Origin: Desulfovibrio sp.
GTDB lineage: Bacteria; Desulfobacterota; Desulfovibrionia; Desulfovibrionales; Desulfovibrionaceae
Direction: 5' to 3'
Length of the DNA stretch: 60,388 nt
Assembly: GCA_016284885.1 (NCBI GenBank)
Contig: JAEEPQ010000002.1
Coordinates: forward strand, 1 to 60,388
A program made the translations under genes and the position numbers. The first letter of the stretch is position 1. The number at the start of each line of letters is the position of its first letter. This document shows, piece after piece, positions 1 through 60,388 of the stretch. Under the pieces are notes generated by a model that saw nothing but the letters and a program-made list of their open reading frames with translations, had not been told where the DNA came from and did no database searches.

Positions 1-2076
1 GGCGCCCGCAGAGGCGGCCCCTCCCAGCATGCGCGTCCGGCAAGGCCCGGCGGCGCACCCGGCCAGGGCTTCCGCTCCGACGGCTCCCGCGGATCCCGCC
101 CGTCCATGGGCGGCTTTGGCGGAGGCGAAGATCAGCCCCTCGACAGCCGCAGCGGCCAGAGCAAGAAGAAGCGCAACAAGGGGCGCCGCACCGTCGACTT
201 CCAGGCCGGCGGCTTCGGGCACCATCAGGAGGAGCACGACGCTCCGCGCGTGCGCGGCAAGGGCCACCGCAAGGGCGCCAAGCCCCAGGCTCCCGCGCCC
301 GTCACCCAGCCCCTGAAGCAGGCCAAGCGCAAGCTGCGCATCGAGAACGCCATCCGCGTCTCCGACATGGCGCACCAGATGGGCCTCAAGGCCAACGAGA
401 TCATCAAGGTGCTCTTCAATCTGGGCATCATGGCGACCATCAACCAGTCCATCGACTTCGACACGGCCGCCATCGTCGCCGCCGAGTTCAGCTACGAAGT
501 GGAGAAGACGGGCTTCGAGGAGAAAGACTACCTGGAGGAGCAGATCCCGGACAAGCCCGAGGATCTCAGGACCCGTCCTCCGGTCGTCACCATCATGGGC
601 CACGTCGACCACGGCAAGACCTCGCTGCTCGACGCCATCCGCAAAAGCCACATCACCACCGGCGAAGCGGGCGGCATTACCCAGCACATCGGCGCCTACC
701 ACGTGCGCACCAAGAAGGGCGAGGTCGTTTTCCTCGACACGCCCGGCCACGAGGCCTTCACCGCCATGCGCGCCCGCGGCGCCCAGATCACCGACCTCGT
801 CATCCTGGTCGTGGCCGCCGACGACGGCGTCATGGAGCAGACCCGCGAGGCCGTGAACCACGCCCGCGCCGCCAACGTGCCGATCATCGTGGCCGTCAAC
901 AAGATCGACAAGCCCGGCGCCGATCCCGACCGCGTCCTGCGCGAGCTCTCCGAGCTCGGGCTCCTGCCCGAGGACTGGGGCGGGGACACCATCGTGCAGA
1001 AGGTCTCCGCCAAGACCAAGGAAGGCCTGGACGACCTGCTCGAGCTGCTCGCCCTGCAGTCGGAGATCATGGAGCTGAAGGCCAATCCGAACAAGCCGGC
1101 CAAGGGCCACATCATCGAAGCCAAGCTCGACAAGGGCCGCGGCCCCGTGGCCACTGTCCTCGTCCAGGAGGGCACCCTCCGCCAGGGCGACAACTTCGTG
1201 TGCGGCACCTTCTCCGGCCGCGTGCGCGCCCTGCTCAACGATCAGGGCAAGAAGGTCAAGGAGGCCGGCCCCTCCATCCCCGTCGAGGTGCAGGGCTTCA
1301 CCGGCGTTCCCGAAGCCGGCGAGGAGTTCAACGCCGTCGCCGACGAGAAGGTGGCCCGCCGCATCGCCGACGCCCGCGCCGTGAAGCAGCGCGAGAGCGA
1401 CCTGGCGAGCCAGTCCAAGATCACCCTCGAGACCTTCCTTGCCTCCTCGGCGGACGACGAGCAGAAGACCCTCAACCTGGTCCTCAAGGCCGATGTGCAG
1501 GGCACCCTCGAGGCCGTGCAGGAATCCCTCAAGAAGGCCAGCACGGACAAGGTCAACGTCAACGTGGTGCACGCCGGCACGGGCGCCATCTCCGAGTCGG
1601 ACATCCTGCTCGCCTCGGCCTCCAAGGCCATCATCATCGGCTTCAACATCCGTCCCACGGCCACGATCAAGAACAAGGCTGCCCACGAAAACGTGGACAT
1701 CCGCTTCTACGACATCATCTACAAGCTCGTGGACGACGTGAAGAACGCCATGGCCGGCCTCCTCGCGCCGGTCGAGAAGGAGGTCTACCTCGGCCAGGCC
1801 GAGGTGCGCCAGACCTTCACCCTGCCCAAGGTCGGCACCATCGCCGGCGCCTTCGTGTCGGACGGCAAGATCGTCCGCAACGCCGGCGTGCGCCTCCTGC
1901 GCGACGGCGTCGTGGTGCACACCGGCCACATCGGCTCCCTGAAGCGCTTCAAGGACGATGCCAAGGAAGTGCTGCACGGCAACGAGTGCGGCATCGGCAT
2001 CGAGAACTTCAACGACGTCAAGGTCGGCGACATCATCGAGGCCTTCGACACGGTCCAGGAAGCCGCCACCCTCTAG
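1..2076 (+). CDS. infB: Translation initiation factor IF-2, 3' part (5' end outside window)
   Basis: GTPase that places initiator fMet-tRNA on the 30S subunit and promotes subunit joining, in the cytoplasm. The frame is open from base 1, so the ORF-track start at 106 is only an internal Met; the gene begins upstream. The visible N-terminal part is basic and low-complexity (runs of G, R, K), followed by the IF2_N segment and a complete G domain: G1 GHVDHGKT, G2-region [11 protein letters not shown]3 DTPGHEAF, G4 NKID, G5 SAKT. The C-terminal beta-barrel and initiator-tRNA-binding domains follow, ending near [17 protein letters not shown]. It heads a block with ylxP, nrnA, truB, rpsO and pnp, as in other Desulfovibrionales. 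Identification is certain; only the N-terminus is missing. Confidence 0.98.
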
Positions 2077-2137
2077 CAGCAGGCATTCTGCGGGCGGCGG
2101 AAGGGCGCTGAGCTCTTCCGCCGCCTTTTCGCCTTCC

Positions 2138-2425
2138 ATGTTCATAGCCCTTCTCACCGTTGAAATCGCCCTGGACGGCAACGACAACCTCAAGGCCAAG
2201 CGCCGGGTCGCCAACTCCCTCAAGCAGAAGACCCGCGGCCGCTTCAACGTCGCCATCGCCGAAGACGGCACCGAGGACAGCCTGACGAGCCTGCGTCTGG
2301 CCGTGGTCTCCCTCTCCAACTCTGAACGCCACCTGCGCTCCAAGATGGACAAGTGCCTGCTCATGATGGAGGCCGTCGCCAAGGAGGAGATCGTGGACTC
2401 GAGCCTCGAGATCCTGCCCATCTAG
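2138..2425 (+). CDS. ylxP: YlxP-like DUF503 family protein
   Basis: A 95-residue protein of the DUF503 (YlxP) family, usually found beside infB and suspected to act in ribosome maturation; its biochemical role is not established. The family pattern is visible: an N-terminal strand FIALLTVEIAL, the LKAKRRVANSLKQK helix, FNVAIAE, and a C-terminal helix with KMDKCLLMMEAV. The track ORF begins at 1958 inside infB; ATG 2138 is preferred because the protein then starts at the family's normal first strand and lies clear of infB. It sits 61 nt after infB and 37 nt before nrnA, so it is probably co-transcribed. No rbfA gene lies between them. Confidence 0.85.
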   Translation: MFIALLTVEIALDGNDNLKAKRRVANSLKQKTRGRFNVAIAEDGTEDSLTSLRLAVVSLSNSERHLRSKMDKCLLMMEAVAKEEIVDSSLEILPI

Positions 2426-2462
2426 GCCGTCCGCGCCCAGCGGCCACATTCTGGAGGACACC

Positions 2463-3506
2463 GTGACAGACAGCTCGCCGGTTCAGGAACACGCCCTCGA
2501 AGCCCTTGCCTTCCCCCTGGCCTGGCGCAGGGAGGCCAAAGCGTGCGCCGACGCGATCAAGGCCCGTGACCGCTTCGTCGTCGCGGCCCACGTCCGCCTT
2601 GACGGCGACGCACTCTCCTCTCTGGCCGCCGCGGCCCTGCTCCTCAAGTCCCTCGGCAAGCAGTTCGCCCTCTTCACGCCCACGGGCGTGCCCGCCTACC
2701 TCGGCTTCCTGCCCCTGCCCTCCATCCCCGTGGAGCGCATCCACCGCCTGCCCTTCAAGGCCGGATGCCTGCTCGCCCTCGACTGCGGAACCCCCTCCCG
2801 CCTCGGCGAGGAACTCGGCGCCCTCGCGCCCGCTCTCCCCTGCATCAACATCGACCACCACGTGGGCCAGGGCATGGGCGACGTCTGCTCCCTGGTCAAG
2901 CCCGAAGCCTGCGCCACCGCGCAGGTGCTCGCCTCCGTGATCTTCGCGGCCGGCGTGCCCCTGGACAGGGATCTGGCCCAAGCCCTCGCCCTCGGCCTTG
3001 TCACCGACACTGGCGGCTTCCGCCACGACAACGCCACGCCCGAAGTCTTCGCCCTGGCCTCGAGGCTTGCCCTGGCGGGCGCGGACATCTACCAGATCCG
3101 CGAAGCCCTGGACAAGAACGAGACCCTGGGGCGCTTCCGCCTCTGGAGCCGGCTGCTCGGCCGGGTCGAGCTCAAGGAGGAAGGCAGGGTCGCCATGTGC
3201 TCCTGCACCCTGCAGGATCTGCAGGAGACCGGCACGACCGCCGAGGACATGGAAGGCCTGGTGGACCGCATGCGCGACCTCAAGGGCGTGGACGCGGCCT
3301 GCCTCCTGCGCGAGCAGGACCCCGGCTCCACGCGCGTCAGCCTGCGATCCTCCGCCGGGGTCGACGTCAACGCCGCGGCCGCATCCTTCGGCGGAGGCGG
3401 GCACGTCAAGGCCGCCGGTGGCACCCTGCGCGTGCCCCTCGCAGATGCCACGGAGGTGGTGCTTGCAGCCCTGCGGCGCCATGCCTTTGCCCCCAAGGCG
3501 GAATAG
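2463..3506 (+). CDS. nrnA: DHH/DHHA1 phosphoesterase, NrnA-type oligoribonuclease/pAp phosphatase
   Basis: Probably degrades short oligoribonucleotides and 3'-phosphoadenosine 5'-phosphate (pAp). A GTG start at 2463 is chosen because GGAGG lies 5 nt upstream. Metal-binding motifs occur in the usual order: HVRLDGDAL (motif I), ALDCGTP (motif II), NIDHHVG (the DHH motif) and LVTDTGGFRH (motif IV). The DHHA1 substrate-binding end carries GGGGHVKAAGG. At 347 residues it is slightly longer than typical NrnA (about 310-340). It lies between ylxP and truB, the usual position in this block. If pAp is a substrate, it would suit an organism with active sulfur metabolism, but that link is inference. Confidence 0.88.
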   Translation: MTDSSPVQEHALEALAFPLAWRREAKACADAIKARDRFVVAAHVRLDGDALSSLAAAALLLKSLGKQFALFTPTGVPAYLGFLPLPSIPVERIHRLPFKAGCLLALDCGTPSRLGEELGALAPALPCINIDHHVGQGMGDVCSLVKPEACATAQVLASVIFAAGVPLDRDLAQALALGLVTDTGGFRHDNATPEVFALASRLALAGADIYQIREALDKNETLGRFRLWSRLLGRVELKEEGRVAMCSCTLQDLQETGTTAEDMEGLVDRMRDLKGVDAACLLREQDPGSTRVSLRSSAGVDVNAAAASFGGGGHVKAAGGTLRVPLADATEVVLAALRRHAFAPKAE

Positions 3507-3539
3507 CCTCGGCTTCGCCCCAAAAAGCCCAATATTTCT

Positions 3540-3568
3540 TTGACTTATCAGACCGCTTCCTCTACTAT
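3540..3568 (+). promoter_or_regulatory. Candidate sigma70 promoter of truB
   Basis: TTGACT (3540-3545), a 17-nt spacer, then TACTAT (3563-3568). The -35 matches consensus at five of six positions and the -10 at four of six. The expected transcription start (about 3575) is only about 6 nt before the truB ATG at 3581, so the mRNA would be nearly leaderless. Confidence 0.5.
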
Positions 3569-3580
3569 TCCGCTCCGCGT

Positions 3581-4531
3581 ATGACTGAACAAGCAGATAC
3601 CCCCTTCGTGCGGCTTCCCCAGCAGGACGGCGTGCTTGTCCTCGACAAGCCCTCCGGCCCGACCTCCAGACGCTGCCTCAATGCGCTCAAAGCCATGGGG
3701 CAGAAGAAGATAGGCCATGCGGGAACCCTCGACCCCATGGCGTCGGGCGTGCTCCTGGTGCTGCTGGGCCAGGCCACGAAGCTTTCGGACTATCTGCTGC
3801 AGGGCGGCTTCAAGATCTACCGCGGCACCCTGGAACTGGGACGGGAAACCGACACCTGGGACGCCGAGGGCGCGGAGACCGCGAAGGCCGGCTGGGACGG
3901 CGTCACGGAAGCGGACGTCACGGAAGCGCTCAGCGCATGGCTTGGCTCAAGCATGCAGGAAGTGCCCCCCTACTCCGCCGCCAAGCACCAGGGCCAGCCC
4001 CTCTACCGCCTCGCCCGCAAGGGCCTGGAGGTTCCCCAGAAGGTCAAGCGCGTTGAAATTTCCCGGGTGGAGGCCATCTCGGTGGATCTTCCATCCGTCT
4101 CATTCCGGGTCACGTGCAGCTCCGGCACCTACATTCGGTCCCTCGCCCACAGCTTGGGGACGCGATTGCAGTGCGGCGCGGTGCTGACCGAACTGGTCCG
4201 GGAGTACAGCCACCCCTTCGGCCTGTCCGAAGCGGTCGGCTTCGAGGCGCTGAAGGCGCATCCCGAAACCCTGCCTGAGCAGGTCCGCCCCATTGGCGAC
4301 GCCCTGCCCGGCTGGCCCAGGATAGCGCTCTCGGCAGCCCAAGCCCGCAGGATGCGCGACGGCTGGCCCGTTGCCTGCCCGCCATCCCTGCTCGGCGCCG
4401 TCCAGGCCAGCAACGGCCTCTGCTTCCTCACCGAGGACGGCAGGGAAGCCGCCATAGGCCGGCTGGACGACGCCAAGGAGGCCGGAAGCCGGCTTGTGAA
4501 AGTAGCCAGGGGGCTTTGGAAGCAACCCTAA
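3581..4531 (+). CDS. truB: tRNA pseudouridine-55 synthase
   Basis: Makes pseudouridine 55 in the T-loop of tRNAs. The catalytic motif GHAGTLDPMASG contains the nucleophilic Asp, and the N-terminal DGVLVLDKPSGPTS is the normal TruB beginning. A later SGTYIRSLAHSLG segment and a C-terminal PUA-like end complete a 316-residue protein of usual length. The track ORF starts far upstream inside nrnA; ATG 3581 is chosen because it is the only start codon close to the conserved N-terminus. No Shine-Dalgarno sequence is seen before it, and a promoter-like pair lies immediately upstream. It is followed by rpsO after 27 nt. Confidence 0.95.
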   Translation: MTEQADTPFVRLPQQDGVLVLDKPSGPTSRRCLNALKAMGQKKIGHAGTLDPMASGVLLVLLGQATKLSDYLLQGGFKIYRGTLELGRETDTWDAEGAETAKAGWDGVTEADVTEALSAWLGSSMQEVPPYSAAKHQGQPLYRLARKGLEVPQKVKRVEISRVEAISVDLPSVSFRVTCSSGTYIRSLAHSLGTRLQCGAVLTELVREYSHPFGLSEAVGFEALKAHPETLPEQVRPIGDALPGWPRIALSAAQARRMRDGWPVACPPSLLGAVQASNGLCFLTEDGREAAIGRLDDAKEAGSRLVKVARGLWKQP

Positions 4532-4558
4532 ACCCATCCCTTACTAAGGAGTACTGCT

Positions 4559-4828
4559 GTGGCAATGGATTCCGTTTCGAAGAAGACTGTCATCGACCTG
4601 CACGCCAGACACGAAGGCGACACCGGCTCCCCCGAAGTGCAGGTTGCCCTGCTCACCGCCCGCATCGAAGGCCTCACCGAGCACTTCAAGGTGCACAAGA
4701 AGGACTTCCACTCCCGCACCGGCCTGCTCAAGCTCGTCGGCCAGCGCCGCAACATCCTCAACTACCTCAAGCAGAAAGACATCCAGCGCTACCGCGCGCT
4801 GATCGAAAAGCTCGGCCTGCGCAAGTAG
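4559..4828 (+). CDS. rpsO: 30S ribosomal protein S15
   Basis: Primary 16S rRNA-binding protein of the central domain of the 30S subunit. At 89 residues it has the standard length. Typical S15 features are the [16 protein letters not shown] segment and the C-terminal helix [16 protein letters not shown]. The GTG at 4559 is preferred over ATG 4565 because AAGGAG (4546-4551) is 7 nt away, against 13 nt for the ATG. A strong hairpin follows the stop. The rpsO-pnp order is the widely conserved one. Confidence 0.97.
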
Positions 4829-4843
4829 GCGGCATATTCCAGA

Positions 4844-4878
4844 CGAGGAGGGGCCTTGCAGGGCCCCTCCTCGCGCTT
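4844..4878 (+). terminator. Stem-loop terminator after rpsO
   Basis: Perfect 12-bp GC-rich stem (4844-4855 with 4862-4873), 6-nt loop, then CGCTTT. The U-tract is weak, so it may be a partial terminator or a 3'-end-protecting hairpin with some read-through into pnp. Confidence 0.65.
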
Positions 4879-4903
4879 TGCCCCCCATCCAACGACACGC
4901 CGT

Positions 4904-4960
4904 GAAGGGGTATCCGGGCAAACCCGGCAGCCTCTGCTGAGCTTGCCCGGAATCCCCTTC
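4904..4960 (+). promoter_or_regulatory. Long hairpin in the pnp 5' leader
   Basis: 18-nt arms (4904-4921 and 4943-4960) pair except for a 2-nt internal mismatch, with a 21-nt loop. The base lies just before the pnp Shine-Dalgarno sequence AAAGGAG. In enterobacteria a leader hairpin cut by RNase III is the basis of PNPase autoregulation; the same logic here is inference from position and shape. Confidence 0.6.
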
Positions 4961-4974
4961 GGCAAAGGAGAACC

Positions 4975-7251
4975 ATGCTCAAGGACATCTTCAACCCCGT
5001 CCGGGTGACCGCCAGCGTCGGCGGCAAGGACTTCATCTTCGAAACCGGCCGCGTCGCCAACCAGGCCGACGGCGCCGTGTGGGTGCAGTGCGGCGGCACC
5101 GTCGTGCTCGTCACCGTCTGCTCCGTCGAGCTTGAGGTCGACAGAGGCTTCTTCCCCCTGACCGTCGAATACGCCGAGCGCATGTACGCGGCCGGCCGCA
5201 TCCCCGGCAGCTTCTTCCGTCGCGAAATCGGCCGCCCCTCGGAGCACGAAACCCTGGTTTCCCGCCTCATCGACCGCCCCATCCGTCCGCTCTTCCCCAA
5301 GGGACTGATGCAGGACGTGCAGGTGCTGGCCACGGTGCTCTCCGCTGACCAGGAAAACGATCCCGACATCCTCGCCATGACCGGCGCCTCGGCCGCCCTG
5401 CACCTGTCGAGCCTGCCCTTTGACGGCCCCGTGGTCGGCGGCCGCGTCGGCCGCGTCAACGGCCAGTTCGTCCTCAACCCCACCCACAGCGAACGCAAAC
5501 AGAGCGACCTCGACATCGTCTTCGCTGCCAGCAAAACCGCGCTGACCATGGTGGAAGGCGAAGCCCGCTTCGTCCCCGAGGATGACATCATCGACGCCCT
5601 CGACTGGGCCCGCGCCCAGGTCATGCCCCTGCTGGAAGCCCAGGAGACCCTGCGCGCCCAGGCCGGCAAGGAAAAGATGGCCTTCACGCCCCACGAAGAG
5701 GACGCGGTGCTCTCTGCCCGCGTTGCCGAGCTCTGCGAGGCCGCAGGCATCAAGGAGGCCATGCAGGTCCAGGACAAGATTGAGCGCAAGACGGCCCGCA
5801 AGGCCGTCAAGGACAAGGTCATGCAGACCCTGGCAGCCGATCCCGCCTGGGCCGAGAATCCCGAGGCCCTTGCCGGCGTCGGCGACATGATTGCCGCCCT
5901 CGAGAAGAAGGTCGTGCGCGCCCGCATCGTGGCCGAAGGCCTGCGCATCGACGGCCGCGACACCAAGACCGTGCGTCCCATCCAGATCCAGGCGGGCGTG
6001 CTGCCCCGCACCCACGGTTCAGCACTCTTCCGCCGCGGCGAGACCAAGTCCCTCGCCGTGTGCACGCTCGGCTCCTCCACCGACGAGCAGCGCGTCGACT
6101 CCCTCAACGGCGATGTCACCAAGCAGTTCATGCTGCACTACAACTTCGCGCCCTTCTGCGTGGGCGAAGTGAAGCCCGTGCGCCTCTCCCGTCGCGAAAT
6201 CGGCCACGGCGCCCTGGCCGAAAAGTCCCTGCGCCCGGTGCTGCCCGCGCAGGACAGCTTCCCCTTCACCATCCGCGTGGTTTCCGAGACCCTTGAGTCC
6301 AACGGCTCCTCCTCCATGGCCGCCGTGTGCGGCGGCTGCCTCTCCCTCATGGATGCGGGCGTGCCGATCAGCGCTCCCGTGGCGGGCGTTGCCATGGGCC
6401 TCATCAAGGAAGGCGACCAGTTCGTCGTCCTCACCGACATCCTTGGCGACGAGGACGCCATGGGCGACATGGACTTCAAGGTTGCCGGCACCGCCGAAGG
6501 CGTCACCGGCATCCAGATGGACATCAAGGTCGAAGGCCTCTCCACCGACATCATGCGCGCAGCCATGCGCCAGGCCCACGAAGGCCGCCTGCACATCCTC
6601 GGCGAGATGGCCAAGGTTCTCGCCGGCCCCCGCGCGGAGCTCTCCCAGTACGCGCCCCAGCACGCCGAAATCTACGTCAATCCCGACATCATCCGCCTCA
6701 TCATCGGCCCCGGCGGCAAGAACATCAAGGCCATCACCACGGCCACCGGCTCTGCCGTGGACATCGACGACTCCGGCAAGATCTCCATCTTCGCCCCCAC
6801 TGCCGAAGCCCTGGCCAAGACCACGGAAATGCTCAAGTACTACGACCAGCGCCCCGACCTCGGCAAGAACTACACCGCCAAGGTCCGCAAGATCCTCGAG
6901 ATCGGCGCCATCGTCGAGGTGCTGCCCAACGTGGAGGCCCTGGTCCACGTCTCCCAGCTCGACGTCAAGCGCGTGGACAAGGTCGAGGACGTGGCGCGCC
7001 TCGGCGAGGAGATGACCGTCAAGGTCATCGAGATCAACGGCGACCGCATCCGCGCCAGCCGCAGGGCCGTTCTGCTCGAAGAGCAGGGCCATCCCTGGTC
7101 TCCCGAAGACACCGCCCGTCCTGCCCCGAGGCCGCGCGGCGACCGTGGCGACAGAGGTGACAGAGGCGACAGAGGCGATCGCGGCGAGCGTGGCGACAGA
7201 GGCGATCGCCGCGGCGGACGCGGACGCGGACGCGGCGATTCCCACCGCTAA
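4975..7251 (+). CDS. pnp: Polyribonucleotide nucleotidyltransferase (PNPase)
   Basis: Phosphorolytic 3'-5' exoribonuclease and polynucleotide polymerase of the RNA degradosome. It has two RNase-PH-like halves (the first with PLTVEYAERMYAAGRIPGSF, the second from about residue 325), a KH domain with IIRLIIGPGGKNIKAI, and an S1 domain from about residue 640 (VEALVHVSQLDV). The ATG has AAAGGAG 4 nt upstream. At 758 residues it is slightly longer than usual because of an Arg/Gly/Asp-rich tail of about 35 residues (repeated GDR triplets, then RGGRGRGRG), which may add RNA binding. It is the 3' member of the rpsO-pnp pair and is followed by an unknown gene 15 nt downstream. Confidence 0.98.
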   Translation: MLKDIFNPVRVTASVGGKDFIFETGRVANQADGAVWVQCGGTVVLVTVCSVELEVDRGFFPLTVEYAERMYAAGRIPGSFFRREIGRPSEHETLVSRLIDRPIRPLFPKGLMQDVQVLATVLSADQENDPDILAMTGASAALHLSSLPFDGPVVGGRVGRVNGQFVLNPTHSERKQSDLDIVFAASKTALTMVEGEARFVPEDDIIDALDWARAQVMPLLEAQETLRAQAGKEKMAFTPHEEDAVLSARVAELCEAAGIKEAMQVQDKIERKTARKAVKDKVMQTLAADPAWAENPEALAGVGDMIAALEKKVVRARIVAEGLRIDGRDTKTVRPIQIQAGVLPRTHGSALFRRGETKSLAVCTLGSSTDEQRVDSLNGDVTKQFMLHYNFAPFCVGEVKPVRLSRREIGHGALAEKSLRPVLPAQDSFPFTIRVVSETLESNGSSSMAAVCGGCLSLMDAGVPISAPVAGVAMGLIKEGDQFVVLTDILGDEDAMGDMDFKVAGTAEGVTGIQMDIKVEGLSTDIMRAAMRQAHEGRLHILGEMAKVLAGPRAELSQYAPQHAEIYVNPDIIRLIIGPGGKNIKAITTATGSAVDIDDSGKISIFAPTAEALAKTTEMLKYYDQRPDLGKNYTAKVRKILEIGAIVEVLPNVEALVHVSQLDVKRVDKVEDVARLGEEMTVKVIEINGDRIRASRRAVLLEEQGHPWSPEDTARPAPRPRGDRGDRGDRGDRGDRGERGDRGDRRGGRGRGRGDSHR
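7138..7243 (+). repeat. Short tandem repeats encoding the PNPase RGD/RG-rich tail
   Basis: Degenerate 9-nt units of the type GGCGACAGA, encoding repeated Gly-Asp-Arg triplets, pass into Gly-Arg repeats. They are confined to the last 35 codons of pnp and keep the frame. Such an array can change length by slippage; whether it does so here is unknown. Confidence 0.8.
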
Positions 7252-7266
7252 CCAAAGGAGACTCAG

Positions 7267-8250
7267 ATGGCCGACAACAAGAACGTGGACGCAGCCTCCG
7301 CCAGCGCCCAGGAAAGCGTCGAGGCCCGCCGCAAGCCCACTCCCGAAGAAGCCAAGGCCATGCTGGAGGGCGCGTACCGCCAGCATCTCGAAGGCCTGGG
7401 CCTCCAGTGGGGCGTGCTGCTCGGAGGCCATCCGCAGCAGCTCATGTCCCAGGTGGTCGCCACCGTCCTCCAGGAGGGCGGCACCAGGCCCGTGTGGCAG
7501 TGGAAGGTCAAGAACGACGACTTCATCGTCATGGCTTGGCCCCAGGACTCCCCGATCAGGGCCTCCGTGACCATGTCCGGCCCCGAGGGCGAGAAGATGC
7601 GTCCCGTGGACGCCTGCCCCCTGCTCGAGGGCCTGCCCAACGACATGACCGTTGCCGAGCTGCATCCCTGGCAGGCCGGCGTCGGCGGCAACGTGGGCTG
7701 CACCATGGAGGAAGGCCGCAAGCCCCTGTGGTTCTACGATCCCATGATGGAGCGCGACCACGACGACCTCACGCCCGGCGTAACGCAGACCATACTGCTG
7801 GCCGGCCTTGCCCTCTCCCTGCGCAAGGCGCTGCTGGACGAACTCACCATCACCCAGGGCTCTGCCTATGAAGTCCACGCCGAGTCGTGGCTCCAGCAGA
7901 ATCCCGGCAAGAGCCGTCTCGACGTGCCGCCGCTGAAGATCCCGCTCTCCGGCAAGCACCTCATCATGCCCGGCCAGAGCTTCTGCGAGTACCAGCTGCG
8001 TGCGACCGTCGCCCAGGTTGAGGACCATATGCTGGAGAAGATGCCGGTGAAGCTCATCTACCTGCACTTCCCCTTCGAGAGCCGCGAGCCCATGCATCTG
8101 GCCCTCTACGCGCCTAAGACCGTGCTCAAGGACTACGAGCCCAAGGAAGGCGACGAAATCGACGCCTACGTGTGGCTCCAGGGCCGCGTCGTCGACCTGC
8201 CCCCGTCCTCCCACGACGAAATGCCGGAGCACGTCTCTCCCCTGCAGTAG
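7267..8250 (+). CDS. Conserved hypothetical protein following pnp
   Basis: Function not recognised. The 327-residue soluble protein has no signal peptide or membrane segment and is acidic overall. The start ATG has AAGGAG 6 nt upstream, and the gene begins only 15 nt after pnp, so co-transcription is likely. An N-terminal charged helix (about residues 20-45) is followed by a mixed alpha/beta body with many aromatic residues (for example LWFYDPMMERDHDD). The C-terminal half ends in short strands (EIDAYVWLQGRVVDLP). No catalytic motif is apparent. A strong hairpin terminator closes the unit. Confidence 0.75.
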   Translation: MADNKNVDAASASAQESVEARRKPTPEEAKAMLEGAYRQHLEGLGLQWGVLLGGHPQQLMSQVVATVLQEGGTRPVWQWKVKNDDFIVMAWPQDSPIRASVTMSGPEGEKMRPVDACPLLEGLPNDMTVAELHPWQAGVGGNVGCTMEEGRKPLWFYDPMMERDHDDLTPGVTQTILLAGLALSLRKALLDELTITQGSAYEVHAESWLQQNPGKSRLDVPPLKIPLSGKHLIMPGQSFCEYQLRATVAQVEDHMLEKMPVKLIYLHFPFESREPMHLALYAPKTVLKDYEPKEGDEIDAYVWLQGRVVDLPPSSHDEMPEHVSPLQ

Positions 8251-8285
8251 ACAAGCGCGGGACCTGACCCCAAGCTGACTGAAGC

Positions 8286-8320
8286 GCGGCGCCCCTTCTT
8301 GACGGAAGGGGCGCCGCTTT
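8286..8320 (+). terminator. Rho-independent terminator of the rpsO-pnp unit
   Basis: Perfect 13-bp stem (8286-8298 with 8305-8317), 6-nt loop TTGACG, followed by TTTGCTTG. It lies 36 nt after the stop of the unknown gene. Confidence 0.85.
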
Positions 8321-8362
8321 GCTTGTGCGCCCGGCCGCGTTCCGCGACAGGGCCCGAAAGCG

Positions 8363-8400
8363 CCAGGGCGGCCTCCCGAAAGTCCGGAAGGCCGCCCTGG
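8363..8400 (-). terminator. Stem-loop at the 3' end of prfA
   Basis: Perfect 12-bp stem (8363-8374 with 8389-8400) and 14-nt loop, 27 nt downstream of the prfA stop on the minus strand. The run after the stem reads CGCTTTC, so intrinsic termination is plausible but weak. Together with the hairpin at 8286 it separates convergent units. Confidence 0.6.
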
Positions 8401-8427
8401 ATGAAAATGGCGTGCTGGGAAGGCCGG

Positions 8428-9501
8428 CTACTCGCCGCTTGCCTCGGCCTTGAGGGCCTCTGCCTGGGCAGCCTGCGACAGGGCCTCGAGCAGGGGGTCG
8501 ATTTCGCCCTGCATGATCCTGTCCAGAGAGTAGAGGGTCAGGTTGATGCGGTGGTCCGTGCAGCGGCCCTGCGGGAAGTTGTAGGTGCGGATGCGCTCTG
8601 AGCGGTCGCCTGAGCCGACCTGCGAGCGGCGGTCGGCGGCGAGTTCGCTGTTCTGCTTCTCCGTCTCGAGGGCGAGCAGGCGGGAGGCCAGCACCTTCAT
8701 GGCGCGGGCCTTGTTCTTGTGCTGGCTGCGCTCGTCCTGGCAGGTCACCACGAGGCCGGAGGGGATGTGCGTAATGCGCACGGCGGACTCGGTCTTGTTG
8801 ACGTGCTGGCCGCCGGCGCCGGAGGCGCGGTAGACGTCGATCTTGAGGTCTTCGGGCCGGATGTCGATGTCCACGTCCTCGGCCTCGGGCATGACGGCCA
8901 CCGTGGCCGCGGAGGTATGGATGCGGCCCTGGGCCTCGGTGGCGGGCACGCGCTGGACGCGGTGGGCGCCAGCCTCGAACTTGAGGTGGCTGTACACCTT
9001 GTCGCCGGAGATGAGCAGGATGACTTCCTTGTAGCCGCCGGCCTCGGTCGGCGACTCGCTCATGATCTCCACCTTCCAGTGCTTGAGCTCAGCGTAGCGG
9101 CAGTACATGCGGAAGAGATCGGCGGCAAAGAGGGCCGCCTCCTCGCCACCCGTGCCGGCGCGGATCTCAAGGATGGTGTTCTTCTCGTCGAGCGGATCTT
9201 TGGGGATGAGCAGCACCTTGAGCTGATGCTCGATCTCGGGAAGCCTGGCTTCGAGGTTCTTGATCTCCTCCTGGGCCAGAGCCTTGATTTCGGGATCGTC
9301 CTCGTGGAGCAGCTGCCTGTTCTCCTCAATCTGCTCCTTGGCCGAACGGTACTGGCGGAAGAGCTCCACCACGTCCTTCAGGTCGGCATGGGCTTTGGAG
9401 AGCTTCTTGAACTGCTCCTGATCGTTATAGATGCCGGGCTGGGACAGCTGCTGCTCCAGCTCCATGTATTTCTTCTCAAGGCCTTCGAGTTTGGCGAACA
9501 T
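8428..9501 (-). CDS. prfA: Peptide chain release factor 1
   Basis: Recognises UAA and UAG stop codons and triggers peptidyl-tRNA hydrolysis. At 357 residues it has standard length. The stop-codon anticodon-like motif is [10 protein letters not shown] (PxT type, as in RF1 rather than the SPF of RF2), and the catalytic GGQ is in [12 protein letters not shown]. An N-terminal coiled-coil region covers about residues 1-100. It is the last gene of the minus-strand unit rpmE, DUF1385 protein, prfA. The prmC methyltransferase that often follows prfA is not present here. Confidence 0.97.
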
Positions 9502-9525
9502 GGGAATATCTCCAGGTGGGGCCTG

Positions 9526-10518
9526 CTACTGCAGCCGGTAGGGAACTGCGTTCACCTCGAACTCGGAGCCTGCGCCCAGGGCTTCCTTCAGCGCCACAAC
9601 CGCGACTTCCAGCTCCTCCCTGTCGGGCTCGGCCGTTGTCAGCAGCTGCAGCGCCATGCCCGGCGCGCGCAGAACAGTCGCCAGCCAGCCGTCCTTCATC
9701 TTGCCGGCAAAGCGTATCAGCTCGTAGGCTAGGGACGCCACGGGAAAGATCAGGGCGAACTTAAGCAGGAGCGTGTACGCGTGCTTGAGCCAGGCGCTCT
9801 CCGGCATGTACCAGCCAAGGAAGAGCGGCACGAGGACGGCGTGCAGCAGGATGGAAATGCAGATGACAAAGAGTATGAACGTCGTTCCGCACCGGGGATG
9901 GAGCCGGCTTTGCCTGGCTGCCAGCGCGGCGTCGACGGGCAGGCCCGTTTCGAAGGCCCTGATGGTCTTGTGCTCCGCCCCGTGGTACTGGAAGACGCGA
10001 CGGATCTCCGGAATGCGCCCTATGCCCCAGATGTAGGCGACAAGAATGAGCATCTTGAAGAGCCCGTCCCAGAGCTGGAAGGAGACGCCGTTGACGTCTC
10101 CGCCCAAGCCCGCCTGCTGCATGAGCCAGCTCATGCCGTGCGGAATCACCAGAAAAAGCAGCACCGCGAAGAGCAGGGAGGCTATAAGCGTGAGCGCAAG
10201 ATGCCAGCCCTCCATGGGGGCGCCTTCCGCCTCGCCCTGCAGCTCGGCAGAGCGGTTCAGGGACTTGACGCCGTTGACCAGCGTCTCGACGAGGACGGGA
10301 ACGCCCCGGACGAAGGGCCGGGTGCGGATGGCTTCGGGCAGAAAGGAGTACCACGTGCGCCGTTCGGCAACGATCTCTCCCTTCATTCGCACAGCCAGCC
10401 CGTAGGACTGGCCGTTTCTCATCATGACCCCTTCCATGACGGCCTGGCCGCCGACAAGCGGGCGGTCGGCCGTCAGAAAGGCGAGCAATGCATACAGGAA
10501 GCTACTTCTGCTTTTCAA
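9526..10518 (-). CDS. DUF1385 family membrane protein
   Basis: Member of the DUF1385 (YqhQ-like) family, of unconfirmed function. The family signature [14 protein letters not shown] lies at residues 23-36, with [15 protein letters not shown] and HPRCGTTF further on (metal-ligand-like His, Glu and Cys residues). Hydrophobic segments are seen at roughly residues 105-135, 155-165, 210-235 and 245-265, so it is an inner-membrane protein. The 330-residue ORF start overlaps the end of rpmE by 17 nt, which suggests translational coupling. Gene order rpmE-DUF1385-prfA recurs in related bacteria. Confidence 0.9.
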
Positions 10519-10717
10519 ATTTGGCGTACTTCTTGCGGAAGCGGTCGATGCGGCCGGCGGTGTCGAGGAAGCGCTGCTTGCCGGTGAAGAAGGGATGGCA
10601 AGCGGAGCAGACTTCGACGTGCACCTGCTCGCCCTTCGTGGAGAGCACCTGTTCGGAGTGGCCGCAAGCGCAGGTGATGGTCGCTTTGTACACCTTGGGC
10701 TGGATGTCTTTTTTCAT
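10502..10717 (-). CDS. rpmE: 50S ribosomal protein L31, zinc-binding type
   Basis: Small large-subunit protein of 71 residues. The zinc-binding cysteines are present as C16-x-C18 (TCAC) and C37-x2-C40 (CSAC), marking the zinc-containing (C+) paralogue. The C-terminus [10 protein letters not shown] is typical. It is the first gene of the rpmE-DUF1385-prfA unit, with a promoter-like pair about 90 nt upstream. Confidence 0.97.
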
Positions 10718-10804
10718 GGTAAACCTCGCGTGGTTTGGGACGCCATGGAGCTGGCCGCAGGAACAAGCGCCTGCGACGATCGTTCATTGTCCCTAAAGGC
10801 GGAC

Positions 10805-10833
10805 TTTCTACCCCAAACGCCCAGGCTTGGCAA
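10805..10833 (-). promoter_or_regulatory. Candidate promoter of rpmE
   Basis: On the minus strand, TTGCCA (10833-10828), a 17-nt spacer, then TAGAAA (10810-10805). Five of six and four of six consensus bases match, giving a leader of about 80 nt before rpmE. Confidence 0.4.
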
Positions 10834-10941
10834 GGCGAAAACTCAAGTGCCGCTCGAATTATCTTGGGAAAAATCGGTCTCTTCCGGCAAGGCTCCGGTT
10901 GCGTGTTGCCATCCCTCTGGCGCAGGGCTATGCTGCCCCGC

Positions 10942-11709
10942 ATGTGCGCAAAAGTCCTCAAAGCCAGGGCCGATCAGCTCGTCTTCGAGCAGGGCCTGAC
11001 CGAAAGCCGCGAACAGGCCAAGCGGCTCATCATGGCCGGCGAAGTGCAGGTGGCCGTTCCCGAGGGAAGCCAGACCCTGCCCGTTGCCGTTGACAAGCCG
11101 GGCCACATCTACCCGGCCGGCACCCGCTTCCAGCTCACCGCCAGGGAGCAATACGTCAGCCGCGGCGCCTACAAGCTGCTCACCATCATGGACGCCTTCC
11201 ACCTCGACGTCCAGAACTGGGTCTGCCTCGATGCCGGTGCCTCCACGGGTGGCTTCACCGACTGCCTGCTCCAGCACGGCGCGGCCAGGGTCTACGCCGT
11301 GGACGTCGGCCACAACCAGCTGCACGAAAAGCTCAAGGCCGATCCCCGGGTCGTCAATCTGGAGGGCGTCAACCTCAGGGCCGCGCCCCCCTCGCTCATC
11401 CCCGAAGAGGTGGATCTTGTCGTGGCCGACGTCTCCTTCATCTCGCTTACGCTCATCCTGCCGCCCTGCATGGCCTGGCTCAAGGGCGGAGGGCTGGCTG
11501 CCGTGCTCATCAAGCCGCAGTTTGAGCTCGGGCCCGGCGAAACCGTCAAGGGCGTGGTCAGGAGCGAAGCCGCCCGCCAGCGCGCCGTGGACAAGATTCT
11601 CGGCTTCTGCGCGCAGGAGCTAGCGCTGGAGAGTCTCGGCGTGCTGCCTGCAGCCATCAAGGGACCCAAGGGCAACCAGGAATACATGGCGCTCTTCAGG
11701 CGAAGCTAG
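10942..11709 (+). CDS. TlyA-family 16S/23S rRNA 2'-O-methyltransferase (S4 + FtsJ-like)
   Basis: Predicted SAM-dependent rRNA (cytidine-2'-O)-methyltransferase. An N-terminal S4 RNA-binding domain (ARADQLVFEQGLTESREQAK) covers about residues 1-60. An FtsJ/RrmJ-like domain follows, with the SAM loop LDAGASTGGFTDCLL and the motif VVADVSFISL. With start ATG 10942 the product is 255 residues, normal for TlyA. ATG 10930 (four residues longer) is an alternative; neither has a clear Shine-Dalgarno sequence. The track start at 10735 runs through the rpmE promoter region and is unlikely. TlyA is called a hemolysin in some annotations, but the sequence supports a methyltransferase. Confidence 0.88.
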   Translation: MCAKVLKARADQLVFEQGLTESREQAKRLIMAGEVQVAVPEGSQTLPVAVDKPGHIYPAGTRFQLTAREQYVSRGAYKLLTIMDAFHLDVQNWVCLDAGASTGGFTDCLLQHGAARVYAVDVGHNQLHEKLKADPRVVNLEGVNLRAAPPSLIPEEVDLVVADVSFISLTLILPPCMAWLKGGGLAAVLIKPQFELGPGETVKGVVRSEAARQRAVDKILGFCAQELALESLGVLPAAIKGPKGNQEYMALFRRS

Positions 11710-11720
11710 GCACGCCCCCT

Positions 11721-11744
11721 CCAGGGCTCCCAGTCCGGCCCTGG
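11721..11744 (+). terminator. Weak stem-loop after the tlyA-like gene
   Basis: 7-bp GC-rich stem (11721-11727 with 11738-11744) and 10-nt loop, 12 nt after the stop. No T-run follows, so termination is uncertain. Confidence 0.35.
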
Positions 11745-12134
11745 CCTGCCTGGCGGATGTCTGGAACCGCCCTGGCTGGCCTGAAGAGGCAAGGCCCGGA
11801 CGTCCTCATTCCCTGCCACCCAGACCGGACCAGATCTCTGCGCTTGAGGCAGTCCCTAGGCCGCAGACGCCGGAATCCGCTTGGCGGCGTGCGCAAAGCT
11901 TTTCGCTCCAGCATGCAGGCGAGGCTCTGCGCCGGCCTTGTGCGGGCACTTCGGCACCCCCTGTTCCCACCGCCGGCCACGCATGGGATCATCTCCCCTG
12001 CAGCGGCCAGCCTGATCCCGCGCAGGCCCCGTCCTATCCCTTGTGACCAAGCCTGTCTTCAGCTCTTTTGACGCATCTCCACTGCGCCCTGACCCGTCTC
12101 CCCGGCGACGAGGACACCGAAGGCCACCGCGTAG
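11745..12134 (+). other. Gene-free stretch before the receiver-domain remnant
   Basis: No recognisable gene in any frame. The ORF-track entries here are short, with biased composition and no family motif. Because a receiver-domain remnant follows directly, the stretch may be the eroded upstream part of a hybrid sensor kinase, but no kinase motif is readable. Confidence 0.5.
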
Positions 12135-12554
12135 AAGAAGCTCTTCCCCCCCCTCGAGGGCATGCGGGTGCTGCTCGCCGCGGATCAGCCCATCAACGCC
12201 GAGAGCGCCGCCACCATCCTCGAGGAAACCGAGGCCTCCGTGTCCCACGCCGAAGACGGCCTTGTCGCCCGCAAGCTCTTCGTCGATCCGAAGCCAGGCT
12301 TTTTCGACGTGGTTCTCATGGATCTGCGCATGCCCCACATGAACGGCTTCGGGGTCACAGCACCCATACGCGAAATGAACCGCGCCGATGCCAAGACCGT
12401 GCCCATCATCGCCCTCACGGCGGACGCCTTCGCCGAGGACGCCCAGCGTTGAATGGATGCCGGCATGAACGCCTATCTGGCCTAGCCCCTCGACGCCTCG
12501 CCGCTGATCAAGATGTTGGCTGGCAACAGCGAGGAGAACCATGCCAAGGCATAA
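12135..12554 (+). pseudogene. Receiver (REC) domain remnant of a hybrid sensor kinase, two nonsense codons
   Basis: Reading one frame through its stops gives a near-complete C-terminal receiver domain: PLEGMRVLLAADQ, then FFDVVLMDLRMPHMNGF with the phospho-acceptor Asp, then VPIIALTADAFAEDAQR. A TGA (12450-12452) stands where relatives have Cys, followed by MDAGMNAYLA. A TAG (12483-12485) stands exactly where the conserved Lys of LAKP should be, followed by PLDASPLIKMLAGN to a TAA at 12552. Each stop is one substitution away from the expected codon. One of the two N-terminal acidic-pocket residues is also lost (VED to AAD). The 5' part of the parent gene is gone. The short track ORF 12162-12452 is only a piece of this remnant. 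Confidence 0.85.
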
Positions 12555-12573
12555 CGCATCGCCAGCAAAGCTT

Positions 12574-12612
12574 CTGCAGGCTCCCGGCTCTGTGCGGACC
12601 GGGAGCCTGCAG
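12574..12612. terminator. Perfect 14-bp hairpin after the receiver remnant
   Basis: Arms 12574-12587 and 12599-12612 are perfectly complementary, with an 11-nt loop. It lies 20 nt after the last stop of the remnant and is probably its surviving terminator. No long T-run on either side. From 12613 to 12857 I see nothing further. Confidence 0.5.
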
Positions 12613-12857
12613 CTCCTTCCGGGCGCCTTGCGGACCTGCCTTCATGCGCAGGCACGAGGCACCGTCCCAAAGGACACGAACGAACGGGGCCGAAAGCGGT
12701 TCCCGGACTGGCAGACACGCCTCTCCGAGAGACAGGGGTGTCCGAAGTTATGGATGCAGTTGAGGGCTCTGCTGAAGGGCGCCCGTCCGGCGCCTGAAGC
12801 CCGGCTGTCCAGACAGCGACGCCACACCCCAGCCTGCCTGCAGGGCAGGGACGGCCC

Positions 12858-14552
12858 TTACCGGGCAAGGCTGGCGGCGGCCTCGGCAATCATGCGCCGG
12901 GAGGCCTGGGCGCTGGCCTCGAGACTGGTTGCAACCTCGAGCAGCATGGGGCCTGAAGCGGGCCTGGCCGTGCAGAAGGGCAGAAGCGCCGCCCGCAGCT
13001 CCGCAAAGGATCCCGCGCGCCAGTAGGCCATGCCGAGAGTCTTGGCCAGATGCTCTGCGCCAAGCGCGCTTGCGCCGGCGATGAAGGCGTCCCTGTGCTC
13101 GGACTTGTCAGGGCCGGGAATGAGGTGGAAGATGCCGCCTCCGCCGTTGTTGAAGAGCAGGATACGCAGGTTGGCGGGGATGTCCCGGCGCCAGAGTGCG
13201 TTCTGGTCGTAGAAGAAGCTCAGGTCGCCGATGCAGCAGAAGGTGGGCCGGCCGCTGGCCTGGGCGTAGCCGCAGGCCGCGGAGAGGCTGCCGTCGATGC
13301 CGTTGATGCCCCTGTTGCAGGTCACTTCCGTGTCCTTCGGCAGGGGAAAGTACTGGGCGTTGCGCACCGGCGAGGAGTTGCCGAGCGCCAGCGCGGCGCC
13401 TTCCGGCATCGAGGCCAGAAAGCACTGCATAACCGTGGCGTCCGCAAAGGGCTCGGGATCGAAGTCCCTGGCCATGGTCGCCACGCGCTCCTGGCGCGCA
13501 TTCCAGGCCTTGGCAAAGGCGGGATCGGCGTGGCAGGGCTCGACCGCCAACCCTTCCAGGAGTTCCAAGTCCTCCGCCTCCACGGCCCTGGTCAGGCACT
13601 GGAAGAGGTCCGGACAGGCGCCGTCCGGCGAGACGTGCCAGTGAACTGCCGGCGGATGGACGCGAAGGTACTGCTTGAGGCGCTTGCTCACGATGTGGCC
13701 GCCCACGGTGGCGACGAAGTCGGGCCGGAGCTCTTCCGGCAGGCTTTCGGCAGGGCCTGCCAGCACGAGGTCGAAGAGGCCGGCAAAACCCGGTTCGCTC
13801 TCGATGGCGACGAGGTTGGCCAGATGCTCGGCAAAGACCATGCAGCCCTCGGCCATGAGGGCCTTCAGCGGCGCCTCGAGCCCCAGGCCCGCCAATTCCT
13901 GGCCGACGACGATCAGTGGGCGCCTCGCGCTTTGCCACTCCGCCCGCATGGCAGAGGAAAGCCCGAATTTCCGGCTTTGCTCCCTGCGGATGACGCGCAC
14001 TTCGGGCAGAGCCTCAACGCCAAAGTCGTACAGGGGCTCGGCAAGGGGCACATTGATGTGAACCGGCCCTGAACCAGCATGGCACAGCTCCAGCAGGGCC
14101 TCGTTGACTAGGCGGTTGCCGTACCACAGGCTTTCGGCGTCCTTGGGCTCAGGCAGGCTGACCTGCCTGCGGACAACGTTCTGCAGGGCGCCCGGCTGCA
14201 CCATGGTCTGGCCGTCCATCTGGCCTATCCAAGCCTCGGGCCGGTCGGCGGAGATCACGAGCAGGGGCAGGCGCTGGTAGTAGGCTTCGGCAACGGCGGG
14301 AGCCATGTCGAGCAGGGCCGATCCGGAGGTGCAGCAGACGGCGCAGGGGCGCTTCAGGGCCGCGCACATGCCGAGCGCCGTGAAGGCGGCGCTGCGCTCG
14401 TCCACCATGGCCGTGCAGCGAAGCCGGGGACAGCTGGCGAAGGTATGGGCCAGCGGGGCGCTGCGGGAGCCTGCGCAGACAACGACGTCCTCGATGCCAT
14501 GGGCGCAGAGCAGGGCCGTCAGTTCCAGGACATGGGCTTTCACGGAATACAT
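12858..14552 (-). CDS. menD: SEPHCHC synthase (MenD), classical menaquinone pathway
   Basis: Thiamine-diphosphate enzyme that joins 2-oxoglutarate and isochorismate. MenD hallmarks are VVCAGSRSAPLAHTFA at the N-terminus, VDERSAAFTALGMC, TSGSALLDMAPAVAEAYYQR and SADRPE. The C-terminal ThDP site carries NRGINGIDGSLSAACGYA, GDLSFFYDQNAL and NNGGGGIFHLIPG. ATG at 14552 gives 564 residues, the usual length; the track ORF extends 78 residues into the dinB 3' region without similarity. No other men gene is in the window. Because many Desulfobacterota make menaquinone by the futalosine route, an isolated menD is worth comparing with the rest of the genome. Confidence 0.9.
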   Translation of the reverse strand: MYSVKAHVLELTALLCAHGIEDVVVCAGSRSAPLAHTFASCPRLRCTAMVDERSAAFTALGMCAALKRPCAVCCTSGSALLDMAPAVAEAYYQRLPLLVISADRPEAWIGQMDGQTMVQPGALQNVVRRQVSLPEPKDAESLWYGNRLVNEALLELCHAGSGPVHINVPLAEPLYDFGVEALPEVRVIRREQSRKFGLSSAMRAEWQSARRPLIVVGQELAGLGLEAPLKALMAEGCMVFAEHLANLVAIESEPGFAGLFDLVLAGPAESLPEELRPDFVATVGGHIVSKRLKQYLRVHPPAVHWHVSPDGACPDLFQCLTRAVEAEDLELLEGLAVEPCHADPAFAKAWNARQERVATMARDFDPEPFADATVMQCFLASMPEGAALALGNSSPVRNAQYFPLPKDTEVTCNRGINGIDGSLSAACGYAQASGRPTFCCIGDLSFFYDQNALWRRDIPANLRILLFNNGGGGIFHLIPGPDKSEHRDAFIAGASALGAEHLAKTLGMAYWRAGSFAELRAALLPFCTARPASGPMLLEVATSLEASAQASRRMIAEAAASLAR

Positions 14553-14664
14553 GGTGCTGTCGTCTCCGAGGGGGGCGTCGCGTGCGGAAAGACGCGGGCG
14601 CGGAAGCGGGCGGGCGGGAAGGACGAAAAGGGATGCCTTCCCTTTTCCTGCCGGAAACCTACCA

Positions 14665-15930
14665 CTATCCCCGCAAATTGCCAGCCTCGGGCGTCCGTCC
14701 CGAAGGCTGCGGATCCAGTTCCTGGCGCTGGTCCTGTCCCTGCGCCAGACCATCCCGGCGATGCATCGCCAGCGCCCCTCTGGCAACCACCCCTTCGCCG
14801 AAGCGCTCCCTGAGCGCGTCGAGGGTGCGGTCGAGCTTGAGCCTGCGCTTTTCGCCCTCGAATTCGGGCGAGCGTCCGCCGTTCAGGAGCGAGAGCAGCG
14901 TCAGCCTTTCGCGGGGCGCCCCGAAATTGGAGACCCCGACGCCAAGGAGGCGAACCGCCTTTTTCAGCGAAACGGCCTCCAGGAGCTCTCTGGCGACGCC
15001 GTAGATGCCCTGCGTGGAGGCAACGGGCGCATCCAGGGTCTTCGAGCGCGTGATCTGGGTGAAGTCGGCGTACTTGACCTTCAGCGTCACGGTGCGGCCC
15101 TGCAGCTTCTGGCTTCGCAGCCGGCGGCCGACCTTTTCGGCATGCGCGAGCAGGATGCGCCGAAGCTGCTCAAGGTCGCGGGTATCCTTGGCAAGTGTCT
15201 CCTCGGCGCTTTCAGACTTGGCCTCGCGCACCGGCTCCACGCGCCGCGGATCCCGCCCCATGGCGCGCTCGAGCAGGACTAGGCCCGGACGGCCAAAGCG
15301 GGTCCGGAAGAAGTCCGGGCTGTAGCGGCGCATGTCCGAGGCAAAGCGTATGCCGAACTTGCCGAGCGCCTCCGCCATCCTGGGGCCCACGCCGGGAATC
15401 TTGCGCACCGGAAGCGTGGCGAGGAAGGCCTCCACGTCCCCGGTTTCCAGAATGAACACGCCGTCCGGCTTGTTGACGTCGGAGCAGATCTTGGCAAGGA
15501 ACTTGACCGGCGCCACGCCCACGGAGCAGGTGAGTCCGCCTGTCGCGGTCCGGATGGCGCAGCGCAGCGAGCAGACGAGGGCGGGGAGGCTGCCGTAGAC
15601 GCGCTCCAGCCCCTCCGCATCGAGGTATGCCTCGTCGATGCTGGCCTGCTCCACCAGGGGCGAGTGGGCGCGGAGCACCTCCATGACCTTGCCGGAGAGT
15701 TCCTTGTACCTGTCGAAGCGCGGGCGCACGAAGACGCCCTGGGGGCAGAGGCGGCGCGCCTGGCCTGCCGGCATGGCCGAATGGACGCCGAAGCGCCTCG
15801 CCTCGTAGGATGCCGTGGCGACGACGCCCCGATCGCCTCCGCCGACCATGACCGGACGTCCCCGCAGGGCGGGATTGTCCATCTGCTCGACGGACGCGAA
15901 GAAGGCGTCCATGTCCACGTGCACGATCAT
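14665..15930 (-). CDS. dinB: DNA polymerase IV (Y-family)
   Basis: Error-prone translesion polymerase. The catalytic palm motifs are present: VDMDAFFASVEQ at the N-terminus (D6, D8) and ASIDEAYLD near residue 100. Also typical are YEARRFGVHSAMP and the helix-hairpin-helix RKIPGVGPRMAEALGKFG. The little-finger domain follows at about 245-350. At 421 residues it is longer than the usual 350 or so, with a Gln/Arg-rich tail that may carry a clamp-binding peptide not clearly recognisable here. It lies 24 nt downstream of yjbQ on the same strand. No LexA-type operator is visible immediately upstream. Confidence 0.93.
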   Translation of the reverse strand: MIVHVDMDAFFASVEQMDNPALRGRPVMVGGGDRGVVATASYEARRFGVHSAMPAGQARRLCPQGVFVRPRFDRYKELSGKVMEVLRAHSPLVEQASIDEAYLDAEGLERVYGSLPALVCSLRCAIRTATGGLTCSVGVAPVKFLAKICSDVNKPDGVFILETGDVEAFLATLPVRKIPGVGPRMAEALGKFGIRFASDMRRYSPDFFRTRFGRPGLVLLERAMGRDPRRVEPVREAKSESAEETLAKDTRDLEQLRRILLAHAEKVGRRLRSQKLQGRTVTLKVKYADFTQITRSKTLDAPVASTQGIYGVARELLEAVSLKKAVRLLGVGVSNFGAPRERLTLLSLLNGGRSPEFEGEKRRLKLDRTLDALRERFGEGVVARGALAMHRRDGLAQGQDQRQELDPQPSGRTPEAGNLRG

Positions 15931-15954
15931 CGGGGAGGAGCCTCCCGGCGCCGG

Positions 15955-16365
15955 CTACTCCGCCTTGACGAAGCTGATGCGCAGCTTCCTGATCCTCGGC
16001 CCGTCGGACTCGCAGAGGTAGACGGACTGCCACTGGCCAAGGTCGAGGCGTCCGGCAGCCACGGGCACCATCACGGAAGCGCCGTAGATGGAGGTCTTGA
16101 TGTGGGCGTCCGCGTTGCCCTCGGCGTGCCTGAAGCCCCCGTCCCTAGGAATGTACTTGCTGAAGAGGTCCATCATGTCCCGCTTCACGTCGGGATCCCA
16201 GCCCTCGTTGATAGTCACGCCGCAGGTGGTGTGGGGGCTGTAGACGACGAGGAAGCCGTCGATCCAGCCCTTGGGGACGTTGGAGGAGAGCACGTTGCCG
16301 AGGGCGGTGGTGACGTCCACCATCTCCACGCGGGTATGGGTCTGCACGCTGAGGTATTCGGGCAT
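15955..16365 (-). CDS. yjbQ: YjbQ/UPF0047 family protein
   Basis: A 136-residue member of the UPF0047 (YjbQ) family, single-domain proteins with a proposed thiamine-phosphate synthase side activity; the true role is unsettled. The family core SPHTTCGVTINEGWDPDV, the HAEGNADAHIKTSIYG segment and GRLDLGQWQSVYLCE supply conserved His, Glu and Asp ligands. ATG 16365 gives the normal family start; the track ORF extends 29 residues further into non-conserved sequence. It lies between hom and dinB on the same strand. Confidence 0.88.
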   Translation of the reverse strand: MPEYLSVQTHTRVEMVDVTTALGNVLSSNVPKGWIDGFLVVYSPHTTCGVTINEGWDPDVKRDMMDLFSKYIPRDGGFRHAEGNADAHIKTSIYGASVMVPVAAGRLDLGQWQSVYLCESDGPRIRKLRISFVKAE

Positions 16366-16461
16366 TCGGAACAGTCCTTGGCTCGTCGAAACGCCTGCCT
16401 TCCGGCATCCCTCCAGCATCCGGGAGGACGCCGGAGGCGCAGGCTGGAGCATCAGTCGGGA

Positions 16462-17790
16462 TCAGAGCACGCGGTAGCACACGGCCGGCTTGTGCAGCAG
16501 GCCCGTGTCCATGGCGTGCTGGAGGGCGGTCTTCATGGCGAGGCTGGAGGCCTCGTGGGTCATGAAGACGAGCGGCACGACGTGTTCCCCGACGCTGGAG
16601 CGCTGGATGACCTGCTCCATGCTGATGCCCTCGCGGGCCATGCAGCCGGCCAGATCGCGCAGAACGCCGGGCGTGTCCGGCACCATGACGCGCACGTAGT
16701 ACTTGGCGAGGCAGTCGTCCGGCGGGACGATGGCTGCCCGGGGAATGTTCTCGTCGGCAAAGCCCGTGTTGTTGGGGCGCGCGTCCCTGGCGACAGCCAG
16801 GAGGTCGCCCAGCACCACGCTCGCCGTGGGCAGGGAGCCGGCGCCGCGACCGTGGAAGAAGAGGGAGCCTGCGGACTCGCTCTCCACCCGGACGGCGTTG
16901 TAGACGCCACCCACGCGCGCCAAAAGGTAGGTGTGGTGCACGAGCACGGGGTAGACGCCGGCGGCCAGGCGGATGGGCCCCTCGTCGCCCTCGTCGAGGT
17001 TGACGCGCTTGACCTCGGCCAAGAGCTTGATGCGGTAGCCGAACTCCCGGGCCATGGCGATGTCGCGGGCGTCCATGCCGCGTATGCCCTGCACGGGCAG
17101 CACCGTGTAGGGGTAGTTGACGCCGAAGGCGAGGCGGATGAGGAGGGTGAGCTTGTGGGCCGCGTCCTGGCCGTCGATGTCGAGCGTGGGATCCGCCTCG
17201 GCGTAGCCGAGCGCCTGGGCCTGCTTCAAGGCCGTGTCGAAGTCGAGGCCGTTGGTGGACATCTCGGAGAGGATGTAGTTGCTCGTGCCGTTCAGGATGC
17301 CCTGCACGGAGACAAGGCGCTGGCCGGCCAGAGGCACGCGCAGGGCCTCGATGATGGGCACGGCGCCGGCGACGGCGGCCTCGTAGCGCAGGATGAGGTT
17401 CTTCTCCTTGGCGAGCCTGAGCAGGTCGATGCCCTCTTCGGCCAGCAGCGCCTTGTTGGCGGTCACGACGTGCTTGCCGTTTCTGAGCGCCCCCTCGATG
17501 AGGCTCCGGGCCGCATCGATGCCGCCCATGAGCTCCACCACGACGTCGATGTCGGGATTGTCCACGAGCTCGGCCGGATTGGCCGTCACATGGCAGCTGT
17601 CCGGCAGCTCCACGCTGCGCGGCTTGTTGACGCTGCGCACCAGGGCGCAGACCAGCTCGATGCTCCGTCCGGTGCGGCGGCGGATAAGCGTTGCATTCTT
17701 CTCCAGCAGCTCCACAAGGCCGCCGCCAACCGTTCCCAAGCCAGCAAGCCCGATGCGCAGGGGCTTGTCCGTGTTCGCCAAATCAGGCAT
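16462..17790 (-). CDS. hom: Homoserine dehydrogenase with C-terminal ACT domain
   Basis: NAD(P)H-dependent reduction of aspartate semialdehyde to homoserine for threonine and methionine synthesis. The Rossmann motif GLAGLGTVGGG lies near residue 15, and the catalytic region contains GILNGTSNYILSEM, YAEADPTLDIDGQDAAHK and VYPVLV. An ACT regulatory domain occupies the last 80 residues (YYVRVMVPDTPGVLRDLAG), so threonine feedback is likely. ATG 17790 gives 442 residues, typical length; the longer track ORF adds 26 non-conserved residues. thrC lies about 18 kb away on the same strand rather than next to it. Confidence 0.96.
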   Translation of the reverse strand: MPDLANTDKPLRIGLAGLGTVGGGLVELLEKNATLIRRRTGRSIELVCALVRSVNKPRSVELPDSCHVTANPAELVDNPDIDVVVELMGGIDAARSLIEGALRNGKHVVTANKALLAEEGIDLLRLAKEKNLILRYEAAVAGAVPIIEALRVPLAGQRLVSVQGILNGTSNYILSEMSTNGLDFDTALKQAQALGYAEADPTLDIDGQDAAHKLTLLIRLAFGVNYPYTVLPVQGIRGMDARDIAMAREFGYRIKLLAEVKRVNLDEGDEGPIRLAAGVYPVLVHHTYLLARVGGVYNAVRVESESAGSLFFHGRGAGSLPTASVVLGDLLAVARDARPNNTGFADENIPRAAIVPPDDCLAKYYVRVMVPDTPGVLRDLAGCMAREGISMEQVIQRSSVGEHVVPLVFMTHEASSLAMKTALQHAMDTGLLHKPAVCYRVL

Positions 17791-18101
17791 ACCGCACGCT
17801 CCCAAAGCCGGCGCCGGGAGCATGTGCAGGCCGGCTCGGCCGTGTCCGAGGTGACATCTGGAGCGCACCCGGGACCGTCCCGGCCGACTCCAAAACGACA
17901 GGAACTATTCCTATACCTGTTTGCCGGACGTAAATCTAGACGTACGCTACGACCTTCCTCAAAAAAAGCCTGCAAATGCGCACGGTTGTCGGCAGGCACA
18001 GCAGACCTCCCCACGTGCCCTGAATTGCGCCCCGCAGGGCTCTCGGGTATTGTCCCGCCATCCAAAAAACCCTCTTGCACGGCCCTGCGCCCGGAGCTCA
18101 C
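17791..18101. other. Divergent intergenic region hom/mtnA
   Basis: About 310 nt with no gene. It is locally more AT-rich, with a TATAGG/AATAG stretch around 17905-17920 that could serve hom, and a candidate mtnA promoter at 18024-18052. No clear riboswitch or operator was seen. Confidence 0.5.
18024..18052 (+). promoter_or_regulatory. Candidate promoter of mtnA
   Basis: TTGCGC, 17-nt spacer, TATTGT, ending 49 nt before the mtnA ATG. The -35 is weak (three of six). Confidence 0.35.
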
Positions 18102-19130
18102 ATGGAAGACCATATCCGCTTCAACGAAAAGGACGCCGTCCTCGACCTGCTCGACCAGCGCAAGCTGCCGGGCGTGGAGGAGCGCTTCCCCTGCCGAACC
18201 ACCGACGACGTCATCTACGCCCTGCAGACCATGGTCGTGCGCGGCGCGCCTGCCATCGGCGTTTCCGCGGCCTTTGGCTGCGCTGTGGCTCTTGCCGAGT
18301 CCAGGGGCAAGGACTGGCGGAAGATCCTGCCGGAGAAGATGGAGGCCATACGCCAGGCCCGTCCCACGGCCGTCAACCTGGCCTGGGCCGTGGACCGCAT
18401 GGCCGCGCTCTGGAAGGCCAACGCCGGCCTCGGCTGCGACGATCTGCTTGCCTGCTTCATCGCCGAAGCCAAGCGGCTCCAGCAGGCGGACATCGACTCC
18501 TGCAAGGCCATAGGGCGCTTCGGCCTGCCCTGCGTGCACGACAACGACACCATCCTGACCCACTGCAACGCCGGCGCCCTCGCCACGGCCGGCTACGGCA
18601 CGGCCCTCGGCGTCGTCAGGGCAGCCTTCGAGCACTACCAGGGCATCAAGGTCATCGCCGACGAGACCCGCCCCTTCCTGCAGGGGGCGAGGCTCACCGC
18701 CTGGGAGCTCGCCAAGGACGGCATCCCGGTGACGGTCGCCTGCGACAACGCCTGCGCCCTGCTCATGAGCAGGGGCCTCGTCCAGTGCGTGGTGGTCGGC
18801 GCAGACCGCATTGCGGCCAACGGCGACGCTGCCAACAAGATAGGCACCTTTGGCGTGGCGCTGCTGGCCAGGCACTTCGGCATCCCCTTCTACGTGGCAG
18901 CCCCCGTCTCCACCATCGATCCCGCAACGCCCACGGGCGCATCCATTCCCATTGAAGAGCGCACGCCTCTAGAAGTCACGACCATAGGATCGACGCAGGT
19001 CACCCCGGACGGCGTGCCTGTCTACAACTTCGCCTTCGACGTCACGCCGGCAGAGCTCATTGCCGGCATCATCACCGACAGGGGCCTGCTCAAGGCGCCC
19101 TACGCCGAGGCCATCAAGGCCCTCTTCTAG
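18102..19130 (+). CDS. mtnA: S-methyl-5-thioribose-1-phosphate isomerase
   Basis: Isomerises methylthioribose-1-phosphate to methylthioribulose-1-phosphate in methionine salvage or related 5-thioribose/deoxyribose disposal. Family features are [35 protein letters not shown] (catalytic Cys region), [20 protein letters not shown] and [17 protein letters not shown] (catalytic Asp). ATG 18102 has GGAG 5 nt upstream and gives 342 residues. Related eIF2B-like paralogues exist, but the motifs fit MtnA. It is followed 26 nt later by the surface-carbohydrate-type gene. Confidence 0.93.
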
Positions 19131-19156
19131 ATCCTGTCCTTTCGAGGAGTCGATCC

Positions 19157-21031
19157 ATGCTCATGCAGCTTTTCGCCGGCAGCGCCGGCCCTGCCCAGGA
19201 CGGCGCCCTGCAGGCCTCCTTCGATGCCTGGAGCGTCCAGGACGGCCAGATCTCCATTCCCCGGGAAACCGCCTCCCGCCTGCTTCAGATCCGCGCCGAG
19301 CATGCTGCCTTCGTCTTCGATCTCGGCAAGGCGCAGGCAGGCAGGCTTCCCCTCTGCGATGCGCTGAAGCAGGGCTCCGCCCTCTCCATGTGGTGGTGCT
19401 CCCTGCTCTACGAGCGCCACCCCAAGGTGACGCCCATGCTCTACGAGGTCTACCGCCTGCGCGCCGTGGAGCTCGCCATGCTCGAGCGCGGGTGCACGGC
19501 CCTGGCGGCGCGCGGACTCTCCCGGCCTGCCTGCCAGGCCCTGGCAGCCATGTGCCGCCGGCGCGGCTGGTCCTTCGAAGCCATTGAGCAGGCAGACGCC
19601 AGCGCCGGCAAGAGCCGGCTGCGCAAGACCTACGAAAAGACGCCCGCCCCCCTGCGGACCCTTGCCCGCTTCGGCTGGTGGCTGTGGAAGGTGCGCCGGC
19701 ACATCGGAGGGCCCGTCACGCTTTCCCCATCCAGCCAGCCCACGGGAACCATAGCCACCTACTTTCCCAACATCGACGCGAAGCTGGCCGGCGAGGGCAT
19801 CTTCCGCTCCCGCTACTGGGAGTCCCTGCACGATGCGCTGGCAGAAGAGGCAGGAGCAGGCCAGCCTCCCGCCGTGCGCTGGCTCTTCGTGCACTTCCCC
19901 TCGCCCCAGGGCTCGCTTGCCCAATGCCGGCAGTGGATTGACGGCTTTCGCCACGCCCGCAAAAGCGGCGTCTCCTTCAACTACCTGGAGGAATTCCTCT
20001 CGGCCAAGGACATTCTGCAGGGCTGGCTGCGCTACGCCCGCCTCGCCCTGGCAAGCCTTGCGGCCGAGCGGGCCGTGCGCGGGCGCTTCCGCCTGCCATC
20101 CTCCGAACTCGACCTCTGGCCCCTGCTGCAGGCCGACTTCGCCGAGTCCTTCCGCGGCTGGCGCTGCCTTGAACGCGTGCTCCAGCAGAAGGGCATCGAA
20201 AACTACGTCGGCCAGGCAGGCGCCCAGCGCTGGTGGACCTTCCCCCTGGAGAACTGCCCCTGGGAGCGCATGCTCACCCACGCCGTGCACGAGCGCCATG
20301 CAGGCCCGGTGCTGGGCGCCCAGCACTCCACCATACGACCCACGGATTTCCGCTACTTCGACGACCCGAGGACCTGGTCGGATCCCGAAACTCTGCCCTT
20401 CCAGCCGGACTGCGTTGCCGGCAACGGCGAGAGCGCCTGCTCCCAGTGGCGGGCAGCCGGCGTGCCCGAGCACCGCCTCGGCCAGATCGAGGCCCTGCGC
20501 TACCTCTATCTGGCAGGCCAAAAGAAGGCCAGGCTGGACGGCCGGCCCCGCCAGCTGCTGGTGGTGACCAGCTTCTTCAGGGACGAGACCGAGGCCCATC
20601 TGCAGCTCCTTGCCCAAGCCGAGGAGCAGGGCCTGCTTGCGGACTTCGAGGTCACGGTGAAGCCGCACCCCTACCTGCCCGTGGAGGCGCGCCTGCGCGA
20701 GCTCCTGGGCGAGAAGGCGGAGCGCTTCGCCTTCTCGACCGTGCCCGTGGCCGAGGCGCTGGCCTCCAGCCCCCTCGTCTGGGCCTCCAACTCCACCACT
20801 GTGGCCCTCGAGGCTGCCGTCAAGGGCCTGCCCGTCATGGTCATGCAGCCATCAAACGACTTCGATCTCTGCCCTCTGCAGGACGTGCCTGGACTTCCCC
20901 GCACAAGCTCGCTGCAGGATCTCAAGGAAGCGCTGGCATCTGCCGCTCCGCTGGAGCTTGATCCCAACTATCTGCGCCTCGACACGAGCCTTGCCCGCTG
21001 GCGGGACATGCTGGGGCTGAAGCAGGCATAG
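19157..21031 (+). CDS. Probable surface-carbohydrate biosynthesis / GT-B-like protein
   Basis: 624 residues, no signal peptide. The C-terminal 150 residues look like the nucleotide-sugar-binding half of GT-B or capsule-type transferases: VKPHPYLPVEARLREL, then WASNSTTVALEAAVKGLPVMVM. The N-terminal half is rich in Arg and Trp with no clear domain, and a central block contains WLFVHFPSPQGS and VLGAQHSTIRP. The layout recalls the uncharacterised surface-carbohydrate (O-antigen) family of LIC13510 type, but I cannot confirm that by eye. GAGGA lies about 9 nt before ATG. No sugar-nucleotide or polysaccharide genes surround it; it sits between mtnA and ADP-ribosylglycohydrolases, probably co-transcribed (gaps of 26 and 22 nt). 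Confidence 0.6.
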   Translation: MLMQLFAGSAGPAQDGALQASFDAWSVQDGQISIPRETASRLLQIRAEHAAFVFDLGKAQAGRLPLCDALKQGSALSMWWCSLLYERHPKVTPMLYEVYRLRAVELAMLERGCTALAARGLSRPACQALAAMCRRRGWSFEAIEQADASAGKSRLRKTYEKTPAPLRTLARFGWWLWKVRRHIGGPVTLSPSSQPTGTIATYFPNIDAKLAGEGIFRSRYWESLHDALAEEAGAGQPPAVRWLFVHFPSPQGSLAQCRQWIDGFRHARKSGVSFNYLEEFLSAKDILQGWLRYARLALASLAAERAVRGRFRLPSSELDLWPLLQADFAESFRGWRCLERVLQQKGIENYVGQAGAQRWWTFPLENCPWERMLTHAVHERHAGPVLGAQHSTIRPTDFRYFDDPRTWSDPETLPFQPDCVAGNGESACSQWRAAGVPEHRLGQIEALRYLYLAGQKKARLDGRPRQLLVVTSFFRDETEAHLQLLAQAEEQGLLADFEVTVKPHPYLPVEARLRELLGEKAERFAFSTVPVAEALASSPLVWASNSTTVALEAAVKGLPVMVMQPSNDFDLCPLQDVPGLPRTSSLQDLKEALASAAPLELDPNYLRLDTSLARWRDMLGLKQA

Positions 21032-21053
21032 CGCCTGCAGGAAGGAGCTACCC

Positions 21054-21863
21054 ATGATAGGCGCCATCATCGGCGACATGGCTGGCTGCAGGTTCGAGCG
21101 CCATGCCCACCAGCCAGGCCTCGATCCCCTCGACTTTCCCCTCTTTTCCGAGCGCACCAGCTTCACGGACGACACGGTGCTCTCCTTTGCCGTGAGCGAG
21201 GCCCTCATGGAGAGCAAGGGCGATGCGCAGCGCATGCGCGATGCCTGCAGCCGGCGCTTCAAGGCCTTCGCCTGCAGGTATCCACGGGCTGGCTACGGCC
21301 GGCGCTTCCGGGAGTGGGCCTTCAGCAAGGACACCACGCCCTTCGGCAGCTTCGGCAACGGATCTGCCATGCGCGTCTCGCCCGTGGGCTGGAGCTTCGG
21401 GACGCTGGAGGAGACGGAGCGCATGGCCAGGGCCTCGGCCGAGCCGACCCACAACCATCCCGAGGGCGTCAAGGGCGCCTGCAGCGTGGCGGCCGCCATC
21501 TTCCTTGCCCGCCAGGGGCAATGCCCAGAGGAGATACGCGACCATATCCAGCGCGCCTACGGCTACGATCTGTCCCAGCACATCCCAGAGATAGGCAATA
21601 CGGGCTTCGACTCGACCTGCCAAGGATCGGTTCCGCAGGCCATCGTCTGCGCCCTTGAAACGGCAAGCGTCGAGGATGCCGTCCGCTCTGCCATACTCCT
21701 GCGCGGCGACGCGGACACCCAGGGCGCCATTGCCGGAAGCATCGCCGAAGCCCTGTGGGGCGTGCCGGAGGATCTGAAGAACGAGGCGGAAGCGCGGCTC
21801 GACGGCTATCTGCGGGACTGCCTCCAGCGCTGGCGCAGCTGGCTTGCTGGACGCAGGGCCTAG
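21054..21863 (+). CDS. ADP-ribosylglycohydrolase (DraG/ARH-like), copy 1
   Basis: Predicted hydrolase removing ADP-ribose from proteins, nucleic acids or small molecules. The family's dinuclear metal site is complete: GAIIGDMAG at the start, FTDDT at residues 37-41, and GDADTQGAIAGSIAEA near the C-terminus. GSFGNGSAMRVSP, the substrate-loop signature, is also present. 269 residues, single domain. It is followed 136 nt later by a paralogue of the same architecture. No ADP-ribosyltransferase (DraT-like) gene is nearby, so the substrate is unknown. Confidence 0.92.
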   Translation: MIGAIIGDMAGCRFERHAHQPGLDPLDFPLFSERTSFTDDTVLSFAVSEALMESKGDAQRMRDACSRRFKAFACRYPRAGYGRRFREWAFSKDTTPFGSFGNGSAMRVSPVGWSFGTLEETERMARASAEPTHNHPEGVKGACSVAAAIFLARQGQCPEEIRDHIQRAYGYDLSQHIPEIGNTGFDSTCQGSVPQAIVCALETASVEDAVRSAILLRGDADTQGAIAGSIAEALWGVPEDLKNEAEARLDGYLRDCLQRWRSWLAGRRA

Positions 21864-21999
21864 GCGGCGCAGTCTTTTTCCGCATTTTTTCGCTAAACTT
21901 CCACCGCACGGAAAGCGCCAGAGCTCTCATGGAACCAGTCCCGGAGGAGGCTTCTGCCCCCGGGACAGATGGCATTTACCCAAGCCCAAGGAGGTTCCC

Positions 22000-22821
22000 A
22001 TGATAGGCGCGATCATCGGCGACATGGCAGGTTCCCGTTTCGAGCACCATCCCCACCGGGCGGGCATCGACCCCCTCGGCTTTCCCCTCTTCACCGGAGA
22101 GTCCCGCTTCACCGACGACACGGTCATGAGCATTGCCGTGAGCCAAGCCCTCATGGACGCAGCAGGCGATCCGGACAGACTGAGCGAAGCCTGCGCCCTG
22201 CGCTTCAAGGAGTACGGGCGCCGGTACCCCGCTGCCGGCTACGGCGGCCGCTTCAGGCAGTGGCTCGCCAGCGACGACATGCGCCCCCTCGGCAGCTTTG
22301 GCAACGGCTCGGCCATGCGCGTCTCGCCCGTGGGCTGGAGTTGCGGGACGCTAGAGGAGGCGGAGCGCATGGCCAAGGCCTCGGCCGATGCGACCCACAA
22401 CCATCCCGAGGGCGTCAAGGGCGCCTGCAGCGTGGCTGCGGCCATCTTCCTCGCCCGCCAGGGCCAGAGCCAGAAGGAAATCCGCCGCTACCTCCAGCGC
22501 GCCTACGGCTACGACCTGGACAAGAGCCTAGACGAGATAGGCAATACCGGCTTCGACGTCACCTGCCAGGGCTCGGTGCCGCAGGCCATCGTCTGCGCCC
22601 TCGAAACCTCGAGCGTCGAAGAGGCCGTGAGGTCCGCCATACTCCTGCGCGGCGATGCAGACACGCAGGGGGCCATAGCCGGAAGCATCGCTGAAGCCCT
22701 GTGGGGCGTGCCGGAGGATCTGTTCGCCGAGGCGGCGAGGCGACTTGACCGCTTCCTGCTCGACGGCCTCGGACGATGGCTCGCCTGGCTTGGCGAAGGC
22801 CAGCACAGCCTCGCGCAGTAA
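22000..22821 (+). CDS. ADP-ribosylglycohydrolase (DraG/ARH-like), copy 2
   Basis: Tandem paralogue of the preceding gene, 273 residues, with the same metal motifs (IGDMAGSRFE, FTDDT, GDADTQGAIAG). ATG 22000 has AAGGAGG 6 nt upstream; the track ORF start at 21844 runs into copy 1. The two proteins are near-identical from about residue 95 onward (THNHPEGVKGACSVAAAIF is shared exactly) but differ clearly in residues 12-95. This suggests duplication with later gene conversion in the 3' half. A fragment of a third copy survives near 23.7 kb. Confidence 0.92.
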   Translation: MIGAIIGDMAGSRFEHHPHRAGIDPLGFPLFTGESRFTDDTVMSIAVSQALMDAAGDPDRLSEACALRFKEYGRRYPAAGYGGRFRQWLASDDMRPLGSFGNGSAMRVSPVGWSCGTLEEAERMAKASADATHNHPEGVKGACSVAAAIFLARQGQSQKEIRRYLQRAYGYDLDKSLDEIGNTGFDVTCQGSVPQAIVCALETSSVEEAVRSAILLRGDADTQGAIAGSIAEALWGVPEDLFAEAARRLDRFLLDGLGRWLAWLGEGQHSLAQ

Positions 22822-23064
22822 GGCAGGAAAGGCCGGCGAAAACGCACAGACCCGGCAGCGACATCCTGTCCTTGCCCCCGCTTCTGCTGTCCTTGCCTCG
22901 AGCCCTGGCCTGCCTGCGTCACCGGACGCTAGCCCGAGACCTTCTCTTTCCCTCCCGGAGGACAGGCTGCGGACGAACAGCAGCCTCTTGAGACTATTGA
23001 AGCCTCTTCGTTTCACATCGCGACCCGAAGACCGTGGCGAATCTGTCCAAACGAAAGCACCCGC
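22822..23064. other. Gene-free stretch after the ADP-ribosylglycohydrolases
   Basis: No recognisable gene or clear hairpin. Composition shifts from GC-rich to AT-rich toward the modA-like promoter at 23065. Confidence 0.5.
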
Positions 23065-23093
23065 TTGAAATCACATGACGAACTAGCTATACA
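23065..23093 (+). promoter_or_regulatory. Strong sigma70-type promoter upstream of the modA-like pseudogene
   Basis: TTGAAA (23065-23070), 17-nt spacer, TATACA (23088-23093), in an AT-rich stretch. This is one of the best promoter matches in the window, yet it drives only a broken gene. Confidence 0.6.
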
Positions 23094-23168
23094 ATATTCA
23101 AGCACTTACGGAATTTCAAAGCTGAAGCGTCTAACACGAAATTTCGCTCTGCAACTGGAGGCTTCACC

Positions 23169-23497
23169 ATGAAAAAATTACTTTTAGCAACTTTTTTTGC
23201 GACAATCCTGTCTGCCTCTGCGACAGACGCCACTCCTCTGAGGATCTACTGTGGAGCCGGCATGACGAAGCCTTTCAGCGAAATCAGCGCAGCCTAGGAC
23301 AAAATCAGAGGAGAAGCTCCAGAGGTCATGTATGCCAATGCCGGCCAACTGCAGGCTCAAATCAAGAATTCTGGCAAGGGAGATCTGTTATCGCTGGAGC
23401 CGTAGAAGAGCTGTAGCCAGTTGAGCAATTCGTGACGGCCAAGCAGCTACTTGTCAAGCATATTCCCGTGCTTGCTGTCAGGCAGGGCAATCCCAAG
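23169..23497 (+). pseudogene. Broken ModA-like molybdate/anion-binding lipoprotein or periplasmic protein gene
   Basis: ATG 23169 has TGGAGG 8 nt upstream and begins a normal signal peptide (MKKLLLATFFATILSASA), then PLRIYCGAGMTKPFSEI, the start typical of ModA-type solute-binding proteins. TAG at 23295 interrupts it. The frame continues with YANAGQLQAQIKN and GKGDL, a base is missing near 23389, and the shifted frame gives IAGAVEEL, a TAG at 23414, then PVEQFVTAK and LVKHIPVLAVRQGNPK. After about 23497 similarity is lost. At least two nonsense codons, one frameshift and a 3' truncation make it non-functional. No modB or modC lies nearby. Confidence 0.85.
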
Positions 23498-23683
23498 AAG
23501 CGGAAGGCTTCTGTCCGTTCGGAACGCTGACCGCCTCTATGAGCCTGACGGCTCCGCAGCGGATGCTTTTCTCGCATTCCGCTCAACGTGATGATGGCGC
23601 CGTCGCCGGCATGCCCGTCGTCAGGCTCGGGCACGCCCCCGCCGGATAGGCGCCACTCCCTCGCTTTTCCCTCTTCGATACCT

Positions 23684-23755
23684 GACGGCTTCCTGCGCGG
23701 ACGTCTCCCGCACCGTCACTCCTGGCTTGGCGACGGCCAGACCGGCTTGCCGCAA
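23684..23755 (+). pseudogene. C-terminal fragment of a third ADP-ribosylglycohydrolase
   Basis: In the frame of the track ORF at 23588 the peptide contains DGFLRGRL then HSWLGDGQTGLPQ, aligning without gaps to the C-terminus of copy 2 (DRFLLDGL, then LAWLGEGQHSLAQ). By eye about two thirds of the bases match over 75 nt. The rest of the copy is not readable between 23498 and 23683. From 23756 to 23872 I see nothing. Confidence 0.5.
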
Positions 23756-23872
23756 CACAGGCCAGCAGCGCGGCTCCGCCACCTCCGCATGAACGCCGAC
23801 GCGCCCGCAGGGCACTGAAGCCATGCGGGCGCGACAGGAGAGGCGTCTGGAGAAAGAGGTGGAGAGGCCTAG

Positions 23873-25420
23873 CTAGAAGCTGTACTTGAACATGCAGGAC
23901 ACGCGGTAGTTGTCGCGGTAGACGTTGGAATGCCTTCCCTCGCCCCAGGTGTCCTTGTCCAGGTTCAGGCGCACGTAGGCGCCCTCAAGCTGGAAGGTCA
24001 GATTCTCGTATATCTTGTAGGTGTTCACGAGGTTGACTTCCCAGGCGTTGTCCTTGGTGGTGAGATAGGCCATGGGGCCGTCGGCGCGGTTCGGCCAGTT
24101 CATGCCGATGCGCCCGGGCATGTCGCTGCTGTTGGTGCCGAGGTAGAAGCCGACGCGGACGAGGTGAGTCAGGTCGGGAACAAAGGAGATCTTGTCGATC
24201 TGGGCGATGACGCCCGCCGTGCCGCCGGGGTTGTGGCCGAGCACCTTCCAGGTCTGCTCGTCGAAGCAGGGATCGCCGAAGCCGAGGGAGCTGACGGCCC
24301 AGGGAGTGTTGAACTGCGGCAGGCGCTCGGACCCGTTGTAGGGATTGTCGTCGTCGCCGGAACCGTACCAGGCGATGATGCCGGGGACGCCCCAGTCGGC
24401 CTTGTAGTCGAGGCGGGCGCCAGCGTACCAGCCCTGGCGCTTCATCTGCAGGGTGCGACCCTTGTCGCCGAAGCCGCCGTAGTTCTTGATTTCGCCAAGG
24501 TACACGGATCCAAAGGCGCCTTCGACGCCAAGACGCAGGGTGCCCGTCAGATCGAACTGGCCCACGAGGCCGGCCCAGAAGCCGTTGCCCCAGTCGCGGT
24601 CGAGCTTGTGGAGTTCATTGCCCTGCAGCCAAGTGTAGCCGCGGTTGCCACCTGTGGGCACGCCACCGCCGAGGACGGGGGTGAGTCCGCCACGGGGGGC
24701 GACAATGCCGGTGTCGCCCATGGCCGCCGTGACGCCGGTCATGCTGTACTTGCCGATGAGCGAGTACATAGCATAGGGCTCGAGCTTCCAGCCGTCGCCG
24801 CGGAAGGGGAGCATGAGGGCAAAGCAGTCCAGGTTGTCGAGCCACCGGGTCTTCGAATCGGCGACGTTGGTGTACTCCTGGGCGGAGTTGTCGTTGTAGG
24901 GCCTGGCCCAGAAGAAGGTGAGATCGCTCTGCACGCTCTCGCCCTTGAAGAGGGGCGAGGAGACGGAGACACCCGCCATTTCCTTGCCGAAGATGGGGCC
25001 AAAGCCGTACTTGGAGAGCACGCCGGGCAGCATGAGCGTCTGCAGGCCCATGCGAACCTTGGCGTCGGTCTGGGGAACCATCCAGTCAATGTAGGCGAAG
25101 CGGACCTGGACAATCTTGCCGTCAGCGCCGAGGGCGCCGCCGTTAGCGGCCTTGCCCCACTCGGTGCGACCGATTTCGAACTCGATCGTGCCGGAGAGCG
25201 ACTCGCTGGCCCTGGCCTGCAACTGGGTGCGGAATCGCTGGATGGCATCGAAGCTGTCGGAGCCCTTGTAGCCACGGGGAACGACGTTGGAGTGCTCGAA
25301 GCCGACAACCCAGGCGCCGGAGATCTTGTAGTCTATGGACTGCGCTGGGGAGGCAGAGAGGGCGGAGCACAGCAGGGCGCCCGCCAGGGTGGCCAGTACT
25401 TTCTTTCCTGAAATGTGCAT
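23873..25420 (-). CDS. Outer-membrane homotrimeric porin (Desulfovibrio type)
   Basis: General diffusion porin in the outer membrane. ATG 25420 has GGAGG 5 nt upstream and starts a clear signal peptide (MHISGKKVLATLAGALLCSALSASPAQS); the longer track ORF adds 29 residues before it. The mature protein of about 490 residues alternates aromatic and polar residues as in a beta-barrel and ends with MFKYSF, a C-terminal Phe typical for BAM recognition. Segments such as VRFAYIDWMVPQTDAKVRMG fit the family of homotrimeric porins common in Desulfovibrionaceae. It is divergent from the first Crp-type regulator, and a shared palindrome lies between them. Confidence 0.88.
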   Translation of the reverse strand: MHISGKKVLATLAGALLCSALSASPAQSIDYKISGAWVVGFEHSNVVPRGYKGSDSFDAIQRFRTQLQARASESLSGTIEFEIGRTEWGKAANGGALGADGKIVQVRFAYIDWMVPQTDAKVRMGLQTLMLPGVLSKYGFGPIFGKEMAGVSVSSPLFKGESVQSDLTFFWARPYNDNSAQEYTNVADSKTRWLDNLDCFALMLPFRGDGWKLEPYAMYSLIGKYSMTGVTAAMGDTGIVAPRGGLTPVLGGGVPTGGNRGYTWLQGNELHKLDRDWGNGFWAGLVGQFDLTGTLRLGVEGAFGSVYLGEIKNYGGFGDKGRTLQMKRQGWYAGARLDYKADWGVPGIIAWYGSGDDDNPYNGSERLPQFNTPWAVSSLGFGDPCFDEQTWKVLGHNPGGTAGVIAQIDKISFVPDLTHLVRVGFYLGTNSSDMPGRIGMNWPNRADGPMAYLTTKDNAWEVNLVNTYKIYENLTFQLEGAYVRLNLDKDTWGEGRHSNVYRDNYRVSCMFKYSF

Positions 25421-25516
25421 GAAATCCTCCGAAGAAGCGGTTTTGAGTCCCGCCAGACCCGCCTCTGCCAAGGATTTGTGGAAATGCTTCTGCCATGGAT
25501 CCGGCATCTGCGCCTA

Positions 25517-25528
25517 TAGCCCAGGCTA
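25517..25528. promoter_or_regulatory. Palindromic operator, site A (porin / regulator 1 intergenic region)
   Basis: TAGCCCAGGCTA: perfect 5-bp arms TAGCC/GGCTA around a 2-nt centre. The same pattern TAGYCYAGRCTA recurs at 26458 and 27310. On the porin strand a weak -10-like GGCAGA begins 34 nt downstream, the offset seen at the other two sites. Confidence 0.55.
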
Positions 25529-25681
25529 GTTCTCAAAAAAAAGCTTTTTCCGTTTCCTTTTACGCATGGCTCACCGACTGCCCCGGCCCGCGCTCTTTGC
25601 CTCTGTGTCCGATGTTTGCTACTGGTTTCACAAGCTGTCCGAGAGCGTGCCCCGCGAGGGCCGCGGCGACGGGAGGTGCAC

Positions 25682-26407
25682 ATGTCCCACTCAGCCGGAA
25701 CCGGCCTTTTGAAGGCATCGGCCCTTGCCCAGCGCAAGGCGGAATACGAAGCCATCCTGCGATCCATCGGCACCGAGCACGTCCTGCGCAAGGGAGAGAT
25801 CCTGCGCACGGGCAACATCTGCTACCTGCTCAAGGGGCTGTGCATCTTAAGCTTCTACGACCACTGCGGGAACGAGACGACGCTCATCTACTTCGAGCCG
25901 GGGAGGCTCTTCAACTTCATGCCCAAGCTCGTCAAGATCTACCCTCTCCAGCCCAAGACGGTCCGCAGGCAACTGCCCATCGACGCCTTTGCCGTGCGCG
26001 CCAAGGAGGACTGCCTCTTTCTGTTCATCGACCACAACGTCTTCGAGCGCGAGCTGGCAAAGAGCCTCCCCCTGCACTCGCTCCTCGTGCAGTCGCTGAC
26101 CGAAAACTGCGAGAACCTCATCTCCCATGCCGGCAACTCGCCCCTGCTGCCCGCCCCCCAGCGCATCTGCCGGCTGCTGGCGGAGATGATGGCGGAAGAG
26201 CCTCCGCATGCCGTTCCCTCCTACTTGAGCTACAGCGAAATCTCTCTGCACCTGGCCATCCATCCCATCACGGTCGCCAAGATATTCAAGGCGCTGAAGG
26301 AGGACGGCATCACGGAGAGGAAGGGCAGAACGCTGACAGTGGCCGATCCAGAACGCCTGTGCGCCATAGCCCGCGGCATGGAGGACTTCGAGTACAAGCG
26401 TTCCTAG
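25682..26407 (+). CDS. Crp/Fnr-family transcription regulator, copy 1
   Basis: 241 residues: a cyclic-nucleotide-binding-type beta-roll (about residues 20-125), a long dimer helix, and a Crp-type winged helix (about 165-225) with recognition helix HPITVAKIFKALKEDGI. GGGAGG lies 5 nt before ATG 25682; the track start at 25616 adds 22 residues. The Cys cluster of oxygen-sensing Fnr and a full cAMP phosphate-binding cassette are both absent, so the ligand is unknown. It is a tandem paralogue of the next gene (AGNSPLLPAPQRICRLLAE is shared exactly). Position between porin and permease operon, with recurring palindromes, suggests control of this region. Confidence 0.88.
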   Translation: MSHSAGTGLLKASALAQRKAEYEAILRSIGTEHVLRKGEILRTGNICYLLKGLCILSFYDHCGNETTLIYFEPGRLFNFMPKLVKIYPLQPKTVRRQLPIDAFAVRAKEDCLFLFIDHNVFERELAKSLPLHSLLVQSLTENCENLISHAGNSPLLPAPQRICRLLAEMMAEEPPHAVPSYLSYSEISLHLAIHPITVAKIFKALKEDGITERKGRTLTVADPERLCAIARGMEDFEYKRS

Positions 26408-26424
26408 CCTGCCGGACAGGCTTT
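26406..26424 (+). terminator. Small terminator after regulator 1
   Basis: 6-bp stem AGCCTG/CAGGCT overlapping the stop codon, loop CCGGA, then TTTCTGG. Short but well placed. Confidence 0.45.
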
Positions 26425-26457
26425 CTGGCCCTCTGGCCACGCCGGGACGGCTCTCCG

Positions 26458-26497
26458 TAGCCTAGACTAATACCGGACCCTGGCTCCCTGCTGTAGA
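26458..26497 (+). promoter_or_regulatory. Palindromic operator site B with -10 box, promoter of regulator 2
   Basis: TAGCCTAGACTA at 26458-26469, followed by ATACCG; TGTAGA begins at 26492, 34 nt after the start of the palindrome. Site C has the same layout. No good -35 is present, as expected for a class II activator site centred near -41. Regulator 2 (or its paralogue) may act here, giving autoregulation; this is inference. Confidence 0.55.
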
Positions 26498-26510
26498 GCT
26501 GTGGCAGATG

Positions 26511-26535
26511 CGGGGCGCCGGCTGGCGGCGCCCTG
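26511..26535 (+). promoter_or_regulatory. Hairpin in the leader of regulator 2
   Basis: A 7-bp perfect stem (GGGCGCC/GGCGCCC) extended by a G-T and a C-G pair, 7-nt loop, ending 10 nt before the AGGAG Shine-Dalgarno sequence. It may affect message stability or translation. Confidence 0.4.
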
Positions 26536-26556
26536 CCAAAACGACAGGAGTCCAGC

Positions 26557-27312
26557 GTGAACAGTCACGGCAAGGAAGCCAGGGAGGACGTGGCGGCGCG
26601 CAGGCAGGCCTGCGAGGCTCTGCTGCGGCGCATCGGAAAGGAAGAGCGCCTTGCCAAGGGCGCGCTTCTGCTCACGGACCACATCTACTATCTTTTGGAA
26701 GGCCTCTGCGCGCTGATCCACTTCGGCCCGCTCGGCGAGGAGAGCTCCCTTATCTACTTTGAAGCGGGACGGATGCTGAATTTCCTGCCCAAGCTCTCCC
26801 GGATCTACCCCATGCAGCCAAAGACCCTGCGCCGCAGGCAGCCCCGCGACACCTTCGCCGTGCGCGCCAAGTCGGCCTGCCGGCTTGTGCGCATCGACCA
26901 CGACGTCTTCCTGCGCGAGCTTGAGCAAAGCGCCCTCCTGCACAGCCTGCTTGAGCAGTCGCTGATGGAAAACTGCCTCAACCTCCTGGCCAGAGCCGGC
27001 AACTCGCCCCTGCTGCCCGCCCCCCAGCGCATCTGCCGGTTGCTGGCAGAACTCATGCCGGAACGTGCGCCCTACAGGCTGCCCCGGTACATGAGCTACG
27101 CCGAAATGGCCGTGCACCTTTCCATCCATCCCGTCACGGTGGCCAGAATCTTTCAGGCCCTCAAGGCCGAAGGCATAGCCTGGCGGGATGGCGGAGCGAT
27201 CTGCGTCTTCGATCCGGAGCGCCTGCGCCGCATGGCCTGCGGGGAGGAGGCGCTTGCCTACAAGCGCGCCGCGTCCGGATCAGAAAAAAATGAGAAAAAA
27301 AGCGCACGTTAG
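26557..27312 (+). CDS. Crp/Fnr-family transcription regulator, copy 2
   Basis: 251 residues with a GTG start at 26557 (AGGAG 6 nt upstream). Same architecture as copy 1: beta-roll effector domain, dimer helix, Crp-type HTH with HPVTVARIFQALKAEGI. Roughly half the residues match copy 1 by eye, including the effector-domain block EAGRMLNFLPKLSRIYPMQPK. The tail is Lys/Glu-rich and extra. The stop lies at 27312, inside palindrome site C, so regulator 2 and the permease operon are tightly linked. Ligand unknown. Confidence 0.88.
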   Translation: MNSHGKEAREDVAARRQACEALLRRIGKEERLAKGALLLTDHIYYLLEGLCALIHFGPLGEESSLIYFEAGRMLNFLPKLSRIYPMQPKTLRRRQPRDTFAVRAKSACRLVRIDHDVFLRELEQSALLHSLLEQSLMENCLNLLARAGNSPLLPAPQRICRLLAELMPERAPYRLPRYMSYAEMAVHLSIHPVTVARIFQALKAEGIAWRDGGAICVFDPERLRRMACGEEALAYKRAASGSEKNEKKSAR

Positions 27313-27349
27313 TCCAGGCTAATACTGCCGCCTGCAGGCTTTCTGTACA
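27310..27349 (+). promoter_or_regulatory. Palindromic operator site C with -10 box, promoter of the permease-sulfotransferase operon
   Basis: TAGTCCAGGCTA at 27310-27321, followed by ATACTG; TGTACA begins at 27344, again exactly 34 nt after the palindrome start. This would place the palindrome centre near -41 from a start around 27356. It overlaps the stop codon of regulator 2. Confidence 0.6.
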
Positions 27350-27411
27350 CAGGAGCCATCAAGAGTCCCCGTCAGACCCGCAAGCCCCATTCCCCTGAGG
27401 AGAGTATCAGA

Positions 27412-28947
27412 ATGGAACAAGCTCGCGAAAAAACCTCGGTCATGCCCCTCGTGCACACGCTCATCGGCCTGGCCATCATGTTCTCGGGACACTTTCTGCC
27501 CTGCCTGTCCCTAGTGGCCCCTGCAGACCAGAAGCTGCTCGGCCTCGGCTTCCCGCAGGTTGACGGGGGCGTTCTGCTCAGCGTCACCCACACGGGCATG
27601 GTCGTCTCCATGATCTTCTTCGGCGTCATCTACCTGTGGACCTTCGTCGACACCATCTGGCCGGGCCTGCTCGGCATCGTCGCCCTCATCTTCAGCGGCT
27701 TCGCGCCGGCACCCAAGGTCCTGCAGATGTTCCTCGGCAATCCCATGGTCGTCATGATCTTCTTCCTGCTGATTCTGGCGGCGGCCATCGTCTACAGCAA
27801 CCTTGCCGAGTGGATAGCCCGCTACCTCATGAGCCGGGAGTTCATCAACGGCAGGCCATGGATCTTCACGGCCACCATCCTGCTCACGACCTACCTCGTG
27901 GCCTTCCTCGACCAGCCGACGGCGTGCTTCCTCATGTGGCCCGTGCTCTTCTCTATCTTCAAAGCCGCAGGCTTCAAGAAGGGCGACACCTACGTCTCGG
28001 TCATGACGGTCTACATCGCCATCATGGCCCTGCTCTCCTTCGCCTCCGACCCCTTCAAGGGCGGCGCCTTCTATCTGCTCTCCAACCTGCACAGCCTGGC
28101 CGCCAACGACGCGGCCCTCCACGCCCCCGAGCTCAACACAGCCGTCTACCTGCTCTTCGGCCTCGCCATCTCCCTGTGCAGCATCGCGATCCTTATGCTC
28201 ATGATGCGCTTCGTCTTCCGCGTGGACGTTGCTCCGCTGGCAAAGCTCGACCCCTCGGTGCTCAACAAGGAGCCGCTCCCGCCCATGAACGCCATGCAGA
28301 AGCTCGTGCTCTTCGACTTCCTGCTCTACGCCACCTGGCTGCTCCTGCCCGCCGTCATCGGCAAGGGCAACGTGGTCGGCGCCTTCATGGCCAAGCACCA
28401 TATGGCCGGATCCCTGCTCGCCGTGCTCCTGCTCACCGTGGTTTTCGTCAAGCGCAAGCCCGTGGTCGACATCACCGTGTCCAACAGGGCCTACCCCTGG
28501 CGCGTCTTCCTGCTCATCGCCGTCGCCATGCTGCTCGGCGGCGTCATGACAGGCAAGGGCACCAACGTCTCCCTCTTCATGGAGTACGGCCTGCGCGATC
28601 TGCTCGGCGGCATGCACTACATCACCTTCACCATCGCCGTCTGCCTCATCGGCATCGTCTTCACCAACTTCTGCAACTCGGTTGTGCTGGGCCTGGTGCT
28701 CACCCCGGTGCTCATCTCCGTGGCCAACGCCTTCGGCATGGGCGGCGGCCCCATGATGGCCTGCTTCATCTACGCCGTGCTCATCGCGGCCTGCACGCCG
28801 GCAGCCTCGCCCTTCGCGGCCCTGCTCTTCGGCAACACCGAGTGGGTCGATCAGAGCCTCATCATCCGCTACAGCGTCATTGCCTCCCTGTGCATCTTCC
28901 TCGTGGTGTGCACCGTCGGCCTCCCGCTTGCCATGATGCTCTTCTAG
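27412..28947 (+). CDS. IT-superfamily (SLC13/ArsB-NhaD-like) permease
   Basis: 511-residue polytopic inner-membrane protein with about 11-13 hydrophobic segments spread over its whole length. The two internal halves each carry a polar, helix-breaking stretch (FLDQPTACFLMWPV and FTNFCNSVVLGLVLTPV), typical of secondary transporters of the ion-transporter superfamily, which carry sulfate, dicarboxylates or related anions. The substrate cannot be read from sequence. It is the first gene of an operon with trxB, trx and the sulfotransferase (gaps of 61, 39 and 31 nt), so import of an organic sulfate or its product is a reasonable guess. Confidence 0.8.
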   Translation: MEQAREKTSVMPLVHTLIGLAIMFSGHFLPCLSLVAPADQKLLGLGFPQVDGGVLLSVTHTGMVVSMIFFGVIYLWTFVDTIWPGLLGIVALIFSGFAPAPKVLQMFLGNPMVVMIFFLLILAAAIVYSNLAEWIARYLMSREFINGRPWIFTATILLTTYLVAFLDQPTACFLMWPVLFSIFKAAGFKKGDTYVSVMTVYIAIMALLSFASDPFKGGAFYLLSNLHSLAANDAALHAPELNTAVYLLFGLAISLCSIAILMLMMRFVFRVDVAPLAKLDPSVLNKEPLPPMNAMQKLVLFDFLLYATWLLLPAVIGKGNVVGAFMAKHHMAGSLLAVLLLTVVFVKRKPVVDITVSNRAYPWRVFLLIAVAMLLGGVMTGKGTNVSLFMEYGLRDLLGGMHYITFTIAVCLIGIVFTNFCNSVVLGLVLTPVLISVANAFGMGGGPMMACFIYAVLIAACTPAASPFAALLFGNTEWVDQSLIIRYSVIASLCIFLVVCTVGLPLAMMLF

Positions 28948-29008
28948 CCCGCAACCAGCCATCTTTCACAGCGCACCCAACTTTCATCCTTCCTTCCGAG
29001 GTACCAGC

Positions 29009-29938
29009 ATGGACAGCAACAAGTACGACATCGTCATCGTCGGCGCCGGCCCCTCCGGCCTCACCGCCTCCGTCTACGCCGTCAGGGCCAACATGAAGAC
29101 CCTGCTGCTCGACAAGCTCTCCCCCGGCGGCCAGATCATCAACACCAACGAGATTGCCAACTACCTTGGCGTGGGCACCATCAACGGCGCCCAGCTCGCC
29201 ATCCAGATGTTCGAGCAGTCCCAGGCCGCCGGCGCCGAATTCGACTACAAGACCGTGACCGCCATCGAGGATCACGGCGACACCAAGGTCGTGGTCTGCG
29301 AAGAGGACGGGGCCCGCATCGAGTGCCATGCCGTCATTGTTGCCACCGGCACCCGCCCCCGCCGCCTCGGCGTGCCCGGCGAGGACAATTTCGCCGGCTC
29401 CGGCATCAGCTGGTGCGCCATCTGCGACGGCGCCCAGTACGAGGGCAAGGACGTGGTCGTCATCGGCGGCGGCAACTCTGCCGTCGAGGAGTCCATCTAC
29501 CTCGCCGGCATCGTCAACAAGCTCACCGTCGTCACCATGTTCGACCTCACCGCCGACCCCTCGGCCTGCGACAAGCTGCGCGCCATGCCCAACGTCACTG
29601 TCTACCCCTACCAGGACATCCTCGAGTTCCTGGGCGAGGATAAGCTCGAAGGCGTGCGCTTCAAGTCCACCAAGGAGGACGCCACCGAGCGCACCGTGAA
29701 GTGCGACGGCGTCTTCGAGTACATCGGCCTGCAGCCCACCGCCGGCTTCTGCGAGAGCCTCGGCATTCTGGACCGCGGCTTCATCAAGACCGACGCCCAG
29801 ATGCGCACCTCCATGCCCGGCGTCTTCGCCTGCGGCGACATCATCGTCAAGCAGCTGCGCCAGGTCGCCACCGCCTGCGGCGACGGTGCCGTCGCGGCCC
29901 ACAACGCGGCCGCCTACGTCGAATCTCTGCGCAAGTAG
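29009..29938 (+). CDS. Thioredoxin-reductase-like flavoprotein without the usual NADPH motif
   Basis: 309 residues with FAD-binding VGAGPSGLTA, redox-active CAIC (residues 136-139), the second Rossmann motif GGGNSAVEES (153-162) and CGDI near the end. The NADPH-phosphate-binding HRRxxxR of classical TrxB is missing; TMFDLTADP occupies that position (176-184). The enzyme may use NADH, reduced ferredoxin or another donor. It is co-transcribed with a thioredoxin (39 nt) and an aryl-sulfotransferase, so it probably serves that dedicated thioredoxin rather than general redox balance. FAD-linked disulfide reductase identity is sure; donor is inference. Confidence 0.85.
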   Translation: MDSNKYDIVIVGAGPSGLTASVYAVRANMKTLLLDKLSPGGQIINTNEIANYLGVGTINGAQLAIQMFEQSQAAGAEFDYKTVTAIEDHGDTKVVVCEEDGARIECHAVIVATGTRPRRLGVPGEDNFAGSGISWCAICDGAQYEGKDVVVIGGGNSAVEESIYLAGIVNKLTVVTMFDLTADPSACDKLRAMPNVTVYPYQDILEFLGEDKLEGVRFKSTKEDATERTVKCDGVFEYIGLQPTAGFCESLGILDRGFIKTDAQMRTSMPGVFACGDIIVKQLRQVATACGDGAVAAHNAAAYVESLRK

Positions 29939-29977
29939 TGCACAGCATATTTCCCTTCACTCCAAGGAGACCCCGCC

Positions 29978-30289
29978 ATGATCACCGAAGTCAACACCGC
30001 CCAGTACGATGCCCTCGACAAGAAGGGCCCCATGCTCGTCGAATTCTACTCCAAGACCTGCGGTCCCTGCAAAATGCTCGGCTTTGTCCTCAAGGACGTG
30101 GACAAGAACGACCCGGACTTCCGCATCTACCAGGTCGAGTTCAACGAGAACAAGGAGCTCAAGGACCGCTGCGGCGTGAAGGGCTTCCCCACCCTGCTCT
30201 TCATGAAGGACGGCCAGGAGGTCTCCCGTCTCGAGGGCCTCAAGCAGAAGCCCGTCATTCTCAAGGAAATCGAAAAGATCAAAGCCTAA
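29978..30289 (+). CDS. Thioredoxin with TCGPC active site
   Basis: 103 residues, standard thioredoxin fold. The active site is C28-G-P-C31 preceded by Thr instead of the usual Trp, and the cis-Pro loop GFPTLLF is present. AAGGAG precedes the ATG. It lies 31 nt before the sulfotransferase. No signal peptide, so it acts in the cytoplasm, the same compartment predicted for the sulfotransferase. Confidence 0.93.
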   Translation: MITEVNTAQYDALDKKGPMLVEFYSKTCGPCKMLGFVLKDVDKNDPDFRIYQVEFNENKELKDRCGVKGFPTLLFMKDGQEVSRLEGLKQKPVILKEIEKIKA

Positions 30290-30320
30290 GACACAAGGAA
30301 ACATACAGGAGAACACAGCC

Positions 30321-32201
30321 ATGGCAAACCGCGTCGAACACGTCCGCTACGACCACCTGATCACCCGCCAGAACCGCGCCGAGAAGGAGTTCCTGGCCCG
30401 CCTCGAAAACGAGAAGCCCCGCCTCGACAACGCCATCGTCGTCGTCAACCCCTACCTCATCAACCCCCTGGCGGCCATGATACTCTTCAAGAGCGACAAG
30501 CCCGCCAAGGCCGTCCTCACCGTCCATGGCAAGCGCAACGACCGCGAGGACATCGTCCACGAGTTCCCCGAAGCCACGTCCCACGCCCTGCCCGTGCTCG
30601 GCCTCTACGAGGGCATGCAGACCCGCGTCACCGTCGCCCTCTCCACCGGCGAATCCCAGGACTTCCTGATCCAGAGCCAGCCCCTGCCCAAGGGCATCTG
30701 CCGCTGCCGCAACGTCGCCACTTCCCTCGACTACTTTGGCACCAACTGGATGTTCCTCAGCCCTGCCGGCAAGAACCTGCCCACCGCCTTCGACTACAGG
30801 GGCGACATCCGCTGGATACTCACCGAGAACACCATGTTCGACATCAAGCGCGTGAAGAACGGCAACATCATCACCGGCTCCTCCCGCTTCTGCCACATGC
30901 CCTACAACTCCACGGGCCTCATCGAGCTCAATCTGCTCGGCAAGATCTACAAAGAATACCGCATGCCCGGCTGCTACCACCACGACCACTTCGAGATGCC
31001 CGACGGCAATCTTCTGGTCTGCACCCAGGACTTCTCCCGCGACACCGTCGAGGACATGCTCGTCCTCCTCGACCGCGAGACCGGCGAAGTGCTGCGCAGC
31101 TGGGACTACAGGAACATGCTGCCCCAGGACGTGGCCGGCTCCGGCTCCCAGGACCACCACGACTGGTTCCACAACAACGCCGTATGGTGGAACGAGAAGG
31201 ACAATTCCGTCACCATCTCCGGTCGCCACCAGGACGCCGTGGTGAACTTCGACTACGAAACGGGCAAGGTGAACTGGATTGTCGGCGATCCCGAAGGCTG
31301 GCCTGAAGACATGCAGAAGTACTTCTTCAAGCCTGTGGGCGATCTCTCCAAGTTCGACTGGCAGTACGAGCAGCATGCCTGCGTCATCTGCCCCGACGGC
31401 GACGTCATGTGCTTCGACAACGGCCACTGGCGCTCCAAGAACAAGGAGAAGTACCTCAAGAACAGGGACAACTTCTCCCGTGGCGTGCGCTACCGCATCG
31501 ACACCAAGAAGATGGAGATCGAGCAGGTCTGGCAGTACGGCAAGGAGCTTGGCCAGGACTTCTTCTCGCCCTACATCTGCAACGTCGAATACTACGGCGA
31601 AGGCCACTACCTGGTCCACTCCGGCGGCATAGGCTGGGACCACGGCTGGGCCTCGGAGAAGCTCGGCGCCTACATCAAGCTCGGCGACGAGGGCTACGAC
31701 ATCAACTCCAAGACCGTTGAGCTCAAGGACGACGTGGTCATGTACTACCTCGAGGTGGACGGCAACTTCTACCGCGCCGAGAAGCTCACCCCATACCATG
31801 ACGGCGACAACGCCCCCTTCGGCGACGGCAAGCTCCTTGGCCAGCTCGAGGTGACCCCCGACTTCGGCACCATTCCGGATCTCGAGGAGACCTCCGAAGT
31901 CGTGGACGCCTGGAACCAGATCCGCATCGAAGAGGACGAAGACCGCCTGGTCTTCCACGGCCGCTTCCAGCGCGGCCAGCTCGCCATGGTCATCATGGAC
32001 AACGGCAGCGAGAAGAAGGGCTACTTCATCAATACCGCGGCCGTGAGCTACCTTGCCATGTGCTCCGGCGCCTTCCTTGAGGACGACGACCGCGTCATCA
32101 AGATGAACATCAGCAAGAGCAGCCTGCCCGCCGGCAAGTGCGAGGTGAAGGTGCTCGTGGAAGACAGGATCTTCCAGACCGGCGTCGTCATCTGCAACTA
32201 G
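30321..32201 (+). CDS. Arylsulfate sulfotransferase (ASST family), predicted cytosolic
   Basis: PAPS-independent sulfotransferase that moves sulfate from one aryl or organic sulfate to another acceptor through a sulfo-histidine. 626 residues: N-terminal beta-sandwich (about 30-120), then a six-bladed propeller. Catalytic positions match the E. coli enzyme: CYHHDHF (H220/H221), DWFHNN (H284), SGRHQD (R302; exactly 18 residues after H284, as His356-Arg374 in E. coli) and YEQHACVIC (H352, the likely sulfo-His). Unlike E. coli ASST it has no signal peptide. C354 and C357 form a CxxC next to H352. The gene ends an operon with permease, reductase and thioredoxin. A terminator follows. Confidence 0.9.
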   Translation: MANRVEHVRYDHLITRQNRAEKEFLARLENEKPRLDNAIVVVNPYLINPLAAMILFKSDKPAKAVLTVHGKRNDREDIVHEFPEATSHALPVLGLYEGMQTRVTVALSTGESQDFLIQSQPLPKGICRCRNVATSLDYFGTNWMFLSPAGKNLPTAFDYRGDIRWILTENTMFDIKRVKNGNIITGSSRFCHMPYNSTGLIELNLLGKIYKEYRMPGCYHHDHFEMPDGNLLVCTQDFSRDTVEDMLVLLDRETGEVLRSWDYRNMLPQDVAGSGSQDHHDWFHNNAVWWNEKDNSVTISGRHQDAVVNFDYETGKVNWIVGDPEGWPEDMQKYFFKPVGDLSKFDWQYEQHACVICPDGDVMCFDNGHWRSKNKEKYLKNRDNFSRGVRYRIDTKKMEIEQVWQYGKELGQDFFSPYICNVEYYGEGHYLVHSGGIGWDHGWASEKLGAYIKLGDEGYDINSKTVELKDDVVMYYLEVDGNFYRAEKLTPYHDGDNAPFGDGKLLGQLEVTPDFGTIPDLEETSEVVDAWNQIRIEEDEDRLVFHGRFQRGQLAMVIMDNGSEKKGYFINTAAVSYLAMCSGAFLEDDDRVIKMNISKSSLPAGKCEVKVLVEDRIFQTGVVICN

Positions 32202-32251
32202 CCTTCCCCTTCCCTTTCCTCATACGCTATTCCACATTCTCCCTTAGCTTG

Positions 32252-32287
32252 AAGCGCCCCGCCCCGTCTCCGGGACGGGGCGCTTTC
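32252..32287 (+). terminator. Terminator of the permease-sulfotransferase operon
   Basis: Outer 10-bp stem AAGCGCCCCG/CGGGGCGCTT (32252-32261 with 32276-32285), with a competing inner 9-bp stem, then TTTCTG. It separates the operon from the downstream alkyl-sulfatase-like gene. Confidence 0.8.
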
Positions 32288-32306
32288 TGCCCTTAAGGAG
32301 GCAGGC

Positions 32307-33614
32307 ATGGCTTTCGTTTCCTATCCCGGCTTCGCCGTTCCTGAAGGGGTGCGACACGCTCCTCTCGCCCGGCGCACCGTCCGGCCGCATCCGGACGTGC
32401 TGGCCTTCGTGGGCTACAGCTCCTCCATCTTCTCGGCCATCAGGACGCCGCACGGCTATTATCTGGTCGATGCCGGCGACGACGTGCCGGGCGTGCGGGA
32501 CGCGCTTGCCGAAATCAGACGCTTTGCGCCAGGCACCCTTCAGGGCATCTTCCTGACCCACAGCCACCCCGACCACCGGGGCGGAGGGAGCATCTTCCTC
32601 GAGGAGGCCAGAGGACGGGAGATCCCCGTTTGGGCTCACCATGCCTTCGGGAGCGAAATGCAGGACGGCCGGGGCCTCGAGCGGATTCTGCAGACACGGG
32701 CAGGCCGGCAGTTCGGAGCTGGCATCCCCGATGCCGAGTACACGTCCAACTCCCTGCTTCCGCACTTTCCAGGAGGCTTTGCCGGCCCCCTGCTGCAACC
32801 GAACCGCCAGATCTTCGAAGGCAGGACGCGTCTCTACGCCGACGATCTCGCCGTGGATCTGCTGACCGTTCCCACGGAGACCGGCGACCACATGGAAGTC
32901 TTTCTGCCCGAGAGCCGGGTGCTCTTCTCGGGCGACGCCGTCTACGGCGCCCTCCCCAACCTCTATCCCCTGCGCGGAGGATGCTGGCGCCAGGCTGAAC
33001 GCTGGACGCAGGGCATACGGCGCCTGCTGGAGCTCGATCCCGAGGCCGCCGTGTGCGGACACAACCTGGTGCTACAGGGCCGGCAGGCGGTGCGCCAGGC
33101 CTTCGAGCGCTGCGCCAACGCCATCGAATGCATCGTGGCCGAAACGCTCAAGGGCATGGACGAGGGGCTGGGACCGGACGAGCTCGCCTGCCGGGTGCGC
33201 CTGCCCGAGGAGCTTGCGCGCGACCCCAATCTTGGCGAATTCTACGGCGCCGTGCCCTTTATCGTGCGCGAAATCTACGTAGCCAAAATGGGCTGGTTCG
33301 ACGGCAATGCGACGAACGTCGTTCCTTTGGATCCCTGGGAGGAGGCGGAGCGCCTGGCCAGGCTTGCGGGTGGCGCGGCGGCTCTGGCCGCGCAGGCGCA
33401 GAGCGCGCTTGCCGAAGGCGACTGGCGCTGGACCTGCCGGCTCTGCGACTGGCTCCTGCGCCTTGGTCCCGAGCATGCCGCGACAGCCCGCGGCATGAAG
33501 GCCGAGGCGCTGGAGGCGCTCTCGCAGGAAATCCTGCCCATGGCGGGACGCAACTGGCTCAAGTCCTCTGCCATGGCATTGCGGGAGGAAGGGCAGGAGG
33601 ATGCCGGGCAGTAG
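32307..33614 (+). CDS. Alkyl-sulfatase-like metallo-beta-lactamase protein (type III sulfatase family)
   Basis: 435 residues, TTAAGGAGG upstream of ATG 32307. The metallo-beta-lactamase domain holds THSHPDH (H85, H87, D89, H90), E191 in PTETGDH, D210 in FSGDAV and CGHN (H252). LPNLYPLRGG and the C-terminal block FYGAVPFIVREIYVAKMGWFDGN followed by a four-helix region match the dimerisation domain of SdsA1-type alkylsulfatases. It should hydrolyse organic sulfate esters, but lacks the signal peptide of secreted relatives. Placed right after the sulfotransferase terminator; it may be transcribed by read-through or its own promoter. Substrate is unproven. Confidence 0.72.
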   Translation: MAFVSYPGFAVPEGVRHAPLARRTVRPHPDVLAFVGYSSSIFSAIRTPHGYYLVDAGDDVPGVRDALAEIRRFAPGTLQGIFLTHSHPDHRGGGSIFLEEARGREIPVWAHHAFGSEMQDGRGLERILQTRAGRQFGAGIPDAEYTSNSLLPHFPGGFAGPLLQPNRQIFEGRTRLYADDLAVDLLTVPTETGDHMEVFLPESRVLFSGDAVYGALPNLYPLRGGCWRQAERWTQGIRRLLELDPEAAVCGHNLVLQGRQAVRQAFERCANAIECIVAETLKGMDEGLGPDELACRVRLPEELARDPNLGEFYGAVPFIVREIYVAKMGWFDGNATNVVPLDPWEEAERLARLAGGAAALAAQAQSALAEGDWRWTCRLCDWLLRLGPEHAATARGMKAEALEALSQEILPMAGRNWLKSSAMALREEGQEDAGQ

Positions 33615-33779
33615 ACCGGCTCGCCCGCCTCAGCATCAAGCTCTCCCGCTTGGCCTGAAGGCAGAGCAGGGGACACTGCCTGTCGCCGCAGAGGCGGGCG
33701 CCAGCCTTTTGCGGCAGCCGGTCCCGTCCGCAAGGTTCTGGCGCCCGAGCCTGTCCTGAAGCGATGCCGGGAGCGCCTG

Positions 33780-33808
33780 TTGCCTGCCGCCAGAAAGCCA
33801 GATAGCAT
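33780..33808 (+). promoter_or_regulatory. Candidate promoter of the AAA-ATPase gene
   Basis: TTGCCT (33780-33785), 17-nt spacer, TAGCAT (33803-33808), 40 nt before the ATG at 33849. Four of six consensus bases in each box. Confidence 0.4.
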
Positions 33809-33848
33809 GCTCCAAGTCCAGACAACACATGACGACAGGAGCACAGCC

Positions 33849-35510
33849 ATGCTCAGCCCGCGCATTCTTATTGGCGGAGAATCCTTTCGGGAACTTCGCG
33901 AAGGGAACTACGCCTATATCGACAAGACAGCGCTCTTGGAGGATCTCCTCGGCCAGGACAGGCCCAAGGTAGCCTTGATTACGCGCCCGCGTCGCTTTGG
34001 CAAGACCCTGACAATGAGCATGCTGCATGAGTTTTTCGATATCCAGAGAAACAGCAACAATATTTTCAATGGATTGGCTATTGCTGAAAATACAGATTTC
34101 TGTGCGACATGGATGAATAAATTCCCAACCATATTTATATCGTTAAAAGAAATAAAAGGAAGAACATTTTCTCATTCATACGACAAGTTTTTAAGCTATG
34201 TTTCAGAAATTTTCTTAGACAACAGCTATCTTCTCCATAGTGAAAAGATCCATAACAGGCACAAAGAAAGAATTCAGTCGTTTATTGATGAAAAAGTAAA
34301 GCAAAACGATACTGAAAATTCATTTTTATTTTTGTGCAAAGTTTTAAATAAATATTGGAACAAAAAAGTTATAGTTCTTATTGATGAATACGATGTTCCG
34401 CTTTATTATTCAGAGCAAAAGGGCTATTATGATGAAATGATTGATTTTATGCGTCAATTTTTAGGGGCAACATTAAAAGGAAATGACTATTTAGAACTAG
34501 CCGTATTAACAGGATGTCTACGAATTGCAAAAGAAAGCATTTTTACAGGGGTTAATAATTTTGAATGTTACGGTGTTTCTGACATAAAAATTTCAGATAA
34601 AATTGGATTTACAAGTAGTGATGTTGACTTAATACTAAATGTTAATAAATTAGAGTACAAAAAAAATATTATAAAAGAATGGTATGATGGATATAGGTTT
34701 GGCAACACAAGTGAAATGTATTGCCCGTGGGATGTTTTAAGATTTGTTTCAAATCTTAAGTATGATCCAAATGTTTTGCCAGAATCATTTTGGGTTAACA
34801 GTAGTTCAAATGATATCATCGAAAAGATGATTAAGCACTCAACAATGAGCATAAGGCAAAAAATTGAAAAATTGGTTTCATTAAAATACATAAATGAAAG
34901 AGTCTCAGAATATCTTACATACGATTCTCTTTACACAAATGATGAAAACATTTGGTCAATATTATATTCTACAGGATATTTGACAAAATCTGAAACAGAA
35001 TCTAAAAATGGAACTACTTCGCTCAAAATACCAAATAAAGAAGTTCTTGAAATTTTTGTACAAACAATAAAGCAGTGGGTTAAAACGGTAATTGATAAAA
35101 ACATTTCTCATCTTTTAGAAAATTTCTGGAAAGGCGACGAAAAATCTATTGAAAATATTCTGAATACAATTCTGTTGCAAACGATAAGCTACCATGACAA
35201 CGCCGAAAACTACTATCATGGCTTTGCAACGGCCTTGTTTGTCGGCACCCCGCTTGAGGTGACCAGCAACCGCGAAAGCGGCGACGGCCGTCCCGATGTT
35301 GTCGTTGCCGATCCCGACGGCCGGCGAGGCTTCGTGCTTGAACTCAAGCATGCCGAGTCGGAAGACGCCCTGGAAGCTGGCGTCCAGGAGGCGCTCGACC
35401 AGATAGCGAAGTTCAGATATCTCGACGGCCTGCCCGCAGGCATGAAGCAGCGCCGCGCCTACGGCATTGCCTTCCATAAGAAGCATTGCGCCGTCAGGCT
35501 CTTCCGCTGA
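33849..35510 (+). CDS. AAA-ATPase / PD-(D/E)XK nuclease-like protein (PF09820 + DUF1703 type)
   Basis: 553 residues of a multi-copy family common in Bacteroidetes and gut sulfate reducers; role unknown, with defence or mobile-element links proposed. N-terminal AAA domain: YIDKTALLEDLL, Walker A RPRRFGKTLTMSM, Walker B VIVLIDEYDVPL. C-terminal PD-(D/E)XK-like end: GRPDVVVADPDGRRGFVLELK. ATG 33849 has AGGAG 7 nt upstream; the track start adds 23 residues. The 5' 190 nt and 3' 330 nt have host-like GC, but the centre is very AT-rich, with Lys, Asn and Ile codons unlike the neighbours. It appears to be a recombinant mosaic. Confidence 0.85.
   Translation: MLSPRILIGGESFRELREGNYAYIDKTALLEDLLGQDRPKVALITRPRRFGKTLTMSMLHEFFDIQRNSNNIFNGLAIAENTDFCATWMNKFPTIFISLKEIKGRTFSHSYDKFLSYVSEIFLDNSYLLHSEKIHNRHKERIQSFIDEKVKQNDTENSFLFLCKVLNKYWNKKVIVLIDEYDVPLYYSEQKGYYDEMIDFMRQFLGATLKGNDYLELAVLTGCLRIAKESIFTGVNNFECYGVSDIKISDKIGFTSSDVDLILNVNKLEYKKNIIKEWYDGYRFGNTSEMYCPWDVLRFVSNLKYDPNVLPESFWVNSSSNDIIEKMIKHSTMSIRQKIEKLVSLKYINERVSEYLTYDSLYTNDENIWSILYSTGYLTKSETESKNGTTSLKIPNKEVLEIFVQTIKQWVKTVIDKNISHLLENFWKGDEKSIENILNTILLQTISYHDNAENYYHGFATALFVGTPLEVTSNRESGDGRPDVVVADPDGRRGFVLELKHAESEDALEAGVQEALDQIAKFRYLDGLPAGMKQRRAYGIAFHKKHCAVRLFR
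34040..35185 (+). other. AT-rich core inside the AAA-ATPase gene
   Basis: A stretch of about 1.15 kb of clearly low GC, rich in AAA, AAT and TTT, flanked on both sides by GC-rich sequence in the same open reading frame. It is the strongest composition break in the window and suggests acquired DNA whose ends were replaced by, or recombined with, host-like paralogues. Confidence 0.8.
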
Positions 35511-35539
35511 CGCGCCGCAGGCCGATCTCCAGCGAAAAA

Positions 35540-35573
35540 GGCCCCCGCTCCGCCTGCAGGCGGAGCGGGGGCC
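35540..35573 (-). terminator. thrC terminator, perfect 17-bp palindrome
   Basis: GGCCCCCGCTCCGCCTG followed directly by its reverse complement; in practice a 15-bp stem with a 4-nt loop. On the minus strand it is followed by CTTTTTCGC, a proper U-tract, so it terminates thrC (stop at 35600). It may also stop the AAA-ATPase gene from the other side. Confidence 0.9.
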
Positions 35574-35599
35574 ACGACGTTCGAAAAAGGGGGCGGCCG

Positions 35600-37042
35600 C
35601 TATTTCTCGACGAGGCCGAGGCGCGCCACGACGGCCTTGGCGCCTTCGCGGGCGAACTCCATGACTTCCTTGCCCTGCCTCGCCTCCTCGGGGAGGAGGA
35701 GTTCAGGCCTGTTGGCAAGCGCGGCATCGGGCTTGATGCCGTAGGCGGGCGGGAAGGCGTTCTCGAAGTACATGCTCTGGAAGCCGGAGAACTTGAGGGC
35801 GTGGGCCGTGGAGTCGAGCACGGCGTGCTCATCCTGGCCTATGAGGCCGAGAGCCCTGGCGTTCATGAGGCCGGCTAGGCACTCGCCGCCCTGGGTGCAG
35901 GCGATGTGGCCGTGGCGGTTGGCCTGGATCATGGCGTCCATGATCTGCTGCTCCCTCACCTGCACGACCTGGAAGGCCTTGTCGCCGGCTGCCTTGACGA
36001 AGCGCTCGGCCAGGGCCTTGACACGCGGGAAGGAGACGGGATTGCCTATCATGGCGGCCTGGGCAACGCTCGGCTGGACCTGGACGGGCTTCCACTCGCG
36101 GCTGCCCTCGGGCGCGCTGTAGTAGCGGTAGACGGGGTCGGCGTGCTCGCTTTGGACGCCGAAGATACGGGGCAGAGTCTCCACGATGCCGAGCGCGTGC
36201 ATCTTGAGGAAGCCGGACATGATGGCCGTGATGTTGCCGGCATTGCCCACGGGCACGAAGATGCACAGCTTCGACACGTCCCAGCCGTACCACTGGGCGA
36301 CCTCGTAGGCGAAGGACTCCTGGCCCAGGATGCGCCAGGCGTTCTTGGAGTTGAGCAGGGCCACGCGGTACTTCTCGGCGAGGATCTCCACGACCTTCAT
36401 GCAGTCGTCGAAGACGCCGGGCAGCTCCAGCACCGTGGCGCCGGAGCCGAGGGGCTGGGAAAGCTGCTGCGGGGTGACCTTGCCGTGGGGCAGGAGCACC
36501 ACGCTCTTGAGCGGGGCGCCGATGTAGGAGGCGTAGAGGGCGGCCGCGGCCGAGGTGTCGCCCGTGGAGGCGCAGACGGTGAGCACCTCGTCCCAGTTCT
36601 GGCGGCGGCAGAGCCACTTCAGGTAGCTGAAGGCGCAGGCCATGCCGCGGTCCTTGAAGGAGGCGCTGGGATTCTGGCCGTCGTTCTTGTAGGCGAAGGA
36701 CACGCCCACCTTGGCGCTGAGGGCGGGAGCAGCCTCGATGACGGGCGTGATGCCCTCCCCGAGGTAGCAGATGTCCTCCTCGTCCAGAATGGGAGCCAAA
36801 AGCTCGTAGTAGCGGAACACGCCCCTGAGGGCGTTGGCGCGGGTGGCCGCACGCCTGTCGAAAAGCTCGCGCCAGTACGCGCCGTCGTGCTTTTTCAGCT
36901 CGTCGAAGCGCGTGTTCTCCAAAAGCAGAACGTCCCCGCATTCGGGGCATGTGTAGAGCAGGCTGTCGCCCGGATAGTGCCTGCCGCAGCCAAGGCAGCA
37001 GTATTCCATTTCGCCTCTGTAGGCAGGAAAGTCGTGGGACAT
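35600..37042 (-). CDS. thrC: Threonine synthase
   Basis: PLP enzyme converting O-phosphohomoserine to threonine. The PLP lysine is in NPSASFKDRG (K130), with CASTGDTSAAAALY and VGNAGNITAIMSG as phosphate-binding and active-site loops. The N-terminus carries a zinc-ribbon-like CLGCG with CPECG, as in the longer class of threonine synthases. 480 residues. AAGGAG precedes the ATG. It is the last gene of the RNB-plsY-thrC unit on the minus strand and supplies the same pathway as hom at 16.5-17.8 kb. Confidence 0.95.
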   Translation of the reverse strand: MSHDFPAYRGEMEYCCLGCGRHYPGDSLLYTCPECGDVLLLENTRFDELKKHDGAYWRELFDRRAATRANALRGVFRYYELLAPILDEEDICYLGEGITPVIEAAPALSAKVGVSFAYKNDGQNPSASFKDRGMACAFSYLKWLCRRQNWDEVLTVCASTGDTSAAAALYASYIGAPLKSVVLLPHGKVTPQQLSQPLGSGATVLELPGVFDDCMKVVEILAEKYRVALLNSKNAWRILGQESFAYEVAQWYGWDVSKLCIFVPVGNAGNITAIMSGFLKMHALGIVETLPRIFGVQSEHADPVYRYYSAPEGSREWKPVQVQPSVAQAAMIGNPVSFPRVKALAERFVKAAGDKAFQVVQVREQQIMDAMIQANRHGHIACTQGGECLAGLMNARALGLIGQDEHAVLDSTAHALKFSGFQSMYFENAFPPAYGIKPDAALANRPELLLPEEARQGKEVMEFAREGAKAVVARLGLVEK

Positions 37043-37097
37043 GGGATGTATCTCCTTCAGGATGCAGTAAAGCGGCAGGCGGTTCTGGCCCAGGCTT

Positions 37098-37700
37098 CTA
37101 GGCTTCGGGCTTCTGGTCCTTCTTGAGGAAGGGCTTCTCGGTACCGGCGCGCAGGCGGGCGATGTTTTCCTTATGGCGCCAGGTCACGAGGGCCAGCACG
37201 GCGAGGGAGAGCGGAAGCCACTTGAAGAGGCCGAAGGCGCAGAGCAGGACGGGCAGGGCGGCGACGAGGGTGAGGGAGCCGGCGGACACGAAGCGGGTGC
37301 GCCAGATGACCAGAAGGCAGACAAGGCCTGCGATGAGCAGGGGCACGAAGGCAAGGGGCAGGAAGACGCCGATGCTGGTGGCGACGGCCTTGCCGCCCTT
37401 GAAGCCGAGGAAGCAGGAGAAGACGTGGCCGAGCACGGCGCAGAGGGCGACCAGGGTGACGCCTGCCGCGCCAAGGCCAGCCTGCAGGGCGATCCAGACG
37501 GGCAGCGCCCCCTTGAGCACGTCGCAGGCAAGCGTCGCCACGCCCCAGCCGAAGCCGCAGAGGCGGGAGACGTTGGTGGCGCCGGTGTTGCGGCTACCGT
37601 CCGTCCTCGGATCGATGCCGCAGAAGCAGCGGGCGATGACTAGGCCCCAGGGGGCCGCGCCCATGAAGTAGGCGGCTGCGGCTATCAGCAGGGTCAGCAT
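37098..37700 (-). CDS. plsY: Glycerol-3-phosphate acyltransferase PlsY
   Basis: Inner-membrane enzyme that transfers acyl groups from acyl-phosphate to glycerol-3-phosphate, first step of phospholipid synthesis. 200 residues with five hydrophobic segments. PlsY motifs: [12 protein letters not shown] (motif 1), [26 protein letters not shown] (motif 2), and [13 protein letters not shown] (motif 3). Its ATG overlaps the RNB stop by 7 nt (ATGCTGA), so translation is probably coupled. Confidence 0.95.
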
Positions 37701-39823
37701 TGTCCTTCCTCCTCGCCCGCGCCCTCGGCGGCGCAGGCCTCCAGAATCTGCATTTCGTTGTAGAGCGGGTTGACCTTGCCGATGCGGATCTCCACGGGCA
37801 TGCCGGGGCAGGTGCGCTCGTCGAAGACTCGCCTTTTCCCGCGCACGAAGATGTCCTGCTCAGGCAGGTTCACGCTGACGAAGAGCTCGTTCTCCTCGGT
37901 GACGACGCCCGGCCACCAGATGCGGTCGCCCTGCTGGCGGAAGTAGAGGCACTTCCAGTAGCGAGGGCGGAAGCGCTGTATCTGGCTGGCGCCGTCCAGA
38001 CTGATGCGCAGGGAGAGCAGCATCTCCTGCAGCTCCTCCTGGCTGAACCGGGGGGCGCCATCCAGGACCTGGGAAAGGAGCTGGGCCTCGTTGACGAGGT
38101 CCGCGTAGCGGCGCAGGGGCGAGGTCATGGGCGCGTAGCGGGGCAGCCCCAGGGCCGCATGGGGTCTGGGCTCGGTGTCCAGAATGGAGGGCACGAGGCT
38201 GCGCATGATCTTGGAGACTTCCTCAGGACGGCTCCAGACGCCGGCGTACTCCTTTGGCAGGGCCACGTCCTGGGTGCGGTAGAGCATGGGGACGTTCCGT
38301 GCCTGCGCCCAACCGGCGCAGGCGGCCGAGGCCAGGATCATCATCTCCGCCACGAGGTTCTGGGCGTCTTTGGCGTTTTCGCCGGGCTTGAGGTCCACGA
38401 CCGTGTCTTCGCCCTCGCCCGAAAGCACGATCTTGGGCTCCTTGCGCTCGAGCACCACGGCGCCGAGCGCGATGCGGTAGGCGAGCCTTGCCTCGGCAAA
38501 GCGCTTTGCCGTCTGGAGCATGCCTTCGTAGGGCAGCGCCGGGCTGTCCGGCGGCGCCGTGCCGTCGAGCACCTTCTGGCAGGCCTCATAGCGCAGGTTG
38601 GCGGCAAGGGTCACCGTGCGGCCTTCGATGCGGCACTCCCCGTCCAGGGAGCCGTCGGGCGCGACGTTCTGGGTGACGACGAGGGCGGGGCGCTTCTGGC
38701 CGGCAACCAGCGAGAGGGCGTCCGTGCCGATGGACTCCGGCATCATGTGGCTGTCGCCCTCGGGCAGGTAGATGCTCGTGCCGCGGTGCAGCACGGCCCT
38801 GTCGAAGCGGCTCCCGAAGGGCCAGGCGCCGCCGGGGCAGGCCAGGGCGAGGGAGAGGGTCGTGCCTCCGTCCGGGCGCTCCGCTATCCAGAAGGCGTCG
38901 TCGACGTCCCTCGTCGTCTCGCCGTCGATGCTGACGAAGGGCAGGTCAAGATCCGGATAGTCCAGGGCGCGGGAGGACGCGACGAAGGCGTCGACCTCGT
39001 CCTTCAGCTTGCCCCACCAGCCGTCGCCGGGAACGAAGCCGGCGCGGTCGAACCAGAAGTTGTAGTGGCAGGGCACCTTGCCCCAGGCCTCCAGCAGCTG
39101 CACGGGCACGTGCGGGACTTCGGGCACGCCCTTGATCAGCATTTTCCAGAGAGCGTCGTCCTCCGTGCTCTCGGGGTCGGCCATGCGCTGGAAGAGCAGG
39201 CGCTCGAGCTTTTCCGCCACCTCCTCGCCCGGCCAGCCGGCCTCGCCGGGCCTGGGGAGGGCGCATTTGCGCTGGGCAACGTTCCAGAGGGTGCGCACGA
39301 AGGGCACGCCCTCGGCGAGCAGAGCCTCGCGCTCCTTCTGCCTGCGGCGCTCCTCCTCGCGCTGGGCCTGCTGCTCGGCCGTGTAGACCTCGAAGTTCGG
39401 AGGCGCAAAGCGAAAGCGGGTCTTGGCACCGAGCAGGGCGTGGGCGTAGCCCGCCACCTCGTCGGGACCGGGATCGGACTCGAAGAGTTCGGCAAACCAG
39501 AGCGCGGGCGCAACCGACACCTCCCCCTGGGCCATCTCCCAGAGCTCCTCCACACTGACGGCGCGCGCCACCTCGTCGCGTCTGGCCTGGGCAGCCTGCA
39601 GCGCCTTGACGGCCTCGTCGCGGGACATGCCGGCAAAGCCGGGAAGGAGGGGGCCCATCCACGGCAGCACACGGGCCGAGGCGAGCTTGGTCTCGCGACG
39701 GTTGGGCAAGAGGAGCCGGAGCTTGCCTCCGCTCTCCTCCGTCACCACGCCTATCTGCGGGGCGTTCGCCTCGAAATACTCCACGATGCATCCGGCCTGC
39801 GGATACTGCACGAGACCCGCCAT
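37694..39823 (-). CDS. RNB-domain exoribonuclease (RNase II/R-like)
   Basis: Hydrolytic 3'-5' exoribonuclease. The RNB catalytic motif [15 protein letters not shown] supplies the metal-binding Asp residues, and [20 protein letters not shown] is the conserved C-terminal RNB signature. 709 residues. ATG 39823 is preferred because TAAGGAG lies 9 nt upstream; the GTG at 39832 used in the track has no space for a ribosome-binding site. The N-terminal 250 residues are charged (a Gln/Arg/Glu coiled stretch around 165-190) and unlike canonical RNase R cold-shock domains. First gene of the unit RNB-plsY-thrC. Confidence 0.88.
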
Positions 39824-40242
39824 GGGCAACACTCCTTACGCACGCAAAAGGTCCAGCCCCAGCCTGCAGGCCGTGGCGCAGCTTTGTAGCTTTATGCATT
39901 TTCGCCGTTCTGGCAAGCGCCTGCAAGGGTCCTGCACCCCGCCTCAAGCGGAGGAAGCAAGCCCTGCGCGGCCTTGCTAAAGCCCGTGTTCTATGCTCTA
40001 AAAAATACCCCTCGACCTTCCCCTTGCCCAGGCATCCGCGTACGGCCCTGCCCTGCGCGCGCAAGGAAGAAGACCGGCGGCCGCACCTGCCGCTCCGCCC
40101 CCCGGCGTGGCGGCATCCCCCCGGCGCGGCGCATGGCAGGCCCGGCATCCGCATCTCCCCTTATGCTGATGCCGAGCTCTCTGCGTGCGCGCACCCTGCG
40201 CCTGCTTTCAGGCTGGCGCGTCCAGAACCACGGAGGACCGTC
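39824..40242. other. Divergent intergenic region RNB / HMGL-type synthase
   Basis: About 420 nt without a supported gene. It contains the candidate promoter at 39974-40002 and would give the synthase mRNA a leader of about 230 nt. The leader is GC-rich with several short complementary segments, but I could not assign a known riboswitch or a convincing leader peptide. Confidence 0.5.
39974..40002 (+). promoter_or_regulatory. Candidate promoter of the HMGL-type synthase
   Basis: TTGCTA (39974-39979), 17-nt spacer, TCTAAA (39997-40002). Four of six consensus bases in each box. Confidence 0.4.
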
Positions 40243-42075
40243 TTGGACCTACTGCATTCCAAATCCCACCAGCTTCCCCTCCCCCTCCAGAGCCCCGACA
40301 AGCCGCAGCTCTACAGGGAGCAGTTCCCCTACACCAGCATCTGCCGCACCGAGTTCGACGACGTCATGCTCGCCCCCCATCCCGCCGAGCAGATGCGCAT
40401 CACGGACACCACCTTCCGAGACGGACAGCAGGCCCGGACACCCTACACCGTGAAGCAGGTCGCCAAGATCTTCGACTACCTGCACCGCCTAGGCGGCCGC
40501 ACCGGCCTCATCCAGGCCTCCGAATTCTTCCTCTACTCCCAGCGCGACCGCAAGTGCGTCGACGTGTGCCGCGCGCGCGGCTACCGCTTCCCCCGCATCA
40601 CCGCCTGGATACGCGCCAACAAGAGCGACCTCGAGCTGGCCAGGGACATGGAGTTCGACGAGGTGGGCATGCTCACCAGCGTGTCCGACTACCACGTCTT
40701 CCTGAAGCTCGGCAAAACGCGCCAGCAGGCCCTCGACATGTACACCGAGCTGGCTGCGCAGGCCCTCGAGTGGGGCATCATCCCCCGCTGCCACTTCGAG
40801 GACGTGACCCGGGCTGACATCTACGGCTTCGTCCTGCCGCTGGCCCAGCGCCTCATGGAGCTCTCCAGGCAGTCCGGCATGCCCGTGAAGATCCGCCTCT
40901 GCGACACCATGGGCTACGGCGTGCCCTACCCCGGCGCCTCCCTGCCCCGCTCCGTGCAGAGGCTCGTGCACGCCTTCACAGAGGAGGCGGGCGTGCCCGG
41001 CAAATGGCTTGAATGGCACGGCCACAACGACTTCCACAAGGTGCTGGTCAACGGCGTCACCGCCTGGCTCTACGGCTGCGGCGGCGTCAACTGCACCCTC
41101 TTCGGCTTTGGCGAGCGCACGGGCAACACCCCGCTCGAGGCCATGGTCATCGAGTACATCTCACTCACCGGCGACGACGCGGCCGCCGACACCACGGTCA
41201 TCAACGAGCTGGCCGACTACTTCGCCACCGAGCTCGACTACCATATCCCCTTCAACTACCCCTTCGTGGGCCGCGACTTCAACGCCACCTCGGCCGGCGT
41301 GCACGTGGACGGCATCGCCAAGAACGAAGAGATCTACAACATCTTCGACACCACCCGCATCCTTGGTCGCCCCGTGCCCATCATCATCACCGACAAGTCC
41401 GGCCGCGCCGGCGTCGCCTACTGGATCAACCACAACCTCAAGCTCGCGGGCACGTCCACCGAGGTCACCAAGCGGCACCCCGCGGTGGGCAGCATCTACG
41501 ACGCCATCATGCAGGCCTACGAGCAGGGTCGCACCACCCACTTCTCCTACGAGGAGATGGAGAAGCTCGTCCGTCGCTACATGCCCGAGCTCTACGTCTC
41601 CGAGTACGACCGCATGAAGCAGCTGGCCGGCGAGCTCGCAGCCAGCCTCATCATCAAGCTGGCTGGCCAGAAGGATCTGCTGACCCTGGCCGAACCCGCC
41701 AGCGCCAGGCTCGCGGCCTTCTCCGAGCAGTATCCCTTCATCCAGTACCTCTACCTCACGGACGCCAAGGGCCAGCTCAAGTGCTCGCGCATCACCGATC
41801 CCGCCTACAACGAGAAGTACGGCCAGCTACCCCTGGGCTACGACTTCTCCCAGAGGGAGTGGTTCACCGAGCCCATGAAGACCGGCGACCTGCACATCAT
41901 GGACATCTACCAGTCCAAGTTCACGGACAAGCTGGTCACCACCGTCTCCTGCGCCGTGACCGACGCAGAGGACAAGATTGTCGGCGTCCTCGGCTGCGAC
42001 ATCCAGCTGGAGCAGCTGCTCAAGCACGCCCAGGAGATCGACACGGCCGACGACGACGCCGAGTCCGACGCCTAG
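40243..42075 (+). CDS. HMGL-family synthase (Re-citrate synthase / homocitrate-synthase-like) fused to a Cache-like domain
   Basis: TTG start at 40243 with GGAGG 6 nt upstream; 610 residues. The HMGL-like TIM barrel (about residues 45-420) has the metal motif RITDTTFRDGQQ, and WHGHNDFH with FGFGERTGNTPLEAM, typical of 2-isopropylmalate/homocitrate/Re-citrate synthases. Standing next to an aconitase-type gene, a Re-citrate synthase role is the best guess; homocitrate or citramalate synthesis is possible. Residues about 465-600 (YLYLTDAKGQLKC, LPLGYDFSQREWF, IVGVLGCDIQLEQLL) resemble a Cache/PDC sensor domain, normally found in receptors. Here it would be cytosolic, perhaps an effector-binding module. 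Confidence 0.8.
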   Translation: MDLLHSKSHQLPLPLQSPDKPQLYREQFPYTSICRTEFDDVMLAPHPAEQMRITDTTFRDGQQARTPYTVKQVAKIFDYLHRLGGRTGLIQASEFFLYSQRDRKCVDVCRARGYRFPRITAWIRANKSDLELARDMEFDEVGMLTSVSDYHVFLKLGKTRQQALDMYTELAAQALEWGIIPRCHFEDVTRADIYGFVLPLAQRLMELSRQSGMPVKIRLCDTMGYGVPYPGASLPRSVQRLVHAFTEEAGVPGKWLEWHGHNDFHKVLVNGVTAWLYGCGGVNCTLFGFGERTGNTPLEAMVIEYISLTGDDAAADTTVINELADYFATELDYHIPFNYPFVGRDFNATSAGVHVDGIAKNEEIYNIFDTTRILGRPVPIIITDKSGRAGVAYWINHNLKLAGTSTEVTKRHPAVGSIYDAIMQAYEQGRTTHFSYEEMEKLVRRYMPELYVSEYDRMKQLAGELAASLIIKLAGQKDLLTLAEPASARLAAFSEQYPFIQYLYLTDAKGQLKCSRITDPAYNEKYGQLPLGYDFSQREWFTEPMKTGDLHIMDIYQSKFTDKLVTTVSCAVTDAEDKIVGVLGCDIQLEQLLKHAQEIDTADDDAESDA

Positions 42076-42171
42076 CACAGCCGGACGGGCGCCAGGCACC
42101 CCCCGGCCCCGCGCCCGCCCAAGGCCGGCCCCGCTTCCGGACCGGCCAAAACCAAGGGAGAAGCACCCTCC

Positions 42172-44481
42172 ATGATCACCCTCATCGACAAGCCCACGGT
42201 CCTTGCCAGCGGCGCCCTCCTCTCCGAGGGGGAAGCCCGGGCCCGGGGCATAGGCCTTGACGAGGCCAGGAAGAACACCCTGGCCTACGGCATCCTCAAG
42301 GCCCACAGCGCCAGGGACGACGGCGACGGCATGCTGCACGTCAAGTTCGACGCCATGGCCTCCCATGACATCACCTTCGTAAGCATCGTCCAGACGGCCC
42401 GCGCCAGCGGGCTCGAGACCTTCCCCATCCCCTACGCGCTCACCAACTGCCACAACACCCTCTGCGCCGTCGGCGGCACCATCAACGAGGACGACCACGT
42501 CTTCGGCCTCACGGCCGCCCGCAAGTACGGCGGCATCTACGTGCCTGCCAACCTGGCCGTCATCCACCAGTACGTGCGCGAAATGATGGCCGGCTGCGGG
42601 CGCATGATACTCTGCTCCGACAGCCACACCCGCTACGGCGCCCTCGGCACCATGGGCGTTGGCGAAGGCGGTCCCGAACTCGTCAAGCAGCTGCTCTCGC
42701 GCACCTACGACATTCCCGAGCCCGAGGTCGTCCTGGTCTGGCTCGAGAACGCCCCCCAGCCCGGCGTCGGCCCCCAGGACGTGGCCCTCGCCCTCATCGG
42801 CGCCGTGTTCAAGAGCGGCTTCGTCAAGAACAAGGTGCTCGAGTTTGCCGGCCCCGGCATCGCCTCCCTCTCCGTGGACTACCGCTGCGGCATCGACGTC
42901 ATGACCACCGAGACCACCTGCCTCTCCTCCATCTGGGAGACGGACGGCAGGGTGAAGGACTACCTCGCCGGCTTCGGGCGTCCCGAAGAGTTCAAGGAGC
43001 TGACCCACGACAGGCCCGCGGCCTTCTGCTCGGCCATCAAGATAGACCTCGCCAGCATCGAGCCCATGATGGCCCTGCCCTTCCATCCCAGCAACGCCTA
43101 TCCCGTGGCCGAGGTCATCGCCCACGCCGACGAGCTCTTCGGCGAGATCGAAGTCCAGGCCCACAAGCAGTTCGGCAAGGCGGCCGGCGGCTTCGGCCTC
43201 AGGAAGAAGATCCGCGACGGCCAGGTCTGGGTCGATCAGGGCATCATCGCCGGCTGCGCGGGCGGCTCCTTCGAAAACCTCGCCACGGCGGCGGCCATGC
43301 TCGACGGCCGCGAGACCGGCAATTCCCTCTTCTCCCTCTCCGTCTATCCCGCCTCCGAACCCCAGGCCATCGCGCTCATGAAGAGCGGGGCCACGGCCAA
43401 GCTCATGGAGGCCGGCGCCATCGTCAAGAGCTGCTTTTGCGGCCCCTGCTTCGGCGCAGGCGACACCCCGGCCCACGGCGCCCTCTCCATACGCCACACC
43501 ACGAGGAACTTCCCCAACCGCGAAGGTTCCAAGCCCGGCGCCGGCCAGGCCTGCGGCGTGGCCCTCATGGACGCGCGCTCCATCGCTGCCACGGCCGCCA
43601 ACGGCGGCCGCCTCACGCCGGCTACGGAGATGGACTGGGACAAGATACGCTGCGACCTCGACTACAAGTTCGACAGCCGCGTCTACCAGATCCGCTGCTA
43701 CCAGGGCTTCGGCAAGGCCGACCCCGCGGCCGACCTCAAGTACGGCCCCAACATCGCCGACTGGCCCAAGATGCCACCCCTGCCCGACAACCTGCTCCTC
43801 AAGGTCGCGAGCGTCATCCGCGATCCCGTGACCACCACCGACGAGCTCATCCCCTCGGGCGAAACCTCCTCCCTGCGCTCCAACCCGCTCAAGCTGGCCG
43901 AGTTCGCGCTGGCCAGGCGCGATCCCCACTACGTGGCCAGAGCCAAGGAGATCTTCGCCGAGCAGCAGGCCCTGCGCGCCAACCCCGACGACGGCGGCCT
44001 CGCGGCCAGGCTCTCCGAGCTGCTCGAGCCTGTGAACCAGCTCGCCCCCGAAGTCTTCGCCCAGGTGGCTTGGGCGGGCCTCGAGCGCTTCGGCATCGGC
44101 TCCACCATCTTCGCCGTGAAGCCCGGCGACGGCAGCGCCCGCGAGCAGGCCGCCTCCAGCCAGAAGGTGCTCGGCGGCTGGGCCAACATCGCCGTGGAGT
44201 ACGCCACCAAGCGCTACCGCTCCAATCTCGTCAACTGGGGAATGCTGCCCTTCACGGCGCCTCTGGATCTGGGCAACCGGCTGCGCGTCGACGATCTCAT
44301 CCTCGTTCCCGGCATACGCCAAGCCCTCAAGAACAAGGCTGAGAGCGTCACGGCCTACCTGATGCAAGAAGGCATGGCGCAGGCCGAGAAGATCACCCTC
44401 TCGCTCGGCCACCTCACGGACGACGAGCGCCAGACCATACTCGACGGCTGCCTCATCAACTTCTACCGCGGCCAGGCATAG
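42172..44481 (+). CDS. Aconitase-family hydratase (YbhJ-like)
   Basis: 769-residue iron-sulfur dehydratase. Cluster ligands are likely the Cys of TETTCLSSIW and the CFCGPCFG pair; substrate-binding parts include SDSHTRYGALGTMGVGEGG and NFPNREGSKPG. The swivel domain lies in the last 200 residues (VEYATKRYRSNLVNWGMLPF). Proteins of this branch are often called hydratase rather than AcnA or AcnB, so citrate to isocitrate activity is probable but not certain. It begins 96 nt after the HMGL-type synthase, which makes a citrate-isocitrate pair plausible. Confidence 0.85.
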   Translation: MITLIDKPTVLASGALLSEGEARARGIGLDEARKNTLAYGILKAHSARDDGDGMLHVKFDAMASHDITFVSIVQTARASGLETFPIPYALTNCHNTLCAVGGTINEDDHVFGLTAARKYGGIYVPANLAVIHQYVREMMAGCGRMILCSDSHTRYGALGTMGVGEGGPELVKQLLSRTYDIPEPEVVLVWLENAPQPGVGPQDVALALIGAVFKSGFVKNKVLEFAGPGIASLSVDYRCGIDVMTTETTCLSSIWETDGRVKDYLAGFGRPEEFKELTHDRPAAFCSAIKIDLASIEPMMALPFHPSNAYPVAEVIAHADELFGEIEVQAHKQFGKAAGGFGLRKKIRDGQVWVDQGIIAGCAGGSFENLATAAAMLDGRETGNSLFSLSVYPASEPQAIALMKSGATAKLMEAGAIVKSCFCGPCFGAGDTPAHGALSIRHTTRNFPNREGSKPGAGQACGVALMDARSIAATAANGGRLTPATEMDWDKIRCDLDYKFDSRVYQIRCYQGFGKADPAADLKYGPNIADWPKMPPLPDNLLLKVASVIRDPVTTTDELIPSGETSSLRSNPLKLAEFALARRDPHYVARAKEIFAEQQALRANPDDGGLAARLSELLEPVNQLAPEVFAQVAWAGLERFGIGSTIFAVKPGDGSAREQAASSQKVLGGWANIAVEYATKRYRSNLVNWGMLPFTAPLDLGNRLRVDDLILVPGIRQALKNKAESVTAYLMQEGMAQAEKITLSLGHLTDDERQTILDGCLINFYRGQA

Positions 44482-44536
44482 CGCAGTCCAGGGCGCCCCG
44501 GCGTCCAGGGCGGCACATGCGGCAGACTCAACGAAG

Positions 44537-44576
44537 AGAGGCCGCCGGCTCCGCAGTTCCGGAACCGGCGGCCTCT
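44537..44576. terminator. Hairpin between convergent hydratase and serS
   Basis: Perfect 12-bp stem AGAGGCCGCCGG/CCGGCGGCCTCT with a 16-nt loop that can pair further. It lies 20 nt after the serS stop (minus) and 55 nt after the hydratase stop (plus); likely bidirectional. No long U-tract. Confidence 0.6.
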
Positions 44577-44596
44577 GAACATTGGCCCGGCAGGGG

Positions 44597-45886
44597 CTAG
44601 AACTGCCTGCCCGTGGGCTCGAGCACCTCGACGCCGCCCATGTAGGGGACGAGCACCTTGGGAAGGACAACGGATCCGTCCTTTTGCTGGCCGTTTTCGA
44701 GGATGGCCGCGATGGTCCTGCCGGTGGGCAGGCCCGAGCCGTTCAGGGTGTGCACGTACTGGGACTTGCCACCCTTGGGCTTGAAGCGGATGTTGGCGCG
44801 GCGGGCCTGGAAGTCGCCGCAGTTGGAGCAGGAGGAGATCTCCCGGTAGGTCTTCTGGCTGGGCAACCAGACTTCGAGGTCGTAGGTCTTGACCGCGCCG
44901 AAGCCCATGTCGCCCGTGCAGAGCACGATCTGGCGGTAGGGCAGCTCCAGGGCCTCCAGCAGGGCGCGGGCATGGCCGGTCAGAATCTCTAGCTGGTTGA
45001 AGCTGTCGTCGGGATGGGCAAAGCGCACCATCTCCACCTTGATGAACTGGTGCATGCGGATGAGGCCGCGCGTGTCCTTGCCGGCGGAGCCGGCCTCGGA
45101 GCGGAAGCAGGGGGTGGCCGCCGTGTAGCCTCGGGGCAGGTCCGCCTCGTCCAGCACCTCGCCGGCGTGAAGGTTGGTCAGGGGCACCTCGGCCGTGGGG
45201 ATGAGGTAGTAGTCCTGTTCGCGCAGCCGGAAGAGGTCCTCCTCGAACTTGGGGAGCTGTCCCGTGCCGGTCATGGTGGCGCTGTTGACAATGAAGGGCG
45301 GATTCACTTCGATATAGCCGTCCTTGAGGGTGTGCTGGTCCAGGAAGAAGTTGGCAAGCGCGCGGTCGAGGCGCGCGGCCCAGCCGAAGGAGACCACGAA
45401 GCGGCTGCCCGCCAGGCGCGCGGCGCGCTCGAAGTCGAGGGCGCCGTCGAGCTTCTGGCCCACCTCCCAGTGGGCGAGAGGCTCGTCTTCGAACTCCCGG
45501 GGCGAGCCCCAGCGGGCAATCTCGACATTCTCGGTCTCGTCCTTGCCCACGGGCACTGATGCGTCCGGGATGTTGGGCACGCCCATCATCCATTCCTCGA
45601 CCTTCGCCTTGGCTTCGACAGTCTCGGCATCACAGGCCTTGATCCTGTCGGAAAGCTTGCCCAGCTCCTGCAGCAGGGCCGAGGCGTCTGCGCCTTCCTT
45701 CTTCAGCTTCGCCACTTCCTGGGAGGCCTTATTGCGCTGGCCCTTCAGGGTCTCCACTTCCGCGATGAGCTTGCGGCGCCTGCCGTCGAGCTCCTGAAAT
45801 TCGTCGATGGTCAGCTTGGAGCGGCGGTCGCGCAGAGCTTTGGCCAGCACTTCAGGCTGCTTCTGTACCAGTTTGAGATCTAGCAT
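44597..45886 (-). CDS. serS: Serine--tRNA ligase
   Basis: Class II aminoacyl-tRNA synthetase charging tRNA-Ser and tRNA-Sec. N-terminal antiparallel coiled coil (about residues 30-100). Catalytic core with motif 2 ([23 protein letters not shown]) and motif 3 ([17 protein letters not shown]). 429 residues, normal length. Transcribed alone on the minus strand, divergent from the lipoprotein gene. Confidence 0.98.
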
Positions 45887-46202
45887 TCTCCGTCCTCACG
45901 GCTCTCCGCCGCAAGCCCCGGGGATCCCCCGGCCCGCCGCGGAAGCATTCATGTTGCAGCCCACGCTCGCGCGTCCGGCTGGCAGGGCGCCTGGCCCTTG
46001 GCATGCGAACGGCTTTCCTAGCACGCCCGCCCCGCGCCTTGCAAGGCGGCATGTTTCCCCGTAACATAGACCTCTGCAAATTTGTTCTGTTTTCTCCGCC
46101 GTCCGCAGGCCAAGGCCAAGGCCGGCAACGCCAACCCGCGGCAGGCTTCGGCCTGCCCCAGCCCCGGGCCCGGTCCTGGGAAGGCACACGGAGGTACTCT
46201 CC
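45887..46202. other. Divergent intergenic region serS / lipoprotein
   Basis: About 315 nt, no gene. Contains the candidate plus-strand promoter at 46039-46067. No T-box or other structured leader for serS was recognised. Confidence 0.5.
46039..46067 (+). promoter_or_regulatory. Candidate promoter of the lipoprotein gene
   Basis: TTGCAA (46039-46044), 17-nt spacer, TAACAT (46062-46067); four of six in each box; leader of about 130 nt. Confidence 0.4.
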
Positions 46203-46784
46203 ATGAAAAAGCGTGCGCTTCTGCTCTCCTGCCTGCTCGTCCTCTGCGCCCTGCTTGCGGCCTGCGGCCCTAGCAACAGCGTCCGCCTGCTTGCGGTCAC
46301 GCCCGACAAGACCGTCCTGCCCTCGCCGTCGGCAGCCACCGTCACGGTCGTGAAGTTCGACGACAAGCGTCCCGATCCTAGCTCCATCGGCCTGCGCCGC
46401 GACAAGAGCTACTTCACCACCACGGACGACGCCAGAGAATGGGCCGGCCGGGCGGCGGCCAACGCCCTGGCTGCCCAGGGCTTCCAGGTTGCCTACGCCG
46501 GCACCACGGCCGAGGCCATCAAGGGCAAGCCCGACTACATGCTCACCGGATCGCTGCGCGACATCACCGTCACCGAGGACTCCATCTCCTCCTTCACCAC
46601 GACGGTCACAGTGAAGTACGCCCTGGCCAACAGCCAGAAGACCCTGCTCACCGAGACCCTCTCCTCGAGCCAGACGCACACCGGCCTGCCCTCCAGCAGC
46701 GCCGTCGAGAACTGCCTGCGCCAGACCCTTGCCGAGATAGTCAAGTCCATGGCTATCAAGGTGGCAGACAGGACCGGCCGCTAG
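46203..46784 (+). CDS. YajG-like lipoprotein
   Basis: 193 residues with a lipoprotein signal peptide (KKRALLLSCLLVLCALLAAC; lipobox LAAC). The mature part resembles the YajG family: VVKFDDKRPDP, AAANALAAQGFQV, YMLTGSLRDITV and conserved C-terminal helices. Probably anchored in the outer or inner membrane, function unknown in the family. GGAGG lies 7 nt before ATG. A large hairpin follows before the next gene. Confidence 0.8.
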   Translation: MKKRALLLSCLLVLCALLAACGPSNSVRLLAVTPDKTVLPSPSAATVTVVKFDDKRPDPSSIGLRRDKSYFTTTDDAREWAGRAAANALAAQGFQVAYAGTTAEAIKGKPDYMLTGSLRDITVTEDSISSFTTTVTVKYALANSQKTLLTETLSSSQTHTGLPSSSAVENCLRQTLAEIVKSMAIKVADRTGR

Positions 46785-46810
46785 ACCGCGTTCTCCCTTC
46801 CGTTTTCTCC

Positions 46811-46853
46811 CGGCCGGAGGGCTGGCCCCGCCAGCGCTCCGGCCGCGTTCTTT
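46811..46853 (+). terminator. Large hairpin between lipoprotein and following gene
   Basis: 9-bp outer stem CGGCCGGAG/CTCCGGCCG and 5-bp inner stem GCTGG/CCAGC separated by a G-G mismatch, loop CCCCG, then TTCTTTG. It ends only about 15 nt before the next ATG, so that gene would depend on read-through, or the hairpin regulates its translation. Confidence 0.65.
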
Positions 46854-46867
46854 GCGCCGGGGGCGCC

Positions 46868-47215
46868 ATGAGCCAGCCCATACTCCTCAAAGTCTACGCC
46901 AGCATATCCGGCGCCGCGCAAGGCCTTGCGGACGAGCTGAGGGAAGCCGTCCAGGACGCCGTGCACGCCGACGAGAGCCCCGCCGAGACGGTGACGCAAG
47001 ACGGCCCGCTCGTCCTCGTCTCCTTCGAGGGGCTCTACTTCCCCGTGGAGGAGGCGGCAGCCTGCATCAAGCGCCACCTGACCAAAGAGACCACGGGCAA
47101 GATGGACGTGCTGGACCTTGAGAACTGGACCATCACGCGCTTCACCCTCCAGGGCGGCTTCATGCAGGAGCGCTCGGGCTCCCTCAACAACGCTCTCGAC
47201 TTCAACGGCTTCTAG
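46868..47215 (+). CDS. Conserved hypothetical protein, 115 residues
   Basis: Function not recognised. A small soluble protein with alternating strands and helices (ILLKVYASISGAAQGL, LVLVSFEGLYFPVEEAAACI, WTITRFTLQGG). No signal peptide. ATG 46868 lies inside a longer track ORF, whose upstream part shadows the lipoprotein gene. A purine-rich stretch (CGGGGGCG) precedes it. It is convergent with mutL, ending 60 nt from the mutL stop. Confidence 0.6.
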   Translation: MSQPILLKVYASISGAAQGLADELREAVQDAVHADESPAETVTQDGPLVLVSFEGLYFPVEEAAACIKRHLTKETTGKMDVLDLENWTITRFTLQGGFMQERSGSLNNALDFNGF

Positions 47216-47275
47216 GTCCGGGCAAGGCCGGAACGCGCCTCTTGCCGGCCAAGCCGGCCAGGCTGGCCAAGTTGC

Positions 47276-49297
47276 CTATGACTGCCGGCGCTTGAAGAGC
47301 TTCTCCAGCGCCTGGGCGTCCCAGCGCAGAACCGCGGGACGGCCGTGCGGGCAGTATTCGCGCTCCGGCACGGCAAGCCAGTCCGACACGAGCTTGAGCG
47401 CCTCGTCCGGCGAGAGCCGCTGCCCGGCCTTGACGGCAGCCTTGCAGGCCATCTGCGCAAAGTGCGCGTTGAAGTCGTCCCTGCCACCGGCAAGGCAGGC
47501 CCGCAGAAACGCCTCGGCGACAGCGCGCTCCAGCATGGCGGGCATGGCCGAGACGGCAAGCCGTGCACCCGAGAGTTCGCCCTCGAAGCCGAGGCCCTCC
47601 AGCATGCCCTTGAGCTCGAGCCAGCGGGCGCTCTCCGGGGCCCGGAGAGAAAGCTCCAGGGGAAGCGCCAGCATCTGCCTTGCGCCGCGGTAGCCTCTGG
47701 TCGTGAACCTGGCAAAGAGGACGCGCTCGTGGGCCGCATGCTGGTCGAGCAGCACCAGGGCCCCCGTCTCGTCGCGCAGGACGAGGTAGGTATCCGCCAC
47801 CTGGCCAAGGTACTCCAGAGGGCCTGCCTTGAGCGGAGCTCTGGCTGACGTGCAGGCGCCATCCTGAACGGCGTCCTGCGGGGCAGCTCCCCACGGGGCG
47901 GGGCCGTCCGGCAGGCCTTCGCTGGCTGAGAGGACGTCGCGGACAGGCATGCCCGGCGGCAGAACCCGCGGCTGGTCAAGCGGAGCCTGGCAACCCTGCT
48001 CCGCTGCCTGCAACGACTCCAGCGGCGCCAGCGCCTCGTCGCCTAGCTTCGACACCACCCACTCCCCGTCGGCGCTGGCCTGAGCCGGCGCGCCAGTCTT
48101 CCGGGCAAAGGAGAGGGCAGGCGAAAGCGGCGCATCGATGCGCCCCCAGAACCCCTGTGGCGCCGGCTCGACCCCCTGGCTCCAGAGCGGGGCAGATCTC
48201 GCCGGAGCAAAGGCCGCGGACCGTTCCTGCAGGTCCTGGACTGCCTGTCCTTCCCCAGCAGAGGGGGCGCTTCCCGGCGCCTGGCCTGCCAGGTTGTCAA
48301 GCGCCTGGCGCAGGGCCGTCGCCACGCAGCCGAAGACGGCAGACTCGTCCCTGAAGCGCACCTCGCTCTTGGCGGGATGGACGTTGACGTCCACCTCGGT
48401 GGGATCGAGCTCCAGAAAGACGACGGCCTGCGGATGGTCCCGGCTGGTGATCCGGCCGCTGTAGGCCTCGCGCACGGCGGCAAAGACGGTCTTGTCCGTG
48501 ACGCTGCGGCCGTTGACGTAGACGAGCAGGCGTCCGCTCTTGGCCTGGCTCACGCTGGGATGCGCGCACAGGCCGTGGACGCGCATGCCGTGCTGGCTGT
48601 GATCGAAGGGCGCAAGGGCATCGGTGACGAGGCTCGGCCAGACGAGGCAGAGCCTGTCGAGCAGGGTCTGGCCCGGCAGGAAGTCAAGCAGCCTTCTGCC
48701 GTCGCTCTCCAGGGTGAAGCCCACGTCCGTGCGGGCAAGGGCAAGCCGCGCCAGCCACTCCTGGCAGCGCTTGATCTCGGTGGCGGGGCTGCGCAGGAAC
48801 TTGAGGCGAGCCGGCACGTTGGCAAAGAGGCCCCGCACCTCCACGATGGTGCCCCTGTGCAGGGCGCCGGGAGCCATGCCCTGCTCCTCGCCGTACTCCA
48901 CGCGCAGGACGTGGCTCTCCGTTTCCCCGCCGGGAAGGACGCAGGCAGAGGCCACGCTGAAGGAAGAGACGGAGGCGATGCTGGGAAGCGCCTCGCCGCG
49001 GAAGCCGTAGGACTGGATGCTTTCGAGGTCGCCGATGTCCGCAATCTTGCTCGTGGCATGCCTGGTCACCGCCAGCGCCAGGTCCTCGGCCCGTATGCCC
49101 GTGCCGTCGTCCTGCACGCGGATGAGCCCCTGCCCGCCGTTCTCGAGCGCCACGTCGATGCGCGTTGCCCAGGCATCGAGACTGTTCTCCACAAGCTCCT
49201 TGACCACGCTTGCGGGACGCTCGACCACCTCGCCTGCGGCAATCTGGTTGCACAGGGCTGGAGGAAGCAGGTTGATTCGTGAAGCCGGCATGCCCAT
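47276..49297 (-). CDS. mutL: DNA mismatch repair protein MutL
   Basis: Links mismatch recognition to strand incision. The GHKL ATPase domain is clear: NQIAAGEVVERPASVVKELVENSLDA, DDGTGI, TSKI, GFRGEAL. The C-terminal dimerisation/endonuclease domain has DQHAAHERVLFARF, ACKAAVKAG and YCPHGRP. The endonuclease consensus DQHA-x2-E-x4-E is retained except that the last Glu is Ala. ATG 49297 has GGAGG 5 nt upstream and gives 673 residues; the longer track ORF has no similarity upstream. No mutS is in the window. Confidence 0.95.
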   Translation of the reverse strand: MGMPASRINLLPPALCNQIAAGEVVERPASVVKELVENSLDAWATRIDVALENGGQGLIRVQDDGTGIRAEDLALAVTRHATSKIADIGDLESIQSYGFRGEALPSIASVSSFSVASACVLPGGETESHVLRVEYGEEQGMAPGALHRGTIVEVRGLFANVPARLKFLRSPATEIKRCQEWLARLALARTDVGFTLESDGRRLLDFLPGQTLLDRLCLVWPSLVTDALAPFDHSQHGMRVHGLCAHPSVSQAKSGRLLVYVNGRSVTDKTVFAAVREAYSGRITSRDHPQAVVFLELDPTEVDVNVHPAKSEVRFRDESAVFGCVATALRQALDNLAGQAPGSAPSAGEGQAVQDLQERSAAFAPARSAPLWSQGVEPAPQGFWGRIDAPLSPALSFARKTGAPAQASADGEWVVSKLGDEALAPLESLQAAEQGCQAPLDQPRVLPPGMPVRDVLSASEGLPDGPAPWGAAPQDAVQDGACTSARAPLKAGPLEYLGQVADTYLVLRDETGALVLLDQHAAHERVLFARFTTRGYRGARQMLALPLELSLRAPESARWLELKGMLEGLGFEGELSGARLAVSAMPAMLERAVAEAFLRACLAGGRDDFNAHFAQMACKAAVKAGQRLSPDEALKLVSDWLAVPEREYCPHGRPAVLRWDAQALEKLFKRRQS

Positions 49298-49438
49298 GGA
49301 CACCTCCCGGTGGAACTTGGCCGACAGCCAGACATTGCGGCCGCGGGCCATTTTTGCGAAGATGTCGCCCAGAGTCAAACCGCGCGCCATCCCCCGGCCG
49401 AGGCCTTTCCGGCTTCCCGGAACGCAGGGTCGCCGCGT

Positions 49439-49472
49439 CCCACGTTCGCCCATCCCACGTTCGCCCATCCCA
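49439..49472. repeat. 15-bp tandem duplication upstream of the zinc-ribbon gene
   Basis: CCCACGTTCGCCCAT occurs twice in direct succession with a partial third start, ending just before the GGGAGG Shine-Dalgarno sequence of the next gene. Confidence 0.8.
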
Positions 49473-49485
49473 AGGGAGGCTGTCC

Positions 49486-49800
49486 ATGACGCAGACCAAG
49501 AAGGTCGCATCCGCCCGTCCAGAGATCAATGCCCCGGACGGCGCCCTGCGCCACGGCTACGATCCCGAGCTCGTCTATGCCGAGTGCGGCCGCTGCGGGC
49601 AGCCCGTCTACCTGAAGCCGGGCCAGGCTACGGACATGCTGAACGAGATCGGCATCGACCCCCTGGAGCTTGATCCCTCCTGCATCCTCATCGCCGACGG
49701 CTGCCCCATGTGCTCCGCCGGCGGCAGGTACGGCATACGCATCCACCGCATCACCGACGTGCCCTTCGACAGGCGACCGCCCGAATTCGGCAACGCCTAG
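49486..49800 (+). CDS. Small zinc-ribbon-like hypothetical protein
   Basis: 104 residues. Two CxxC pairs (YAECGRCGQP and GCPMCSAGG) about 40 residues apart suggest a structural zinc site. The rest has no recognisable motif. GGGAGG lies 6 nt before ATG 49486; the longer track ORF has no support. It lies between divergent mutL and rpsA. Function unknown. Confidence 0.7.
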   Translation: MTQTKKVASARPEINAPDGALRHGYDPELVYAECGRCGQPVYLKPGQATDMLNEIGIDPLELDPSCILIADGCPMCSAGGRYGIRIHRITDVPFDRRPPEFGNA

Positions 49801-49883
49801 ACGGGGACGCCGAAAGGCTCCCCTCCTCCCCGCAAAGGCCCGCCACCGCCCGTCTGGACCCGCTTTTGGCCGGCACCTCTATC

Positions 49884-49910
49884 TTGCTAGTCCGCCCCTT
49901 TTCCTATAAA
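49884..49910 (+). promoter_or_regulatory. Candidate promoter of rpsA
   Basis: TATAAA at 49905-49910 with TTGCTA at 49884-49889 (15-nt spacer). CTAGTCC is repeated at 49887 and 49911, flanking the -10 region. Confidence 0.45.
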
Positions 49911-49941
49911 CTAGTCCATTGTCCTCGCGGAGGACAAAATC

Positions 49942-51678
<1,737 letters not shown>

Positions 51679-51705
51679 GCCACCTCCCATCCCAAGAGTT
51701 CACGG

Positions 51706-51738
51706 GGCCCGCCGCGCTGCATGCCGGCGGGCCTTTTT
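51706..51738 (+). terminator. Rho-independent terminator of rpsA
   Basis: 9-bp stem GGCCCGCCG/CGGCGGGCC (51706-51714 with 51725-51733), 10-nt loop, then TTTTT. 27 nt after the stop. Confidence 0.92.
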
Positions 51739-51926
51739 GCGTCCTGCGTTCCGGACATCCCGTTTCCGGCCCAGTTCCGGCCGCGCTGCCGCTCAACCGG
51801 TCTGCTGTCCAGATTGCGACGCGACATCGCGTAGTTGAACAGCATAACGACTGTAGCAAAGAGAGGAGGCGACAGCATCCCTTCCATGTCTGCTGCGTAG
51901 CGACCCGCCCCTCTCCCTGTGGGGAG

Positions 51927-51976
51927 GGGGGTCAAAAATTATGTCGCTTTGGGGGTCAGATTTAACGTCGCTTGAC
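51927..51976 (-). mobile_element. Solo end of an IS21-type insertion sequence (remnant)
   Basis: Two adjacent imperfect 24-bp repeats, GGGGGTCAAAAATTATGTCG... and GGGGGTCAGATTTAACGTCG..., end in CTTGACA. Read on the minus strand the element begins TGTCAAGCGACGTTAAATCT, with multiple terminal repeats as typical for IS21-family left ends. No istA or istB reading frame follows, so only the tip remains. Confidence 0.5.
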
Positions 51977-52230
51977 ATTCCTCTTCGCCGGAACGGCGGT
52001 ACCACCTTCGCCACAACGAAAGTGCAATGATCTCCGGAACGATAGTACTCCAAGACCGCAATATACAATTGAGCGTCACAACTCTCCTCCCAAATGCCGC
52101 TCAGGGCGCCTACCCTCAGAAGGGGAGGTCCGCCCTGCCTGGCGGCAGCTGCATGCATTGGTTTCAGCCTGCCATCAGCCAAAACGGCCAGAGGTGCGGG
52201 CTCCGAGCCCTTCCTCCGTACGGATTAAAA

Positions 52231-52293
52231 ATGAAATTAGCTTCTTTTTTCAAGTTGTTCAAAGAAAAGAAATTAAAATTTATTTTCAATTAG
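52231..52293 (+). CDS. Possible 20-residue cationic peptide ORF (doubtful)
   Basis: ATG to TAG encodes MKLASFFKLFKEKKLKFIFN, a Lys/Phe-rich, amphipathic-looking peptide in AT-rich DNA. No Shine-Dalgarno sequence and no relatives recognised; it may be chance in foreign DNA. Confidence 0.12.
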   Translation: MKLASFFKLFKEKKLKFIFN

Positions 52294-52361
52294 CATCTTG
52301 AACCTTGACAGGCTTGGGAAGCCTTTCGGCTCCGCAGGGCTGAAAGGAAAAACAGAACTGG

Positions 52362-52388
52362 AGCCGGACGCCAAAAGGCCGTCCGGCT
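52362..52388 (-). terminator. Hairpin at the 3' end of sppA
   Basis: 9-bp stem AGCCGGACG/CGTCCGGCT with a 9-nt loop, 40 nt downstream of the sppA stop on the minus strand. A T-run (TTTTT) occurs about 13 nt further along. Confidence 0.55.
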
Positions 52389-52427
52389 AAGGGCGCAGGA
52401 GGGAGAGCAGGAAGGTCCTGCCCGGCG

Positions 52428-53429
52428 CTAGTAGGAGAAGACGGGACCAGTCCTGGCCGCCTCAGAGGCAAGCTCGCGCAGGTCGATGTGCAGCAGGGTC
52501 TCCATCTGCTCCTTGAGCCAGGTCTTGTCCTTGGGCATTCTGGCAAGCTTGCGCTTCTCGGGCACGCCGGTCTTCTGGCACAGCCAGGCGTGGGCGGCCT
52601 GCATGTCGCCAAGCTCGTCGACGAGCCCGTTGGCAACGGCCTCCCTGCCCGTGTAGATCTTGCCGTTGGCAAGCGCCTCGACCTTCTCGCGGGGCATCTT
52701 GCGTCCTTCGGCCACGATGTCCACGAACTGCCCGTGCATGTCCCTGATGACGCCCATGAGGTACTCGCGCTCCTCCTCAGAGAGGGGGCGCAGCACGGAG
52801 CCGGCATCCTTGAAAGGGCCGCTGGTCAGGGTTTCCTGACCGACGCCGAGGGTGTCGGCCAGCTTGCGCAGCTGCATGATGTCCATGCGCACGCCGATGG
52901 AGCCCGTGACCGTCGAGCCGGAGGCGAAGACGCGCTCGCCCGCCATGCTCACCATGAGGCCGCCCGAGGCCGCGGCCGAGCCCATGGAGACGGCAAGAGG
53001 CTTCTTCTTGCCGAGCGCCTTCAGGGCCATATAGAGCTCGTTGGAGGCCGCCGCGCCTCCGCCGGGGGAGTCGACGCGCAGAAGCACGCCCTTCACCTTG
53101 TCGCTCTCGGAGATGGTCTTGATCCACCTGAGCAGCTTCATGTTGTCGCTGATGACGCCGTTGACGCTGATCAGGGCGATGCTCTCCTCGCTGGGCGCGC
53201 CGCTGTCTTCCGATGCGACCGCGCAGACGCAGACGAAGACGATCAGGGCAAGGGCCCAGCACAGCCAGAAGACGAAGGGATGGCGCTTGCGGAAGGGCGG
53301 CTTGAAGAGCGACTTCCAGACGTGCTCGGGAATCTGGGCCACGGGGCAGCCCGTGCAGCCCTGCGGGTAGGACGCGACTGGCCCCTGGCCCTGGGCAAAT
53401 CCCTGGTACTGGTACTGGCTCTGCGACAT
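52428..53429 (-). CDS. sppA: Signal peptide peptidase SppA, S49 family
   Basis: Membrane-anchored serine protease that digests cleaved signal peptides. 333 residues: cytoplasmic Gln/Tyr-rich N-terminus, one membrane span (about 50-70), then a single S49 domain, i.e. the short form. VDSPGGGAAASNELY, the nucleophile region MGSAAASGGLMVSMAG and TVTGSIGV are typical. ATG 53429 has GAGGAGG upstream; the track ORF adds 30 residues through the hypF promoter. Divergent from hypF. Confidence 0.93.
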   Translation of the reverse strand: MSQSQYQYQGFAQGQGPVASYPQGCTGCPVAQIPEHVWKSLFKPPFRKRHPFVFWLCWALALIVFVCVCAVASEDSGAPSEESIALISVNGVISDNMKLLRWIKTISESDKVKGVLLRVDSPGGGAAASNELYMALKALGKKKPLAVSMGSAAASGGLMVSMAGERVFASGSTVTGSIGVRMDIMQLRKLADTLGVGQETLTSGPFKDAGSVLRPLSEEEREYLMGVIRDMHGQFVDIVAEGRKMPREKVEALANGKIYTGREAVANGLVDELGDMQAAHAWLCQKTGVPEKRKLARMPKDKTWLKEQMETLLHIDLRELASEAARTGPVFSY

Positions 53430-53463
53430 GGCGACCTCCTCTGCGCCCCGGGGCGCACGGCTG

Positions 53464-53491
53464 TTGTATCGAACGGCGTATCTTCTATAAT
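53464..53491 (+). promoter_or_regulatory. Promoter of hypF with a perfect -10 box
   Basis: TTGTAT (53464-53469), 16-nt spacer, TATAAT (53486-53491). The expected start is at 53497-53498, the A of the hypF ATG, predicting a leaderless mRNA. Confidence 0.6.
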
Positions 53492-53497
53492 AGGCAC

Positions 53498-55915
53498 ATG
53501 CATACGCAAGACTCAACACCTGCGGTCCGCTTGGCCTGCACGGCCCAGGGCCAGGTCCAGGGCGTCGGCTTTCGGCCCACCGTCTACAGGATAGCCCGCG
53601 GCCTCGGGCTCACGGGCCATGTGGGCAACACCTCCGACGGCGTCGTCATCGAGATCCAGGGCGCCCCCGAACGCGTCCGTGCCTTTCCCGAAGCCCTGAA
53701 GGCGGGCCTGCCCCCGCTTGCCGTGCTCACGGGGCTGGCCGTCAGGGAGATCGCGCCCGTTCAGGGCGAGCGGGAATTTGCCATCGCCGAAAGCCATGGC
53801 CGCAAAGGCCACAACGTGCTCATCAGTCCGGACGTCGGCATCTGCCCCGACTGCCTGCGCGACATGCGCGATCCGGCCAACCGGCGCTGGCGCTACCCTT
53901 TCACGAGCTGCACGAACTGCGGACCGCGCTACACCATCACGCGCGCCATTCCCTACGACAGGAAGACCACCTCCATGGCCTGCTTCCCGCTCTGCCCGGA
54001 CTGCGCCAGGGAGTACCGGGATCCGATGGACCGGCGCTTCGACGCCCAGCCCATAGCCTGTCCGGCCTGCGGCCCTCGCCTGTGGCTTGTAGAGCCCCAC
54101 GACGGGAAGCTTCCTGCAGAAACGGAGCCTGCGCCTGCGAACATGCAGCAGGCCCTGGCCAGAACGGCCAACGCCCTGGCTGGCGACAGGATCTGCGCCA
54201 TCCGCGGCCTTGGCGGCTTCCAGCTGGCCTGCGACGCCAGAAGCGAAGCTGCCGTGCAGACCCTCAGGCAACGCAAGCTGCGCCCCCACAAGGCCTTTGC
54301 CCTCATGGCGGGAAGCCTCGAGGACATCAGGGACATCTGCCTTGTCTCTGTGGCCGAGGAAGCGCTCCTGACCTCCTCCGCCAGGCCCGTCGCAGTGCTG
54401 GCAAGGCGCCCCGGCCTTGCTCCGGACGCCTTGGCTCCCTCCGTTGCGCCCGACACGGCTACCGTCGGCGTCATGCTCCCGACCACGCCCCTGCACGCGA
54501 CGCTCTTCGACCTGCTCGGCGAGGAGATGCGCCGGCAGGGCCGGCGTCCGCCCCTGCTGGTCATGACCTCGGGCAACCTCTCAGGCGACCCCATCTGCCT
54601 CGGCAACCGGGAAGCGCTCTCCCGCCTGGCGGACATTGCCGACTGCTTCCTGCTCCACGACAGAGACATACTCTGCCGCGTGGACGACAGCGTGGCGGCC
54701 GTGCACGGGGAAGGCACGCCCTTCGAGCGCACCGTCCTCTTCCGGCGGGCCCGGGGCTACGTGCCCTCGCCGGCGCCCGTTCCAGGCGCCAGAGAGGGCG
54801 ACTGCGTCTTCGGCGCCGGCGCAGGGCTCAAGGCCTGCTGCTGCTTCACGAGGGGCGCAGACGCCTTTGCCGGCCAGCACATCGGCGATCTGGAAAGCAC
54901 GGCAGCCTCCGACTTCTACGAGGAGGCCGCAGGCCACCTCATGGAGCTGCTGGAAGTCGAGCCAGCCCTGTGCGTGGCGGACGACCATCCGGACTTCCCG
55001 TCGCGGCATTTCGCCAAGGCGCTTGCCATGAGCTGCGGCGCCCATTTCGAGAGTCTCCAGCACCACGCGGCCCACGCCTTCGGCGCGCTGGCGGAAAACG
55101 GCATGCTGGAGCCTTCCCTGGCGCTCGCCCTGGACGGCACGGGCCTTGGCACGGACGGCACGGTCTGGGGCGGCGAGCTCATGCTGGCAGACCTCGGCCA
55201 GACCTCCTGGCAACGCCTCGGCAGCCTCGAGCCCCTGCTTCTGCCCGGCGGCGACCAGGCGGCCAGGGAACCCTGGCGTATTGCCTTCGGCCTTGCCCTT
55301 GAGGCAGGCGACGACGCGGGCAAACGGCGCTGGCATGCCGAGCGCGGCCCTGCCGCCAGAGCCGTGCAGGAGATGGTCCAGCGCCGGATCAGCACGCCAC
55401 TGGCCTCCAGCTGCGGCAGGCTCTTCGACGCGGCTGCAGCCGAGCTTGGCCTGTGCACGCAGACCAGCTACGAGGGTCAGGCGGCCATGCGCCTCGAGCA
55501 GGCCGCGCTGGCGAGTCCGCCCCTGCCTGCGGGAAGCGCCGGCGACCTTGCCTGCCAGGAACGGAACGGCTTGCTGACCCTGCCCTCGAAAGCGCTCTTT
55601 GGACTCCTGGCCCAACGCTTCCGGGAGGGCGCAGAGGCCGCCTTCTGCGCGCGGCTCTTCCACGAAGAGCTCGCCCGCCTGCTCTGCGAACTCTGCGTCA
55701 TGGGACGGGAGCGCACGGGCCTTTCCAGCGTCGCCCTCGCCGGCGGCGTCATGCAGAACAGGCTCCTGGCCGGCCTGCTGACCGAAGGCCTTGCCAGGCG
55801 GGGCTTCCGCCTCTTCCTGAACAGGCTGCTTCCGCCAGGCGACGGCGGCATAGCCTACGGCCAGGCCTGCTGGGGAGCCCGCCTGCTGGCGCTCGGCAAG
55901 GCGCAGGGAGCCTGA
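53498..55915 (+). CDS. hypF: Carbamoyltransferase HypF for [NiFe]-hydrogenase maturation
   Basis: Makes the carbamoyl-adenylate and passes it to HypE for the cyanide ligands of [NiFe] hydrogenase. All domains are present in order over 805 residues: acylphosphatase-like (GQVQGVGFRPTVYRIA), two zinc fingers (CPDCLRDM with CTNCG; CPDC with CPACG), YrdC-like domain (about 205-390), and Kae1-like C-terminal half (DDHPDFPSRHFA, HHAAHAFGAL, ALDGTGLGTDGTVWGGE, GGVMQN). No ribosome-binding site precedes ATG 53498. No other hyp or hydrogenase gene is nearby. Confidence 0.96.
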   Translation: MHTQDSTPAVRLACTAQGQVQGVGFRPTVYRIARGLGLTGHVGNTSDGVVIEIQGAPERVRAFPEALKAGLPPLAVLTGLAVREIAPVQGEREFAIAESHGRKGHNVLISPDVGICPDCLRDMRDPANRRWRYPFTSCTNCGPRYTITRAIPYDRKTTSMACFPLCPDCAREYRDPMDRRFDAQPIACPACGPRLWLVEPHDGKLPAETEPAPANMQQALARTANALAGDRICAIRGLGGFQLACDARSEAAVQTLRQRKLRPHKAFALMAGSLEDIRDICLVSVAEEALLTSSARPVAVLARRPGLAPDALAPSVAPDTATVGVMLPTTPLHATLFDLLGEEMRRQGRRPPLLVMTSGNLSGDPICLGNREALSRLADIADCFLLHDRDILCRVDDSVAAVHGEGTPFERTVLFRRARGYVPSPAPVPGAREGDCVFGAGAGLKACCCFTRGADAFAGQHIGDLESTAASDFYEEAAGHLMELLEVEPALCVADDHPDFPSRHFAKALAMSCGAHFESLQHHAAHAFGALAENGMLEPSLALALDGTGLGTDGTVWGGELMLADLGQTSWQRLGSLEPLLLPGGDQAAREPWRIAFGLALEAGDDAGKRRWHAERGPAARAVQEMVQRRISTPLASSCGRLFDAAAAELGLCTQTSYEGQAAMRLEQAALASPPLPAGSAGDLACQERNGLLTLPSKALFGLLAQRFREGAEAAFCARLFHEELARLLCELCVMGRERTGLSSVALAGGVMQNRLLAGLLTEGLARRGFRLFLNRLLPPGDGGIAYGQACWGARLLALGKAQGA

Positions 55916-56082
55916 CGCGGCCGCCTGCCCTCCCGCCCTGCGGCGAAGCCGGATTTCAATGCATTGCGCGCCGGACAGGCAAGGCGTATCATCAAGCACT
56001 CAGCCACCTGTGGCCGAGGCCAAGGCTCCCCGGCGCCCTTGCCGGCACGGGGCCCCCTGACTCCCCCGAACAAGGAGACCTT

Positions 56083-57387
56083 ATGAAAAAACTGCACCGC
56101 CTTCTCGCCCTCTGCTGCATGATCGCCGTGGGCTTCATGGCACAGACTGCCAGCGCGGCCCCCCAGCGAGGGGCCCGCAGCAACGACATCATTATGAACG
56201 AAACCGGCAGGGACGGTGGCACGCCTCCCGGCCAGACCTACCTGAACCCGCAGTTCCGCTACCAAGGCTCCGGCTCAAGCGACGGATCGCGTCTGCGCAC
56301 CCAGCGCCTGCCCTTCAAGATGGCCGGCATGGCCGTGGGCGACTTCAACGGCGACCGCAAGAACGAGATCGCCATCATGACCGACCACGACATCGCCATC
56401 TACACCTGGTCCGGCAGGAACCAGCGCATGGAGGAGCTGGGCCGCGAGCGCGTCTCGTCGACCAACAACAACTTCATCCTGCGCACCATGGACATCAACC
56501 GCGACGGCGTCCTGGACCTCGTGGTCTGCACCTATGAAGAGGACAGCAACCGTCCCTACTCCTTCTTCTACACCTTCAAGGGCAACCGCTTCAGCCAGCT
56601 GGCCAAGCGCTGCCCCTACTTCGTCAGCGTCGCCAAGATCCCGCCCTACTTCACCCCCACTCTCGTCGGCCAGGGCTGGGACTCCGTCAACCTCTTCGCC
56701 CCTGGCGGCCCGCGCGTGATGGAGCGCGTCGGCGACAGCTACAAGCCCGGCACCAAGCTTGATCTGCCCAAGGGCACCACCTGCTTCAACTTCAACTGGC
56801 TGCCCGCAGGCCGCGAAAGCCGCACCGAACAGCTCGTCGTGCTGACGGAAGACGAACGCATCAAGCTCTATCAGGGCAAGAGCAACAGCCTTGTCCACAC
56901 CACCATGGAGCGCTTCTCCGGGTCCGCCATCGGCATGGACCACTACAAGGGCATGCCCGGCATGGGCCTCGACAAGAACTACCAGCTGCCCAGCCGCTAC
57001 TACGCCCCCATGAACCTCGTCACCGCCGACATCGGGCGCACCGGCGAGCCCGTTCTGCTGGTGAACAAGCCCGTCTCCACCGCCTCCCAGATCTTTGAGC
57101 GCTACCGCTACTTCCCCCAGGGCGAAATCCACGCCCTGTACTGGGACGGCGTCGGCCTCGCCCTGAAGTGGAAGACCCGCCGCATCCGCGGTTCCGTCGC
57201 CGCCGTCGACCTCGCCGACGTCAACAACGACGGCGTCCTTGACCTCGTTGTCGGTCTCAACACCTCCCCCGACCTCGGCATCGGCAGCCGCCAGTGCATG
57301 GTGACGGCCTACCCGCTCGACCTGTCCGCGACCAATCCCCGCACGCCTGCGGACATGAGCGACTTCGAAGTCAATCCCAACCGCTAA
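56083..57387 (+). CDS. Secreted FG-GAP/VCBS-repeat protein
   Basis: 434 residues with a signal peptide (MKKLHRLLALCCMIAVGFMA, cleavage near ASA). Repeats of calcium-binding FG-GAP/VCBS type are seen: VGDFNGDRKNEIAI, MDINRDGVLDLVV, LADVNNDGVLDLVVG, consistent with a beta-propeller. Exported to the periplasm or outer surface; binding partner unknown. CAAGGAG precedes ATG 56083; the track start lies inside hypF. A terminator separates it from purD. Confidence 0.82.
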   Translation: MKKLHRLLALCCMIAVGFMAQTASAAPQRGARSNDIIMNETGRDGGTPPGQTYLNPQFRYQGSGSSDGSRLRTQRLPFKMAGMAVGDFNGDRKNEIAIMTDHDIAIYTWSGRNQRMEELGRERVSSTNNNFILRTMDINRDGVLDLVVCTYEEDSNRPYSFFYTFKGNRFSQLAKRCPYFVSVAKIPPYFTPTLVGQGWDSVNLFAPGGPRVMERVGDSYKPGTKLDLPKGTTCFNFNWLPAGRESRTEQLVVLTEDERIKLYQGKSNSLVHTTMERFSGSAIGMDHYKGMPGMGLDKNYQLPSRYYAPMNLVTADIGRTGEPVLLVNKPVSTASQIFERYRYFPQGEIHALYWDGVGLALKWKTRRIRGSVAAVDLADVNNDGVLDLVVGLNTSPDLGIGSRQCMVTAYPLDLSATNPRTPADMSDFEVNPNR

Positions 57388-57399
57388 ACGCAATGCCTG

Positions 57400-57424
57400 G
57401 CCCCCCGGACACGGGGGGCTTTTC
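57400..57424 (+). terminator. Terminator between the VCBS protein gene and purD
   Basis: Perfect 8-bp stem GCCCCCCG/CGGGGGGC, loop GACA, then TTTTC. It lies only 20 nt before the purD start. Confidence 0.85.
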
Positions 57425-57443
57425 AATCCCAAAGGAGTAGCCT

Positions 57444-58730
57444 GTGCGCATCCTCGTTATCGGTTCAGGAGGGCGCGAGCACGCCCTGGTCTGGAAACTC
57501 AAGCAGAGCCCCCGCGTCACGGACATCATCGTGGCCCCCGGCAACGGCGGCATAGCCATGGAAGGCGTGCGCTGCATCGATGTCGACGTCAGCGACATCC
57601 TTGGCCTCGCCAAGCTAGCCCGCAGCGAAAAGGTCGACCTCGTCGTGCCCGGCCCCGAGCTTCCCCTGACGCTCGGCATCACCAACGCCATGACGGCCGC
57701 AGGCGTGCCCTGCTTTGGTCCCGACCGCTACTGCGCCCAGCTGGAAGGCAGCAAGTACTTTGCCAAGGATCTCATGGGCCGGGCCGGCGTGCCCACGGCG
57801 GCCTGCGCCGTCTTCGAAGACGCGGCGGCCGCCAAGGCCTTCGTGCAGAAGCGCGGCGCCCCCCTCGTCGTCAAGGCCGACGGCCTTGCGGCCGGCAAGG
57901 GCGTCATCGTAGCCCAGACCACCCAGGAAGCCCTCGACGCCGTCAGCGAGATCATGGAAAAACACGCCTTCGGCGAAGCCGGCAGCAAAATCGTCATCGA
58001 AGAGTGCCTTGTGGGCGAGGAAGCCTCCCTGCTCTGCTTCTGCGACGGCAAGACCGCCGTGCCCCTGTCCTCTGCTCAGGACCACAAGGCTGCCTGGGAC
58101 GGCGACAAGGGACCCAACACCGGCGGCATGGGTGCCTACACGCCCGCGCCCATACTGCCCGACGACAAGATCGAGGAGGCGACCGACCTGGTCATCCGCC
58201 CCGTGCTCGCCCAGCTGGCCAAGGAGGACCACCCCTTCACGGGCATACTTTACGCCGGTCTCATGATGACCGCGGACGGTCCCAAGGTACTCGAGTACAA
58301 CGTGCGCTTCGGCGATCCCGAATGCCAGCCCCTGCTCATGCGCCTGCAAAGCGACCTCGTCGACATCATGGACGCCTGCATCAACGGCACCCTCGAACCC
58401 AGCCTCGTTGCCTTCAACCCCAAATCCGCGCTCGGCGTAGTCGTGGCCGCCGAAGGCTATCCCGGCAAGTACAGCAAGGGCATGCCCATCACCGGCACTG
58501 ACAAGGCGGACGCTCTGGAGGACGTCAAGGTCTTCCATTCCGGCACCAGCCTTAAGGATGGCCAGCTCTGCTCCAGCGGTGGCCGCGTCCTGTGCGTGAC
58601 CGCCCTCGGCGACGGCCTTGAAGCCGCCCAGAAGCTGGCCTACAAGGCCGTTGGCTGCATCGCCATGCCGAACAGCTACTGCCGCAACGACATCGGCCAG
58701 AAGGGCATTGCGCGCCTCAAGAAGGCCTAA
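57444..58730 (+). CDS. purD: Phosphoribosylamine--glycine ligase
   Basis: GAR synthetase of purine biosynthesis, ATP-grasp fold. GTG start at 57444 with AAAGGAG upstream. Motifs: VIGSGGREHALVWKL, FGPDRYCAQLEGSK, VVKADGLAAGKGVIVA, GPNTGGMGAYTP and EYNVRFGDPECQPL. 428 residues. Followed by purE after 10 nt. Confidence 0.98.
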   Translation: MRILVIGSGGREHALVWKLKQSPRVTDIIVAPGNGGIAMEGVRCIDVDVSDILGLAKLARSEKVDLVVPGPELPLTLGITNAMTAAGVPCFGPDRYCAQLEGSKYFAKDLMGRAGVPTAACAVFEDAAAAKAFVQKRGAPLVVKADGLAAGKGVIVAQTTQEALDAVSEIMEKHAFGEAGSKIVIEECLVGEEASLLCFCDGKTAVPLSSAQDHKAAWDGDKGPNTGGMGAYTPAPILPDDKIEEATDLVIRPVLAQLAKEDHPFTGILYAGLMMTADGPKVLEYNVRFGDPECQPLLMRLQSDLVDIMDACINGTLEPSLVAFNPKSALGVVVAAEGYPGKYSKGMPITGTDKADALEDVKVFHSGTSLKDGQLCSSGGRVLCVTALGDGLEAAQKLAYKAVGCIAMPNSYCRNDIGQKGIARLKKA

Positions 58731-58740
58731 GGAGGAAGCC

Positions 58741-59238
58741 GTGGCAAGCGTAGTTATTCTCATGGGCTCCAACTCCGACGAGGAGAAGGTTGCCCCCTGC
58801 GCCGAAATCCTCGGCAGGCTTGGCATCGACTTCTACCTGACCGTCACCTCGGCCCACCGCACGCCGGAGCGCACCGCCAGGATAGTCGCCGAGCAGGAGA
58901 AGGCCGGCGCCAAGGTCTTCATCTGTGCGGCCGGCATGGCAGCCCATCTGGCTGGCGCCGTAGCCGCGAGGACCGCCAGGCCCGTCATCGGCATCCCCAT
59001 CTCCGGGACTGCCTTCGGAGGCCTGGACGCCCTGCTCTCCACCGTGCAGATGCCTCCGGGCTTCCCGGTTGCCACCGTGGCCTGCGACAAGGCCGGCGCC
59101 CGCAACGCGGCCTGGATGGCGGCCCAGATCCTTGCCCTCTCCGACGATGCCCTGCGCGCCCGCATCACTGCCGAACGGGCAAAGATGGCCACAGACGTTG
59201 AAGCCGTGGGCAATGAAATGCTAAAGAAATACAGCTAG
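58741..59238 (+). CDS. purE: N5-carboxyaminoimidazole ribonucleotide mutase (PurE class I)
   Basis: Converts N5-CAIR to CAIR in purine synthesis. GTG start at 58741 with AGGAGG 5 nt upstream; the track start lies within purD. Class I PurE motifs: MGSNSDEEKV, TSAHRTPERT, AAGMAAHLAGAVAA, GIPISGTAFGGLDALLSTVQMP. 165 residues. purK is not adjacent. Confidence 0.96.
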   Translation: MASVVILMGSNSDEEKVAPCAEILGRLGIDFYLTVTSAHRTPERTARIVAEQEKAGAKVFICAAGMAAHLAGAVAARTARPVIGIPISGTAFGGLDALLSTVQMPPGFPVATVACDKAGARNAAWMAAQILALSDDALRARITAERAKMATDVEAVGNEMLKKYS

Positions 59239-59283
59239 ACGCCAGCAGGCTCCGCACGCCGCGAAGCGGAGCCTGCTGGCGTC
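59238..59283 (+). terminator. Long perfect hairpin after purE
   Basis: 18-bp perfect stem (59238-59255 with 59266-59283), 10-nt loop, starting at the last base of the purE stop codon. No U-tract, but stem strength suggests termination or 3'-end stabilisation. Confidence 0.7.
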
Positions 59284-59313
59284 CTGCCTCCGAACAAGCA
59301 ATGCCTCTCTTGC

Positions 59314-59358
59314 GCCAGCCGGCGATTAGCCGGCTGGCATCTCAATCAATCTCAATCA
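59314..59358 (+). promoter_or_regulatory. Hairpin plus 10-bp tandem repeat before the last gene
   Basis: Perfect 10-bp stem GCCAGCCGGC/GCCGGCTGGC (loop GATTA), directly followed by ATCTCAATCA twice in tandem, ending 11 nt before the ATG at 59370. It may be a terminator or a regulatory leader. Confidence 0.45.
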
Positions 59359-59369
59359 GGTAAGCCATT

Positions 59370-60388
59370 ATGCACGCACGCACACCTCTTCTTGCCCTGC
59401 TGCTGGCGTCCTGCACCGCCCTGCCGGCTCACGCGCTCGACGTCCACATCGCCAACACCTCGAAATCCGAAATCCTCTCCGTGTTTCTAGCCGGGCTGAC
59501 AGACGACGGCCACAAGATGAGCATGCTCAACTTCATGCAGTCTCGCCCCGGCGAAACCGTCGACTGCGGCAACGAAACGCTCAAGGAGATCCAGACGATT
59601 GCGCTTGACTATGGACGCGGACGCATCGTCCTCAAGGACCCCGCTCCCCTCAAGGACAAGAACGAGCTCAAGCTGGTCCTCTCCTTTGACGAGCAGGGAA
59701 AGCCTGAGCTGGCCGTGGAGGGCGGAGAGAAGCTTGCCATCGACGTTACCGACCTGCGCTTTGCCCAAGACGCGCCCGGCGCCGTCGACGTTGCCGAACT
59801 TGCCAAGGCCGCGACCCGGGGCGACGTGCACCAGCTTGCCAAGGACACGCCAGGCGTCTTTGACGACCCGGTGACGGGCGAATGCATCCTGCCCGTGCGC
59901 GCCGGCGGCGCCGTCTGGACGGGCGTTGTCAGCTTCGCCTTCGGCAAAAGCGAGGATCGCGCCGTTGCGCGCCTCAGGCTCATGCAGGAAATCGGCGACA
60001 ACGGTCTGGACAAGCTGGAGAACGTGTTTGAAGCGCTCATGGGGGGCATGAATCTGCACCCCATATCCCTGCGCGCCGACCCCACGGTGCTGGCCTTCTG
60101 CGGTCCGGGCACCTCCCGTGCCCTGGAGACGGACGTTGCCCGCGTACGCTTTGCCGAAATGGCCTCGGACAAGGGCCTCTTCAGCGATCCTCAAAAGCCG
60201 GCCTCGATGCAGGGGCTGCTTGTCGGAGAGAAGGCCTATGCCCAGTGCGTCAAGGATTCGGGCAAGAAGGACGCCAAGGCCGGCGAGGCCAAGAGCGGCG
60301 AGGCCAAGAGCGACGAAGCCAAGGCCGGCGAGGCCAAGAGCGACGAAGCAAAGGCCGTCGAGGCCAAGGCCGGCGAGGCCCAGCCGGC
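59370..60388 (+). CDS. Secreted hypothetical protein with C-terminal GEAKS repeats (3' end outside window)
   Basis: Not in the ORF track because it runs off the window. ATG 59370 starts MHARTPLLALLLASCTALPAHA, a signal peptide (Cys 15 could be a lipobox but the fit is poor). The mature part of about 280 residues has no recognised family. It contains a few Cys (VDCGNE, GECILP, LAFCGPG, AQCVKD) and ends in an open-ended array KAGEAKSGEAKSDEA. A weak AGG precedes the start. Probably periplasmic or envelope-associated; the repeat could be a flexible, variable-length tail. Frame is open to the last base. Confidence 0.7.
   Translation, partial: MHARTPLLALLLASCTALPAHALDVHIANTSKSEILSVFLAGLTDDGHKMSMLNFMQSRPGETVDCGNETLKEIQTIALDYGRGRIVLKDPAPLKDKNELKLVLSFDEQGKPELAVEGGEKLAIDVTDLRFAQDAPGAVDVAELAKAATRGDVHQLAKDTPGVFDDPVTGECILPVRAGGAVWTGVVSFAFGKSEDRAVARLRLMQEIGDNGLDKLENVFEALMGGMNLHPISLRADPTVLAFCGPGTSRALETDVARVRFAEMASDKGLFSDPQKPASMQGLLVGEKAYAQCVKDSGKKDAKAGEAKSGEAKSDEAKAGEAKSDEAKAVEAKAGEAQP
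60273..60386 (+). repeat. 15-bp tandem repeats encoding GEAKS/DEAKA units
   Basis: About seven units of the type GGCGAGGCCAAGAGC or GACGAAGCCAAGGCC, in frame, continuing past the window end. Prone to length change by slippage without frameshift. Confidence 0.85.

Follow-up and report, generated by a model that had tools for sequence, protein, structure and literature searches.

The window, by which we mean the whole stretch of DNA analysed, comprises 60,388 nucleotides of Desulfovibrio sp. (assembly GCA_016284885.1, contig JAEEPQ010000002.1). It encodes a short alkylsulfatase-like metallo-beta-lactamase (MBL) protein, P0001, whose gene follows an arylsulfotransferase (ASST) gene on the same strand. 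Listed are coordinates in the window, strand and feature.

23873-25507, minus strand: porin (DESULF_POR1)
25616-26407 and 26557-27312, plus strand: two CRP-like regulators
27412-28947, plus strand: CitMHS-type permease
29009-29938, plus strand: TrxB
29978-30289, plus strand: Trx
30321-32201, plus strand: ASST, 626 aa, without signal peptide (PF05935, 346.8 bits)
32251-32286, plus strand: terminator-like hairpin in the gap between the ASST and MBL genes (z -4.29, 0 of 200 shuffles as stable)
32307-33614, plus strand: gene of the short alkylsulfatase-like MBL protein P0001, 435 aa (open reading frame and translation)

The P0001 reading frame is exact, running from an ATG at 32307 to a stop codon at 33612-33614 behind a ribosome site, AAGGAGG, at 32295-32301. 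Its GC content per codon position (0.73/0.49/0.81) is typical of a live gene, and relatives match it at 51-54% identity over nearly the full length. A sigma-70 scan of the region revealed no plus-strand promoter for the MBL gene. Immediately 3' of it, at 33780-35510, lies an AAA-ATPase_like/PDDEXK_9 gene with a GC content of 28-40% in a region of 60-70% GC, which is a recent acquisition; contig C88 of the same genome carries a 30% identical copy, near another S3-like gene.

P0001 is composed of an MBL domain and an alkyl-sulfatase dimerisation domain. Listed are the domains and the residues discussed below.

32439-33062, plus strand: metallo-beta-lactamase domain, residues 45-252 (PF00753, 1.8e-17)
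32559-32576, plus strand: HxHxDH ligands H85, H87, D89 and H90 (H85-S-H-P-D-H90; invariant in a 39-protein alignment)
32877-32879, plus strand: E191, the Glu metal ligand (SdsAP E303)
32931-32990, plus strand: sulfate-binding loop G209-R228 with metal ligand D210 and N218, R223 and R228 (S3 consensus)
33060-33062, plus strand: H252, the last metal ligand (aligns with SdsAP H367)
33174-33587, plus strand: alkyl-sulfatase dimerisation domain, residues 290-427 (PF14863, 5.9e-34)

The PF14863 match reaches 117.9 bits against a cut-off of 26. An earlier note, made from the letters alone, had taken the region around KMGWFDGN (starting at residue 327) for an SdsA1-like dimerisation block and had named a failure to match this domain as an argument against its own reading; given the strong match, the block stands. 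The chain ends 8 residues past the dimerisation domain. A Pfam search detected no SCP2-like C-terminal domain (PF14864) in P0001, though this domain does match the full-length relative L126. The missing SCP2 tail, on which the earlier note did not remark, is a real oddity of the protein. Could it have been lost through a frameshift or a premature stop? We rejected this explanation: the 1.2 kb 3' of P0001 contain nothing convincing as an SCP2-like remnant, and the short form is found in 18 other proteins.

Hydropathy and the upstream stop revealed neither a signal peptide nor a lipoprotein signal in P0001. Only 18 codons separate the start from the upstream stop (open frame of 453 aa). On the Kyte-Doolittle scale, the N-terminus reaches no more than 1.15 in its most hydrophobic stretch of 12 residues, compared with about 2.2 to 3.8 for most of the full-length relatives that are exported. 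Both observations agree with the earlier claim that a signal peptide is lacking, and P0001 probably stays in the cytosol. An AlphaFold2 model of P0001 (mean pLDDT 91.8, pTM 0.89) was compared with the PDB by Foldseek. The first 13 matches are all class III sulfatase chains (E-values 1e-24 to 5e-27), followed by PqsE, LACTB2, TTHA1429 and similar proteins. Query-normalised TM-scores are about 0.7 with an overall rmsd of about 12 A; the high rmsd implies that the two domains are poorly matched in how they are placed relative to each other, so that the fold search backs the family and not the details of the predicted fold. At the sequence level, strong PDB matches are confined to Pisa1, SdsA1, SdsAP and two YjcS proteins (1e-27 to 1.5e-31).

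SdsAP has seven zinc ligands, H192, H194, D196, H197, E303, E322 and H367 (PMC5426288), with which H85, H87, D89, H90, E191, D210 and H252 of P0001 align in this order. The HxHxDH site read from the letters is thus present, as H85-S-H-P-D-H90. The Glu ligand, SdsAP E303, has been reported only for alkylsulfatases (PMC5426288); in P0001 it lies in the motif TETGDH, which starts at residue 190, and its position is Glu in 65 of 65 proteins compared. The loop Ala298-Arg317 of SdsA1 is sulfate-binding and underlies an S3 consensus of 20 positions, 13 of them specified (PMC5066984). N218, R223, G224 and R228 of P0001 align with this loop, and 12 of the 13 specified positions agree, A211 being the miss. 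A single one of 2000 shuffled versions of P0001 comes as close to the pattern. Two close relatives match it at 13 of 13 positions and the others miss one or two. With rare exceptions, the metal ligands, N218, R223, G224 and R228 are kept across 65 relatives.

Does the Asp of FSGDAV (starting at residue 207) set P0001 apart, as the comparison with ordinary MBL hydrolases in the earlier note suggested? Position 210 is Asp in 19/19 short proteins and in 27/28 full-length proteins of Desulfobacterota, and Glu in 16/18 SdsA1-like proteins. The S3 pattern permits Asp at this position (PMC5066984). Pisa1, a proven sulfatase, has Asp here in our alignment, and the SdsAP paper likewise notes Asp in place of Glu among the Pisa1 zinc ligands (PMC5426288). 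Shared by Pisa1 and most members of the non-SdsA1 half, the Asp is therefore not special, and it had to be dropped as a distinguishing mark. A further difference lies at position 217, which is Pro in the short proteins and the full-length ones of Desulfobacterota, and His in SdsA1-like ones. P217 of P0001 occupies the position of SdsA1 H306, and Pro is found throughout the non-SdsA1 half.

How widespread is the short form? The search for relatives covered 79 genomes from the genus, 395 from the phylum and 348 from the order. They fall into two types: full-length proteins of about 570-630 aa with some 110-137 extra C-terminal residues and mostly an exported-type N-terminus, and short proteins of about 430-460 aa with neither. 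A maximum-likelihood tree of 69 proteins unites 17 short proteins from Desulfovibrionaceae in a single clade (support 100/98), in which none (0/17) has a signal-like N-terminus or the extra C-terminus. The branch without signal peptide that the earlier note had suspected is therefore real, as judged from these sequences. P0001 sits in a six-member subclade (100/100) with orthologues of 44-54% identity in genomes G629, G630, G624, G065 and G718; the ten members of a second short subclade are confined to the sister genus g286. Further short relatives occur in Marinomonas (L063) and in another Desulfobacterota genome, G377. Altogether, the short architecture comprises 19 proteins in two subclades, three genera of the family, Marinomonas and this last genome, and a single clade for all 19 is not rejected (AU test, p = 0.377). 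A search of named genomes with P0001 returned one distant match, in Marinomonas. The genome that encodes P0001 also carries two S3 paralogues, one of full length on contig C311 and a diverged one on contig C88 in which the sulfate loop is not recognisable. We found no description of the short branch in the literature; it is apparently unnamed and a modest variation on a known enzyme.

Two members deviate from the rest. Genome G016 contains a broken, 43-46% identical copy of the short MBL gene (L025:714-1827) that has frame changes and an internal TGA; its start is possibly signal-like, and the neighbouring AraC-type gene is interrupted as well. We considered that TGA might be read as Trp, and rejected this because the frame also changes and the AraC-type gene is broken; for the same reasons, a pseudogene or a poor contig is likelier. 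Its signal-like start means that export may apply to some members. In G065, the orthologue of P0001 (L064:8491-10017, 51-52% identity) has an in-frame N-terminal HTH_11-like segment that scores 24.2 bits, slightly below the 25-bit cut-off, and its own ribosome site at L064:8491; going by its sequence, it is a possible DNA-binding sulfatase fusion.

What is the relation of P0001 to the genes upstream? The ASST at 30321-32201 aligns with E. coli AssT at the catalytic His and the residues next to it; the stretch carrying the disulfide cysteines of E. coli AssT is absent. The cassette that this ASST closes (porin-CRP-permease-TrxB-Trx-ASST, 23873-32201) shows synteny, with varying completeness, in ten further genomes from the genus. 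The tandem CRP/FNR-like genes at 25616-27312 both match the lone regulator of related cassettes and are a local duplication. As a thioredoxin system and a sulfuryl-transfer enzyme are neighbours here in a sulfidogen, one might speculate that a sulfuryl group is passed to a thiol, with ATP-free release of sulfite. No MBL match was found near the cassette at any of the 11 cassette loci, two or three of which lie on contigs that end soon after the ASST, and G065 and G016 carry a short MBL gene (broken in G016) without a close ASST or cassette. The 105-nt gap between the ASST and MBL genes folds at -40.3 kcal/mol. Of five other cassettes folded, four likewise have a strong hairpin just 3' of their ASST gene, so the hairpin at 32251-32286 looks like the cassette terminator, and the MBL gene is accordingly a unit of its own, or fed by read-through, with good probability. 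We therefore rejected an ASST-MBL operon, which finds no support within the genus: there are cassettes without the MBL gene, MBL genes without the cassette, and a hairpin between the two at this locus. The ASST does lie directly upstream on the same strand, as had been claimed, but no conserved operon in the lineage backs the pairing, and the upstream enzyme is at most a loose functional partner.

Adjacency to an ASST does recur in the sister genus. In the g286 subclade, the short MBL gene is convergent with the gene of a different, 482-aa ASST, and TRAP transporter genes come next. Up to eight genomes have this arrangement, all within one shared block. The 626-aa and 482-aa ASSTs fall in different subfamilies. 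ASST genes are present in 14 of 15 short-MBL genomes compared with 112 of 348 in the order (Fisher p 8e-7, kinship ignored); the short-MBL genomes with ASST are close relatives of one another. Two ASST adjacencies would arise by chance at about 5e-4, a rough and post hoc figure. Members of g286 show an expansion of ASST (PF05935) to as many as about 20 per genome, in long tandem arrays (G614:C2:212719-233167, G616:C27, G626:C4, G630:C1:2325145-2334424), which raises the chance of adjacency. No recurring operon partner was found for the subclade of P0001 (subclade A). A link to thioredoxin in G614 and G616 was judged coincidental, the Trx genes there being part of a housekeeping run, FBPase-TsaD-Trx-TrxB-YfiO. 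In Marinomonas sp. KMM3893 (L063:5404-12719), the genes DctP-DctQ-DctM-S1 sulfatase-short MBL-aldehyde dehydrogenase follow one another closely on one strand; a LysR-type regulator gene in divergent orientation and a gene for a sulfate permease lie close by. This run is a probable organosulfate catabolic operon, and of all the gene neighbourhoods it argues best for short members acting on imported organosulfates.

Judged by residues and family, P0001 likely works like a class III sulfatase, and we consider it fairly probable that it is a cytosolic, dinuclear-zinc enzyme of this type in short form, acting on small imported organosulfates. A permease would bring small soluble organosulfates to the protein, a presumed dimer. 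Zn1 would be held by D89, H90, H252 and D210, and Zn2 by H85, H87, E191 and D210. By analogy to class III enzymes, a water molecule activated between the two zinc ions would attack the substrate, the sulfate group of which would be gripped by N218, R223 and R228; Pisa1 reportedly inverts at carbon. Alcohol and sulfate would be released in the cytosol, where the sulfidogenic host could assimilate or respire the freed sulfate. Small soluble substrates are the likelier ones because P0001 has neither an SCP2-like domain for long aliphatic chains nor an export signal. For the same two reasons, the lack of a lipid-recruiting domain and of export, a different ester specificity is plausible, as the earlier note proposed.

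Several points stand against a cytosolic sulfatase: identity to characterised sulfatases is only 23-26%, SdsA1 H306 is replaced by Pro in P0001 and its whole half of the family, subclade A has no recurring operon partner, and the broken G016 copy seemingly starts with a signal. We know of no characterised enzyme in the non-SdsA1 half. Could P0001 then be another MBL-fold hydrolase, a thioesterase, lactonase, phosphodiesterase or similar, on a kept alkylsulfatase scaffold? The combination of Asp210 and Pro217 occurs in no characterised S3 enzyme, and PqsE, LACTB2 and TTHA1429 are the next fold matches; yet E191 is kept in every sequence and N218/R223/R228 are almost invariant, and we hold such a change of activity to be rather unlikely. 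We grant a similarly small chance to a pathway that pairs the MBL protein, as the enzyme releasing sulfate, with the cytosolic ASST encoded upstream, and in which the two together move or remove the sulfuryl group of imported organosulfates. The adjacency at this locus, its convergent counterpart next to a TRAP transporter in the other subclade and genus, and the ASST frequency in short-MBL genomes favour it; the close cassettes without a short MBL gene, the absence of the cassette from G065 and G016, the intervening hairpin, the distinct ASST subfamilies and the abundance of ASST genes in the sister genus count against it.

A role as sensor or regulator, in which the dimeric sulfatase-like domain would bind or hydrolyse an organosulfate that serves as a signal, is suggested by the HTH_11-like segment of the G065 orthologue. 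This segment is found in that one genome and not in P0001 or other members, and a single-sequence structure model of the fusion (pLDDT 45.7) was unusable, which leaves a regulatory role highly improbable. Scarcely credible is a decaying, truncated alkylsulfatase that has lost signal peptide, SCP2 domain and function: although the G016 copy is frameshifted and interrupted and full-length exported paralogues exist in the P0001 genome (C311), 19 proteins share the same short form with invariant catalytic residues, no C-terminal remnant lies downstream, and codon-position GC is that of a live gene.

Class III sulfatases are known as large, detergent-acting enzymes with a lipid-binding tail. If the sulfatase reading of P0001 is true, a short cytosolic branch in sulfate- or sulfite-respirers would suggest that small sulfate esters are used inside the cell, where they would be a possible sulfur source for gut hydrogen sulfide; the SCP2-like tail would be dispensable, leaving a compact sulfatase scaffold. 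More speculative, and in our estimate quite doubtful, is the idea that the short clade is a separate subfamily of cytosolic organosulfatases in gut-type Desulfovibrionaceae, which would act along with the expanded PAPS-independent ASSTs and importers so that sulfate esters from host or diet yield, within the cell, sulfate that these sulfidogens can respire. If the enzyme proves to be an ordinary sulfatase, a known family is extended only modestly. The function assigned here is predicted from sequence and genomic context. The metal-dependent bile salt hydrolases of Bilophila described in a 2026 preprint belong to the amidohydrolase superfamily and are unrelated.

How does P0001 compare with known class III sulfatases? 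SulfAtlas assigns to S3 proteins with at least 30% identity to SdsA1 over about 600 residues (PMC5066984), and P0001, at 435 aa, reaches about 25% over about 420 columns. It possesses the HxHxDH site, the dimerisation domain and the Glu ligand of class III, but not the SCP2-like domain, which has been described as recruiting aliphatic substrates (PMC5066984). Falling short in both identity and architecture, P0001 represents a short variant branch rather than a full S3 member. The full-length Desulfobacterota S3-like proteins (L036, L039, L046) share with it the G/A-D...P-N...R-G...R loop and the half of the tree; in most of them the N-terminus resembles that of a lipoprotein or a membrane anchor, and every complete one extends 110-137 residues further at the C-terminus. 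The primary alkylsulfatases SdsA1 and SdsAP (PDB 2CFU, 4NUR) resemble P0001 in their two domains, ligand positions and sulfate loop. They are only 23-25% identical to it, long, and equipped with an SCP2-like domain; their bridging Glu is Asp in P0001, and their pocket Tyr (SdsA1 Y223, SdsAP Y246; PMC5426288) corresponds to F136. The best match in sequence and fold is the Pseudomonas sec-alkylsulfatase Pisa1 (PDB 2YHE, 4AXH; class III/SulfAtlas S3), which has in common with P0001 the MBL and dimerisation domains, the ligand set with the Glu191 and Asp210 positions, and the sulfate-binding Asn/Arg/Arg. Unlike P0001, to which it is about 26% identical, Pisa1 has His at the position of P217, is extended at its N-terminus and carries an SCP2-like domain, reaching about 660 aa.
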